From Desulforapulum autotrophicum (GTDB lineage: Bacteria > Desulfobacterota > Desulfobacteria > Desulfobacterales > Desulfolunaceae), in contig DYJE01000035.1 of NCBI GenBank assembly GCA_020723285.1, positions 1 to 47,602 of the forward strand: a stretch of 47,602 bases of DNA, given 5' to 3'. Below the pieces are notes generated by a model. The model was not told the origin of the DNA, searched no databases, and was given only the letters and a program-made list of their open reading frames with translations. This document shows, in pieces, positions 1-47,602 of the stretch; within the stretch, counting starts at the first letter, position 1, and every line of letters begins with the position of its first letter. The translations under genes and the position numbers were made by a program.

Positions 1-3000
1 AAGCTTCCGTCACCACCACCGATGCGGCAGGAAACACGATTACCGCGACCGATACGGAATCTTACACCGTCGATACAACCGTCACCGCTTCGATCACCCT
101 CGATGCTAATATTACTGCCGATGATATCATCAACGCCGCTGAAGCCGGTGGCAACATCGCCATCACCGGTACCGTGGGCGGAGATGTCCAGGATGGAGAC
201 ACCGTCACCCTCACCGTCAACGGCAACACTTACACCGGAACCGTTGATTCCGGCGCATTCTCCATCGATGTGGCCGGAACCGATCTTGCCGCCGACGCTG
301 ACAGAACCATCGAGGCCTCCGTCACCGCCACAGATGCCGCAGGCAACACGACCACCGCCACGGACACCGAAGCATACACCGTGGACACGACCGCAGCAGC
401 ATCCATATCGGTCAATCCGGTAACGGCGGATGATGTAATCAATGCCCTGGAAGCATCCAGCACTGTCAGCATTACCGGAACAACAGGCGGGGACGCGGCG
501 CAGGGAGACACGATCAGCCTGACCATCAACGGAACGGATTACACAGGAACCGTTGCAGCGGACGGAACGTTCTCCATTGATGTTGCAGGTTCCGATCTCG
601 CGGCGGACACCGCGTTTTCGGCCACTGTTTCCGGAACGGATGCAGCGGGTAATCCTTTTACCGCAACCACCGAATCAACCCACACGGTGGACACCACGGC
701 CAGCACCCCCACACTCACGTCTTCAGATGTCACAGGAAATGAAGACACTGCCATAGCCCTCAACATCAGCGCGGCCCTTACTGACACAGACGGCAGCGAA
801 ACCCTTGGAAACATTCTAATCAGTGGCGTTCCAGCCGGAGCGGTCTTAAGCGCGGGAGTGGACAACGGGGACGGCTCATGGACATTGGCCCCTGGACAGC
901 TGAGCGGCCTCAGCGTCACACCGCCCCAGCACAGCGACGGTGACTTCACACTCACCGTCACCGCAACCAGCACGGAAGTCGGAGGTGACACGGCATCAAC
1001 AACCCGGAACATTCAGGTCACGGTTAACGCCGTGGCTGACGCGCCCACTGTCGACCTGTCCGTCAGCAGCCATAATGTGGTCAGCGACGGTCTGGTTGGG
1101 CACTGGATTTTCGATGAAAACAACACGGCCGGAGGAAGGACCTACAATCTGGTGGACAACCGGGAAGGTGTGCTCACTGGAGACGCCCAGTTCCAGACCA
1201 GCGGCCATAACGCATCGTCCATGGCTCTCGACGGAAACGGGGATTACGTGGATGTCACCGGAGATTACACCGCACCTCTTGCCGGAACGGCGACCCTCTC
1301 CGCATGGATCAAACTCCCTGCGGGATTCGTGGGCGACGACGCCACAGACGGCAGTGACTCGAACAGCGACATCGGCTGGAACTCTCCAAGCATCATCGGT
1401 TCCGAGCAGGCCGGGGCCACCAATGACATCCAGTGGGGCTGGATCGACAATGCGGGCCATATCAATCTGGGCGTTGGAGACAGCTCCGGTGCACATTCCA
1501 CCACCGTCGTGAATGATGGAAACTGGCACCACGTGGTTCTGACAAGGGATCATGTGACCGGAGAAACCAAAGTGTATGTGGACGGCGTTCTTGAAGATAT
1601 CCAGATCGCCCCCACCGGCTTGAAAGATTCCACGGCGTTAAGCGGTTTCGGAGCCACCTTCGGCTCGGACGGCGCCAATGAATATCTGGCCGGAGAACTG
1701 GACGATATTAGGGTCTACGACCGGATCCTTTCAGACAGTGAAATCGCCCAAATCCATACTTATGAAAACCAGCTTGCCCATTATGACCTGGTGGGCCTTG
1801 AAGGCGACGCTGTTTCCTTTTCCTTGAATGCGAGCCTTGTGGATACGGATGGATCTGAAACCATCACCCGCATCAGCATTTCCGGAATTCCGGAAGGAGC
1901 CACTCTTTCGGACGGCGTCAACAGCTTTACTGCAACCGCCGGAAACCAGGAAGCGGATGTAACGACTTGGAATCACGTCGGCCTCAGCATCACCGCCTTT
2001 GCCAATGCAGGCGGCGACGGCCAGGCCTACACGTTGACGGCGTCCGCAACCACAACTGAAATATCCAACGGATATACCGCAACAAACACCGCATCCTTGT
2101 CCTTGTACGTCATCGACACGGCCCCCACGGCCATGGACGACCATGACAGCGTGGGTTATGGCGGAACGGCCGTGGGCAACGTTATCACAGGGTACGGCGG
2201 AGACACCATGGCGGCGGACGAGCTTGCCCTGGATGCTGTCACACTCGACTCCGTCACATTCAATGGTTCCACCTATCATTTTGACGCCGGAGGGACCTTG
2301 TATGACAGCGCCAACAACGCCATGTCCGGCAACACCCTCACAGCGGACTACGGCACGCTTCAAATCCAGAATGACGGAAGTTATGTCTATACATCCACCA
2401 TGGGCGTTTCCACGGTCAATTACACGGACACATTCCAGTACACCCTCAAGGACGCCGATGGTGACACGTCCACAGCAGAATTCACCGTCAGCCACAACAG
2501 CCTGACCACCGTCTCCGACACGTCCAGCGTTTATGAATCTGGACTGGGAACAGGAACGGATGCTGCTTCAGATTCTGAAATCATCACCGGCAACCTTCTG
2601 GACAATGACCTGGGGGTCAGCGGCAGCGCCCTCATCACCCAGATCAGCAGCAACGGAAACACGGATTCCACTGTCACCGGCGGCATGCTGAACATCAACA
2701 CGGCCCACGGCACCATCACGGTGTACACCCAGGATGTCAGCGGACACCGGGCGGGGGATTACATTTACACCCTCACCAGCCCCGGAAGCGGAGACAGTGT
2801 TGCCGACACCATCACATACAGAGTCAGCGACGGCACAGGTGCCACATCCACCGCGTCCTTGAACGTCACCATCGTTGACGACGCTCCGGTGGGCGAAAAC
2901 ATCGTCAGTAATATCCAGGATTCATCGGCTGCGGCCCAGACCACCAACCTGATCATCATCCTTGACCGTTCCGGAAGCATGGCCTGGGATCTTGACGGCA

Positions 3001-5117
3001 ATTCAGGCGGGACGCCCTCCCGGATGGATATCGCCAAAGACGCTTTAAAAGCGATGTTTGACAGCTTTGACAATCTCGGAAACGTGAACATCCAGTTCGT
3101 TCCCTTTTCATCCACCGCCGTCAAATCCCAGTGGTATGTGGATGACAAAAGCGGTGCCAGCGCCTACCTGGACGCCATCACACCCAGCGGGAGCACATAC
3201 TATGACACGGCTCTGTCAACGACCCAGAACAGCTTCACCACTCCCACAGCTGATAAAACCCTGGTCTATTTCATTTCAGACGGCGAGCCCAACGCAGGCC
3301 ATGAGGCGAACCAGGCCACATGGGAAGCCTTCGTGTCAAGCCATGACATCGATATTTCCTTTGGCATCGGAATCACCAGCAACGTCAACCTGAGCTCGCT
3401 TCAGCCCGTGGCGTACCCCAACACCAACGCCGATGGCGACACTGACCCTTACGCCATCCAGGTATTGAACGCCTTTGACCTGAAAAAAACCCTGCTCGAC
3501 ACGGTTTCCGAAGGAATCGTTCAGGGGGATGCGGCCATTCTCACTGCGGAAGGTGATGGCGGGATCATCCTTGGAGCCGATGGAGGACATATCCAGTCCA
3601 TCCTGGTGGATGGTCATCTGTACGAATATTCAGCGACCCAGACCACGGCCAGCATCACCACGGTCCGGGGAGGAACCTTTGAAATCGATTACGAAACAGG
3701 AGAATATTTCTACACCATCAACCCCAAGGATACGGTTACAGGGGAACAGGAAACATTCACCATCACGGCAGTTGACAACGACGGGGACACCAAAACCGTG
3801 GACCTGGTCATCAATCTCGATTATGTGGCGAATCTTGACGCGAACTATGACCGGATCATCACGAACGCCGGAACAGGCGACAGCCTTGACATCGATTTTT
3901 CAGCCCTTCTTGCCAACGACGCCGGAGGCTCCCATGTATCGGTCACCGGCGTGACCGCTACGGCGGGAACAGATCTCACAAGCACATCGGACAAAGTCAC
4001 CCTGACCAGCGTCGCCAACGGAGAATCATTTACCTACACCATTTCAGCCGACGGGGCCACGGACTCCGCCAAAGCGGATGTGGTTCGAACCGATTCCGCA
4101 ATCCTCAACGGAACGTCCGGAGATGACATCCTGATCAACACCCTGCCGGACCCGAGGGATTTTACCATCGATGCGGTGGTTCGCTCAGGCAGCACATACA
4201 ACCAGCCGAACCAGATTGGCATCGTCTTTGACGGGTCAGCGGATCTTTACATCACGGATATTTCCATCAACCTCCGGGCCGGAACCGATCCCAACGCCAT
4301 ATTCAACACAGCCGGAACTGGCTCATCAGGGCCCACCATCGGATCAGACACAACCGGCATCAGTTCAAGCTCCGTTCATTTCACGGTGTCGGACAACAGC
4401 CCCACGCTGAATGTTCATTTTGACAACGACGCATTCAGGGCAAACGACGAATTCTGGTTCGGCGTGGACACCAACAGCCTGGGCAGCAATACGGGCGCAT
4501 CGTTTGGTGACGCTGGCGTCAGCGTCACAGTCACCCTGAGCGACGGGTCTCAGTTTAGTGGAACCTATGTCACCCAGTCGGACGGGTCCTCGCGGGTCGT
4601 CATGACGGAAAACACCCCAGCTCTCTATGGCCATGAAGGAAATGACTATCTGGTGGGTCACGACGCCAGCGAAATATTCGATGGCGGTGCAGGTGTGGAC
4701 AGCATACACGCCGGAGGAGGAGACGACACCATCGTCTTCGATGCCAGCGACAGCCATACCGATGGCGGCAGTGGAAACGATACACTCATGCTGTCTTACG
4801 ACGCCCTGGATTTCAGTGCCTTGTCCGACAACAGCATCCACAATATCGAAACATTGAATATGAATTCAAGCACAGCCCAAACCGTTTCATTAACCCTGAA
4901 CGATGTCCTTGACATGACCGATTCCAATCATGTGCTCCATATCACCGGAGGCGATGGGGACCAGGTCACCCTGGATGTGACCGGATCCACGGGAAGCTGG
5001 ACTTACGAAGGCGGAGGCGTTTTCTCAAACGGTGTGGACCAGGTTCAGATTGTCGCTGTAGATGATGTCAACAACAAGGTCAAGATCTTTACCGATGACG
5101 GCACAGCCATCAATTAA
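1..5117 (+). CDS. Large type I-secreted RTX/LapA-like adhesin, 5' partial
   Basis: The frame is open from the first bases, so the start lies outside the window; about 1,700 C-terminal residues are present. Visible in order: Ig-like repeats of 102-104 residues, each ending in a V-D-T-T motif (period marks at nt 69, 381 and 687); cadherin/VCBS-like stretches starting E-D-T-A; a LamG/concanavalin-like domain (about nt 1085-1770, G-H-W-I-F to D-D-I-R-V-Y); more VCBS-like repeats; a von Willebrand A domain (about nt 2935-3520) with an intact MIDAS D-R-S-G-S; and a C-terminal RTX-like calcium-binding segment (about nt 4620-4790, G-N-D and G-G-D-D-T turns) followed by a type I secretion target region. 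Composition is rich in T, D, S, G and poor in Cys, as expected for a giant surface adhesin. The convergent operon encodes a complete Lap exporter and protease set, so this is very probably its substrate. The LapG cleavage site and retention module would be N-terminal and are not in view. Confidence 0.9.
69..686 (+). repeat. Two tandem Ig-like repeat units within the adhesin gene
   Basis: Two successive coding repeats (69-380, 312 nt; 381-686, 306 nt) each begin with a V-D-T-T motif and contain T-A-D-D-(I/V)-I-N, V-N-G-or-I-N-G, F-S-I-D-V-A-G and D-A-A-G-N. A third partial unit precedes nt 69, so the array extends beyond the window. Such arrays make up the extender region of BapA/LapA-type adhesins and commonly vary in copy number. 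Confidence 0.85.
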
Positions 5118-5151
5118 CAGGAACGATTGGGAAGAGGTAACCGGTGCTGGC

Positions 5152-5742
5152 TTAAAGATGTTTCATTCTGACAGCCAGCTCCAGGCGATCGCGATACCCG
5201 GTTTTGGCGAAAATCGATGTCAGGTGGGCTTTGACGGTACGGACGGAAACATGGATCGTATCGGCGATTTCCTGATTGGAGAGACCCCCGGTCACCAGCC
5301 GGGCCACCTCTTCTTCCCTTTTACTCAAGGGCTCTTTATGGTTTTCGTCATGGTCGATGGATCTTGCGGGTGGGATTGCGGATATCAGCTGAGCCATAAT
5401 GGCGGGAGGCAGCCAGACCTGACCGGAACTGACGGCTGCCAAGGCCTGAAAAAAATTATCCGGATGCATGTGCCTGTTGCCATAGCCTCTTACCCCTTTC
5501 CTGAGAAGCCGGACGGCCTGATCGTAAACCGGAGCCGCCGCAAGGGCCATGGAAGGCGTTTTCACGCCCGGAATGTCCGAGTCCGTACAATGTTCAAGGT
5601 CGATCAGCAGCACATCCCCGGAGGATGAAACATGCTTTTTCAGTTTTTTTGTGTCAATCAACTGACGGATGTCGTGTTTCTTACCGAAAAAATCGGCATA
5701 ACGTCTGACCAACCCTGGATCACCGCTGCATATGATCACCAT
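5152..5742 (-). CDS. LuxR-type DNA-binding regulator with degenerate receiver-like domain
   Basis: This 196-residue protein has a C-terminal LuxR/FixJ helix-turn-helix (about residues 135-190): L-S-K-R-E-E-E-V-A-R-L opens it, followed by G-L-S-N-Q-E-I-A and the recognition helix V-S-V-R-T-V-K-A-H-L. The N-terminal 120 residues resemble a response-regulator receiver, with L-L-I-D-L-E at the phosphoacceptor strand. The paired acidic residues near the N terminus are absent (C-S-G-D-P instead), and the conserved lysine near G-V-R-G-Y-G is not obvious, so phosphorylation may not be the input. The gene is last in the lap operon: its ATG shares one base with the stop of the HlyD-type gene (TAATG), and a G-A-G-G-G-A-G ribosome site lies inside that gene. 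It probably regulates adhesin or cluster expression; this is inferred from position. Confidence 0.85.
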   Translation of the reverse strand: MVIICSGDPGLVRRYADFFGKKHDIRQLIDTKKLKKHVSSSGDVLLIDLEHCTDSDIPGVKTPSMALAAAPVYDQAVRLLRKGVRGYGNRHMHPDNFFQALAAVSSGQVWLPPAIMAQLISAIPPARSIDHDENHKEPLSKREEEVARLVTGGLSNQEIADTIHVSVRTVKAHLTSIFAKTGYRDRLELAVRMKHL

Positions 5743-7124
5743 TATTTCTCCCTCAAGGCATTTTCTTTTGCACGCAGAATCGGTTTCATCAGATAGTGCA
5801 TGATGGATTTCTTGCCTGTGATGATATCCACCTGGGCTGTCATTCCCACCATGATTTCCTTTTTGTTGTCCTCGGTCCCCAGAAAATCCTTGTTCGTTTC
5901 AACACGGACAAGATAGTACTCTTCCTGCCTTTCATCGGTGATGGTGTCTGCGCTGATATGCCTGACCACACCATCCAGACCGCCATAAATGGCGAAATCA
6001 TAGGCCGTCAGCTTGACCACGGCCTTAAGTCCGGGATGAAGAAAGGCGATGTCTGCGGGCCTGATCTTGGCCTCAACCAGAATTTTTTCTTCATCGGGAA
6101 CAATTTCAACGATATCCATTCCGGGTTTGACAACCCCTCCAATGGTGTTGATCAGCATCCGTTTAACGGTTCCGTCCACCGGTGACCGGACCTGAGTCCG
6201 GTCCACCCTGTCCTGAATGGCCACATGGGTCTTGTCAAGACGTTCAATTTCAGCCATGACTTTGTTGTACTCCTCTTGGGCCTCTGACCGGTATCGGGCA
6301 TCGAACTCCTGGATCTGATTTTTCGCCTCGATAATTTTCGAACTCAGGTTTTCCGCCTTTTTTTGCGCGCTTTCGTACTGATATTTCTTATCCAGTTCCT
6401 TCTGCTTCAGTTGAATGTATTCCAGTTCGGAAACGAGACCTTTGACAACCAGGGGATGGGTCAGCTCCACCTCCCGTGCAATCATTTTCAATGCTTTTTT
6501 CAGGGTCTCGATATCAAGCCTGGCCTCGGACTGTTCGATCTCTCTTTGTTTCAGCCGTTGCTCAAGAACCATCTTCTCGTTCATCTTCCGTAAAACATTG
6601 GTGTCATAAAGCTGTCTTTCCTTTTTGACGGCATCGGCCATAACACCCGAATAATTTGTATCAGTTTCAAAGGGCCTGTTTCCGGCTTCCGCTTTCAGTC
6701 GTACAGCCCTGGCCTTCAGTTCGTTGATCACCGTGGTGCTTTCGGCAAACGAACTTCCCGCTCCGGTATCATCGATGACCACAAGAACCTGGTCCTTTTT
6801 TACCGCATCCCCTTCTGCGACAAGAATCTGGCCCACAATCCCGCCTTCCAGATTCTGGACAACCTGTATCTGCCTGGAAGGGATCACCCGTCCGATCCCC
6901 CGTGTCCGTTCATCCAGTTTGGCAATGTTCGCCCACAGGATCAGGATAAAGACGATCAGGGTGATACTCCCTAGAAGCAGGTTGGATTTGGCCGGAGTTC
7001 CGGCAAGAACAGCCGCGCTCAGACTGTTCATGAACTCGATATCCTCCGGGCTGAATCGTTCCCGTGAACCGGGCTTCCGTCGTCTCACGATGTCTTTCCC
7101 TTCTGTGCTCTTATCAATCGTCAT
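5742..7124 (-). CDS. lapC: Type I secretion membrane fusion protein, HlyD/LapC-like
   Basis: This 460-residue periplasmic adaptor links the inner-membrane ABC exporter to the TolC-type channel. A short cytoplasmic N terminus precedes one membrane segment (about residues 48-66, I-T-L-I-V-F-I-L-I-L-W). Next come a lipoyl/barrel-sandwich half (I-P-S-R-Q-I-Q-V-V-Q-N-L-E-G-G-I-V), long coiled coils (about 130-300) and the second lipoyl half (R-S-P-V-D-G-T-V). The end is the conserved HlyD-family beta-barrel (M-V-G-M-T-A-Q-V-D-I-I-T-G). Length is typical of the family. It overlaps the ABC gene by 4 nt (ATGA). The assignment to LapC rather than generic HlyD rests on the flanking LapB-, LapD- and LapG-like genes. 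Confidence 0.92.
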   Translation of the reverse strand: MTIDKSTEGKDIVRRRKPGSRERFSPEDIEFMNSLSAAVLAGTPAKSNLLLGSITLIVFILILWANIAKLDERTRGIGRVIPSRQIQVVQNLEGGIVGQILVAEGDAVKKDQVLVVIDDTGAGSSFAESTTVINELKARAVRLKAEAGNRPFETDTNYSGVMADAVKKERQLYDTNVLRKMNEKMVLEQRLKQREIEQSEARLDIETLKKALKMIAREVELTHPLVVKGLVSELEYIQLKQKELDKKYQYESAQKKAENLSSKIIEAKNQIQEFDARYRSEAQEEYNKVMAEIERLDKTHVAIQDRVDRTQVRSPVDGTVKRMLINTIGGVVKPGMDIVEIVPDEEKILVEAKIRPADIAFLHPGLKAVVKLTAYDFAIYGGLDGVVRHISADTITDERQEEYYLVRVETNKDFLGTEDNKKEIMVGMTAQVDIITGKKSIMHYLMKPILRAKENALREK

Positions 7125-9268
7125 CTTCCGGTCCCTCCAAGCTTCGCGAGAATTTCATGCTTGGGACCGTCCATGGCCACATTCCCGTTATCCATGACAA
7201 TGATCCTGTCTACGATGTCAAGAATCGCGGGTTTGTGGGTGATGATCACCGCCGTTCTGTCCTGGATCATGGATTTCAGATTGGCGATCACCTGAATTTC
7301 CGTGTTGAAATCCATGGCGTTGGTGGGTTCATCCAGAAGGACCACGGGACTTTTTTCAACAAAGCATCGAGCAATGGCCACGGCCTGTCGCTGTCCGCCC
7401 GACAGGTTGAATCCCCTTTCGCCCACCTGCATGTCCATGCCCAGAGGATGACGGTCTGTAAAGGCATTGACCCGTCCCACACCGGCGGCGTCCACAATCT
7501 CCTGGTCCCGGACATGGGGAGATTTGAGGGTGATGTTCTCCCTGACCGTTCCTGAAAAAAGAACCACATCCTGGGGCACATACCCGATATTGTGGCGAAG
7601 ATCCACAGGATCGATCTGCTTGATGTCAAGACCATCGATAAACACCGAGCCTTCATTCACATCATAAAAACCCATGATGATTTTACTCAAGGTGGACTTT
7701 CCTGAACCCACCGGACCGATGACCGCCACTTTTTCTCCGGCTTTTATTTGGAAATTCACTTTTGACAATGCAGGTTTCTGCTCATCGGGATACGCGAAGA
7801 CAACATCCTTGAATTCAATGTCTCCATGGAATTTCGGCCTCCGGATGAATTGTTTTTTCTCGGGGCGCTCCACCTCTTTTCTCATCAGTTCATTCAAGGA
7901 CTGCAACCCGCTTTTCATCTGCTCGAAACTGGACAGCAGGGAAACCACCTGGCTCATGGGGGCGATGGCCCGTGAAGCGAGAAGGTTGATGGCAATCAAC
8001 CCGCCCATGGACAGCTCGCCGGCTTTGATCAGATACACGCCCAGAACGATGATGACCACAGAACAGAACTGGGTTAAGAACACAGCCATGGTGGACAGCG
8101 CGTTGGACAGTATGCGGGATGTCAGGCTTTTTGACGCGATGTCACCGGTGCTTTCCTCCCATCTCCACTGCATGGCACTGCTTGCGTTGAACGCTTTGAT
8201 GGTTTCCAGATTGGCCAGGGCTTCGACGAGGATACCGTTCCGGTGACCCGCCGCTTCATGGGTGCTTTCAATGATCCTGTAAATGGGTTTTCTCATGATA
8301 AGGCTGATCAGAAGGATCATACCGATAATGGCCAGGGGAACACAAACCATGGTCCCGTTGATGGAATAGATCACCAGGAGAAATATCACGGCAAACGGCA
8401 CTTCGATAAAAGCCGTGACCGCACTTGAAGAAAAAAATGATCTTATACTGTCAAAATCCCTGATATTGCTCGTAAACGCGCCCACAGAACGAGGTTTATC
8501 CTTGAGTTTGAGATTCATGGCCTGTTCGAAAAGAAGAGATGACAGAATGATATCCGTCTTTTTCGCGGCATTCTCAAGAAACGTGGTGCGAATGAATTTC
8601 ATGACCAGGTCGAACAGGTAAATGATGAGGATGCCGATGGAAAGCGCCCAGAGCGTGTCCACCGCGTTATGGGGAATGATCCGGTCATACACGTTCATGG
8701 TGAACAATGGACCTGCCACCACAAACAGATTCACCAGGAACGTGGCCAGAAGAACCCGTGCATACATCCCTTTGAAATTCATCATCGTGCCGAAAAACCA
8801 GTTTTCCCGGTCCGATTCAGCGCCCACTCGCTTGCTCTCGCTGGCCCCTTCGTAGATCCTCTTAAGGAAGAACACGTAACCCAGGTATTGTTCTTCCAGT
8901 TTTTCAAGATCGATCTCGATGGGATCGTCATCCACTGAAGGAACGATGATTTCCGCCACATGGTCCTTGTAAGAAATATCCTTGAGCACACAGGCGCTGT
9001 CGTCTTTCAACACAAGGATCACCGGCAGCACCACCGGCGGAATATCCCGAAGTTTTCGTTCCCTCAGACTCGAAATAAATCCCGCCTTGGCCGCGGCGCG
9101 GGAAAAGTTGGACTTGGGTTTGTCCAGACTGAACAGCCTCTGCTTTTCATCTTTCGGATCAAAAGGAAGGCCATGGGCCAGGGACTCGGCAGAAGCCGGT
9201 TTGTTGTTCAGCCGGGTCAGGCTTACCAGGCATTGCATCAAGGGGTCTGTGGAAATATTATAATTCAT
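7121..9268 (-). CDS. lapB: Type I secretion ABC exporter with C39-like domain, LapB-like
   Basis: This 715-residue protein is an ATP-driven inner-membrane exporter for RTX/LapA-type adhesins. Residues 1-140 form a C39 peptidase-like domain beginning D-P-L-M-Q-C-L as in LapB proteins, without a recognisable Cys-His catalytic pair, so it should bind rather than cleave substrate. The transmembrane domain covers about 165-440. The nucleotide-binding domain has Walker A G-P-V-G-S-G-K-S-T, signature L-S-G-G-Q-R-Q, Walker B V-V-L-L-D-E-P-T and H-loop I-T-H-K. Its start overlaps the end of lapD by 11 nt and its stop overlaps lapC by 4 nt, indicating translational coupling. Confidence 0.94.
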   Translation of the reverse strand: MNYNISTDPLMQCLVSLTRLNNKPASAESLAHGLPFDPKDEKQRLFSLDKPKSNFSRAAAKAGFISSLRERKLRDIPPVVLPVILVLKDDSACVLKDISYKDHVAEIIVPSVDDDPIEIDLEKLEEQYLGYVFFLKRIYEGASESKRVGAESDRENWFFGTMMNFKGMYARVLLATFLVNLFVVAGPLFTMNVYDRIIPHNAVDTLWALSIGILIIYLFDLVMKFIRTTFLENAAKKTDIILSSLLFEQAMNLKLKDKPRSVGAFTSNIRDFDSIRSFFSSSAVTAFIEVPFAVIFLLVIYSINGTMVCVPLAIIGMILLISLIMRKPIYRIIESTHEAAGHRNGILVEALANLETIKAFNASSAMQWRWEESTGDIASKSLTSRILSNALSTMAVFLTQFCSVVIIVLGVYLIKAGELSMGGLIAINLLASRAIAPMSQVVSLLSSFEQMKSGLQSLNELMRKEVERPEKKQFIRRPKFHGDIEFKDVVFAYPDEQKPALSKVNFQIKAGEKVAVIGPVGSGKSTLSKIIMGFYDVNEGSVFIDGLDIKQIDPVDLRHNIGYVPQDVVLFSGTVRENITLKSPHVRDQEIVDAAGVGRVNAFTDRHPLGMDMQVGERGFNLSGGQRQAVAIARCFVEKSPVVLLDEPTNAMDFNTEIQVIANLKSMIQDRTAVIITHKPAILDIVDRIIVMDNGNVAMDGPKHEILAKLGGTGR

Positions 9269-11207
9269 GTGTGCTCAATAAAGGGGTGATGTCTGAAACC
9301 CCTCTTCCCTGGAAAAAATGAATGTGTCGGGCCGACAGAATCCGACGCTGTTCGTCGTTTTCAATTTTCGCGGCGATAAGTTTGATATCAAGGCTGTCTG
9401 CAAGTGTGGTCAGAGCGTTCAACGCCGTGTTCGAATCGCTTTGCTGATCCGCGTCATGCAGGTAATCCCTGTCGACCTTGATATATTCCGGTCTCAGGTC
9501 TTTCAGAAGGTCAAGTGCTGCCTCGTCCAGGGTGAACTGATCGATACCGAACCTGAACCCCATTCCCTTGAAAAGTCCGGCGATGTCAAGACAGATGGCG
9601 GGATGCTGAATCACGGTGCTTTCATGGATTTCAAACACGATGCGCTGCCTGAAAGGTTTGTTTTCAGCCAGATAACTCCGGAACCACATGAACGACACAC
9701 GATCGATGCAAAAATCCGTCGTGAGATTCACGGCCAGAACGCCGTCAGGGTTTTCGGAAATATAACCCGCCGTTTTTTCGAGTACGTATCGGTCAAGCCG
9801 GTTCGCAAGGCCCAGCGTGATCACCATGGGCATGAAAAAACCGGCCCGTCTCCGGACATTCTGATCGTCGATCAGGTTGACGTAAACTTCCCTGTGCAGT
9901 TCCCCCCCGCCGGACAGTACGGCCTGAACCGTCAGTTCGAAACGGCCGCAGGCCAGAGAGTCCTCGATGAGGGTTTTCCATTCAAATTTGCCCAGAACCG
10001 GATGCTGATCATCCTCGCGATACACCTCGATGGTGCCGGAGGGTCCGCTCTTCGCCACGGAAAGGGCGTAATCCGTCTTGGAAAGAACGCTTTTCACATC
10101 ATCTTCAGGGCCGAACGAGGCGAATCCGCCAAAAACCCGGATCATGCCAAGCAGGTCCTTTTTTTCAGAGACCAGCGAGCCGGTGTGTTCCATGATGTTT
10201 TCAGCCAGCGAAACACCCTCGGCCCGGGAGCATTTGGGCATGACCACCGCATACTCATGGCGCGGCAGCCGGGCCGTGACCACATCACCGCGGGACGCGG
10301 TTTCCGTGGCCAGAATCCGGGCCAGGTCTTTGAAAAAAGTATCAAGGACCGGATGGCACACCGAGATGCTGATGGATTCCATGCCTCCAAGGCTCAGGAT
10401 AAACATTTGCCCCTGGGCGTTTTCGCTGTCGCTGTCAAGAAAATGACTGAGCTGCTGAACAAGGTATTTGCGATTGTGAAGTCCTGTATGGCTGTCCTTG
10501 AAATTCAGAGCCTGATAATTTTTAAGGTATTCAAGCTGCCGGTCGTAAATCAGCCTTACTTTTTCAACCATGGCGTTCATGGCCAGAACGACCTTTTTCA
10601 GTTCCGGCGTTCGTGGAAGGGTTTCGTGGATGATGAACTGATTGTCACTGATGGCTTCGGCCTGGCGCTGAATGTTGACCAGGGATTCGAGAAGGTATTT
10701 TAAAATGATATAACTGAGCGCCGTGGTCACTGTTCCAAGAATGGCAAAAAGGATACAGAGGTTTTTAAACGTTTCCCAGAGCTTGATGTATGACGGACCG
10801 GAGTGCACTTTCACCTGAAGGGTTCCCACGGGTGTCCAGCCGGCGATCACATTGGCCTCGGTGACCGGAACCCGGAGATCGACCGTGTGGATAAAAACTT
10901 TAGGAACCCCGTCGATCATGATGTCTTCACTCCGGCGGTGAATAATTTTACCCTCGACATCCTTCAGTGTGATTTCCTCAAAAGCCCCGCCGTCAAACAT
11001 GGCGTTGATGCTTGATTCCCAGAAAACCCTGTCGTCAGGGTGGGTGCTGAGGGACAGGGCGAGAATGTTGGCGCTGTTTTTCCCGCTGTTGAACAGCTGG
11101 TTTGCCGTAAAATCCCGGGCGCTGTCGAAATCGATTTTCACCACGACCATCAGCGTGGTCAGCAGCAGCACCGTAATCAGGCCTTGAATCTGTTTGAAAA
11201 GGCTCAT
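9258..11207 (-). CDS. lapD: LapD-like c-di-GMP receptor with degenerate GGDEF and EAL domains
   Basis: This 649-residue protein is almost exactly the length of Pseudomonas LapD. A first membrane helix (about 7-24) is followed by a periplasmic LapD/MoxY-type domain (about 25-150), a second helix (about 152-175), HAMP, GGDEF-like and EAL-like domains. The GGDEF signature is replaced by P-R-H-E-Y and the EAL signature by E-V-Y, so neither synthesis nor hydrolysis of c-di-GMP is expected. This matches the inside-out receptor role: c-di-GMP binding to the EAL domain makes the periplasmic domain sequester LapG and protects the adhesin. It overlaps lapG by 4 nt (ATGA). The role is inferred from family and context. 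Confidence 0.92.
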   Translation of the reverse strand: MSLFKQIQGLITVLLLTTLMVVVKIDFDSARDFTANQLFNSGKNSANILALSLSTHPDDRVFWESSINAMFDGGAFEEITLKDVEGKIIHRRSEDIMIDGVPKVFIHTVDLRVPVTEANVIAGWTPVGTLQVKVHSGPSYIKLWETFKNLCILFAILGTVTTALSYIILKYLLESLVNIQRQAEAISDNQFIIHETLPRTPELKKVVLAMNAMVEKVRLIYDRQLEYLKNYQALNFKDSHTGLHNRKYLVQQLSHFLDSDSENAQGQMFILSLGGMESISISVCHPVLDTFFKDLARILATETASRGDVVTARLPRHEYAVVMPKCSRAEGVSLAENIMEHTGSLVSEKKDLLGMIRVFGGFASFGPEDDVKSVLSKTDYALSVAKSGPSGTIEVYREDDQHPVLGKFEWKTLIEDSLACGRFELTVQAVLSGGGELHREVYVNLIDDQNVRRRAGFFMPMVITLGLANRLDRYVLEKTAGYISENPDGVLAVNLTTDFCIDRVSFMWFRSYLAENKPFRQRIVFEIHESTVIQHPAICLDIAGLFKGMGFRFGIDQFTLDEAALDLLKDLRPEYIKVDRDYLHDADQQSDSNTALNALTTLADSLDIKLIAAKIENDEQRRILSARHIHFFQGRGVSDITPLLSTHEL

Positions 11208-11872
11208 GGATTGTTCACCCTTTTGAATATCTCCAAATCGATGGATTTCAGGTTCCGCTGGGTTTTCAGCGGCGTCCGGTTGACTCGTTTCCCAAGCTGC
11301 TGCTGTTTCTGGAGGAAAAGATCATTGGCCGAGAAACTGTAAACCGGGACAAGATCGGGCCTCTGAGTTGCGGGCAGAATCCGCTTGTTGTAGTTGTCCA
11401 GAACAAACGGAACGGTTCCGGGCTCCTTGTAATAGCTGACCACAAGGTGTGCGGCATCCTTATACCCTGCGGCCTTGACATAGGTCAGGAATATCTTTTT
11501 TTCAGGAACACCCAGCTGCATCATGGTCAGGTATTTCGCCACCGCGAAATCTTCACAGTCTCCCTGACCTTTGCCGAGAAACTCCAGCCGGCTCGCCCAG
11601 TAGTCCTTCTGACCCCATGTTTTCAGATCGGTCTGGTATTCGATCTGATTGAAAAACCGGTTCACTTCAACGACAATCTGGTCTTCATCCGAAGAAACAA
11701 GACTGTCCATCATGTTGAGCAGGCTGTTCAACCGCCGTTCCGCCTGTTCTCCGTATTCTTTTTTATAGGTCTCCGCGCGCTTTTCGTCGACATAAAACAC
11801 CCTCTTGTCTCCGGCCACAGCGAATTGTGCCATCACAAGGAGGACAAGGGCAAAACGCATCATGGTCTTCAT
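11204..11872 (-). CDS. lapG: LapG-like periplasmic cysteine protease
   Basis: This 222-residue protein belongs to the bacterial transglutaminase-like cysteine proteinase family (DUF920). In Pseudomonas the homologue cuts LapA near its N terminus and releases it from the cell. A signal peptide is visible (residues 1-21, F-A-L-V-L-L-V-M ending A-V-A-G). The catalytic triad is intact: Cys in G-D-C-E-D-F, His in A-A-H-L-V-V, Asp in V-L-D-N-Y-N. I chose the ATG at 11872, which shares a base with the upstream stop (TGATG); a TTG three bases earlier is less likely. It lies between the outer-membrane channel and lapD, which supports the LapD-LapG regulatory pair. Confidence 0.93.
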   Translation of the reverse strand: MKTMMRFALVLLVMAQFAVAGDKRVFYVDEKRAETYKKEYGEQAERRLNSLLNMMDSLVSSDEDQIVVEVNRFFNQIEYQTDLKTWGQKDYWASRLEFLGKGQGDCEDFAVAKYLTMMQLGVPEKKIFLTYVKAAGYKDAAHLVVSYYKEPGTVPFVLDNYNKRILPATQRPDLVPVYSFSANDLFLQKQQQLGKRVNRTPLKTQRNLKSIDLEIFKRVNNP

Positions 11873-13905
11873 CAATCGGATTGTTTTCGTTTGGTCAGTT
11901 TGAACTCGGTCCGACGGTTCCTGCTTTTTCCTTTCTCTGTTTTGTTTGTCGCCACAGGTTCGAATTCCCCTTTTCCGGACCAGCTCAATCTTTCCTTTTC
12001 AACACCAAGCCTGATCAGTTCGGTGTACACCCTTTTCGCCCGGGCCTTGGAAAGCCGCATGTTGTATTCTCCGGAACCCGTATAATCCGTATGCCCGATC
12101 ACCTCAATATTGAAACCCTTCGCCTTGATCAGTTGATCGGCAATATAGGTCAGTTTCACCACAGAGTCCTTTGTCAGAACGTCGGAAGCCGATTTGAAAT
12201 GAATCACATCCAGACTGATGGACTGTACGGCTTTTCCGTTGTCGATTTTCAGAACAAGTTCCTTGGGAATCGGTTTGTCTTCCCTGGCGGCGACTTTTTC
12301 AACCGGGACAGGTTTTGGCAGGGCCACAGGCTTGGGCATCTCTTTTTCAGGTTTAATATAAGGTCCCACTCGTTCGGGTTCCTTGTATCCCAGGACCACC
12401 GGTTGATTTTCACCACACCCGGCGCAGGGGGTATCCGTTCCTTTGACCGAATTATCACACTGATCCCAGGGATCTTCCATGGAATCCTCGTCCCTGTTGT
12501 GGTCCAGCTCCTCATAGCCCTTGAGGTCCAGTTCCTTTTTTTCAGGAAGGGCCATGGCTTTCCGAAGGCCCGGATCAAATTCCCTGAGCAGCAGCCCCAT
12601 AGCCTGAGACAAGCGGTAATAGGCGGTCAGATAGGAGAAATCCGATTCAGCCTGGGAATTCCGGGCTGAATTGTATTCGTTTTCCATGTTGAGAAGATCA
12701 AGCAGCGTCCTTCTGCCAATATGGTACTCGTCCTTGAAAGCGGCCAGGGTCTGTGCACTCAGGTCCACATACTCCGCCAGATATTTCTTTTTCCGGATTT
12801 CCGCCTGAAAGATATTCCAAGCCAGCCTGACGGACTCGTTGACATTGCGCCGCTCCACGTAGGCTCTCTGGTTTTCTTTGTGCAGAAATTCATAAGCTCT
12901 GGCCTTTTCACCTTTACGGATTCCTCCGTCAAAAAAAACATACCCCAGCTTGAGCATGGCTGAAAACTGGTCCGTTTCACCTTCATCGCCACCGGTATTC
13001 GAGGCTCTCTGGGCTTTCAACTCCAGATCAAGAGAAGGCCAATCATCCGCCTCGGCCTTTTCATAGCCGAATTTTCGCACCTGAATATTGTAGCTGGCCA
13101 CGTCCAGGGCCGGGTGATTGTCAAAAGCGATATCCACGGTTTCTTCGACGGAACCCGGAACCATGAACGCAGGCTTTGGCATGATGAAATCTTCGGCCTT
13201 GATGAAGCGGCCAAACTGCCGGTGAAATTTAACGACGGACTGATTGAGGTCTTGTTGCCGGGATATGAAATTGCTGCGTGACAGGGCGAATCGTGATTCT
13301 GAATTTTTCAGATCGGATATCCGGTTGAATCCGGACTTCGCCTTTTCCCGGACCTGCTCCAGGATCTTTTCCTGGGTCAGCATGTTGTCCTGGGCCAGTT
13401 CCAGCATTTTTCTCGCCTGGAGGACCTGGATATACGATTCCACCGTGGCAAGGTAAACCGTGTTGGCCACGTTCAGGGTTTCATAGGCGGCGGCCAGTAT
13501 GCGCGCATCCGTTTCATGGATAAACGCGGTGGTCTTCCATCCGTTGAACAGATTCTGACGGGCATACAAAGTGGCTGTGCTGGCCGTCAGGTTTTCACGC
13601 CTGTCGTTGGTGTCCACCCCCTCGGTCACTTCCTGGCCCAGGGACAGCTCGGCACCCACCCTGGGAAGATGGCCGCTTGTGGCAATGGATCTTTCACCCC
13701 GAACGCTTCTGTACCGCGCTCGTGCTTCGATGATTTCAGGATGGGTTTCCGTGACGTTTTCAAGGATTTTTTCAAGCGATGTCTCCTTGGAGAACGTTTC
13801 GTCTTCCGCGTATACATCCACACCCGATCCCGCCACCCAGACGGCAGCCGTTATCAGAAATAATAATATGCCTTTTTTATTAAATAAAAGCACGTCGTTC
13901 TCCAT
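11872..13905 (-). CDS. lapE: TolC/LapE-type outer-membrane channel fused to an OmpA peptidoglycan-binding domain
   Basis: This 677-residue protein is first in the operon. A signal peptide (residues 1 to about 32) leads into a TolC/OEP domain (about 40-450), with paired coiled-coil repeats such as L-D-L-L-N-M-E-N-E-Y-N-S-A-R-N-S. A Pro/Lys-rich linker (about 455-555) carries C-D-x-x-V-K-G-T and C-A-G-C. The C-terminal OmpA-like domain (about 565-670) has I-E-V-I-G-H-T-D-Y-T-G and N-M-R-L-S-K-A-R-A, which bind peptidoglycan. Ordinary LapE/TolC proteins are about 450 residues, so the C-terminal 220 are an addition. The ATG at 13905 is preferred to an upstream TTG. As export channel it would also hold the adhesin; the OmpA domain would fix it to the cell wall. 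Confidence 0.9.
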   Translation of the reverse strand: MENDVLLFNKKGILLFLITAAVWVAGSGVDVYAEDETFSKETSLEKILENVTETHPEIIEARARYRSVRGERSIATSGHLPRVGAELSLGQEVTEGVDTNDRRENLTASTATLYARQNLFNGWKTTAFIHETDARILAAAYETLNVANTVYLATVESYIQVLQARKMLELAQDNMLTQEKILEQVREKAKSGFNRISDLKNSESRFALSRSNFISRQQDLNQSVVKFHRQFGRFIKAEDFIMPKPAFMVPGSVEETVDIAFDNHPALDVASYNIQVRKFGYEKAEADDWPSLDLELKAQRASNTGGDEGETDQFSAMLKLGYVFFDGGIRKGEKARAYEFLHKENQRAYVERRNVNESVRLAWNIFQAEIRKKKYLAEYVDLSAQTLAAFKDEYHIGRRTLLDLLNMENEYNSARNSQAESDFSYLTAYYRLSQAMGLLLREFDPGLRKAMALPEKKELDLKGYEELDHNRDEDSMEDPWDQCDNSVKGTDTPCAGCGENQPVVLGYKEPERVGPYIKPEKEMPKPVALPKPVPVEKVAAREDKPIPKELVLKIDNGKAVQSISLDVIHFKSASDVLTKDSVVKLTYIADQLIKAKGFNIEVIGHTDYTGSGEYNMRLSKARAKRVYTELIRLGVEKERLSWSGKGEFEPVATNKTEKGKSRNRRTEFKLTKRKQSD

Positions 13906-14620
13906 GATCAATTTTTATCGTGAGCTGTTCAAAATTAAAGAAAGGATTTTCAATCCATGACAACGATACATGCCCCCCATGATCCGTCAATGATTTAAAC
14001 ATACCCCATATCCCACTGTTTGAATAGTGAAAAAACCATCATTCCATCATACAATGGTATAAATAATGAATAGTTACAAGGAAACCACGGACTGAATCGC
14101 CCTCATGAATTCAATTTTTTATTACAATATCAGCATAAATCCATGGATGATCAAAAGCTATCCACACATCAGAACAGGCTATCCATCTTGATCATCGGCA
14201 TGCGGGGCGAAGATATAAAGGAAAAACGCTAAGGTTTGGATTGGATCGGATCAACATTGAATCACAGGAGCTGTTCCATTGATGATTCAGATGAATGAGA
14301 AACTGAGGGTTTATCTTGATGGTCTACGAAAAACGGGGTCGAACAAAGAACCGTGCTGGCGGACTTTTTCTTTCCGGCTTCACAGAGATCATGAAACAGC
14401 TCACTTGTCTTTTCCAACCTTCACAAAAGCAGGTTTCAGCCAAAATTATATTCACCCATTGTTCGAGTTCTTTCCAACCCATAACATTCAGATATTTCCA
14501 TTTGACTCCGTTTGTCAATGATCGTAACGTATCTCAACCCTTCAGGATGATTCCGGTTTTCATATACAAAGCCGGGCTATCGTCATGACCATCACCTTCC
14601 AATAAAATGAAAGGAAAACC
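13906..14620. other. Intergenic region between lap operon and acyl-CoA synthetase
   Basis: About 715 nt, A+T-richer than its neighbours, holding the divergent control regions of the lap operon (leftward) and the acyl-CoA synthetase gene (rightward). A 9-bp inverted repeat and an 8-bp direct repeat lie at 14146-14196 (listed separately). An 80-codon reading frame at 14279-14521 has a possible GGAG site upstream but resembles nothing I know, and other frames over the same bases are equally open; I do not call it a gene. I see no convincing sigma-70 promoter for lapE. Confidence 0.5.
14146..14196. repeat. Inverted repeat GATGATCAA/TTGATCATC with internal direct repeat GCTATCCA
   Basis: Arms 14146-14154 and 14188-14196 are exact 9-bp inverse complements with 33 nt between them. 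Inside, the octamer GCTATCCA occurs at 14157-14164 and 14178-14185, start-to-start 21 bp, two helical turns. This spacing suggests a protein-binding site in the divergent promoter region, but no regulator can be named. Confidence 0.4.
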
Positions 14621-16654
14621 ATGGCTTATCCGCATGAAACAGCCTGTTCCCAGGTCTCCCTGTTTTTTGAACTGTCCGAGAAATACGGCGACGATGTGTT
14701 CATGTGCGCCAAGTTCAAAAACGGTCTACCCTCAGAATCCTGGGAAAGCGTGTCATGGAAGCAGACGGCGGAGCAGGTCCGGCGCATGGGAGCCGGCCTC
14801 ATTGCCTTAGGTGTCCGACCTGGCGACCGGATCGCGATTTTTTCAAACAACCGTCCCCGGTGGATCATCAGCGATCTGGCCATCCAGGGAGCAGGAGCCG
14901 TTGGGGTCCCGGTCTATCCCACCAGCACCGACAGCCAGCTGGCCTTCATCCTGAACCACTGCAAGGCGTCGGTCCTGATCGCCGGTGACCCCGACCTTCT
15001 GGATCAGGCCCTTCGTGTCAAGGAAAAATCCCCGGATCTGAAATTCATCATCGGACTCGGCCCTGTTAACGATAAGACGCCTGAAAATGTTCTGGCCTAC
15101 GACAATCTACTTGAAAAAGGCCTGAGCGACGCCGTCGCCACTGCTGAATTTGAACGCCGGAAATCCGCCGTCACCGAAGAAGATCCCGCAGCCATCCTCT
15201 ACACGTCCGGAACCACAGGTCATCCCAAGGGCGTGGTTCTCACCCAGGGCAACTTCAAAGCCCAGACCCGGCTGGTGATGAACGCGCCCATCACCCGGCG
15301 GCTGCTTGACCGGGGCATCCGGCTGTCCACGCTGTGTCACCTCCCCTTGTGCCATATCATGGGCCGGGCCAGCGACTATCATGCCCAGATGACGTTGGGG
15401 TCGGTGATCTATTTTGCCGAAAGCATGGACAAGGTCCAGCAAAATCTGCTTGACGTGCGCCCCCAGGTGATAGCCTCCGTTCCCAGGTTTTACGAAAAAA
15501 TTTACGAGGCGGTGAACCGCTATGCGGAACGTCTCACCGGAGTCAAAAAGGAGGTGTTCACCTGGGCCATGAAAACGGGGAACGACGCCTCGGATTACAT
15601 GATCCGGGGAGAACGCCTGCCTTTGGGTGTTTCCATCCGGTTCGCCCTGGCCAACATCCTGGTTTACAGACATATCCGGACATTCGCGGGCCTCGACCGG
15701 CTTGTGTCCGCCATCAGCGGCGGCGGCCCTTTGTCCGCCGACATCATCAAATTCTTCCGGTCCATGAACATCGTCATCGCCGAAGGATACGGCCTGACGG
15801 AAACCACGTCCTCCATCGCCTGGAACGGCCCCCGGTTCATCTCCCCTCTCCCGGATTCCGCACTTCACCGGAAAGCTTTTGAATGGCTCATCGACACCAT
15901 GGTGGTGATGCAGAGCCAAGGTCAGTGTCCGTTCACAAGCTTCAAAGGGTTTCTTAAAATCGTGATTTTCTCCAAACTTATCCTGCCCCGCATGGTGATC
16001 AAGCCTGGATACGTGGGCCGGCCGCTGGATGAAACACTGATGAAACTGGGGGAAGACGGGGAAATCCTGGTGAAAGGCCCCCAGGTTTTTTCCAAGGATT
16101 CTGGCTACTACAATCCGGGTGACCGCACGGACGACGTGTTTACGGAAGACGGTTTTTTCAGGACCGGGGACATCGGGGAATTCGACCATGACGGTTTCCT
16201 TAAAATCACGGACCGGAAAAAAGAACTGATCGTCACATCCGGGGGAAAGAACATCGCGCCTCAGCCCCTTGAGCTGGCCCTGTCCTTGGACCCCTTCATC
16301 GATCAGTGCTGTGTGGTGGGAGACCGGAAAAAATGCGTTTCAGCCCTCATCGTTCCCCGGTTCGATGCCCTGGCATCCTATGCCAGAGCACAGGGAATCA
16401 ACCACACACATCCCAGGGACCTGATCAACGACACACGAATCACAGACATGTTCCAGGATAGAATATCGGTCATCAACAAAAAATTCGCCCGTTACGAACA
16501 GGTAAAAATCTTCCGGCTTCTTGCCGATCCCTTCACGGTGGAAACCGGTGATCTCACCCCCACCCTGAAAATGAAACGCCGTGTCATTGTGGAAAAATAT
16601 ACGACTGTCATCGATTCTCTCTACGCTGAAGAGCCTGAAACGGCCGAATCCTGA
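14621..16654 (+). CDS. Long-chain acyl-CoA synthetase, AMP-forming
   Basis: This 677-residue ANL-superfamily enzyme activates fatty acids with ATP and CoA to give acyl-CoA, AMP and pyrophosphate. The P-loop-like A3 motif Y-T-S-G-T-T-G-H-P-K-G lies near residue 193. The A5 motif is G-Y-G-L-T-E-T-T, and the hinge and C-terminal lid include T-G-D-I-G-E-F and D-R-K-K-E-L-I-V-T-S-G-G-K-N-I. The length, with an insert before the lid, matches eukaryote-type long-chain synthetases (FAA/ACSL, FadD15-like) rather than short FadD. The start follows A-A-A-G-G-A by 6-7 nt. It is monocistronic and ends against a convergent gene. It probably feeds the beta-oxidation enzymes found 14-20 kb downstream; chain-length preference cannot be read from sequence. 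Confidence 0.93.
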   Translation: MAYPHETACSQVSLFFELSEKYGDDVFMCAKFKNGLPSESWESVSWKQTAEQVRRMGAGLIALGVRPGDRIAIFSNNRPRWIISDLAIQGAGAVGVPVYPTSTDSQLAFILNHCKASVLIAGDPDLLDQALRVKEKSPDLKFIIGLGPVNDKTPENVLAYDNLLEKGLSDAVATAEFERRKSAVTEEDPAAILYTSGTTGHPKGVVLTQGNFKAQTRLVMNAPITRRLLDRGIRLSTLCHLPLCHIMGRASDYHAQMTLGSVIYFAESMDKVQQNLLDVRPQVIASVPRFYEKIYEAVNRYAERLTGVKKEVFTWAMKTGNDASDYMIRGERLPLGVSIRFALANILVYRHIRTFAGLDRLVSAISGGGPLSADIIKFFRSMNIVIAEGYGLTETTSSIAWNGPRFISPLPDSALHRKAFEWLIDTMVVMQSQGQCPFTSFKGFLKIVIFSKLILPRMVIKPGYVGRPLDETLMKLGEDGEILVKGPQVFSKDSGYYNPGDRTDDVFTEDGFFRTGDIGEFDHDGFLKITDRKKELIVTSGGKNIAPQPLELALSLDPFIDQCCVVGDRKKCVSALIVPRFDALASYARAQGINHTHPRDLINDTRITDMFQDRISVINKKFARYEQVKIFRLLADPFTVETGDLTPTLKMKRRVIVEKYTTVIDSLYAEEPETAES

Positions 16655-16682
16655 AGACCCTTAAAACATGGGTTTTTCAGAA

Positions 16683-16718
16683 ATGATGGGGGCTTCCCTG
16701 GCAGCTGGCCCTCATCAT
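16683..16718. terminator. Stem-loop between convergent genes, possible bidirectional terminator
   Basis: Arms ATGATGGGGGC (16683-16693) and GCCCTCATCAT (16708-16718) pair over 11 bp with one G-U wobble and a 14-nt loop, midway between the stops of the synthetase and the kinase-like gene. No T-run follows on either strand, so termination strength is doubtful. Confidence 0.45.
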
Positions 16719-16751
16719 TCGGAGGCGTGGATGGAGAAAAGGACATAACAT

Positions 16752-17486
16752 TTACAGATCAAACTTCCGCTCAAATGCCAGGGCGACGATGTCGGCAGCC
16801 CGCTGGGGTTCACCGATGTAATCCATGTTGATCACCATGTCGAATTCATAAGGTGAAGCGTCTTTCTTCTGGTAGACATCCTTGAAAAAATCCCGCTGTT
16901 CCTTGTCGATGACGGCCATGCGCTTTTTTGCCTCGGCTTCCGTAGTTTTCATGATCCGGGCCAGCCTGTTGATCCGGAATTCATCGCTGCTGATGAGACG
17001 AATGGCCAGCACATGCTCCCTCGGAAGAATGAGATGAATTCCACGCCCGACAAAAATAGACGGTTCCTGGGTTGACAGAGCGATGACCGATTTGGCCAGA
17101 AGTTTGTAATAATCACTGAGGACAAACGATTTTTCATTAAAAATCATGGCCGTCAGTTCGCTCATCATGCCTGGATAGCGTTCGTCGAAGAGTCCGATGG
17201 TCTTCTGGGCCAGGGCCGTGTCCCTTGCCATATGCTCCAGGATTTCCCTGTCGATGACTTTGAGACCCAGCTTCTGGGCCAGGATATCTGCGATTTCAAG
17301 GGCGCCCACTCCGATCTTTCGGGAGATACAGATCGTGGGCACGAAACCCTTGATCGTTTTCTTTTTCTCCTTTTCACTTTTTTCAGCGCTCCATTTGAAG
17401 ACATAGGCATTAAGCCAGTCCGTGGGTCTGATCCTCTTTTTTCCGTAATCACCGGGTTTATAATCGGTAAAATCGGTCCGTGTCAT
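16752..17486 (-). CDS. Cytidylate kinase-like family protein
   Basis: This 244-residue protein matches the cytidylate-kinase-like P-loop family (Cytidylate_kin2), common in deltaproteobacteria and of undefined substrate. The first 50 residues are a basic, low-complexity extension. The core begins with a modified P-loop (I-S-R-K-I-G-V-G-A-L-E-I-A), then G-L-K-V-I-D-R-E-I-L, F-V-G-R-G-I-H-L-I-L and R-I-N-R-L-A-R-I, and a C-terminal Y-E-F-D-M-V-I-N strand typical of nucleoside monophosphate kinases. The start has a strong GGAGG site 6 nt upstream. The P-loop lacks the usual G-K-(S/T) ending, so kinase activity on CMP is uncertain. It is monocistronic. Confidence 0.8.
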   Translation of the reverse strand: MTRTDFTDYKPGDYGKKRIRPTDWLNAYVFKWSAEKSEKEKKKTIKGFVPTICISRKIGVGALEIADILAQKLGLKVIDREILEHMARDTALAQKTIGLFDERYPGMMSELTAMIFNEKSFVLSDYYKLLAKSVIALSTQEPSIFVGRGIHLILPREHVLAIRLISSDEFRINRLARIMKTTEAEAKKRMAVIDKEQRDFFKDVYQKKDASPYEFDMVINMDYIGEPQRAADIVALAFERKFDL

Positions 17487-17807
17487 AACAGCCTCCTTAA
17501 AACCCTGTTGTTGGTGGGATACTGTCCTGATGGAGTTCCGGAATTCTTACGCCGACGGATTCATGGATTGAACCGGAACTTAGACAATGCTCTGCAATTT
17601 CGCATGACAAAGAGCAAGAGACATGCCACAAGCCGTGACCACTCTCCGTCGGGATTAAGGAGGGGGATGTAAAAAGGATTTTGTTTGTTCTTCAAAAAAT
17701 GATCATTTACAAGACAAAGAGAACACAGACATGCATGTCAGAATTTTTTACACCCTGTAAACAACCTTTGATAAGGGGTTTGTCAAACCCAAAGACAGCA
17801 CCCTGGG
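17487..17807. other. Intergenic region with short palindromes, no gene
   Basis: About 320 nt between two leftward genes. Two small dyads are visible: TTTACA-CCC-TGTAAA (17747-17761) and GGGTTT-GTC-AAACCC (17777-17789). Neither is followed by a clear T-run on the minus strand, so a terminator for the sensor kinase gene is possible but weak. A 68-codon open frame overlapping this region has no coding signs. Confidence 0.45.
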
Positions 17808-20800
17808 TCAAAGGAATTCCGGTTGTTTTTCACCGTCAAGAATGTCACGAATGGCCTCGGCCATGTCCCTGGCAGGAACAGGCTTGATCAGAATGTCCCG
17901 GATACCTGACTCCTTTGCTTTTTCATCGGGGAAATAAGTGTTGTAACCCGTGCAGAGTATCACCGGCACATCAGGCCTCATGGCATGAATTTCATGGGCC
18001 AGCCTCTCCCCGGTGAGGCCCGGCATGGTCAGGTCGGTGATCACCATATCGAATTCATCCGGGCGTTCACTGAAGACATGAAAGGCTTCGGTGCCGTTCA
18101 ACGCACCGGTCACGCGGTAACCCATGGTCCCCAGGGATTCCCTTGTCATGTCCACGATGTCTTTTTCATCATCCACGAACAGAATCCGTTCGTTCCCGTG
18201 AAGCAGACGGTCAGCCGGATCCTTTTCCGCCACGATGATCCGGTCCGATGCGGGAAAGAGCAGGTTGAATGTCGCCCCCTCGCCCAGAACACTCTCCACG
18301 GTAATTTTACCGCCGCAGCTCACCACAATGCCATGAACCACCGCCAGTCCCATGCCTGAGCCTTTGCCCACATCTTTGGTGGTGAAATACGGGTCGAAGA
18401 TCTTTTCCCTGATTTTGTCATCCATGCCACAGCCGGTATCCGACACCGTCAGGCGGACATAGTATCCCGGAGGCAGATTCATGGACAGTGCCTCTCTGGC
18501 TTCCAGCCGGATTTCACGCAGAGAAACGCTGATGACACCGCCATGGTCTTCCATGGCATGGGCGGCGTTGGAACAGAGATTGATCACAACCTGGTGGATC
18601 TGCACCGGATCGGCCAGAACAGAACGGATGTTGTCCTGAAAATCGGTGACCATGGAAAGGGTTGAAGGCAGTGAGCCTTTGAGCAGTTTGATAGCTTCAA
18701 GAACAATGGGGCCCATCTGAACAGGGAGAATGCTGGGCTCACTCTGGCGGCTGAACGCCAGGATCTGTGACACCATATCTTTTGCCCGGAAACTGGCTTT
18801 TTCGATGCGCGAAAGTTTTTCATGGGCCGCCTTGTTCTCGTCCGGAACATAAAGCCTGGCCAGTTGGGTATAACCCAGGATGGACATCAGGATATTGTTG
18901 AAATCATGAGCGATGCCGCCTGCGAGCACGCCGATGCTTTCCATTTTCTGGGCCTGCATCAGCCGGGCTTCCAGTATTTTTTTCTCTTTTTCACTGTGTT
19001 TTCTCTCTGTAATATCCCTCGATATACCGATCAGGCTGTCGGCCCATCTGTCATCATCGAGGACATGGGCCGAAACCTCCACCCAGATCCGACGGCCGTC
19101 TTTGCAGATATGCTCCAGCTCCATGGACAAGTTTTTCCGGTTTTCAAGCCATCCACTTGAAATCAGGGTATCCTGGCTTTTCAGAACATAGGCGTAGGAC
19201 TCGGGTGTCAGAAACAATTCCAGACCTTTTCCCACAATTTCCTGCACCGAATACCCGATAAGTCGCTCGACGGAAGGGCTGATATAACTGAATTTCAAGT
19301 CATGGACGCCGATAACCCAGATGATGTCGATGACATTATCCGCCAGAAGCTTGTATCGGGCCCAGCTCTCCTTGACCTTTTCCTCAGCCTGACGCCTGAT
19401 GGAGATTTCGTTGGACAGGGTCAGGGTTTTTTCCTCCAGCCTGTCCTTCAATCGTGTCATGGCCACGTAAACTCTGGAATTGAAAAGGGCCACCGAGACA
19501 AAACCGCTCATCTGTTCAATAAAACGGGCTTCTTCCTTGGTGAGAAGCCGGTCCGGTGACGTGTCCTGGAGGAATGCCAGCGCCATAAGCGTCCCATGCT
19601 GGGCCATGGGGACGATGAACTGAACCTTCTTTTCTTCAAAAAGGCGCATAAGAATCTTTTTCACCGTGGCATCCATGGGGCTGTTTTCCACGATATGCCC
19701 TTCCACAAGACGATGGGAATCCTTGAACCATTCGCCCAGGGCCATGGGGACACTGAGGATTTCCCCCCTGTCATTTTCAAAAACCCCGTCTTCCGAGCAC
19801 AGGTAGAAATCCACATCGGTAAAGCCCAGACTCCGTTTGACCACAGCTCTAAATTCATTGACCAGTTCCGGTGTATGACGAAGAAGAAGCATGCTTTCAA
19901 AAAACGTCAGGCCGGCTTTTTTCAGATCATAGCTGTTTTTATTAAAGAACCTGTCGATAAACGGTTGAGTGCGGATGACAAAATGAAAATTGATGAAAAA
20001 CCAGAACACAAAAAACCAGAACATCATGGACGGTGTCAGTTTGTAAATCAAAGGCCAGGACACCATGAAAACAATACCGTTGGGGATGACGATAAAAAGT
20101 GAACTGAAAAACCAGAGAACGCTCATATGCAGAAGGGTCCGGATGCCTAAAATCCGGTAACGAAGCAGCCCGTATCCCAGAAAAGCCATGGGGATGAAAA
20201 TGAAGTTTCCGGGCAGATACAGGTCATAACCTGACATGGGGATTGCCGTGGTCATGGTCAGAACCGCCGAAAGAACAAAGGCGAAAAGAATGTACCGGAG
20301 CTTGATCCGCCGGATCAGGTTGACTTCTTTTTTCAGCTCGGCCAGAACTTCCCATGTGAAATAAACCACGACGACAGTGCAGTACACCAGAAACGCATAG
20401 AGAAGAGGTCCCGCATGGGCGATATAACCCCAGGAGTAAGCGTAGAGATTGTCCATGTAGAGCGGGGTGAAAACTGCGGCTGAAAAAAACACGCTCATCA
20501 GAAAGCACGCCAGAGGAACAGAACGTCCACGGATGTTCAGCAGCTTATGGATAAACACAATATGAACAAAGGGATAATATGCGAACAGAAAGTGTGTGGC
20601 CTGTTCAATGAAAAAAAGAGTTTCACGCCGTTCGACAAACTGTTTGAGCAGATAACTGATCGACAACAACGTCCATAAAAGACAAAGCAATGAAAACAAA
20701 GCGTTTTCCGTTTTGACTCTCACCCGGTAAATGGCCATGGCGGCAATGTAGAAACCCGTCGCAATGGTGATAAACGGGGGAAGAAGAATGGTGGAAAACG

Positions 20801-20810
20801 TGTCGAGCAT
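17808..20810 (-). CDS. Membrane hybrid sensor histidine kinase (7TM-GAF-PAS-HisKA-HATPase-REC)
   Basis: About 1,000 residues. The N terminus has seven or eight hydrophobic segments (to about residue 270), resembling the histidine-kinase 7TM sensor region. A GAF-like domain (about 290-445), a coiled coil and a PAS domain (about 485-610, [10 protein letters not shown]) follow. The kinase core has H-D-F-N-N in the phosphoacceptor helix, an N-box (N-L-C-S-N-A-A-H), G1 (S-D-T-G-C-G-M) and G2 (G-S-G-M-G-L-A). The C-terminal receiver (about 870-990) has [14 protein letters not shown] and I-K-P-V, complete for phosphotransfer. I prefer the ATG at 20810, just before the first membrane segment; a GTG at 20867 would add 19 residues. 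No response regulator is adjacent, so the partner and output are unknown. Confidence 0.92.
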
Positions 20811-20907
20811 GCCTGTCCCTGTCGATGATGATTGTATGTGATGGTGGATGCTGATCCGATCATCCACACCCTATAAATCAGATGGATGCCATCCGCTACC
20901 GTCATTC

Positions 20908-20924
20908 ATCGGCAAATCGCCGAT
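20908..20924. other. Short stem-loop ATCGGC/GCCGAT between genes
   Basis: Arms 20908-20913 and 20919-20924 with a 5-nt loop, in the 126-nt space between the OppF-type stop and the kinase start. The T-rich tail (TTTCTTT) lies on the plus strand, where no gene ends, so it is not an obvious terminator for the leftward peptide-transport operon. Confidence 0.3.
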
Positions 20925-20936
20925 TTTCTTTAGCGA

Positions 20937-21959
20937 TTAACGGTCATGATTTCTCATATGGCAGGCGAACAGGCGGTGAGAAGAGATTTCAAGCCGTGGT
21001 GCGCGGGTCCGGCAGACGTCCGCAGCTTCCGGGCATCGTGGATGAAAGGCACAACCCAGGGGAGGCCGGGCCGCCGAAGGGGTTTCCCCCTTAAGAATGA
21101 TCCGCTGCGTGCGTCTGCCCGGCACGGGGACGGCGCTGATCAGGGCCTGGGTGTAAGGATGGACGGGATGGCCAATGACATCGGCCACAGTTCCGTATTC
21201 GACGATTTTTCCGAGGTACATCACCGCCACATGATCGGCGATGTGACTGACCACGGACAGGTTATGGGAGATAAAAAGATACGTAAGGCCGTATTTATCC
21301 TGAAGATCCATGAAAAGGTTGAGGACCTGGGCCTGAACCGAAACGTCCAGGGCGCTCACCGCCTCGTCGAGCACCATGAAATCCGGCCTCATGGACACAG
21401 CGCGGGCGATGCTGATGCGCTGACACTGACCGCCGGAAAATTCATGCGGGTATCGGGTGAGGGATTCCCGGTTCATGCCCACTTCGGCCAAAAGAGAGGC
21501 GGCCGTGTCTTCCGCCTCACTGTCCCGGATCATGCCCAAGGCGCGCATGCCCTCGGTGACAATGTCCCGGACAAGCATCCGGGGATTCAGGGATGTAAGG
21601 GGATCCTGGAATATCATCTGCATCCGTCGCCGGATGTCTTTTTTTTCAGCGGGTTTCATGGCCAGGATGTTCTGACCGTCAAACAAAATCCGGCCTTCAT
21701 TTGCCTGTTCAAGACCCATCAGGGTCCGGCCCAGGGTGGTCTTGCCGCAACCCGACTCTCCCACAAGGCCCAGTGTTTCACCGCGTTTGACGGCCAGTGA
21801 CACGCCGTCCACGGCCTTCACCTGCCCAACGGTTCGTGCGAGAACACCACGGCGGATGGGATACCATGTTTTCAGGTCCTGAATCTCAACAAGGGGGAAA
21901 GATGGCTCGGGTTGAGCTTCCCCGTTTCCGTGTTCCGCGTTCGGGCGTGTTTCTGTCAT
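20937..21959 (-). CDS. Peptide ABC transporter ATP-binding protein, OppF/YejF C-half-like
   Basis: This 340-residue ATPase contains Walker A G-E-S-G-C-G-K-T-T, Q-loop I-F-Q-D-P, signature F-S-G-G-Q-C-Q, Walker B M-V-L-D-E and H-loop I-S-H-N. The C-terminal oligopeptide-transporter extension has a Cys cluster (C-A-F-H-P-R-C-P, then C-R and C-H) typical of OppD/OppF proteins. I set the start at the ATG overlapping the upstream stop (ATGA at 21956-21959), with G-G-G-G-G upstream; a longer frame reaches 21992. It is last in the yejB-yejE-ATPase-ATPase operon. E. coli YejF carries both ATPase halves in one chain; here they are two genes. Confidence 0.9.
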   Translation of the reverse strand: MTETRPNAEHGNGEAQPEPSFPLVEIQDLKTWYPIRRGVLARTVGQVKAVDGVSLAVKRGETLGLVGESGCGKTTLGRTLMGLEQANEGRILFDGQNILAMKPAEKKDIRRRMQMIFQDPLTSLNPRMLVRDIVTEGMRALGMIRDSEAEDTAASLLAEVGMNRESLTRYPHEFSGGQCQRISIARAVSMRPDFMVLDEAVSALDVSVQAQVLNLFMDLQDKYGLTYLFISHNLSVVSHIADHVAVMYLGKIVEYGTVADVIGHPVHPYTQALISAVPVPGRRTQRIILKGETPSAARPPLGCAFHPRCPEAADVCRTRAPRLEISSHRLFACHMRNHDR

Positions 21960-22942
21960 GGGCGCGTCCCCCTGTCTCCGAGCAGAAAGCATGCGGCCCT
22001 GTGGTTTTCCGAAATATCCACGAAACCGGGTTTCTCCTTGGCACAGCGATCAAAGGCCCTGGGGCAGCGGTCATGGAACCGGCAGCCATGGGGCAGGTTG
22101 AACGGTGACGGCACCTGGCCTTTGATGGAGTCGAGACGCTTTGACCGGCCCTTGCCCAGCGTGGGAATGGATTGAAGAAGGCCCATGGTGTAAGGATGAG
22201 CCGGATTTTCAAACACCGTCTCCGTGGGCCCCTCTTCCACCAGCTCGGCGGCGTACATCACCAGAACCCGGTCACAGATGTCGTAAACCACGCCCATGTC
22301 ATGGGTGATAAGCAGCATGGCGCTGTCCTTGCCCTTCATCTCCCGGATGATATCGAAAATCTGGGCCTGGAGTGTCACATCAAGGGCGGTGGTGGGTTCG
22401 TCGGCGATGATCAGCTCCGGTTCGTTGATCAGGGCCATGGCGATCATCACCCGCTGCTGCATCCCGCCTGAAAGCTGGAAGGGGTAAGCGTTCATCCGCT
22501 GGGCCGGATCGGGAATCTTCACCCGGCTCAGCCAGGATTCCGCAAGTTTCCGGGCTTCATCGTCATTCAGGGTCCGATGGGCGAGAATTGCCTCCATCAT
22601 CTGCCAGCCGATGCGGTGAAGGGGTGACAACGCCGTGCCGGGGTCCTGGAAAATCACCCCGATCTCCCTGCCTCTTACCTTACGCATGTCCTTCACGTCC
22701 TGTGTGAGCAGATCCTTTCCCTTGAAAAAGATCTGTCCCTTATCTATCCGGGCGGGCGGCATGGGCACAAGCCTTGGAACACTCATGGCACTGACGGATT
22801 TTCCGGCTCCGGATTCACCCACAAGGGCCACTGTTTCACCCCGGCCCACGGAAAAGGACAGATCGTTCACAGCCTGAATCACGCCGTCGTCCGTCACGAA
22901 ACTCACCGTGAGGTTTTTTATGTCGAGAAGAAGATCGCTCAT
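21956..22942 (-). CDS. Peptide ABC transporter ATP-binding protein, OppD/YejF N-half-like
   Basis: This 328-residue ATPase partners the following one. It contains Walker [11 protein letters not shown]-loop I-F-Q-D-P, signature L-S-G-G-M-Q-Q, Walker B I-I-A-D-E-P-T and H-loop I-T-H-D. It ends with the OppD-type cysteine cluster ([13 protein letters not shown]). The ATG at 22942 gives the usual N terminus (M-S-D-L-L-L-D-I); the open frame extends to 23056, but that would overlap the permease gene. The gap from the permease stop is 55 nt. It hydrolyses ATP to power import through the YejB/YejE-like permease pair. Confidence 0.9.
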
Positions 22943-22997
22943 ACGATAATTGATATTAAATTCCCTGAAAATATGTATAAATTCATGTTTTCCTTTT

Positions 22998-24605
22998 TCA
23001 CTCCAGCCGTGAGTATCTTTTCGGATCAAAGGCGTTCCGGACGCCCTCTCCCACAAACACCCCCAGCAGCATCACAACGAACAGCGCAAGAGAGGGGTAA
23101 AAAATCAGCCACCAGGCCCATCTGTACTGCTGGGCCTGGGCCAGAAGCTCGCCCCAGCTCGGTGTGGGTGCGGGCAGGCCAAACCCCAGGTAATCCAGCG
23201 CCGCCAAAGAACCGATGGCCCCCACCAGGGAAAACGGAAAAAAAGTGATCACCGGGACCAGGGCGTTGGGCAGGATATGCCGGGTCATGATTTTAAAGGA
23301 CGAAAGCCCCATAAGCTGGGCCGCCTCCACAAACGCCTGTTTTCTGAGCCTGAAGAACTCGGCCCTGACGTAATAGGAAATCCCGATCCAGTTGAATATC
23401 CCGTAGCAGACAAGAAGGAGAACGAAACTCCGGCCGAACACCGACCCCATGAGAATCATGATGTACAAAAAAGGAAGCGCGCTCCAGATTTCGATCAGCC
23501 TCTGTCCGGTGATGTCCACTTTGCCGCCGTAGTATCCCTGCACCGCACCGGCGGCGATGCCCATGATCATGGAACAGAACACCAGGGCCAGTCCGAAGGT
23601 CAGGGAAATCCTCAGACCATAGAGTATCCGGGCCATGACGTCCCTTCCGGCCTCGTCCAGTCCCATGGGGTGACGCCCGGTGGGCCGGTACGGAAACCGG
23701 ATGTCCTCCTTTTCGAAATCCACACGGTAATGAGCCCCGGAAACATCCACCTGAACCGGGTCCAGGGGCCGTTCAAACCGGGTCAGGGCATTTTCCGCGA
23801 GTGTGCCCTTCATGACTTTTGAGACCTGAACCCACAGATCAGGAACAGAGCCTTTCACATTCCCTGCGTTGTCAAACTGAATAGCAGCAGAGGCTATGGC
23901 CTCTTTACCGCTTTCAGAAAATTTCAGCCGCACGGTTTTCGGGGCCTCGTCTCTGGGATCAAAGGCGTTTAGGGACACCGCCATCACCGAACCGTCCGGG
24001 AGTGTTATAATGCCGTCAACACCATCGTCCGGTTCGTTCCGAAACCTTTTTAAAACGCCCTCTTTGATGTTTTCAGGCAGGGACACGATGGACGTCAGAT
24101 CGTTGTCTGTGATGTCCGCGTCGTCCCTTTCCACAAGCGAGCCGAAATTGGAAGCCCGGGACACGGTGAAATCATCCCGGACATTCACCGTGGCAAGCCG
24201 TAATTCAGGGGAAAACCTGAGGGTCACGGTGTCCCCGGTGGCAAGATCATCGGGCGATGCGCTTTCAAAAGGACCGACGTCAAAAGGCGGAAAAATCATG
24301 ATATTGGATGTATCGGCGGAAAATTCCGGGGTGTTCTTCAGTTTTTTGTAATCCGGCCGGGTATTCTTTCCATTTTCAAGAAAGGTGTCTTCGGGATAAT
24401 ACACAAACACCGGAAAATAGGAGGTGCCTTTAAACCGGATAAACAGGGGCTCGCTGTTGCACAAACATTCGGAGAAAAGACTGACAAAGTAAAGGATACA
24501 GAGAATCCAGAATGACACATAGGCTGTGCGGTGTTCTCTGAAACGAAGAAACCGCTTCCGTGTTTCTGGATTCCTGATCGTCAAAATGTCTTTGATTCCC
24601 GCCAT
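22998..24605 (-). CDS. yejE: Peptide ABC transporter permease, YejE-like, with large extra periplasmic domain
   Basis: This 535-residue inner-membrane permease opens as YejE does: R-F-R-E-H-R-T-A-Y before helix 1, then C-N-S-E-P-L-F-I-R-F and Y-F-P-V. The permease core resumes at H-P-M-G-L-D-E-A-G-R-D-V-M-A-R, and the coupling motif E-A-A-Q-L-M-G-L lies late in the protein. E. coli YejE has about 340 residues. The excess is a roughly 200-residue beta-rich segment (about residues 100-305) between helix 1 and the core, containing D-T-V-T-L-R-F and D-G-I-I-T-L-P-D-G-S. It should face the periplasm. The ATG at 24605 is preferred, with A-A-G-G-T-G upstream; a GTG at 24617 is possible. The yejB stop is about 26 nt upstream. 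Confidence 0.88.
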   Translation of the reverse strand: MAGIKDILTIRNPETRKRFLRFREHRTAYVSFWILCILYFVSLFSECLCNSEPLFIRFKGTSYFPVFVYYPEDTFLENGKNTRPDYKKLKNTPEFSADTSNIMIFPPFDVGPFESASPDDLATGDTVTLRFSPELRLATVNVRDDFTVSRASNFGSLVERDDADITDNDLTSIVSLPENIKEGVLKRFRNEPDDGVDGIITLPDGSVMAVSLNAFDPRDEAPKTVRLKFSESGKEAIASAAIQFDNAGNVKGSVPDLWVQVSKVMKGTLAENALTRFERPLDPVQVDVSGAHYRVDFEKEDIRFPYRPTGRHPMGLDEAGRDVMARILYGLRISLTFGLALVFCSMIMGIAAGAVQGYYGGKVDITGQRLIEIWSALPFLYIMILMGSVFGRSFVLLLVCYGIFNWIGISYYVRAEFFRLRKQAFVEAAQLMGLSSFKIMTRHILPNALVPVITFFPFSLVGAIGSLAALDYLGFGLPAPTPSWGELLAQAQQYRWAWWLIFYPSLALFVVMLLGVFVGEGVRNAFDPKRYSRLE

Positions 24606-24631
24606 GCCCCGGTTCACCTTATGATGCGCGT

Positions 24632-25675
24632 TTATGATTTTTTGAAATTGATTCGAGGGTCGATGATCACGTAACAGAAATCCGACAGAATGTTGCCCAG
24701 AAGTCCCAGAAGGGATGTGAGGGATAAAATGCCCATAAACACGGGATAATCCCGGCCCACAATGGCCTCAAGGCTCAGCCGCCCCATGCCCGGAATCTCG
24801 AACACCTGCTCGATGATCACCGATCCGGCGAACATCATGGAAAGTACCGAACCAAAACCCGTGGCGATGGGAATCAGGGAATTCCGAAGGGCGTGGAGCC
24901 ACACCGCCCGTGAAAATCCCGCCCCTTTAGCGAGGACACAGCGCATGTAATCCCGGCTGATCTGTTCCAGAAGGCTGTTTTTCATCAGAAGGGTGAGCAC
25001 CGCGAAATGGCCCACCATGTAACAGACCACTGGCAGGAACATGTGCATGAAGATATCCTTGATCTTCATGGGCAGGGAAAGCGTGTCGAAGTGATCTGAC
25101 GTGAAACCCGCCATGGGAAACACATCGAAAAGCCCGTCCACGGTGCCGCAGAGCACCATTTTAAGGACCATACCGAATGCGAAAACAGGCATGGCGTACC
25201 CCGCGAACACCACGACGCTGGACACCATGTCAAAGGATTTGTTGTGGTGAAGGGCTTTCATGATCCCCAGGGGAATGCAGACAAGATAGGTAAGAAAAAA
25301 ACCGGTGACTCCGAAGATCAGGGAAACGGGAAACCGTTCGCTGATCAGCTGCCATGCGTTTTTATTGGGAAAGCTGTAGGATTCCATGGAAAGCCCGATC
25401 CGGTCCCGGATCAGCCAGTTCATGTACCGTTTGAAAAACGGCTGGTCAAACCCGAAGTGGGCCTCGATCTCCTTTCTCTGTTCTTCGGAAATGGAGGCCG
25501 CGTTGGCGGCAACCGAACCCTGCGCGCCATCCACCCCGCCTTTCATCCGCAGCATGGCCTGTTCCACCGGCCCTCCGGGCACGAATTGAATCAGAAGAAA
25601 GCAGGTGAAGGTGATCCCGATGAATGTGGGAATCACAAGCAGAAAGCGCCGTATGAAATAATCAGCTCGTTCCAT
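24632..25675 (-). CDS. yejB: Peptide ABC transporter permease, YejB-like
   Basis: This 347-residue binding-protein-dependent permease belongs to the DppB/OppB family. The start is closest to YejB: L-L-V-I-P-T-F-I-G-I-T-F, then F-V-P-G-G-P-V-E-Q and an inserted M-R-M-K-G-G-loop. The remaining helices and the coupling motif (V-L-A-K-G-A-G-F) follow, ending P-R-I-N-F. Yej systems import peptides such as microcin C in E. coli. The start at ATG 25675 fits family length, though no clear Shine-Dalgarno is visible; a TTG at 25690 is an alternative. It is the first gene of the operon. No gene for a periplasmic binding protein (YejA) is next to it. Confidence 0.9.
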   Translation of the reverse strand: MERADYFIRRFLLVIPTFIGITFTCFLLIQFVPGGPVEQAMLRMKGGVDGAQGSVAANAASISEEQRKEIEAHFGFDQPFFKRYMNWLIRDRIGLSMESYSFPNKNAWQLISERFPVSLIFGVTGFFLTYLVCIPLGIMKALHHNKSFDMVSSVVVFAGYAMPVFAFGMVLKMVLCGTVDGLFDVFPMAGFTSDHFDTLSLPMKIKDIFMHMFLPVVCYMVGHFAVLTLLMKNSLLEQISRDYMRCVLAKGAGFSRAVWLHALRNSLIPIATGFGSVLSMMFAGSVIIEQVFEIPGMGRLSLEAIVGRDYPVFMGILSLTSLLGLLGNILSDFCYVIIDPRINFKKS

Positions 25676-26181
25676 AGCGTATTGAATCAACCGTCAAGGG
25701 TTATCGGTTTGGGTGTTGCAAAACAATGATACAACCGTGGGTTCGATACCTGTATAGTTCATTTCCCATCTCCGGGCAAGAGAGGAATCATGGCGGGCAG
25801 GGCAATCGCATGTAAAACCGTTTATACTCTGACGTGTTAAATCATGAATGAACGCTAAAACGTCCAACACCCAACGTCCAACGCTCAACTTCGAATAGCG
25901 GAACGAATCATTCTCATGGGCTTACCTTTCAGCCGTACTGACATTGGATGCACATGAAACGTTGAATGACTCATATATAACGGTATAGGGCAAGAGAGTC
26001 CCTCTCATTGAACGTCACCCTCGGCTGTACAACCATTGGATGTTGGACGTTTGACGTTGAGCGTTGGACGTTAATAACTTCTGGCGCATGACTTTAATCG
26101 TCCGATCATTAATGGAACAAGGTATCAAAGAATGTTCTAAGCAAATTTTACTTGCGCTTGACCTGTCATGGCGGGTGCATG
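25676..26181. other. Intergenic region with repeats between epmA and yejB
   Basis: About 500 nt between two leftward genes, more A+T-rich than its neighbours and dominated by AACGTCCAAC-type repeats (listed separately). Apparent short reading frames here are translations of the repeat, a pattern familiar from many genomes as spurious proteins. An 11-bp direct repeat GGGCAAGAGAG occurs at 25774-25784 and 25988-25998, the second inside a small hairpin GAGAG-TCC-CTCTC (25994-26006). Confidence 0.6.
25857..26073. repeat. Inverted clusters of AACGTCCAAC-type repeats
   Basis: The 17-mer AACGTCCAACGCTCAAC at 25873-25889 recurs as its exact inverse complement at 26056-26072, 166 nt apart. Each arm lies in a cluster of related 8-10-nt units (CGTCCAACA, CCCAACGTCC on the left; TTGGATGTTGGACGTT on the right). 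Similar low-complexity clusters are scattered in many proteobacterial genomes. The bracketed layout would suit a small non-autonomous mobile or REP-like element; no transposase or target duplication is visible. Confidence 0.6.
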
Positions 26182-27099
26182 TCAGAGGGTCTCGGGCACA
26201 AAGGCCACAACATCGTCGATGGACCGTGTATCACAGAACAGCATGATCATGCGGTCGAGACCAGCGGCAATACCGGCACAGGGCGGCATATCCGGAAGGG
26301 ATGCAAGAAAGGTTTCAGGCATGGGATAGTTCTTTTTTCCAAGTCTCTCACGGACCGTGTGCTCGTCTCTGAAACGGCGGGCCTGCTCTTCGGCGTCGGT
26401 GAGTTCGGTGAATCCGTTGGCCAGTTCAACCCCAGCGATGTAAAGTTCGACCCGTTCGGCCACTTCGGGTTCTCCAGGTTTCAGGCGCGCCAGGGAAGCC
26501 TTGGACGCGGGATAGTCGTAGAGGAAAACGGGTTTGTCGAAACCCAGCTTCGGCTCGATTTCAAGGCCCATCACCTCATCGTAGGAATCGTCGTCAAGGG
26601 CCTGGCCAAGGCTTTTTTCAGCATAAAGCTCAAAGGCTTTTGCCACGGTCAGCGCGTTCCACGGAGGCTTCAGACTGATGGTGTGTCCCTGGTAATGAAG
26701 GGTCTGGCTTAAGGCAAGATCCGCGGATATTTCAAGAAAAAGGACTTCCATCTGGGCCATGAGGTCCATATAGGTGGCATCTTTGGTGTACCATTCAAGA
26801 AGACTGAATTCGGGAAGGTGCCGGAAACCCCGCTCATCTTTCCTGAACACCCGGGCAATCTGGAAAATCCGTTCAAACCCTCTTGAAAGAAGCTGCTTCA
26901 TGCAGGCTTCCGGCGAGGCCTGAAGACTCCATCCTTCGGAATCGAAGGGGTCGATGTGTGTTTCGGGAATGGGCCGGGGAATGCGAACCGGCGTTTCCAC
27001 CTCAAGATAATCCCTGTCGTGAAAATAACGGCGGACCGATCGAATGATTTTTGACCGGATTTTGAGACAATGGCCGTTTGCGGGATACGTAGGTTCCAT
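26182..27099 (-). CDS. epmA: Elongation factor P--(R)-beta-lysine ligase
   Basis: This 305-residue protein is a truncated class II lysyl-tRNA synthetase paralogue (GenX/PoxA/YjeA). It attaches (R)-beta-lysine to a lysine of EF-P and so helps ribosomes pass polyproline. It has only the catalytic domain, without the anticodon-binding domain. Class II motif 1 is around Y-L-E-V-E-T-P, motif 2 is R-V-F-R-K-D-E-R-G with H-L-P-E-F-S-L-L-E-W, and motif 3 is G-I-A-A-G-L-D-R. E-L-A-N-G-F-x-E-L-T-D-A is nearly identical to E. coli EpmA. Its ATG shares one base with the upstream HDAC-family stop (TGATG), so the two are translated together. Neither efp nor epmB is in the window. Confidence 0.95.
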   Translation of the reverse strand: MEPTYPANGHCLKIRSKIIRSVRRYFHDRDYLEVETPVRIPRPIPETHIDPFDSEGWSLQASPEACMKQLLSRGFERIFQIARVFRKDERGFRHLPEFSLLEWYTKDATYMDLMAQMEVLFLEISADLALSQTLHYQGHTISLKPPWNALTVAKAFELYAEKSLGQALDDDSYDEVMGLEIEPKLGFDKPVFLYDYPASKASLARLKPGEPEVAERVELYIAGVELANGFTELTDAEEQARRFRDEHTVRERLGKKNYPMPETFLASLPDMPPCAGIAAGLDRMIMLFCDTRSIDDVVAFVPETL

Positions 27100-28424
27100 C
27101 AGCGCCGTTTCAGTATGTTTTCCTTGTATTCGTCGTTGGGTCTGTCCTGGAGAAACGCCCTGTCATAAGGCCCTTTCCCCGCCTGATCGTACCAGTCGAG
27201 AGCGGTCTGCCGACAGACACGGCAGGCCCCCGTGGGAATGGTCACGCCCAGAATATGCTGACCGGTGTCGGCGGAGCTGTCAATTTTAAGCGCCCCGGCG
27301 CACTCGTCGCAGATCCTGATTTCGTCTTTCTGCATTTCATAGATCATATCCGTGTCGTACATGATGGTCCGTCTGCGTTCGATAAAATCTCTGCCGCGGC
27401 GGATTTTTTCCTGCATGTCTTTCCTGGTTTTCCAGTGGGAGAGAACCGTTTCACCGATCCGCTTTATAGCCCTCGTCACTTCCCCGCTCTGGGATATCCG
27501 CGCCGCGTCAAACCCCGGTTCCACAATACCGCTGTAGTCCAGTCCGGCAAGGGCGAGGATCAGTCCGGTGTTCACGTATGGCAAGGCCCCTTCGATGGAA
27601 TAGCCCCCTTCGAGAACGGCGATGTCCGGTTTAAGCATGCGCGTGAGGTTGGCGTATCCCTGGGCGGAAAAGTTCATGTTGGTCAGGGGATCTGAAAAAT
27701 GGTTGTCCTGCCCCGCTGAATTGATGATGATTTCAGGTTTGAACTCGGAAAGAATGGGAAGCACCACATGCTCGATGGTGTACAGGTAGCCTTCGTCGGA
27801 CGTGGACGGCGGCAGGGGAATGTTCACTGTGGTGCCGAAGGCATTGGGCCCGCCCAGTTCTTCCATGAAACCCGAACCGGGATACAGCGTCCTTCCGTCC
27901 TGATGAATGGAAATGAACAGAGTGTCCGGATCGTGCCAGTAGATGTCCTGGGTTCCGTCTCCATGGTGGCAGTCCGTATCCACGATGGCCACACGTTTCA
28001 CACCGTAATGCCTGCGCAGATATTCCACAAGGATGGCTTCGTTGTTGATGTTGCAGAAGCCACGGTTGCCGTGGACCACCCGCATGGAATGGTGGCCGGG
28101 CGGCCTCACCAGGGCGAAGCCCCTCTCGATTTCCTTTTCCATAAGGGCACGGCCCATGGTGATGGCCCCACCCGCACTGATGAAGTGGGATTTGGTGGTC
28201 ACTGAAAACACATCGGGCACACAGAAATGGACCCGTTTGATGTCCATATCGCTCACCAGACTGGGCTTGTATTCCACAATACCCTCGATATCGAGGATGC
28301 CCTCTTCGAAAACCTGGTCCTGAGTGTAGAGAAGTCGTTCTTCGCGTTCTGGGTGGGTGGGATCGATGGCCCAGTCAAAAGCCGGAAAAAAAACGAGCCC
28401 AGTTTTATTGAGTGCTTTCAGCAT
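27099..28424 (-). CDS. Histone deacetylase family (acetoin-utilization-like) deacylase
   Basis: This 441-residue zinc amidohydrolase of the HDAC/AcuC superfamily removes acyl groups from lysines or small amines. The active site is intact: R-P-P-G-H-H-S, the zinc-binding D-C-H-H-G-D-G-T-Q, and a second zinc aspartate in S-A-G-Q-D-N-H-F-S-D-P. The C-terminal gate has L-E-G-G-Y-S. After the catalytic domain (about residues 1-330) comes an extension of about 100 residues. It carries two CxxC pairs (C-D-E-C and C-R-V-C), which resemble a zinc ribbon and are not part of the usual family core. A G-G-A-G...A-A-G-G region precedes the ATG. It overlaps epmA by one base. The substrate is unknown. Confidence 0.9.
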   Translation of the reverse strand: MLKALNKTGLVFFPAFDWAIDPTHPEREERLLYTQDQVFEEGILDIEGIVEYKPSLVSDMDIKRVHFCVPDVFSVTTKSHFISAGGAITMGRALMEKEIERGFALVRPPGHHSMRVVHGNRGFCNINNEAILVEYLRRHYGVKRVAIVDTDCHHGDGTQDIYWHDPDTLFISIHQDGRTLYPGSGFMEELGGPNAFGTTVNIPLPPSTSDEGYLYTIEHVVLPILSEFKPEIIINSAGQDNHFSDPLTNMNFSAQGYANLTRMLKPDIAVLEGGYSIEGALPYVNTGLILALAGLDYSGIVEPGFDAARISQSGEVTRAIKRIGETVLSHWKTRKDMQEKIRRGRDFIERRRTIMYDTDMIYEMQKDEIRICDECAGALKIDSSADTGQHILGVTIPTGACRVCRQTALDWYDQAGKGPYDRAFLQDRPNDEYKENILKRR

Positions 28425-28488
28425 ACCTTAACTCCGGTGACCTTATCGTTTCTTACGATCATTGTATTTTAAGCAACCGCAACGGTTT

Positions 28489-30153
28489 TCAATCCCGGTA
28501 TCCCTGAATCAGGCCGGGTTTCACCTGGGTTTTGATCCGGATATTCTTTCCGGTGGTCCTGAACCCCCTCACCATGTTGAAAGACAGGCTTTCGGTGATT
28601 TCCGTCTCAAGATTTTCAGCATCGGCACCGTATTTCACCGCCTTTTTCCTCAGAAGCTCAAGGGCGGTATCTTCGGCGTCGCTGAACGAATACATGGATC
28701 GGATGGTTTTGGAATAATTCTCTTCCGGAGCGAGAACAACGCCTTTTTCAGTGTCCACGAAAAGAGTAACCTCGCAGGTGGTCCGCGCAAGACCGGCTCC
28801 GATGGCGTTGGCCACGCCCCAGCGGGGAACCGCTTCCGCGTGATATCCTGAGATCTTCCTGAGGTGCTCGGTGAAATGCAGGGCGGGCCCCCCGAGAATG
28901 ACCAGCCGTGTCGGCCTCACCACGTACCCTTCAAGGAGTTCGTGAACTGTGTAAACCGGCTTGCTGTTGATGTCGTTCACCAGTTTTTCCGCAGCGGCAA
29001 GAATCAGACTGCACGTTTTTTCAAACACTTTTTCCGCCACTTCCCTGACGGAAATCCCCAAATTTGCTGCAAGGGATTCCATACCTTTGAACGCGGCCTG
29101 TGCATCCCCGTTATCGATCTTTTCAAGGACGAACAATGCATCGGTTGGTGTGGGCAGTCTTCCACCATAGGCCATGGCCGGGCCTTTGCGCATGGGTCCC
29201 ACAACAATCTCACCGTTCTCGACGCGCACATAACTGTCACCGCCCACCCCGATAGAAAAGGTTTTCAGAGAGCGTATCAGGGTCTTGTATTTCCCGAGAC
29301 TGATGCCCAGAGGTTCCAGTACAGGAGACTGGTTGATGAGCACGGCGATGTCCGTCGTGGTGCCGCCGATATCCAAAACGATGACATCCCCCTCTTTCGG
29401 CGCGGAATGAATAGCACCCATGACGCTGGCTGCCGGGCCTGAAAGAATGGTTTGGCCGGGAAAATCGATGGATGCGCTGAAATTCATCGTTCCACCGTCA
29501 GCCTTGAGGATGTGGATGGGAATGTTAAGCCCTTTTTCCATCAGCGATTTTTTTACTGCATTGTAAAAACGGCTGTGAACGGAAGACACAGAGGCATTGA
29601 GAAACGTTGTGGCTATACGCCGAGGGAAGTTCAGGTTTCCGGAAATCCTGTGACCGAGAAATATCTTTTCAAAAGCATAGTCCGTCAGTATTTTTTCCAC
29701 GCGAATTTCATGGGACGGATTCCGTGTTGAAAACTTTCCAACGACACCGACATTTTTAATCCCGGCCACTTTCATCAGGGCTGCGGCCTTGAGAACTTCG
29801 TCCTCCACCACGCCCTCGATTTCACGTCCTCTGTGATCGATGGAGCCTGAAACGCAGTAGTATTGATCGCAAGTCCTGAAGGCCATGGGATCGATTCCCG
29901 GACCGGCGAGAACAATCATGCCCACTTTTTCAACCTGATCCGTCACGATGGCGTTGGTGGTGAGGGTCGTGCTCAGTACCGCCCGTCTGATCAGTTGGGT
30001 GTCAATGCCTTCGGTGATTTTTTCAAGACCCGTCAAAACGGATTTGAAGAGTTCAGCGTTGTCTGTCAGGACTTTCACTTCCCGCATCGGGCCATCGGGT
30101 CCGATAAGAACGACATCGGTATGCGTTCCGCCCACGTCCAATCCAATAATCAT
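28489..30153 (-). CDS. Hydantoinase/oxoprolinase family protein (HyuA-like)
   Basis: This 554-residue member of the ASKHA-fold hydantoinase A/5-oxoprolinase family cleaves cyclic amides with ATP. The N-terminal phosphate-binding loop is I-I-G-L-D-V-G-G-T-H-T-D. The second phosphate motif is V-L-D-I-G-G-T-T-T-D near residue 270, and a third glycine-rich element is V-I-L-G-G-P-A. The B subunit (HyuB) usually encoded next door is absent, and the protein is shorter than the roughly 680 residues of typical HyuA because the C-terminal part is reduced. I chose the ATG at 30153, 6-9 nt after GGGGAA; the open frame extends to 30189. It is separated from the HDAC gene by 64 nt. The substrate cannot be named. 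Confidence 0.85.
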   Translation of the reverse strand: MIIGLDVGGTHTDVVLIGPDGPMREVKVLTDNAELFKSVLTGLEKITEGIDTQLIRRAVLSTTLTTNAIVTDQVEKVGMIVLAGPGIDPMAFRTCDQYYCVSGSIDHRGREIEGVVEDEVLKAAALMKVAGIKNVGVVGKFSTRNPSHEIRVEKILTDYAFEKIFLGHRISGNLNFPRRIATTFLNASVSSVHSRFYNAVKKSLMEKGLNIPIHILKADGGTMNFSASIDFPGQTILSGPAASVMGAIHSAPKEGDVIVLDIGGTTTDIAVLINQSPVLEPLGISLGKYKTLIRSLKTFSIGVGGDSYVRVENGEIVVGPMRKGPAMAYGGRLPTPTDALFVLEKIDNGDAQAAFKGMESLAANLGISVREVAEKVFEKTCSLILAAAEKLVNDINSKPVYTVHELLEGYVVRPTRLVILGGPALHFTEHLRKISGYHAEAVPRWGVANAIGAGLARTTCEVTLFVDTEKGVVLAPEENYSKTIRSMYSFSDAEDTALELLRKKAVKYGADAENLETEITESLSFNMVRGFRTTGKNIRIKTQVKPGLIQGYRD

Positions 30154-30516
30154 GGTATTCCCCATCAGGATCAGACCAATCCTGCCCATGAAATGAACAG
30201 CATCTCACGTGACAAGGATCAGCCTTCTGCATGTGATATAAAACGTATGTCTACTGCCGGTTCTCTTTCTAAGATTGTGAAGCTAACAAAGTATATAAAA
30301 TCAACTTCCTTGTCAATATGATCAATCCGTGACCCCTTATTATTTGCCATTCTTCCTCTCAGGGTGTTCGCTTTATACCCCATCAGACATTTCCACGGCG
30401 GATCACTTAAAAAATATCTTGTGGACACGAACCCGTTGGCTTATAAAACGGTGTATTTTGATGAATCTGAAGAAGAATATGATCCATATTATCATTATAT
30501 TTTTGAGGATACGAAC
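30154..30516. promoter_or_regulatory. Divergent promoter region; possible leftward promoter at 30290-30316
   Basis: This 363-nt region separates the leftward hydantoinase-type gene from the rightward isomerase-like gene. On the minus strand, TTGACA (30316-30311) and TATACT (30295-30290) form a sigma-70-like pair, but the 15-nt spacer is short. No clear rightward promoter is seen. GAGG at 30505-30508 is the ribosome site that fixes the isomerase start. I see no further gene here. Confidence 0.4.
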
Positions 30517-31239
30517 ATGACCCTTATCAACTTTGAAAAAAAAGACGGTATCGCATTCGTCACCATGTGCAATGGCGGCAACCCCCACAATCTTCAGTTT
30601 GCTAAAGAAATGGACGCCATTCTTGATCAGGTGGCCTCTGATTCTGAAGTCAGCTCCATGATTCTCACGTCTTCCGATTCCAAATCTTTTTCCGTGGGAA
30701 TCGACGTGGACTGGATCGGAAAGAAATTCCAGGATCAGAGTTTCGATGACATCAAGGAGTTCATGTACACCATGAATTCCGTTTTCAAAAAACTCATCCT
30801 GCTTCCTGTTCCGTCCATCGCCGCCATCAACGGCCATGCCTTCGGCAACGGCGCCATCATATCCTGCGCCTGTGATTTCAGATTCATGCGGTCGGATCGC
30901 GGATTTTTCTGTTTTCCCGAAGTCAACCTCGGCATCCCCTTCCTTCCCGGCATGCTGGCCTTTGTTAAAAAGGCCATTCCACGATACAAGTTCAACGAAA
31001 TGTACCTGTCCGGAAGACGGGTGGGCGCTCCTGAACTTTTCGAGCACCACGTTATCGAAAAAGCATCGGCGGATATGACGGAACTTGAAAACGATGCCGT
31101 GGAGTTCGCGAAAACCTTCACCAAGAAAAAAGGGATCTTCGGAAAGATGAAGGAACGGCTCTACAAGGACGTCATCGCGGTGATCGACCATGAAGACCCG
31201 CCCGTTATCGATTCGCTGAAACTGTTTATCACGGACTGA
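30517..31239 (+). CDS. Enoyl-CoA hydratase/isomerase family protein, probable delta3-delta2-enoyl-CoA isomerase type
   Basis: This 240-residue crotonase-fold protein has the oxyanion-hole segment S-F-S-V-G-I-D-V-D and the second one I-N-G-H-A-F-G-N-G-A. F-P-E-V-N-L-G-I-P-F follows, with the glutamate that acts as general base in isomerases. The first hydratase glutamate (as in G-G-G-x-E-L) is replaced in G-A-I-I-S-C. This arrangement resembles plant and peroxisomal delta3-delta2-enoyl-CoA isomerases, which shift cis/trans-3 double bonds so unsaturated fatty acids can be oxidised. The start at 30517 has GAGG 8 nt upstream; the frame is open further upstream without coding signs. It lies 308 nt before the selenoprotein gene on the same strand and fits a fatty-acid oxidation locus. 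Activity is inferred. Confidence 0.85.
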   Translation: MTLINFEKKDGIAFVTMCNGGNPHNLQFAKEMDAILDQVASDSEVSSMILTSSDSKSFSVGIDVDWIGKKFQDQSFDDIKEFMYTMNSVFKKLILLPVPSIAAINGHAFGNGAIISCACDFRFMRSDRGFFCFPEVNLGIPFLPGMLAFVKKAIPRYKFNEMYLSGRRVGAPELFEHHVIEKASADMTELENDAVEFAKTFTKKKGIFGKMKERLYKDVIAVIDHEDPPVIDSLKLFITD

Positions 31240-31547
31240 TGCAGCCTTGTCAGACACCGACCCGGATGATGATGCAACGCAACAATAGACGTTTGCTATC
31301 CTCCGGACAATTATTATTGACATTCTCTGAAAATAAAGAGTAGAAGGACTATTGTCCTGAAATGGATAAAGTGATAAACAGTTAAGTTCGGTAAAGTGAC
31401 GGGATGCTTACACGCATTCCGTCTGATTATGTTTATTTTCGTAAATGTGCTTGCTTCGTATAACGAATCTGCATGTTTTACATTGCCTTCTGTTACGGTC
31501 GCCCATTTTCCGTGACAGGAAAATTGATTAAGGAGGATTTTGTTAGT
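31240..31547 (+). promoter_or_regulatory. Promoter and operator-like region of the selenoprotein gene
   Basis: TTGACA at 31317-31322 and TAGAAG at 31341-31346 (18-nt spacer) form a sigma-70-like promoter. Dyads surround it: GGACAAT at 31305-31311 is inverted as ATTGTCC at 31351-31357, and AGGAC-TATT-GTCCT (31345-31358) is a local palindrome over the expected transcription start. This is an operator-like layout. The leader is then about 190 nt long, ending with AGGAGG at 31531-31536. No gene is seen in the leader. Confidence 0.5.
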
Positions 31548-32876
31548 ATGGCTGATGAAGCGATAAAAATCAGTGGAGATACGAAAAGTATCTTCAAAGA
31601 CAAGGTAATGGAGCTTCTGCCCGAAGGCGGAAACCTGAACGCCTGTCTTACGTGCGGCCTTTGCTCTTCCGGGTGTCCGGCGACAGGTATGGCCGACATG
31701 GACCCGAGGAAATTTCTCCGCATGGCGGCCCTCGGCATGGATGAAGAAATCAAGAATCATGACTGGGTCTGGATGTGCACCATGTGCACACGCTGCTCCA
31801 GAATCTGTCCCATGGCCATCAACATTCCCCAGCTGGTTTTCAACGCGCGCAGAATGAAACCCAGAGAAGAACGCCCCAAGGGAATCGTTGCGTCATGTGA
31901 CATGGCGCTTAAGATGGAAACTTGCAGTGCCATGGGTTGCGGCCAGGAAGATTTCGAATTCGTTGTGGGTGATGTTCTTGACGAAGTCAAGGCCTCTCAG
32001 CCAATCTGGGAAGAAAGAAATCTGGAAGCTCCCATCGATAAGGAAGGCGCAGAATTCTTCCTGAACCAGAACTCTCGCGAACCCATGACCGAACCCGAAG
32101 AAATGGTTCCCCTTTGGAAAATCCTGAATCTTGCCGGTGCAGATTGGACTTATGGAAGCACAGGCTGGGCCGGTGAAAACTACTGCCTATTCATGGCAGA
32201 TGATCCGGGCTGGGAACACATCACGAGGACAAGTGTCGGCAAAGCCGATGAATTGGGGTGCAAGACGTACCTCAACACCGAGTGAGGGCACATCACATTT
32301 GCAGTCCTGGTAGGACTGAAAAAATTCAACATCGAACACAAATGCAACGTGGAGCACATTTACAATATGTATGCGAAATGGATCCGCGAAGGCAAACTCA
32401 AACCCAATTCAGACTGGAACAAGGAACTTCAGATCAAATTCACGATCCAGGATCCTTGCCAGATCATCCGTAAGACCTTCGGCGATGAAACGGCTGAAAA
32501 CCTTCGTTACGTCGTGAAAGCTGCAGTAGGTGAAGAGAACGTCATCGACATGTATCCCAACCGCTCCAACAACTTCTGCTGTGGCGGGGGTGGCGGTTTC
32601 CTCCAGTCAGGATACAAGGAAGAACGTCTGGCCTACGGAAAGATCAAAGACACGCAGATCAAAAATACCGGTGCCACATACGTCATCGCAGGTTGCCACA
32701 ACTGCCACGCTCAGATCCATGAACTTTCCGAGCATTATGAAGGACACTACCACGTCGTTCATATCTGGACCATGCTGGCCCTTTCCCTGGGTATCCTGGC
32801 ACCCAACGAAAGGACATATCTCGGTGAAGAACTCCAGGATATCAATGTACCGGAATACATCGAACCGGAATATTAA
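31548..32876 (+). CDS. Selenocysteine-containing HdrC/HdrB-like (CCG domain) iron-sulfur oxidoreductase, UGA at 32283 read as Sec
   Basis: One reading frame runs from ATG 31548 (AGGAGG 11 nt upstream) to TAA 32874, interrupted only by TGA at 32283-32285. Reading it as selenocysteine gives 442 residues with Sec at 246. The N-terminal third is an HdrC-like ferredoxin domain with two CxxCxxCxxxCP clusters (C-L-T-C-G-L-C-S-S-G-C-P and C-T-M-C-T-R-C-S-R-I-C-P). The C-terminal half is HdrB/HdrD-like: Sec in T-E-U-G-H, then C-x39-CC and CxxC (D-P-C-Q, F-C-C-G-G-G, C-H-N-C), a CCG cluster motif. A SECIS-type hairpin lies 16 nt after the UGA. There is no signal peptide or membrane helix, so it is cytoplasmic. 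It probably carries electrons between acyl-CoA dehydrogenase/ETF or another donor and a disulfide, quinone or membrane complex; partners are inferred. A conventional annotation would wrongly split it into two genes. Confidence 0.88.
32302..32318 (+). promoter_or_regulatory. Bacterial SECIS element
   Basis: A perfect 6-bp stem CAGTCC (32302-32307)/GGACTG (32313-32318) closes a 5-nt loop TGGTA. Three more pairs (TTT with AAA) extend it across one bulged G. The apical loop contains the G-U step that SelB recognises, and starts 22 nt after the UGA, within the usual bacterial spacing. The hairpin is also coding (L-V-G-L-K region). Confidence 0.88.
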
Positions 32877-32907
32877 CGGTCTCTTGTTTTAAAGCTGATT
32901 CTCAAAT

Positions 32908-32940
32908 AAAAACCCCGATTCGAAAGAATCGGGGTTTTTT
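32908..32940. terminator. Strong bidirectional rho-independent terminator
   Basis: A 9-bp stem CCCCGATTC (32913-32921)/GAATCGGGG (32926-32934) with a GAAA tetraloop is flanked by an A-run on the left and six T on the right. It can therefore end both the rightward selenoprotein transcript and the leftward acyl-CoA dehydrogenase transcript. Confidence 0.93.
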
Positions 32941-32986
32941 ATTCACAACCGGTTAACCGGCCACGTTCGCACCTGCTGGAGCCGTA

Positions 32987-34792
32987 TCATCCGAACGCAT
33001 CTTCGGACATGTCCACCGCTGCATGACTGTTCTTCATTATGGCATTCATTTTCCCCAGTGAAATGGGCAGGATGCTTTCAATGAAAAACTCCGCCGATTT
33101 CATCTGGCCGATGTAGAAGGTTTTGTCTTTCTTGGCCGTCTCCACTTTCTTTGACGCCACAAGGGCCCGCCAGAGGAGGAGCCAGGCCATGATCACATCA
33201 CCCGTGGCTTCAAGGAACGGATGGGCGAAGGCAAAGGCACTCATCACTTCGGCGCTCATGGCTTTTTTACCCATGTGCATGGCTGTTTCACCCAGTTTGG
33301 TCATCGCGTCTTCAAGGTCTTCGCCCAGATCTTTCAACGCATCGTTTTTCTTGGCTTCGGATGTGGTTTTCTGAATTTCGGCAAACAGATCCATCACCGG
33401 TTTCCCTTTTTTCATACCCAGCTTCCGGCCAAGAAGATCCATGGCCTGGATACCGTTGGAGCCTTCATAGATCATGGTGATCCGGGCATCCCGGAGAAGC
33501 TGGGCCTGGGGGTATTCTTCGATGAAACCGTAACCGCCGAACACCTGAACCCCGTGGGAACACACGTCAAAGCAGCGGTCCGTCACATAGCCTTTGGCCA
33601 CGGGAATGAGAACGTCCACAATGCCCTGCAGCCGTTCTTTTTCCTCCGTTGATCCCTCAATTTTCACCAGATCGTTCAGATAGGCCAGATAATACAGAAG
33701 GCTTCGCATGCCTTCCACATAGACTTTCATGTTCATCAGCTGACGCCGCACATCGGGATGCTGAATTATGGGAACTGCGGGCGGATTTTTATCCAGCATG
33801 GTCATGAGGTTGGCTCCCTGCACCCTCTGTTTGGCGTAATTCACCGCGTTCATGTACGATGAGGACGCCAGGGAAAGACCCTGGATTCCACAATAGATCC
33901 GTGCTTCGTTCATCATCTGGAACATGGCTTTCATGCCTTTGTTTTCTTCGCCAAGAAGGGTTCCGATGCAGCTCCCTTTGGCCCCAAGGGACAGCGAGCA
34001 GGTGCAGTTGCCATGGATGCCCATTTTATGTTCGATGCCTGTACAGACCACATCGTTCAATTCACCCAGGGTTCCGTCCTCGTTGATGCGGATTTTGGGA
34101 ACCAGGAACAGGGAAATCCCGCGAGTCCCTGCGGGAGCGCCTTCAATACGGGCAAGAACAGGATGAATGATGTTTTCGACCAGGTCGTTCTCACCGGCGG
34201 AGATGAATATTTTATTACCCGTGATGGAATACGTTCCGTCAGGATTTTTCTTTGCCGTTGTTTCAAGCGCGCCCACATCTGAACCGGCGTTGGGTTCGGT
34301 GAGAAGCATGGTGCCGCCCCATTTCCCTGTATACATGTTGCGAAGGCACTGTTTCTTCTGTTGGTCTGTTCCGAAGGCCTCAATCAGATTGGCCGCCCCG
34401 TGGGTCAGAGCCACATACATGAACATGGCCATATTGGCACCGTTCAGATATTCCGTGGCGGCAACGGACAGCGCGTGAGGCATGCCCTGACCTCCCCATT
34501 CGGGTTTTTCAGTCATGGCTATCCACTCGCCGTCTCTGTAAAGCTGCCAGATCTTCTGGAATTCTTCCGGGACTTTCACAAGCCCGTTCTGAAATTCACA
34601 GCCTTTTCTGTCACCAATGACGTTGGTGGGCAGAACTTCTTTCAATGAAAGATTTCTGGCTTCGGATACGACCATGTCCATGGTCTTCCGGTTGAATTCA
34701 CCAAACGTTTCATGATTGCTCAGTTTTTCCACTTCCAGCTGTTCATGAAGAACAAAATCAATGTCCCTGCGGTCTGCGATCAATTGTGCCAT
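32987..34792 (-). CDS. Acyl-CoA dehydrogenase, large (about 600-residue) type
   Basis: This 601-residue flavoprotein oxidises acyl-CoA to 2-enoyl-CoA and passes electrons to ETF. The substrate and FAD-binding segments are visible: W-G-G-Q-G-M-P, L-L-T-E-P-N-A-G-S-D-V-G and G-N-K-I-F-I-S-A-G. The catalytic glutamate lies in M-I-Y-E-G-S-N-G-I-Q near residue 435. A C-terminal helical extension of about 150 residues marks the DmdC/FadE5-like long class. AAGGGA precedes the ATG. The gene converges on the selenoprotein and shares its terminator. The chain-length range cannot be judged; DmdC-type methylthiopropionyl-CoA activity is an alternative to general beta-oxidation. Confidence 0.93.
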   Translation of the reverse strand: MAQLIADRRDIDFVLHEQLEVEKLSNHETFGEFNRKTMDMVVSEARNLSLKEVLPTNVIGDRKGCEFQNGLVKVPEEFQKIWQLYRDGEWIAMTEKPEWGGQGMPHALSVAATEYLNGANMAMFMYVALTHGAANLIEAFGTDQQKKQCLRNMYTGKWGGTMLLTEPNAGSDVGALETTAKKNPDGTYSITGNKIFISAGENDLVENIIHPVLARIEGAPAGTRGISLFLVPKIRINEDGTLGELNDVVCTGIEHKMGIHGNCTCSLSLGAKGSCIGTLLGEENKGMKAMFQMMNEARIYCGIQGLSLASSSYMNAVNYAKQRVQGANLMTMLDKNPPAVPIIQHPDVRRQLMNMKVYVEGMRSLLYYLAYLNDLVKIEGSTEEKERLQGIVDVLIPVAKGYVTDRCFDVCSHGVQVFGGYGFIEEYPQAQLLRDARITMIYEGSNGIQAMDLLGRKLGMKKGKPVMDLFAEIQKTTSEAKKNDALKDLGEDLEDAMTKLGETAMHMGKKAMSAEVMSAFAFAHPFLEATGDVIMAWLLLWRALVASKKVETAKKDKTFYIGQMKSAEFFIESILPISLGKMNAIMKNSHAAVDMSEDAFG

Positions 34793-34871
34793 GTTTTTTA
34801 TCCCTTATCTTATAATAACAACCAACGATGCCTCACCCACGCGAATCATGGATTCAGCCCAACAACTTTCT

Positions 34872-34887
34872 TTTACGTTAACGTCAA
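34872..34887. promoter_or_regulatory. Operator-like palindrome around ACGTTAACGT
   Basis: TTTACGTTAACGTCAA is a 16-bp near-palindrome with a perfect 10-bp core (34875-34884), 80-95 nt upstream of the acyl-CoA dehydrogenase start. It strongly resembles the sites recognised by MerR-type LiuR regulators of branched-chain and fatty-acid degradation; this is from memory of the motif, and no regulator gene is in the window. Confidence 0.5.
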
Positions 34888-34889
34888 TA

Positions 34890-34909
34890 TAAAGTTAAAG
34901 TCAACTTTA
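34890..34909. promoter_or_regulatory. Second operator-like inverted repeat overlapping the -10 element
   Basis: TAAAGTT (34890-34896) and AACTTTA (34903-34909) are exact 7-bp inverse complements around a 6-nt centre. The right arm coincides with the predicted -10 box on the minus strand, so a bound repressor would block polymerase. Confidence 0.5.
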
Positions 34910-34932
34910 GATATGACACGTCTTTTTGTCAA
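34904..34932 (-). promoter_or_regulatory. Sigma-70-like promoter of the acyl-CoA dehydrogenase gene
   Basis: On the minus strand a perfect -35 TTGACA (34932-34927) is followed after 17 nt by TAAAGT (34909-34904), four of six matches to the -10 consensus. Transcription would start around 34895, about 100 nt before the ATG, between the two operator-like sites. Confidence 0.6.
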
Positions 34933-34966
34933 GTTGAAATTATTGACCACGATCACAGCCTATGAC

Positions 34967-34995
34967 GAAAAAAGGGCCGGCACAGGCCGACCCTT
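34967..34995 (-). terminator. Terminator after the chalcone-isomerase-like gene
   Basis: Read on the minus strand, AAGGGTCGGC/GCCGGCCCTT pair with one mismatch around a CTGT loop (34972-34995) and are followed by a run of six T. It lies about 50 nt past the stop at 35044. Confidence 0.8.
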
Positions 34996-35043
34996 CAACG
35001 GAGGTTTTTGCGGATAAATATTTATTCCGCATATCAAGATATA

Positions 35044-35658
35044 CTATTTACCCAGAAGTTCGTCCCTGAGCGACTTGCCAACCGGAGCATGTTCCGCGAT
35101 CCAGATTCCGAACAACGCTTTCTTAAATTCAAGACCGGGTATAACCCCCATCAGGGTGTCTTTCGAGCCATCGTTGATCTTGATTTCAGTCCCCTTGCCG
35201 GGAGTATAGGTGAAAATCCATGTATCCGTTTTCGTCACGTCACGTTTGTCCACATACCCCATGAAGGTCACAACCTCCTTGGATATGGTCCCGTATGTTG
35301 ATTTCGGGCCATAACCGCTGCCTTTGGGGACCTTCATGGATTCACCGAAACTTTCGTAAAACACCTCATCCACTTTGCTGGTCGGGATTGACATTCTGAA
35401 TTTGCACTGAAGGCCCATGGGTTCATCGGCATTCAGGACAGCTGCACTGTTTGAATTTTTTGCCTTGAGATACAAACCCACCGCATAAACTTTAAGGCCG
35501 AACTTTCTTCGTATACCCGCACCGTTAAGCAGAATGTTGCCGTCTTTTACTTTCATGGTATCAGGCAAAGTGACACCGCCGATCTCCAGCGCCAAAACAC
35601 AGGTCGAAGATAAAAGAATCGCCGTAAGAACCATCAGAACTCGTTTGACGTTTACCAT
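35044..35658 (-). CDS. Chalcone isomerase-like periplasmic protein
   Basis: This 204-residue protein has a signal peptide (residues 1-23, V-L-M-V-L-T-A-I-L-L-S ending V-L-A-L). The mature part matches the bacterial chalcone-isomerase-like family: G-V-T-L-P-D-T near the start, L-N-G-A-G-I-R-R-K-F, K-V-Y-A-V-G-L-Y-L, and a C-terminal G-I-W-I-A-E-H-A-P-V-G-K-S-L-R-D. Members are fatty-acid-binding-fold proteins of unknown role in bacteria and lack flavonoid isomerase activity. AGGAG lies 8 nt before the ATG. A strong terminator follows and the chemoreceptor stop is about 60 nt upstream, so it may be read from the chemoreceptor promoter or its own. Confidence 0.85.
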   Translation of the reverse strand: MVNVKRVLMVLTAILLSSTCVLALEIGGVTLPDTMKVKDGNILLNGAGIRRKFGLKVYAVGLYLKAKNSNSAAVLNADEPMGLQCKFRMSIPTSKVDEVFYESFGESMKVPKGSGYGPKSTYGTISKEVVTFMGYVDKRDVTKTDTWIFTYTPGKGTEIKINDGSKDTLMGVIPGLEFKKALFGIWIAEHAPVGKSLRDELLGK

Positions 35659-35717
35659 TTCTTAACTCCTTTTCATCGTTCCTTTTTTAAGCCGTCCATT
35701 GATCATCCGAACTTCCC

Positions 35718-38114
35718 CTATAATACAAACCTGCTGACCATTTCATTCAACCGGTTGGCGAGCCGACTTAAAGCCTCGGAGCTGGTGTTGATGGTATGAC
35801 TGCTCTGAGACATTTCACCTGCCGCCGTGCTGACCTCGTTGATGTCATTTGTGATTTCCGCCGTCATCGAAAGATTTTCAGCCATCATGTCGTTGATGGC
35901 CCGAATGCCTTGAGACGAGCGTGTGATGCTTGACGCGATATCACGGGTTGTCTTGTCCTGATCCTTCATGGTGGTGGAGATGGTAATAATAATATCATTG
36001 ATGGTGGTAATGACTTCCCCGATATCCCTGATCTGATCCATGGTTTCACGACTGGTTCTCTGGACGCTTTCAATCTGGGCGTTGATTTCCTTCGTCGCCG
36101 CGGCAGTCTGCTGAGACAATGTCTTGATTTCACCTGCGACCACGGCGAATCCTTTTCCGGCCTCACCGGCCCTTGAAGACTCGATGGTCGCGTTTAAAGC
36201 CAGAAGATTGGTCTGGGACGAAATATCGCGTATGGTGTCCACCACTTTACCGATATCCAAAGCCGCTTTTTCAAGTTCTTTGATTTTCACGCTGGCGCTT
36301 TCCGCCTGGATCACCGCACGCTCGGAAATGCTTCTCGCCTTGTCCGTGCTCCGGGTGATCTCTCCGATGGACTGGCTCATATCACCGGTTGTCTGGGTGA
36401 TCACACCCATATTTTCCGATGATTCATGTATCGTTCCGGCAACCTTGGTGATGTTTTCGTTCATTTTCGCCGAAGCCTTCGAAACAAAAGTGGATTTTTG
36501 AGACGTCTTCTCCGCCCCGTCCAGCATATGTCCGGAAATATTCGACAAAGACGTGGAGGAAGCTGACAGCTCGCCCACACCCTTGCTGATATCCGCAAAC
36601 ATATGATTGAGATTGTTCACCATTTCATTCAATGCGGATGCAAGTACACCGACCTCGTCTTTCCGATCAATGGAAAGATGCTGTGACAGGTCGCCTTTCG
36701 CCATTCGACCGGCGAATTCCACCGTTTCGACAATCGGCCCCGTAATCCCGCGGGTTATGATCACGGACAGGGCCAGTCCTAGAACAATAGCCGCCACACC
36801 GATCAAAAAGGCCAGAGTCACCCTCCTTGAAATCATCTTTTCAGCACCCTGCTGTTTTTCACGGGACGTCTGCTGGGCGTTGGCACTGAGCTCTTCCACA
36901 ACAGGAACGATCCGGTTCACAGATTCGAGCATACGTTTTTTAAGACCCTCGATTTTTTTATCAACGTCAACCAGAGTGTCCAACGCCTTTGAATACTGTT
37001 CCAGATTGCCGTTGGTCAGATCGATAAAGTCCTGTTCAACATGGGACGTTTTAAATGCTTCAGCCACATTGGCGATCACCTTTTTGATGGCTTCAACAAA
37101 CGCCAGATCTCCGGTCATCATGTAATTCTTTTCATTCAGCCGTAACTCCAAAGCGTAATTCTTGGCACCCGAAAAATTCGACGACGCCAGGGTGGTCCGA
37201 AGTTCATCGAGGTATTCCAGCATGGCCTGATACGCAGAATCCCCTGTTCCGGCACCCTTCCCCTTACCCAAAAGCTGGATAAACGAAGCCCGGTATTTGG
37301 GCATCATATCGGTGACGAGGTTGGATATCACTTCAGCCACAGGGTTCGAATTGTTTTTTTGGGCAATGACAAGCAAGCGTCCGATGCTTTCTTCAATGTT
37401 ACTTTTCGCTGCCGGATTCTTGGTCAGCATGTACTCCGCCTGAAACTTATCCAGAATCAGAAGTTCCTGGTAATAGTCATTCACATCGAGAAAACTGATG
37501 TCGTCCATAAATTTCTGTACCGAAACGTTGAACTCCCCTTTCAGTCCGGATTTCTCATCCAGCCCCCTGACTTTCATGGCTTCCACCACCTGGTCGAAAT
37601 CCTTGCGGTAGGCCACCGCATCCTTGAGCACAGCCTCCACATGTTCCACGGCTTTGTCGTTGTCTGAATCATCGGCGAGATTACGCAGGATTTCACCCTG
37701 GGAAACAAGATCGTCCATATACGTGTGAAGATTTTTCTGATGATCCAGTTTCAAATCCTTCAGGAAACTGTTCTCTTCGGCGCGGGACATCATCAGATTC
37801 ATTTTGATGTTTGACGCATGTTCCCGGATGGCCTGTTCAACATCCATAAGATCGCTGAAGTTTGATATCGTGTAACGGACCGAATAGTGGTAAAGAAAAA
37901 TCACACAGATGAAGAGACCCAAAACCGATCCGAAACCTCCGATGAGCTTAGGCCCCAGTTTCATGTTGTCGATGGTTTTGACGAACCGTCCGACATTTTT
38001 CATCGCAAGAAGATAATCAACCGCCTTTTCAGACGTTTTAACAACGTTTGCGATTTTTTCCCGTGATTGCCTCATCATCTCCTGTTTATCAAAATCCGGC
38101 TTGAAAGATACCAT
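35718..38114 (-). CDS. Methyl-accepting chemotaxis protein with HBM-type sensor
   Basis: This 798-residue chemoreceptor has an unusually long cytoplasmic N-terminal lead (about 55 residues) before the first membrane helix (about 61-78, L-I-G-G-F-G-S-V-L-G-L). A helical periplasmic domain of about 330 residues follows, with the two repeated helical bundles of HBM sensors. Then come a second helix (about 428-450), HAMP (L-S-Q-H-L-S-I-D-R-K-D-E-V-G) and the signalling hairpin (S-S-Q-T-N-L-L-A-L-N-A-T-I-E, E-A-G-K-G-F-A-V-V-A-x-E-I). The ATG at 38114 is preferred because AAGGA sits 5 nt upstream; the ATG at 38120 would be too close. HBM sensors in other bacteria bind small organic acids, but the ligand here is unknown. 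Confidence 0.93.
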   Translation of the reverse strand: MVSFKPDFDKQEMMRQSREKIANVVKTSEKAVDYLLAMKNVGRFVKTIDNMKLGPKLIGGFGSVLGLFICVIFLYHYSVRYTISNFSDLMDVEQAIREHASNIKMNLMMSRAEENSFLKDLKLDHQKNLHTYMDDLVSQGEILRNLADDSDNDKAVEHVEAVLKDAVAYRKDFDQVVEAMKVRGLDEKSGLKGEFNVSVQKFMDDISFLDVNDYYQELLILDKFQAEYMLTKNPAAKSNIEESIGRLLVIAQKNNSNPVAEVISNLVTDMMPKYRASFIQLLGKGKGAGTGDSAYQAMLEYLDELRTTLASSNFSGAKNYALELRLNEKNYMMTGDLAFVEAIKKVIANVAEAFKTSHVEQDFIDLTNGNLEQYSKALDTLVDVDKKIEGLKKRMLESVNRIVPVVEELSANAQQTSREKQQGAEKMISRRVTLAFLIGVAAIVLGLALSVIITRGITGPIVETVEFAGRMAKGDLSQHLSIDRKDEVGVLASALNEMVNNLNHMFADISKGVGELSASSTSLSNISGHMLDGAEKTSQKSTFVSKASAKMNENITKVAGTIHESSENMGVITQTTGDMSQSIGEITRSTDKARSISERAVIQAESASVKIKELEKAALDIGKVVDTIRDISSQTNLLALNATIESSRAGEAGKGFAVVAGEIKTLSQQTAAATKEINAQIESVQRTSRETMDQIRDIGEVITTINDIIITISTTMKDQDKTTRDIASSITRSSQGIRAINDMMAENLSMTAEITNDINEVSTAAGEMSQSSHTINTSSEALSRLANRLNEMVSRFVL

Positions 38115-38410
38115 ACTCATCCTTCTGGCTTTAACTGAGTTAATTCAGCATGATAATTAAGATTACGCTACGAAAATTCCATTCGCCGCTGCGGGAATGA
38201 TTATGACTAAGGATTAATTATTTCTTACGGATACTTTTTTTGCTGGAATATTATCACGATGTCTGCGATTTAGAACTAAGGTAACATGCTTTCCGTGAAA
38301 CATCAATTTTAAAAATTCAGCCGAGACGTAAAGCCTTCGCCAGGCAAGCCTGTTATGACATTTTTTTAAATTTGGTTTGAAACAGTATCCAAAAAAACAT
38401 GAGGATGACG

Positions 38411-38869
38411 ATGATTAACAGGTTTATCGATGAAGTTGTTACACAAGGTGCCGAAGCTGTTCTCCCACAGAATCTTGAAGACGCGTGGCTGGACATGATC
38501 TATGTCGCCGCAAAAAATTTTCTGGGCACGGCCCTGACGATGACGAGTGAAACGCCTGAAGAGGAAATTCTGAGCGATGAGCTATCCATGATAATGCTGT
38601 CGGCCGTGGTGGAAATCGTTCAGTATCAGAACGGATATAAACAATCGGGAGAACCGTTTGAAATACCAGAGGAACAGGTTTTTGAATGCATATCCTGCTA
38701 CGCCATGGCCATTGTCGTGGAAAGTATCGCCCGTGAATCGGACATAGATATCACCCCTCCGTCCATCGATACTATTTTTGACCGCGAAAGGCTGTTTGAA
38801 TTGGAGCAGAACAATCCTGAACTCACCGATTTGCTGAATAAACTCATCATCGGGGATTCATGCGGATAG
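38411..38869 (+). CDS. Hypothetical acidic helical protein
   Basis: I do not recognise this 152-residue protein. It is strongly acidic and predicted all-helical, with no signal peptide or membrane helix. Two Cys lie close together (F-E-C-I-S-C-Y) and a third near the C terminus (D-S-C-G). The start at 38411 follows GAGG by 6 nt; an upstream ATG at 38399 lacks such a site. It is divergent from the chemoreceptor across about 300 nt, which hints at shared regulation only. It could be a small adaptor, but nothing in the sequence shows this. Confidence 0.7.
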   Translation: MINRFIDEVVTQGAEAVLPQNLEDAWLDMIYVAAKNFLGTALTMTSETPEEEILSDELSMIMLSAVVEIVQYQNGYKQSGEPFEIPEEQVFECISCYAMAIVVESIARESDIDITPPSIDTIFDRERLFELEQNNPELTDLLNKLIIGDSCG

Positions 38870-38886
38870 TGCAATAATAACGGCCC

Positions 38887-38915
38887 GGCCCGCAGGGGAT
38901 AAACCGCTGCGGGCC
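38887..38915. terminator. GC-rich stem-loop between convergent genes
   Basis: GGCCCGCAG (38887-38895) pairs perfectly with CTGCGGGCC (38907-38915) over 9 bp. On the minus strand the stem is followed after a few bases by TTATTATT, which suits the end of the hemerythrin transcript; on the plus strand no T-run follows. Confidence 0.55.
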
Positions 38916-38931
38916 AGCGAGGCCCATAGCA

Positions 38932-39381
38932 TCATCGCCCACGGCGACTCTGGGCACTGTGCTCGTTCAGGTATTTTTGGACCCGGATGAAGGGTGCGTA
39001 ACGCATGTCTTCGTCCATGATGTGCTGAACCAGCCATTCCCTGATGAACCTGACCGAATCTTTATAGATTTTCTCAGGCTCTTCCGAGTAAACCCGCCTG
39101 AAAGCCAGGATCTTCTTGACAAACCGCCGGTGCTCCTTTTTATGCCCTCCGATTTCAGGATAGTGGTACTGCGTGAGCACCTTTTCCTCATGGGCGAAAT
39201 GCTGCCGGACAGCCTCGGAAAGATCGGCAAGCACTTCGCCGATTTCATCGTAATCCTCTTCCTTTCGGCGTTTGTCATCATATTCCAGATAACGGTTCAT
39301 GCCCTCAAACAGGGCCTTCATCTTGTCATCGATATCAGGCACGTCAATATTGTAATCATTCTTCCAGATCAGTTTGCTCAT
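38932..39381 (-). CDS. Bacteriohemerythrin-like protein lacking one iron ligand
   Basis: This 149-residue hemerythrin-domain protein normally binds O2 at a di-iron site in a four-helix bundle. Ligands visible: His and Glu in H-F-A-H-E-E, two His in G-H-K-K-E-H, and His/Asp in H-I-M-D-E-D. The first ligand, the His of the usual D-E-Q-H near residue 21, is replaced: the sequence reads D-D-K-M. The iron site may therefore be altered or incomplete. AAAGGA lies upstream of the ATG. It is a single gene between convergent and co-directional neighbours. In anaerobes such proteins are thought to sense or buffer oxygen, nitric oxide or iron. Confidence 0.88.
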   Translation of the reverse strand: MSKLIWKNDYNIDVPDIDDKMKALFEGMNRYLEYDDKRRKEEDYDEIGEVLADLSEAVRQHFAHEEKVLTQYHYPEIGGHKKEHRRFVKKILAFRRVYSEEPEKIYKDSVRFIREWLVQHIMDEDMRYAPFIRVQKYLNEHSAQSRRGR

Positions 39382-39435
39382 GATTATTCCTTTTGAACAT
39401 CGGGTTATCGTAAAAAATATCCAGGGTAAATCCTA

Positions 39436-40623
39436 TTATTTAATCTCTTTAATTTTTTTCAACAGCTGCAGAGCGTTTTCCAGATCCTTTCGAGCCTTGG
39501 CATTGGCCGGATCAAGATTCAGCGTCTCTTTCCAGTGGGTGACGGCCTCTTCCAGTTTCTGGCCGGAAAAATATTTCACACCTAAAAGATAATGTTTATC
39601 CGCCAGCTTCCGCATCACGGACTTCAGGCTGACGATTCTTTCTTTCACATCCAGATACCCGGAATCCATGCTTTCATATGCTGAAAGGGCTTTAGGGTAA
39701 AGCTTCTTTTTTTCCAACTCCACAGCTTTCTTATAACTCGCCGCATTGACGCTATCCTTCGCTTCCCGGATGCGGTCCGCCTGAACCCTTTCAATATAGA
39801 GAATCCTGTTTTTCACATTCCGGAATCTGGGATCGATCATTTTCAGCATGTCGATGGCCGCCGGAAAATTTTCCTGATGGAAATACTTTTCGGCAAGTCC
39901 GTAATACGACGAGTTGATCAGAAAAACTGCTTCCTCGTTTTCAGGAACATGAATAAGAATATTTTCGGCAACAGGGAGAATTCCTTGATAGTCTTTTTCC
40001 TTGTAAAACTTCCGAGCCCGGTTGAGCTCTTTGTTAAAATTGAAAAAACGCCGGGTAAATTCGAGTTCGAGTATGGGCAGGCTGAGTGTCTGGCCCGTAA
40101 TGAGTTTGCCTTTTGATTCGGGTCTTGTAAATGATCTGACGATAAAATCGTAACTGGGGTTCTTGTAAACCTGGGCGGCGATGGACTCGTATGAGTCCCC
40201 TTCCCTTACAGTATATGAAATGCTTCGGGACGGTTCGGTCAGTTTTCTGATCTGCTTGAGTGCGGATTTGTGGTTTCGGTCATATCGTAGAGCCGTCAGA
40301 AACTCCTGCACAGCTTTCAGCCGTTCACCGGATTTAGCAAAACTCAGGCCCTTCTGATAATGTTTCTCGGCATTATCCTCCATATGATCCGTCAACGCGG
40401 CAATTCTGCGGGCCACAAGGTTTTCGGCAATCCTCCAGTTTACAAGGGCCAGCTCACGTTCTCCGTCTTTTTCATAATCCAGGGCTTTCTGCTGGTAGGA
40501 TGAAAGCGAGGCATTCGGCCCTTCCATTGAAGGAGGGGTGTCTTTTCCGCCTTCCAATGTAAGGCAACCGTTCACGACCAGCATCATCACGCATGCTGCA
40601 TATAAGGTCAAAATTCTGTACAT
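39436..40623 (-). CDS. Lipoprotein with LysM and TPR-like repeats
   Basis: This 395-residue protein has a lipoprotein signal (lipobox V-V-N-G-C, Cys near residue 20), so it is probably anchored in the outer membrane facing the periplasm. Helical TPR-like repeats at about 40-125 precede a LysM domain (about 136-187, Y-T-V-R-E-G-D-S-Y-E-S-I-A), which binds peptidoglycan. More TPR-like repeats follow, ending L-N-L-D-P-A-N-A-K-A-R. It is last in a three-gene operon, 5 nt after the preceding lipoprotein gene. A cell-wall scaffold or assembly role is inferred. Confidence 0.85.
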   Translation of the reverse strand: MYRILTLYAACVMMLVVNGCLTLEGGKDTPPSMEGPNASLSSYQQKALDYEKDGERELALVNWRIAENLVARRIAALTDHMEDNAEKHYQKGLSFAKSGERLKAVQEFLTALRYDRNHKSALKQIRKLTEPSRSISYTVREGDSYESIAAQVYKNPSYDFIVRSFTRPESKGKLITGQTLSLPILELEFTRRFFNFNKELNRARKFYKEKDYQGILPVAENILIHVPENEEAVFLINSSYYGLAEKYFHQENFPAAIDMLKMIDPRFRNVKNRILYIERVQADRIREAKDSVNAASYKKAVELEKKKLYPKALSAYESMDSGYLDVKERIVSLKSVMRKLADKHYLLGVKYFSGQKLEEAVTHWKETLNLDPANAKARKDLENALQLLKKIKEIK

Positions 40624-40628
40624 AACGT

Positions 40629-41639
40629 TCAGCGCAATTCCATGGTTTTGAATACCAACAGTTTACGCTCCATAGAGTCCGTGCTGCAATCGAGCGGAAC
40701 GTGAATCCGATGGATGGAATAATGTTCAGCGTAAAAGGGATTTGACTCCCCCATCATGGTAAACCCTCCGATGAACCCGTATTTTTTCAGCAGATGGATA
40801 ATAAGGTTGTATGGGCCTGAGGGAGGATAAGCATAAAACCGGCAGGGTTTCCCCGTTTCCTTTTCGATCACGGTCTTTGAATACGCGATTTCCTTTTCCA
40901 TGGATTCGAAAAAATCCCTGATCCCGCTCTGCTTCTGTTCGATGTCCGAGTCGACGACCCATCCCGCACGTGAACCCAGCCGAATCCCCTTGGACAGGTA
41001 AGGCCGGATATCTTCAAACGCCATCGAATTTTGCTGCCCCACGCCCCTCACATTCAAAAACACTGTGGCAGGGTATCCGAAGGATGCAAGGCTGGGTAAA
41101 ACCCATTCAATCATGGCGAGTGACTGGTCATCAAAGGTGATTACCACTGATTTTTCAGGGACCTGTCCTTTGTAAGCCAGAAATTCCATCATCTGTTCCA
41201 TTGAAATCACATGGTAATTATGGTTTTTTAAATAACCCAGAAAGGCTGTAAAACTGTCCCGAGGAGAACAGCCGCTTCCCTTTTTTCCCTGATCGGACCC
41301 TGAATCTGAAAGTCCGAAGCATAAAACAGGCACCATCTGGATGCCTTCGGGGGTCAAACCGCCTTTGTTAAAGGGTTTCAATGGGATGATAACCCGCTGA
41401 CCCGGCCGTATCTCTTTAATTTTATTGAACTCCGAGATCAGCCAGGCTTTTTTTCCATCGTGAAGGTATGTTTTCGCAAGACTTTCAAGACTGTCCTGGC
41501 CTGTGGTCTCAACGACGATAAAATCACGGGTGGTGTAATTGGAAGATGGCGTCACGCAAGAAAGGCACAACAGTGCCGTGCTGAGTATCGCACATTTAAA
41601 TAAAACCATTTTAAGCTGCCCGAAGTACCGCCGGATCAT
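40629..41639 (-). CDS. Lipoprotein with LysM and degenerate polysaccharide deacetylase domain
   Basis: This 336-residue lipoprotein (lipobox L-C-L-S-C near residue 28) has an N-terminal LysM-like domain (about 38-90, ending R-P-G-Q-R-V-I-I-P). A NodB/CE4-fold domain follows (about 100-330). The first motif survives as T-F-D-D-Q. The metal-binding H-(S/T)-x-x-H motif is replaced by S-R-A-G-W-V, with neither histidine, and R-x-P-Y-G is reduced to Y-P-P-S-G. Deacetylation is therefore unlikely, and a sugar- or peptidoglycan-binding role is more plausible. It overlaps the cyclase gene by 4 nt (ATGA). Confidence 0.85.
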   Translation of the reverse strand: MIRRYFGQLKMVLFKCAILSTALLCLSCVTPSSNYTTRDFIVVETTGQDSLESLAKTYLHDGKKAWLISEFNKIKEIRPGQRVIIPLKPFNKGGLTPEGIQMVPVLCFGLSDSGSDQGKKGSGCSPRDSFTAFLGYLKNHNYHVISMEQMMEFLAYKGQVPEKSVVITFDDQSLAMIEWVLPSLASFGYPATVFLNVRGVGQQNSMAFEDIRPYLSKGIRLGSRAGWVVDSDIEQKQSGIRDFFESMEKEIAYSKTVIEKETGKPCRFYAYPPSGPYNLIIHLLKKYGFIGGFTMMGESNPFYAEHYSIHRIHVPLDCSTDSMERKLLVFKTMELR

Positions 41640-43129
41640 GATATTCGATCCTTCATTCTGGCTTTGATACCCGTCACTTTGAAGACCTGGACCGGTTCTG
41701 ATTTGCCTTTGATTTTCTGGGGAGCCATGGCCCTGACATCAAGCCGACCCTTCAACCGGGTGCAGATGCTCTCGTCACAGACAATATCACCTGGCATGGC
41801 GAATCCGTTGAGTTTGGAAGCGATATTGACGCTGTCACCCACCACGGTGTACTCCATTTTGGATTGGGAACCGATATTGCCTGCCACAACCACACCGGTT
41901 TTGATACCGATTCCCACCAGAGACAACAACTCGTTTCCCTTTCCCGACGCTTTCCGGAATTCATTCTGCATTTCAATCGCCGCTCTGACACAGTGTTCCG
42001 AATGATCCGGGCACTCCACGGGTACGCCGAAAACGCCAAGAACAGCATCCCCGATGAATTTATCCAGATAACCGCCATGGCGAAGGATCACCCGTGTCGC
42101 GATATCAAAATACTCGTTAAGTTTTTCAACCACCTGCTCAGGCTCCTTGGTTTCGGAATAGGCTGTAAAGCCCCTGATATCTGCGAAAAGAATCGACGCT
42201 TCTTTTTTCAGTCCCTTTAACCATTGATTGTTCGGATCTTCCATGATCATCTGAAGGACTTCCGCACCCACGTATTTTCCAAACGTCTCTTTCATCATCG
42301 ACTGCCTGTCTAAGTCTTCACCCATGCGGTTGAACGCCCTGGCCAGTCGTGTGAGCTCCCCGCTGCGCCGTCCCAGAGGCACTTTGTGTTTGTAGTTTCC
42401 ACGGGCAATTTCACGGGTAGCCCTGAGCAAAAGGGTGATCGGGCGTGAATACAACATTCCGAAAAGCAGGGCGGCAAAAAGTCCAAAGACCACAACCATC
42501 AGAGCACACAGAGCCAGATAGCTTTTTTCCTGCTCAAACAGTTCCTCGATAAAATTGACGGACAAGCCCACATGGACTTCACCGAGCTCCTTTCCATTGA
42601 AAAGAATGGGCATGCTCATGTCCGTCACACGCCCTTTGCCCGGCAAGGTGTATTCAAAAAACGTCACATCGGAATTTTTCTCATATTTTCTGATGTTGTT
42701 GAACGTTTCCGACGGCTTACGGATTTTGCTTTGATCCGTATGAGCCAGAATGATCCTGTCTTTGTTTGTGATGAACGCATAAAGATGGCCGTCCACCTCG
42801 CCGGCATTCGTCAGCAGGGTGTTCAAAGCGGGAATATCTTCATTGAGCAGAGGGATTCCCGCACTTTTTCCAAAAAAATGCAGACTGACCATCCCCATAT
42901 CCATGGCCTGATTGTGAAGACGCACCTTCTGCCTCTCCGCCACAATCCAGATCAGGGTGCCGATGGCCACCAGCAGAATGAGCATCATGGTCACGGACAG
43001 CTGGAACCAGATGGGCCATGCAAACCCTGTGACCGAGTCATGGGCCCCCGCTGTTTTTCCTGTTTTTTCTGTCAGACTGTCATCCGTTGGCAGACTGACA
43101 GCGCTTACGTGGTTATGGAGCACTGTCAC
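41636..43129 (-). CDS. Membrane class III adenylate/guanylate cyclase with HAMP
   Basis: This 497-residue protein has two membrane helices (about 42-64 and 203-226) flanking a periplasmic sensor domain, then HAMP (about 228-280) and a class III cyclase domain (about 305-485). Metal aspartates are in F-A-D-I-R-G-F and I-G-D-A-V, and the purine-contacting lysine in Y-L-D-K-F. In the V-N-x-A-x-R motif the sequence is V-N-I-A-S-K, putting lysine at the place of the transition-state arginine. The start is probably a GTG at 43129 with AAGG upstream. It heads an operon with two LysM lipoproteins, linking a nucleotide signal to the envelope. The choice of cAMP is inferred from the Lys. Confidence 0.9.
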   Translation of the reverse strand: MTVLHNHVSAVSLPTDDSLTEKTGKTAGAHDSVTGFAWPIWFQLSVTMMLILLVAIGTLIWIVAERQKVRLHNQAMDMGMVSLHFFGKSAGIPLLNEDIPALNTLLTNAGEVDGHLYAFITNKDRIILAHTDQSKIRKPSETFNNIRKYEKNSDVTFFEYTLPGKGRVTDMSMPILFNGKELGEVHVGLSVNFIEELFEQEKSYLALCALMVVVFGLFAALLFGMLYSRPITLLLRATREIARGNYKHKVPLGRRSGELTRLARAFNRMGEDLDRQSMMKETFGKYVGAEVLQMIMEDPNNQWLKGLKKEASILFADIRGFTAYSETKEPEQVVEKLNEYFDIATRVILRHGGYLDKFIGDAVLGVFGVPVECPDHSEHCVRAAIEMQNEFRKASGKGNELLSLVGIGIKTGVVVAGNIGSQSKMEYTVVGDSVNIASKLNGFAMPGDIVCDESICTRLKGRLDVRAMAPQKIKGKSEPVQVFKVTGIKARMKDRIS

Positions 43130-43184
43130 AAAAACCTTTTCGAAATGGAAATAATCAGGTGCCGTAGAAGCCTACGCCCTATCG

Positions 43185-44606
43185 TCACAATTGATCAAGA
43201 ATCCGCTGATGGATCTGGTCGAATCCCCCGTTAGACATAATTAACACAAGGTCACCCGGTTTTGTTTCGCGGACGACATAATCGATGATCTCTTCCGTTG
43301 ATTCAAAAAAATAAGCGTCCAGTCCTCTTTTTACAAGATCGTCCACAAGCCTCTCCGATGAAAACCTCTGATCCGCAGGAATTTTTTCAAGATGAGGCGG
43401 TTTTCGGATCAATACGATATCCGCATCGTCAAAGGATTCCGGATAAGCGTTCTGGAACACGTCCCTCATGCTGGAATTTGTTCGCGGTTCGAACACCGCT
43501 ATAAGCCGCCCGTCAGGATAAAAGGGTTTCACCGCTTTGATGGTTTCTTTCACGGCGGTGGGATGATGGGCGAAATCATCCATCACCGTCACCCCTCGTT
43601 TTTCCCCACGGATTTCCTGTCTCCGCTTCACGCTTTCAAAACGAGCAAGGGCTGAACCCACCGCGTCCATGGGCAGTCCAAGACGGTAAGCGGCGGCAAT
43701 GACGGAAAGGGCGTTGTACAGGTTGTGTTCACCGGGAAGCCGGGTTTTGAAGGACGCAAAGAACTCACCGTCCCGGAGCACGTCAAAGGTGGTGAACGGC
43801 GGCTCGATACGGATGTTATCAAAACGCCAGAACGACGAATCCTGTCTGCCGTACCGCTCCACGGCCACAGCTTTACCCTGAAGGATATCATCGATATTGG
43901 CGTACCCGTCCGCTGCCACCACCAGGCTTTCGGCGGCATGTTTCACCATAAAGGATTCAAAGGCGGATTTCACATGATCGAGGTCCCTGAAAATATCGGC
44001 GTGGTCGAACTCCACGCTTGTGAGAATGGTGATGTCGGGTGAATAATGTAGAAATTTCGATCCTTTATCGAAAAATGCCGTATCGTATTCATCCCCTTCC
44101 AGAACCAGGTAATTCCCCTTACCGATTCTGAAGTTGCTGTTGAAATTCCTGACAATGCCTCCGATAAGAAAAGACGGGTCAAGGCCGGCTTCATAAAGGA
44201 CATAGGCCAGAAGGGATGACGTGGTGGTCTTGCCGTGGGTACCCGAAACCACCAGGGTCTTTTTTCCACGGGCGAAAAAATGATTCACGGCCTGGGGCAT
44301 GGAACAGAATGGAATCTTTTTCTCAAACATGGCCACCACTTCGGGGTTGTCACGGCTCACCGCGTTACCCACCACCACAAGATCCGGCGCGTGATCCAGA
44401 TTTTCGGCTTTGAACCCTTCCATGATGGCGATGCCCTGGGCTCTCAGAAAATCGCTCATGGGCGGATAGACTTTCTGGTCTGAACCGGTGACCGTGTATC
44501 CTTTTTCCTTCAGCATGCTGGCCACGGCACCCATGGCCGTTCCGCACACCGCTGTCAGGTGGATGGTTCTGATATCTTCGGAAATGATGTTATTCGATAA
44601 GTCCAT
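43185..44606 (-). CDS. mpl: UDP-N-acetylmuramate:L-alanyl-gamma-D-glutamyl-meso-diaminopimelate ligase
   Basis: This 473-residue Mur-ligase family enzyme recycles the cell-wall tripeptide by joining it to UDP-MurNAc with ATP. The N-terminal Rossmann part has I-H-L-T-A-V-C-G-T-A-M-G and V-V-V-G-N-A-V-S-R. The ATP loop is S-G-T-H-G-K-T-T-T, followed by E-G-D-E-Y-D-T-A-F-F-D-K, which distinguishes Mpl from MurC, and V-E-F-D-H-A-D-I-F. The C-terminal domain has D-D-F-A-H-H-P-T-A and F-E-P-R-T-N-S-S. It is 7 nt downstream of hemL and co-transcribed with it. Confidence 0.95.
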   Translation of the reverse strand: MDLSNNIISEDIRTIHLTAVCGTAMGAVASMLKEKGYTVTGSDQKVYPPMSDFLRAQGIAIMEGFKAENLDHAPDLVVVGNAVSRDNPEVVAMFEKKIPFCSMPQAVNHFFARGKKTLVVSGTHGKTTTSSLLAYVLYEAGLDPSFLIGGIVRNFNSNFRIGKGNYLVLEGDEYDTAFFDKGSKFLHYSPDITILTSVEFDHADIFRDLDHVKSAFESFMVKHAAESLVVAADGYANIDDILQGKAVAVERYGRQDSSFWRFDNIRIEPPFTTFDVLRDGEFFASFKTRLPGEHNLYNALSVIAAAYRLGLPMDAVGSALARFESVKRRQEIRGEKRGVTVMDDFAHHPTAVKETIKAVKPFYPDGRLIAVFEPRTNSSMRDVFQNAYPESFDDADIVLIRKPPHLEKIPADQRFSSERLVDDLVKRGLDAYFFESTEEIIDYVVRETKPGDLVLIMSNGGFDQIHQRILDQL

Positions 44607-44613
44607 GACTGCC

Positions 44614-45906
44614 CTATTTCCCCTTGATGGCGGTCAGAACTTTTTCCGCGGCGGCAATGGTTTTTCCGATATCGGCAGCCGTATGGGAAGAAGACATGAA
44701 ACCCGCCTCGAACTGGGACGGCGCAAGATAAATGCCTTCATTGAGCATTCCACGGTAATAGGCTGTAAACATGGCAAGATCGCTTGTCTTTGCATCGGAG
44801 AAATCCTTGACATCCCGGTCCGTGAAAAAAAGCCCCATCATGGACCCCACAGCCTTTGCACTGGCCTTGACTCCTAGTTTTTCGATGACCCGGTTCAAAC
44901 CCGCCACAAGCTCGTCGGTCTTGGCAAACAGTTCTTCGTAAAAGCCTTTGTTGCTTAGACGACGAAGAGTTTCGATGCCGGCTGTCATGGCAATGGGGTT
45001 TCCGGAAAGAGTCCCTGCCTGGTACACCGGTCCCTGGGGAGCGATGTTCTCCATGATTTCGGCCCGCCCACCGTAAGCTCCAACAGGAAGGCCGCCGCCG
45101 ATCACTTTGCCCAGGGTCGTCAGGTCCGGCATGATGCCGTAGCGTTCCTGGGCTCCACCCAGGGCGACCCGGAATCCGGTCATCACTTCGTCAAAAATCA
45201 GCAGACTTCCGCAGCGGGCTGTTTCCTCCCGCAGCGTTTCAAGAAAACCCGGAACCGGCTCGACAAGCCCCATGTTACCCACCACCGGTTCCACAATGAC
45301 ACAGGCGATCTGATCACCTTTTTCCCTCATCAGGCTTTTGAATGCTTCAATGCCGTTATACGCTATGGACAGCGTATGTTTCACCACGTCCTGAGTTACA
45401 CCGGGACTGCCGGCAATATCCAGGGTGGCCACACCGGAACCGGCCTCCACAAGAAAGCTGTCTGCATGGCCGTGGTAACAGCCGTCGAACTTGACGATCA
45501 TATCCCGTTTCGTATAGGCCCTGGCCAGCCTGACGGCGCTCATGGTGGCTTCCGTTCCCGAATTCACCATGCGGACCACGTCAACGGACGGCACCATGTC
45601 CACGATCATCCGGGCCAGTTCGATTTCACGTTCGGTGGGTGCGCCGTAACTTGTTCCCTGGGCCAGGGCTTCTATGATGGCGTTGTTGACAACAGGGTCG
45701 GCATGGCCCAATATCATAGGCCCCCAGGACCCCACGTAATCGATGTAGCTGTTTCCATCCGCATCGAAAAGTTTCGACCCTTTTGCGCTTTTGATAAACA
45801 AGGGGTTCATCCCCACCGATTTACAGGCCCTCACCGGGCTGTTCACGCCTCCGGGAATGATTTTTTTCGCTTCATTGAATAGTTCGGTCGACCGTTCCAC
45901 ACGCAT
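44614..45906 (-). CDS. hemL: Glutamate-1-semialdehyde 2,1-aminomutase
   Basis: This 430-residue PLP enzyme makes 5-aminolevulinate from glutamate-1-semialdehyde, the C5 route to haem, sirohaem and corrinoids. Motifs: G-G-V-N-S-P-V-R-A near the start, G-S-W-G-P-M-I-L-G-H, G-C-Y-H-G-H-A-D-S, F-D-E-V-M-T-G-F-R, and the PLP lysine in L-G-K-V-I-G-G-G-L-P. The start at 45906 is set by AAGGAG 6 nt upstream and gives the usual length; the frame is open to 45963 without support. It leads the hemL-mpl operon and is divergent from the KptA-like gene. Confidence 0.97.
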   Translation of the reverse strand: MRVERSTELFNEAKKIIPGGVNSPVRACKSVGMNPLFIKSAKGSKLFDADGNSYIDYVGSWGPMILGHADPVVNNAIIEALAQGTSYGAPTEREIELARMIVDMVPSVDVVRMVNSGTEATMSAVRLARAYTKRDMIVKFDGCYHGHADSFLVEAGSGVATLDIAGSPGVTQDVVKHTLSIAYNGIEAFKSLMREKGDQIACVIVEPVVGNMGLVEPVPGFLETLREETARCGSLLIFDEVMTGFRVALGGAQERYGIMPDLTTLGKVIGGGLPVGAYGGRAEIMENIAPQGPVYQAGTLSGNPIAMTAGIETLRRLSNKGFYEELFAKTDELVAGLNRVIEKLGVKASAKAVGSMMGLFFTDRDVKDFSDAKTSDLAMFTAYYRGMLNEGIYLAPSQFEAGFMSSSHTAADIGKTIAAAEKVLTAIKGK

Positions 45907-46051
45907 GTCATGCTCCTTTTCGTCGAGGAATTGTATTGACTTTCCTCTTGTTTTCCGATTCATTTGAGATCAACGCATGATTTATCATTTAAGCTTGAAA
46001 TCGCAAAACAATTTCTAAAAAAACGTTCATCGTCAAACTGGAAATAACGCC

Positions 46052-46807
46052 ATGGGATTATCACGGAAGAGAGAACAGCTCAACACGTTCCTCAGCTATG
46101 TTCTTGGCAGAAACCCTTATGAATTCGGGCTTGTTCCCGATGAAAACGGGTTTGTTAAAATCAAGGAATTTTTAAAGGCCGTGAATGAGGAAGAAGGGTG
46201 GGGGCATGTGAAGCAGCAGACGATCGACGAACTTTTGATCGCCCTTCCCGATCCGGCCATCGAGATATCTGACAACCTGATCCGGGCAAAGATAAGAGCC
46301 CGGCTGCCCTTTCCGGTGATCTGCGAAAATCCCCCCGTTCTCCTTTACACCGGATTCCGAAGAAGCGCCCATGCCCATGTCCTTGATAACGGATTGACGC
46401 CATACGATCAGGCCTCATATGTGATTCTGACTTCAGACAAACCCCTGGCGGAAAAAATCGCAAAACGCAGGGACGCCAAACCGGTTTTAATGACCGTGGA
46501 TACTCGCGAAGCTCATAAACTGGGCGTCATTTTTTTCTCGGCGGGTGAAACACTTTTTCTTGCATCCGGGGTCCCTGTCAACTGTTTTACAACACCGCCC
46601 CTTGAAATTCGTGAAGAACGAAACTCTGATTCGGAAAAATCCAAAAAAAACGCGCAGAAATCCCCGCCCACACCGGGAAGTTTTATCCCCGATTTTGCAT
46701 CAACCAGGGACAAGGGCGCGAAAAGCGCGCGGGATGACAAACTTTCGTGGAAAAACAACAAGAAAAAAATCAGGCGTCAAAAAGAACGTTGGCGAGATGA
46801 ATTCTAA
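46052..46807 (+). CDS. KptA/Tpt1-like RNA 2'-phosphotransferase homologue with altered active site and basic tail
   Basis: This 251-residue protein matches the KptA/Tpt1 fold: S-Y-V-L-x-x-N-P-Y-E-F-G-L-V-P-D-E-N-G-F-V opens the N-terminal winged-helix part. L-Y-T-G-F-R-R-S-A and V-L-D-N-G-L-T-P open the ADP-ribosyltransferase-like part, and P-V-L-M-T-V-D and G-V-P-V-N-C-F follow. In canonical enzymes the first motif contains the catalytic Arg-His pair (L-R-H); here it reads L-G-R-N. The later H-G-T is T-G-F. The NAD-dependent removal of RNA 2'-phosphates is thus uncertain. Residues 190-251 are a Lys/Arg-rich tail absent from the usual roughly 180-residue enzymes, suggesting nucleic-acid binding. 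It is monocistronic, ending 14 nt from the convergent PilZ gene. Confidence 0.85.
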   Translation: MGLSRKREQLNTFLSYVLGRNPYEFGLVPDENGFVKIKEFLKAVNEEEGWGHVKQQTIDELLIALPDPAIEISDNLIRAKIRARLPFPVICENPPVLLYTGFRRSAHAHVLDNGLTPYDQASYVILTSDKPLAEKIAKRRDAKPVLMTVDTREAHKLGVIFFSAGETLFLASGVPVNCFTTPPLEIREERNSDSEKSKKNAQKSPPTPGSFIPDFASTRDKGAKSARDDKLSWKNNKKKIRRQKERWRDEF

Positions 46808-46821
46808 TATGATGCGTGGTA

Positions 46822-47151
46822 TCATTCCATGGCGATAAAACGCGCCAGCACTTCTTCCTGCTGAGACGTCAGATTGTCGAAATGAACTGCAAACCCGTTA
46901 TCAAGGGCCCGAACCACCCTAGCCCTTGTCTTGACCGGCCCCATGCTGTAAAACTCCATGAACGTCATGGTGGCGAAATCTCCAGGCATCAGCGACGATG
47001 TTTTTTCAATCCTTGCCCCTGTTTCACTGATATCCATGATCAGACCGCGAAGAAGGCGGTTGTCCACCACATAATCCACCGGCAAAAAACGGCAGGGTTT
47101 TCTTGGTGCCCCTCTGTTTTCGGTGATTTCCAGTATTTCAGCCTGTTCCAT
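46822..47151 (-). CDS. PilZ domain c-di-GMP-binding protein
   Basis: This 109-residue single-domain PilZ protein has both c-di-GMP-binding motifs: R-x-x-x-R (R-K-P-C-R, residues 17-21) and D-x-S-x-x-G (D-I-S-E-T-G, about 40-45). It lacks any output domain, so it would act by binding a partner. GGGGGT precedes the ATG. Together with the LapD-like receptor it indicates that c-di-GMP is an active signal in this cell; the two loci are 35 kb apart and a link is only inferred. Confidence 0.92.
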   Translation of the reverse strand: MEQAEILEITENRGAPRKPCRFLPVDYVVDNRLLRGLIMDISETGARIEKTSSLMPGDFATMTFMEFYSMGPVKTRARVVRALDNGFAVHFDNLTSQQEEVLARFIAME

Positions 47152-47481
47152 ACCCCCTTATCCTCCTGATTTGTTCAATATAATGACATGATTGGACAAG
47201 CCCCCCGGCTTGAGACATGCCTTATATTAGAATGTGTAACTTCCCGTGTCCATAGATATTTTCCCTTATTTTTACTGGGGGTTTCCCAGAAAGGATATTC
47301 AGATGACATCCAGGAAATTTTTCGGGTTTACAGAACCCGTATCCGATGATATCACCCCTCAGGTATCTATTGTATTCTTGGCAAAGTTCTATTGTTGACA
47401 TTAAAAGAAACACAATTTATCGATTATTATAGAATTATCATAACTTTAAGCAGAACATATACTTCAAAAAGGACGTATCCC
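47152..47481 (+). promoter_or_regulatory. Divergent intergenic region before the last gene
   Basis: About 330 A+T-rich nt between the PilZ gene (leftward) and the partial gene at the window edge. TTGACA at 47395-47400 is a good -35 match on the plus strand, but the best -10 at 17 nt spacing (TATCGA, 47418-47423) is weak. A 63-codon minus-strand open frame at 47222-47413 has no coding signs. I see nothing else here. Confidence 0.4.
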
Positions 47482-47602
47482 ATGCCCCTTGAACGCGACC
47501 CGGCCCTTGTGTCGGGCGATCCCTTCCTTCTGTTCAGGAACGTGCGTCAGTTTGAGATCGCCATTGACGGAAAAACCCATGATGTTTACGAATTTCATCT
47601 TG
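47482..47602 (+). CDS. Unknown protein, 3' truncated by the window edge
   Basis: The first 40 codons of a gene start at ATG 47482 with AGGA 8 nt upstream. The visible N terminus reads M-P-L-E-R-D-P-A-L and later F-E-I-A-I-D-G-K-T-H-D-V-Y, with no signal peptide. It is too short to identify. Its G+C-rich codons contrast with the A+T-rich leader and support real coding. Confidence 0.6.
   Translation, partial: MPLERDPALVSGDPFLLFRNVRQFEIAIDGKTHDVYEFHL

Follow-up and report, generated by a model that had tools for sequence, protein, structure and literature searches.

A GlpC-Like Selenoprotein Encoded by a Solitary Gene in Desulforapulum autotrophicum and Its Possible Role in HdrA-Linked Electron Transfer

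The window analyzed here, a stretch of 47,602 nucleotides from Desulforapulum autotrophicum (contig DYJE01000035.1), carries a gene whose one in-frame TGA, codon 246, is almost certainly read as selenocysteine (Sec), a comparative reading that can be regarded as established short of protein data. The product very probably belongs to the Fe-S oxidoreductase (GlpC)-like, or soluble HdrD, selenoprotein group, an assignment that is based on motif, domains and lineage, set against published descriptions. A sequence-only reading of the same DNA had supposed that Sec at this site may be undescribed; in this it was mistaken, as the family is present in the literature (PMC1794560, PMC13188914, PMC2702500). 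What is added here is the order of the MetV and MetF genes around certain relatives, a clade that lacks such neighbors, and a putative position for the selenium next to a noncubane cluster. Taken as a whole, the proposal is a probable one: a GlpC-like selenoprotein would serve HdrA-MvhD electron transfer with its Sec beside the noncubane cluster, and the window's copy would be a solitary paralog. Features of the gene are collected in Table 1.

Table 1. Features of the selenoprotein gene and its surroundings (window coordinates)
Feature	Position	Strand	Remarks
Strong hairpin, 10 bp	31398..31423	+	Ends 124 bases before the start codon; z -5.58
Ribosome-binding site, AAGGAGGA	31530..31537	+	Read from the sequence
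Selenoprotein gene	31548..32876	+	442 residues including selenocysteine 246; TAA stop; homologs align almost end to end
HdrC-like 4Fe-4S dicluster domain, residues 30-91	31635..31820	+	Pfam Fer4_8
TGA for selenocysteine 246, motif T-E-U-G-H	32283..32285	+	TGA in 76 and Cys in 12 of 88 distinct homologs
His248	32289..32291	+	Invariant in 40 of 40 rows; aligns with EtfD His583, a noncubane cluster ligand
Bacterial SECIS hairpin, 7 bp, loop GGU	32302..32318	+	Arms 32302-32308 and 32312-32318; 16 nt after the TGA
Complete CCG domain, residues 299-390	32442..32717	+	Pfam CCG; predicted noncubane 4Fe-4S site
Terminator-like hairpin (intrinsic), 14 bp	32908..32939	+	Downstream of the gene; z -4.92

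The Selenocysteine Codon and Its Hairpin

Positions 31548-32873, followed by TAA at 32874-32876, translate into a single 442-residue protein with just the one TGA in frame, in keeping with the earlier observation that the TGA at 32283 is the frame's sole break. Translation table 11 by itself divides the frame into two ORFs, 31473-32285 and 32349-32876. A match at E ≤ 1e-60 was obtained for 152 of 194 genomes of relatives (the window's own included). An in-frame TGA was present in every match listed from that search, down to 66% identity; a few of those listed carry a TAA or TAG as well. The site of the TGA was examined in the fetched loci, where 88 distinct homologous proteins displayed TGA (76) or Cys (12) at the E-(U/C)-(G/A)-H site, a ratio that is not a census because homologs were fetched best-first with two main queries. 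The 88 are distinct translated proteins from which identical copies in overlapping fetches were removed; L005 and L066 failed the length and score filter, and loci fetched later, including the Cys copies L154 and L157, lie outside the count. When the Cys paralog described below was used as the query against a sample of 395 genomes from the phylum, matches at E ≤ 1e-60 came from 108, and those listed were mostly TGA forms with some stop-free ones.

A search of the whole window with Rfam at gathering scores gave no matches, and the SECIS hairpin was therefore examined by covariation. Its fold as a single sequence (z -1.29, with 21 of 200 shuffles folding equally well or better) is not beyond chance, so that the comparative test decides, and the single-sequence statistic was rejected as proof of a SECIS. 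In 73 TGA-type 60-mers, pairing holds in 509 of 511 stem cells, and 71 of the 60-mers have the full stem. Shifting the partner by 1 to 3 bases leaves 58-199 paired cells of 511, and 2000 redeals of the 3′ letters give 454 on average and at most 473 of 511. The pair next to the loop is U-A in 36 of the TGA-type stretches, G-C in 33 and A-U in four, and the full seven-pair stem survives random synonymous recoding in 1.7% of draws. By contrast, just 41 of 77 stem cells pair in 11 Cys-type 60-mers, none of which has the full stem. Both sets are composed of distinct DNA stretches, and exclude rows for which the C70 paralog (see below) was the best query, namely L003, L004 and one of two in L064. 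Judged by this comparison, compensatory changes preserve the SECIS stem among TGA forms, whereas it is broken in those with Cys, and the hairpin's loss among the latter is a natural control. The earlier claim of a SECIS hairpin at standard spacing holds.

Another means of accounting for the TGA is a sequencing error or a pseudogene, in which case it would be a true stop. The unremarkable single-sequence fold is what speaks for this explanation, but the TGA recurs in frame in every relative among the matches listed and at the same site in most of the distinct homologs, the hairpin covaries, and the frame is intact on both sides of the codon. For practical purposes this explanation is refuted, with scarcely any probability left to it, and selenocysteine is the reading followed from here on.

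The window's genome (5.44 Mb, 97% complete) is equipped for such decoding: selA (610 bits), two selB genes above cut-off and two tRNA-Sec genes above the gathering score, both with the anticodon TCA, were found. These findings bear out the recoding proposed in the sequence-only reading, which had named the sel genes as a check and is further supported by the homologs and the covarying hairpin. SelB and tRNA-Sec would decode TGA 246 with the aid of the downstream hairpin, a step that is backed by comparison. The selB and tRNA-Sec genes are located on contigs C16, C79 and C37, and the two selB genes are just 30% identical to each other. On C16 (L068), selB occupies 5972-7906 of the minus strand with tRNA-Sec immediately upstream, and one selB and tRNA-Sec pair adjoins a gene for an 874-residue molybdopterin oxidoreductase. 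One suggestion is that the genome has two Sec systems, or that one was acquired.

Paralogs and Evolution

Two paralogs of the gene are instructive within the window's own genome: one on contig C22, which is 61% identical and has Cys in the motif T-E-C-G-H, and a second Sec paralog on C70, which is 36% identical and has P-E-U-G-H. The alignment of homologs at residue 246, which had been proposed as a check, has Cys or Sec at this position, and the Cys expected in relatives is seen as E-C-G-H in the genome's own paralogs on C22 and C68, among others. The Cys paralog of the same genome offers a natural control for the Sec protein. The C70 paralog (216397-217569; L003, L067) is distant and lies close to HdrA and MvhD genes, a locus reminiscent of the operons of Zhang 2006 as described there (PMC1794560). 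Further E-C-G-H copies close to the C22 paralog occur in L154 (genome G091) and L157 (G016), directly before HdrA and MvhD, and both of these genomes also carry a solitary Sec copy.

A maximum-likelihood tree of the 88 proteins calls for five switches between Sec and Cys, and well-supported branches force three or more of them. In the 85 rows that make up the family, Sec occupies the deepest branches; Cys rows fall at four points, of which three share a single unresolved fork. This pattern suggests, and does not prove, that an ancestral Sec may have been replaced by Cys several times; the outgroup is itself mixed. The window copy sits in a clade of 18 rows with support of 99/96, and its genome and G004 belong to the same family (f1). 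The copy of Desulfoluna limicola is 81% identical to the window's.

Domains and the Place of the Selenium

In an alignment of 40 hand-picked rows, the dicluster ligands Cys 33, 36, 39, 43, 77, 80, 83 and 87 are present in all 40, and E245, Cys/Sec246, H248 and the 13 cluster cysteines in total are likewise invariant. Two further cysteines, 213 (37 of 40 rows) and 238 (35 of 40 rows), are conserved, and as a matter of speculation they could be partners for an Se-S bond. An HdrC-HdrB fusion had been proposed for this protein, of which the HdrC-like part stands, with all eight Cys ligands for two cubane clusters, as does the CCG domain. The HdrB label is imprecise, for the protein is not a full HdrB: of the two CCG sites for clusters in HdrB it has just one in complete form, and the selenocysteine lies in the first site, which is degenerate. 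HdrB and HdrD proper have two complete CCG motifs, and a single one is found here. In agreement, the HdrB model gives 29.8 bits against a cut-off of 345.15. GlpC proper (TIGR03379) gives 26.4 against 279.9. The nearest NCBIfam models are DsrK (100.5 bits, cut-off 400), TmcB (158.4, cut-off 735) and HmcF (149.9, cut-off 750).

The predicted model of the window protein has a mean pLDDT of 87.4, and its best structural match is Mycobacterium EtfD (Z 26.5, 367 residues, rmsd 2.6), followed by HdrB (Z 21-22 over 245-255 residues). In the sequence alignment, U246 pairs with EtfD Cys581 and H248 with His583, and Cys 304, 344, 345, 383 and 386 of the CCG domain align with EtfD Cys637, 672, 673, 709 and 712. 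According to the description of EtfD, Cys581 is an end ligand of a linear 3Fe-4S cluster (D1), and His583 completes the noncubane cluster (PMC13083937). Of the four EtfD D1 ligand positions, that of Cys581 is the only one with Cys or Sec in the family, those of Cys503, Cys538 and Cys584 not being Cys. This pairing of ligands implies one noncubane cluster, the second cluster of EtfD and HdrB being represented by Sec or Cys only. Thus, selenocysteine would occupy a D1 ligand position two residues from the predicted noncubane-ligating His, and both the EtfD alignment and the fold match of the model place the selenium, putatively, beside the noncubane cluster. The match with EtfD thereby offers a concrete and testable place for it.

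Judging from the invariant ligands, the HdrC-like part would hold two cubane 4Fe-4S clusters and the CCG domain one noncubane 4Fe-4S cluster. Sec 246 would stand where the first CCG cluster in HdrB and EtfD has one of its ligands, the others being gone. The simplest reading is a free selenolate near the noncubane cluster, engaged in disulfide chemistry or in gating of the electron path, and Sec 246 would most likely be such a selenolate and carry out a disulfide or two-electron step. For a redox-active Sec at the cluster, the scales are evenly poised. The His-completed noncubane cluster of EtfD is considered non-catalytic by its authors (PMC13083937), and this would suit pure electron transfer with no disulfide step. 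Yet another conceivable scheme, albeit a rather unlikely one, is a hybrid disulfide reductase, in which the selenolate replaces one of HdrB's two catalytic noncubane clusters, a substrate disulfide (e.g., that of DsrC) is cleaved with Sec 246 on one side and the noncubane cluster that is left on the other, and the solitary subunit, encoded away from any HdrA-MvhD-MetVF operon, is common to several HdrA complexes.

Gene Neighborhoods and Electron Transfer Partners

HdrA, MvhD, MetV and MetF were searched for by tblastn within 1.5 kb of each gene at E ≤ 1e-10. None of the 18 members of the window's clade has any of the four within this distance (16 of the 18 with full flanks on both sides), and none was present in the larger stretches covered for members of the clade. 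Among the 56 Sec rows outside the clade, 40 have at least one of the four nearby (20 with HdrA/MvhD only, 14 with these plus MetV/MetF, and 6 with MetV/MetF only), and 16 have none, so the solitary state is not confined to the window's clade. For the 11 Cys rows, HdrA or MvhD is nearby in seven and none of the four in the remaining four.

In one group of operonic relatives the genes occur in the order HdrA, MvhD, Sec protein, MetV, MetF, and in others the order varies. For one such operon (L055), Pfam confirmed FlpD/MvhD, a MetV domain (DUF5981) and MTHFR, as well as flavin and ferredoxin domains in a 946-residue protein, whose homologs in the window's genome and in G026 match HdrA models best, at scores below the cut-offs. 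The MvhD-like ORFs of this locus (204-683 and 3859-4203) begin part-way into the FlpD profile. Perhaps an in-frame TGA lies upstream, with Sec in MvhD and perhaps in HdrA, and perhaps several selenoproteins are encoded per operon. In Moorella, a complex of MetVF with HdrCBA and MvhD has been proposed, the type IV MTHFR (PMC8760232); together with the relatives' gene order, this makes it appear that the Sec protein replaces HdrB and HdrC, and suggests that the relatives are HdrBC-like subunits of electron-bifurcating complexes. Many relatives would encode the Sec protein together with MetV and MetF, that is, with a methylene-tetrahydrofolate reductase, and the order of HdrA, MvhD, Sec protein, MetV and MetF connects the family with electron bifurcation and with the sulfate reducers' one-carbon pathway.

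From gene order, the protein would carry electrons to or from an HdrA-MvhD flavoprotein complex, with an acceptor or donor at the other end, taking the role of HdrBC as in other HdrA complexes, and the window copy, as a solitary paralog, would meet its partner in trans. On balance, the evidence leans toward HdrBC-like electron transfer with an HdrA complex. It must be weighed against the HdrB-like genes of the window's genome, one of which directly precedes an HdrA-MvhD-MetV-MetF cluster on C76, such that the partner's job may already be taken. MetVF was considered as a general partner of the solitary copy and rejected, as MetV was not found at E ≤ 1e-30 in five of the 20 genomes searched (G016, G026, G032, G091 and G127), all of which carry a copy of the window's clade.

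Around the window gene itself, the flanking genes likeliest to be real lie on the minus strand, with a 306-residue ORF upstream and an acyl-CoA dehydrogenase gene downstream, and these, together with the terminator-like hairpin, make the gene look like a single-gene unit. A pattern scan for terminators did not list that hairpin. The strong hairpin that precedes the gene lies within a stretch of roughly 220 bp and has a weak T-rich tail. Farther upstream, the minus strand at 26182-30189 encodes an EpmA-like lysine ligase, a histone-deacetylase-like protein and a hydantoinase, and relatives belonging to the same family (L043-L049) have retained two or three of these genes upstream of their Sec gene. 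A convergent gene, taken from its sequence, with no family search, to code for threonyl-tRNA synthetase, lies downstream of copies of both types, solitary (L043, L050, L051, L052 and L140) and operonic (L054, L055 and L061). It was not found in the stretches around the window copy, around the Desulfoluna copies (L044, L046, L047 and L049) or around L135-L139. Where it occurs, it points to a single ancestral locus that either lost partner genes or gained them.

The neighboring acyl-CoA dehydrogenase gene, which is convergent, also bears on a different function, namely that of a soluble acceptor for electron transfer flavoprotein (ETF) akin to EtfD, FadF and DgcB, in which electrons would pass from FAD to the noncubane cluster and then to the two cubanes, with Sec serving only for protection or tuning. 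EtfD is the closest solved fold, and FadF and DgcB, according to the same account, also lack the Cys of the first cluster and presumably accept electrons from ETF at the second (PMC13083937). However, relatives of the gene adjoin HdrA and MvhD, and the Pfam matches of the window protein include no membrane domain, unlike EtfD, which is a membrane protein. An ETF acceptor is distinctly improbable on these grounds, and an HdrA complex is retained as the favored partner.

Which HdrA complex this might be leads to a more specific possibility, that the solitary protein reduces DsrC as the HdrBC equivalent of an HdrA-MvhD-FlxCBA-dsrC locus that lacks an hdrB of its own. HdrA, MvhD, three genes that we take to be Flx-like, and dsrC, with a presumed role for DsrC at this locus, occur together in the window's genome (C80, L151), in G004 (L155) and in G091 (L153), and the locus has neither an HdrB match nor a member of the family. 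Suggestive, too, is G026, which has one full-length HdrA of that kind and no MetV at E ≤ 1e-30, and whose Sec gene is the sole match at E ≤ 1e-60; its contig ends past the first Flx-like gene. But that first Flx-like gene is nearly order-wide, occurring in 105 of 126 genomes, and G029 (100% complete) has it with no family match at E ≤ 1e-60. The locus is therefore not tied to the Sec family, co-occurrence does not single it out, and a specific link between the solitary copy and the Flx-HdrA-dsrC locus is unsupported by it. A search of the literature on DsrK with a noncubane cluster and DsrC found none. Reduction of DsrC by the solitary protein is accordingly a doubtful proposition, and the general role with an HdrA complex remains the preferred one.

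Comparison with Known Systems

Fe-S oxidoreductase (GlpC) was listed as a bacterial selenoprotein family in 2006, and GlpC-like selenoproteins were described in Deltaproteobacteria in operons with hdrA, frhD, frhG and frhA (PMC1794560). Twenty years on, the functions of such selenoprotein families are still regarded as largely uncharacterized in a 2026 review, whose table prints the Sec motif of this one as UGH (PMC13188914). The window protein, a CCG-type Fe-S oxidoreductase, has this U-G-H motif. Among the titles and beginnings of abstracts searched, neither a solitary form of the selenoprotein nor its link to MetVF was found, and no absence is claimed. What the window protein shares with the GlpC-like selenoprotein as described in 2006 is Sec in the U-G-H of a deltaproteobacterial CCG-type Fe-S oxidoreductase, encoded in some genomes with HdrA and FrhD/MvhD. 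The reported operons contain frhA, frhG, frhD and hdrA (PMC1794560). Certain relatives of the window's gene are accompanied by MetV-MetF instead, and that gene itself stands alone.

A selenoprotein designated hdrD4 was included in 2009 among the soluble proteins of Desulfobacterium autotrophicum with HdrC and HdrB domains (PMC2702500). It is likewise soluble, with both domains, a selenocysteine and an origin in the same broad group of sulfate reducers; the two are likened by description and not by sequence, and orthology is unproven. DsrK, TmcB and HmcF share a superfamily with the window protein by their NCBIfam matches, but it scores far under all three cut-offs. The window genome's own paralogs of that superfamily, on C68, have E-C-G-H.

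EtfD of Mycobacterium smegmatis (PDB 9ojn) is the closest solved fold and shares by alignment the cubane and noncubane ligands, including the His two residues past the Sec site. It differs in its membrane helices, its heme and its linear 3Fe-4S cluster (PMC13083937); at the site of the last, the window's family keeps Sec or Cys alone. Finally, the operonic relatives have HdrA, MvhD, MetV and MetF in common with the type IV MTHFR of Moorella (MetVF-HdrCBA-MvhD). The latter has separate HdrC and HdrB subunits (PMC8760232), whereas the relatives have a single HdrC-HdrB-like chain with Sec in their place, and the window copy has none of hdrA, mvhD, metV and metF beside it.
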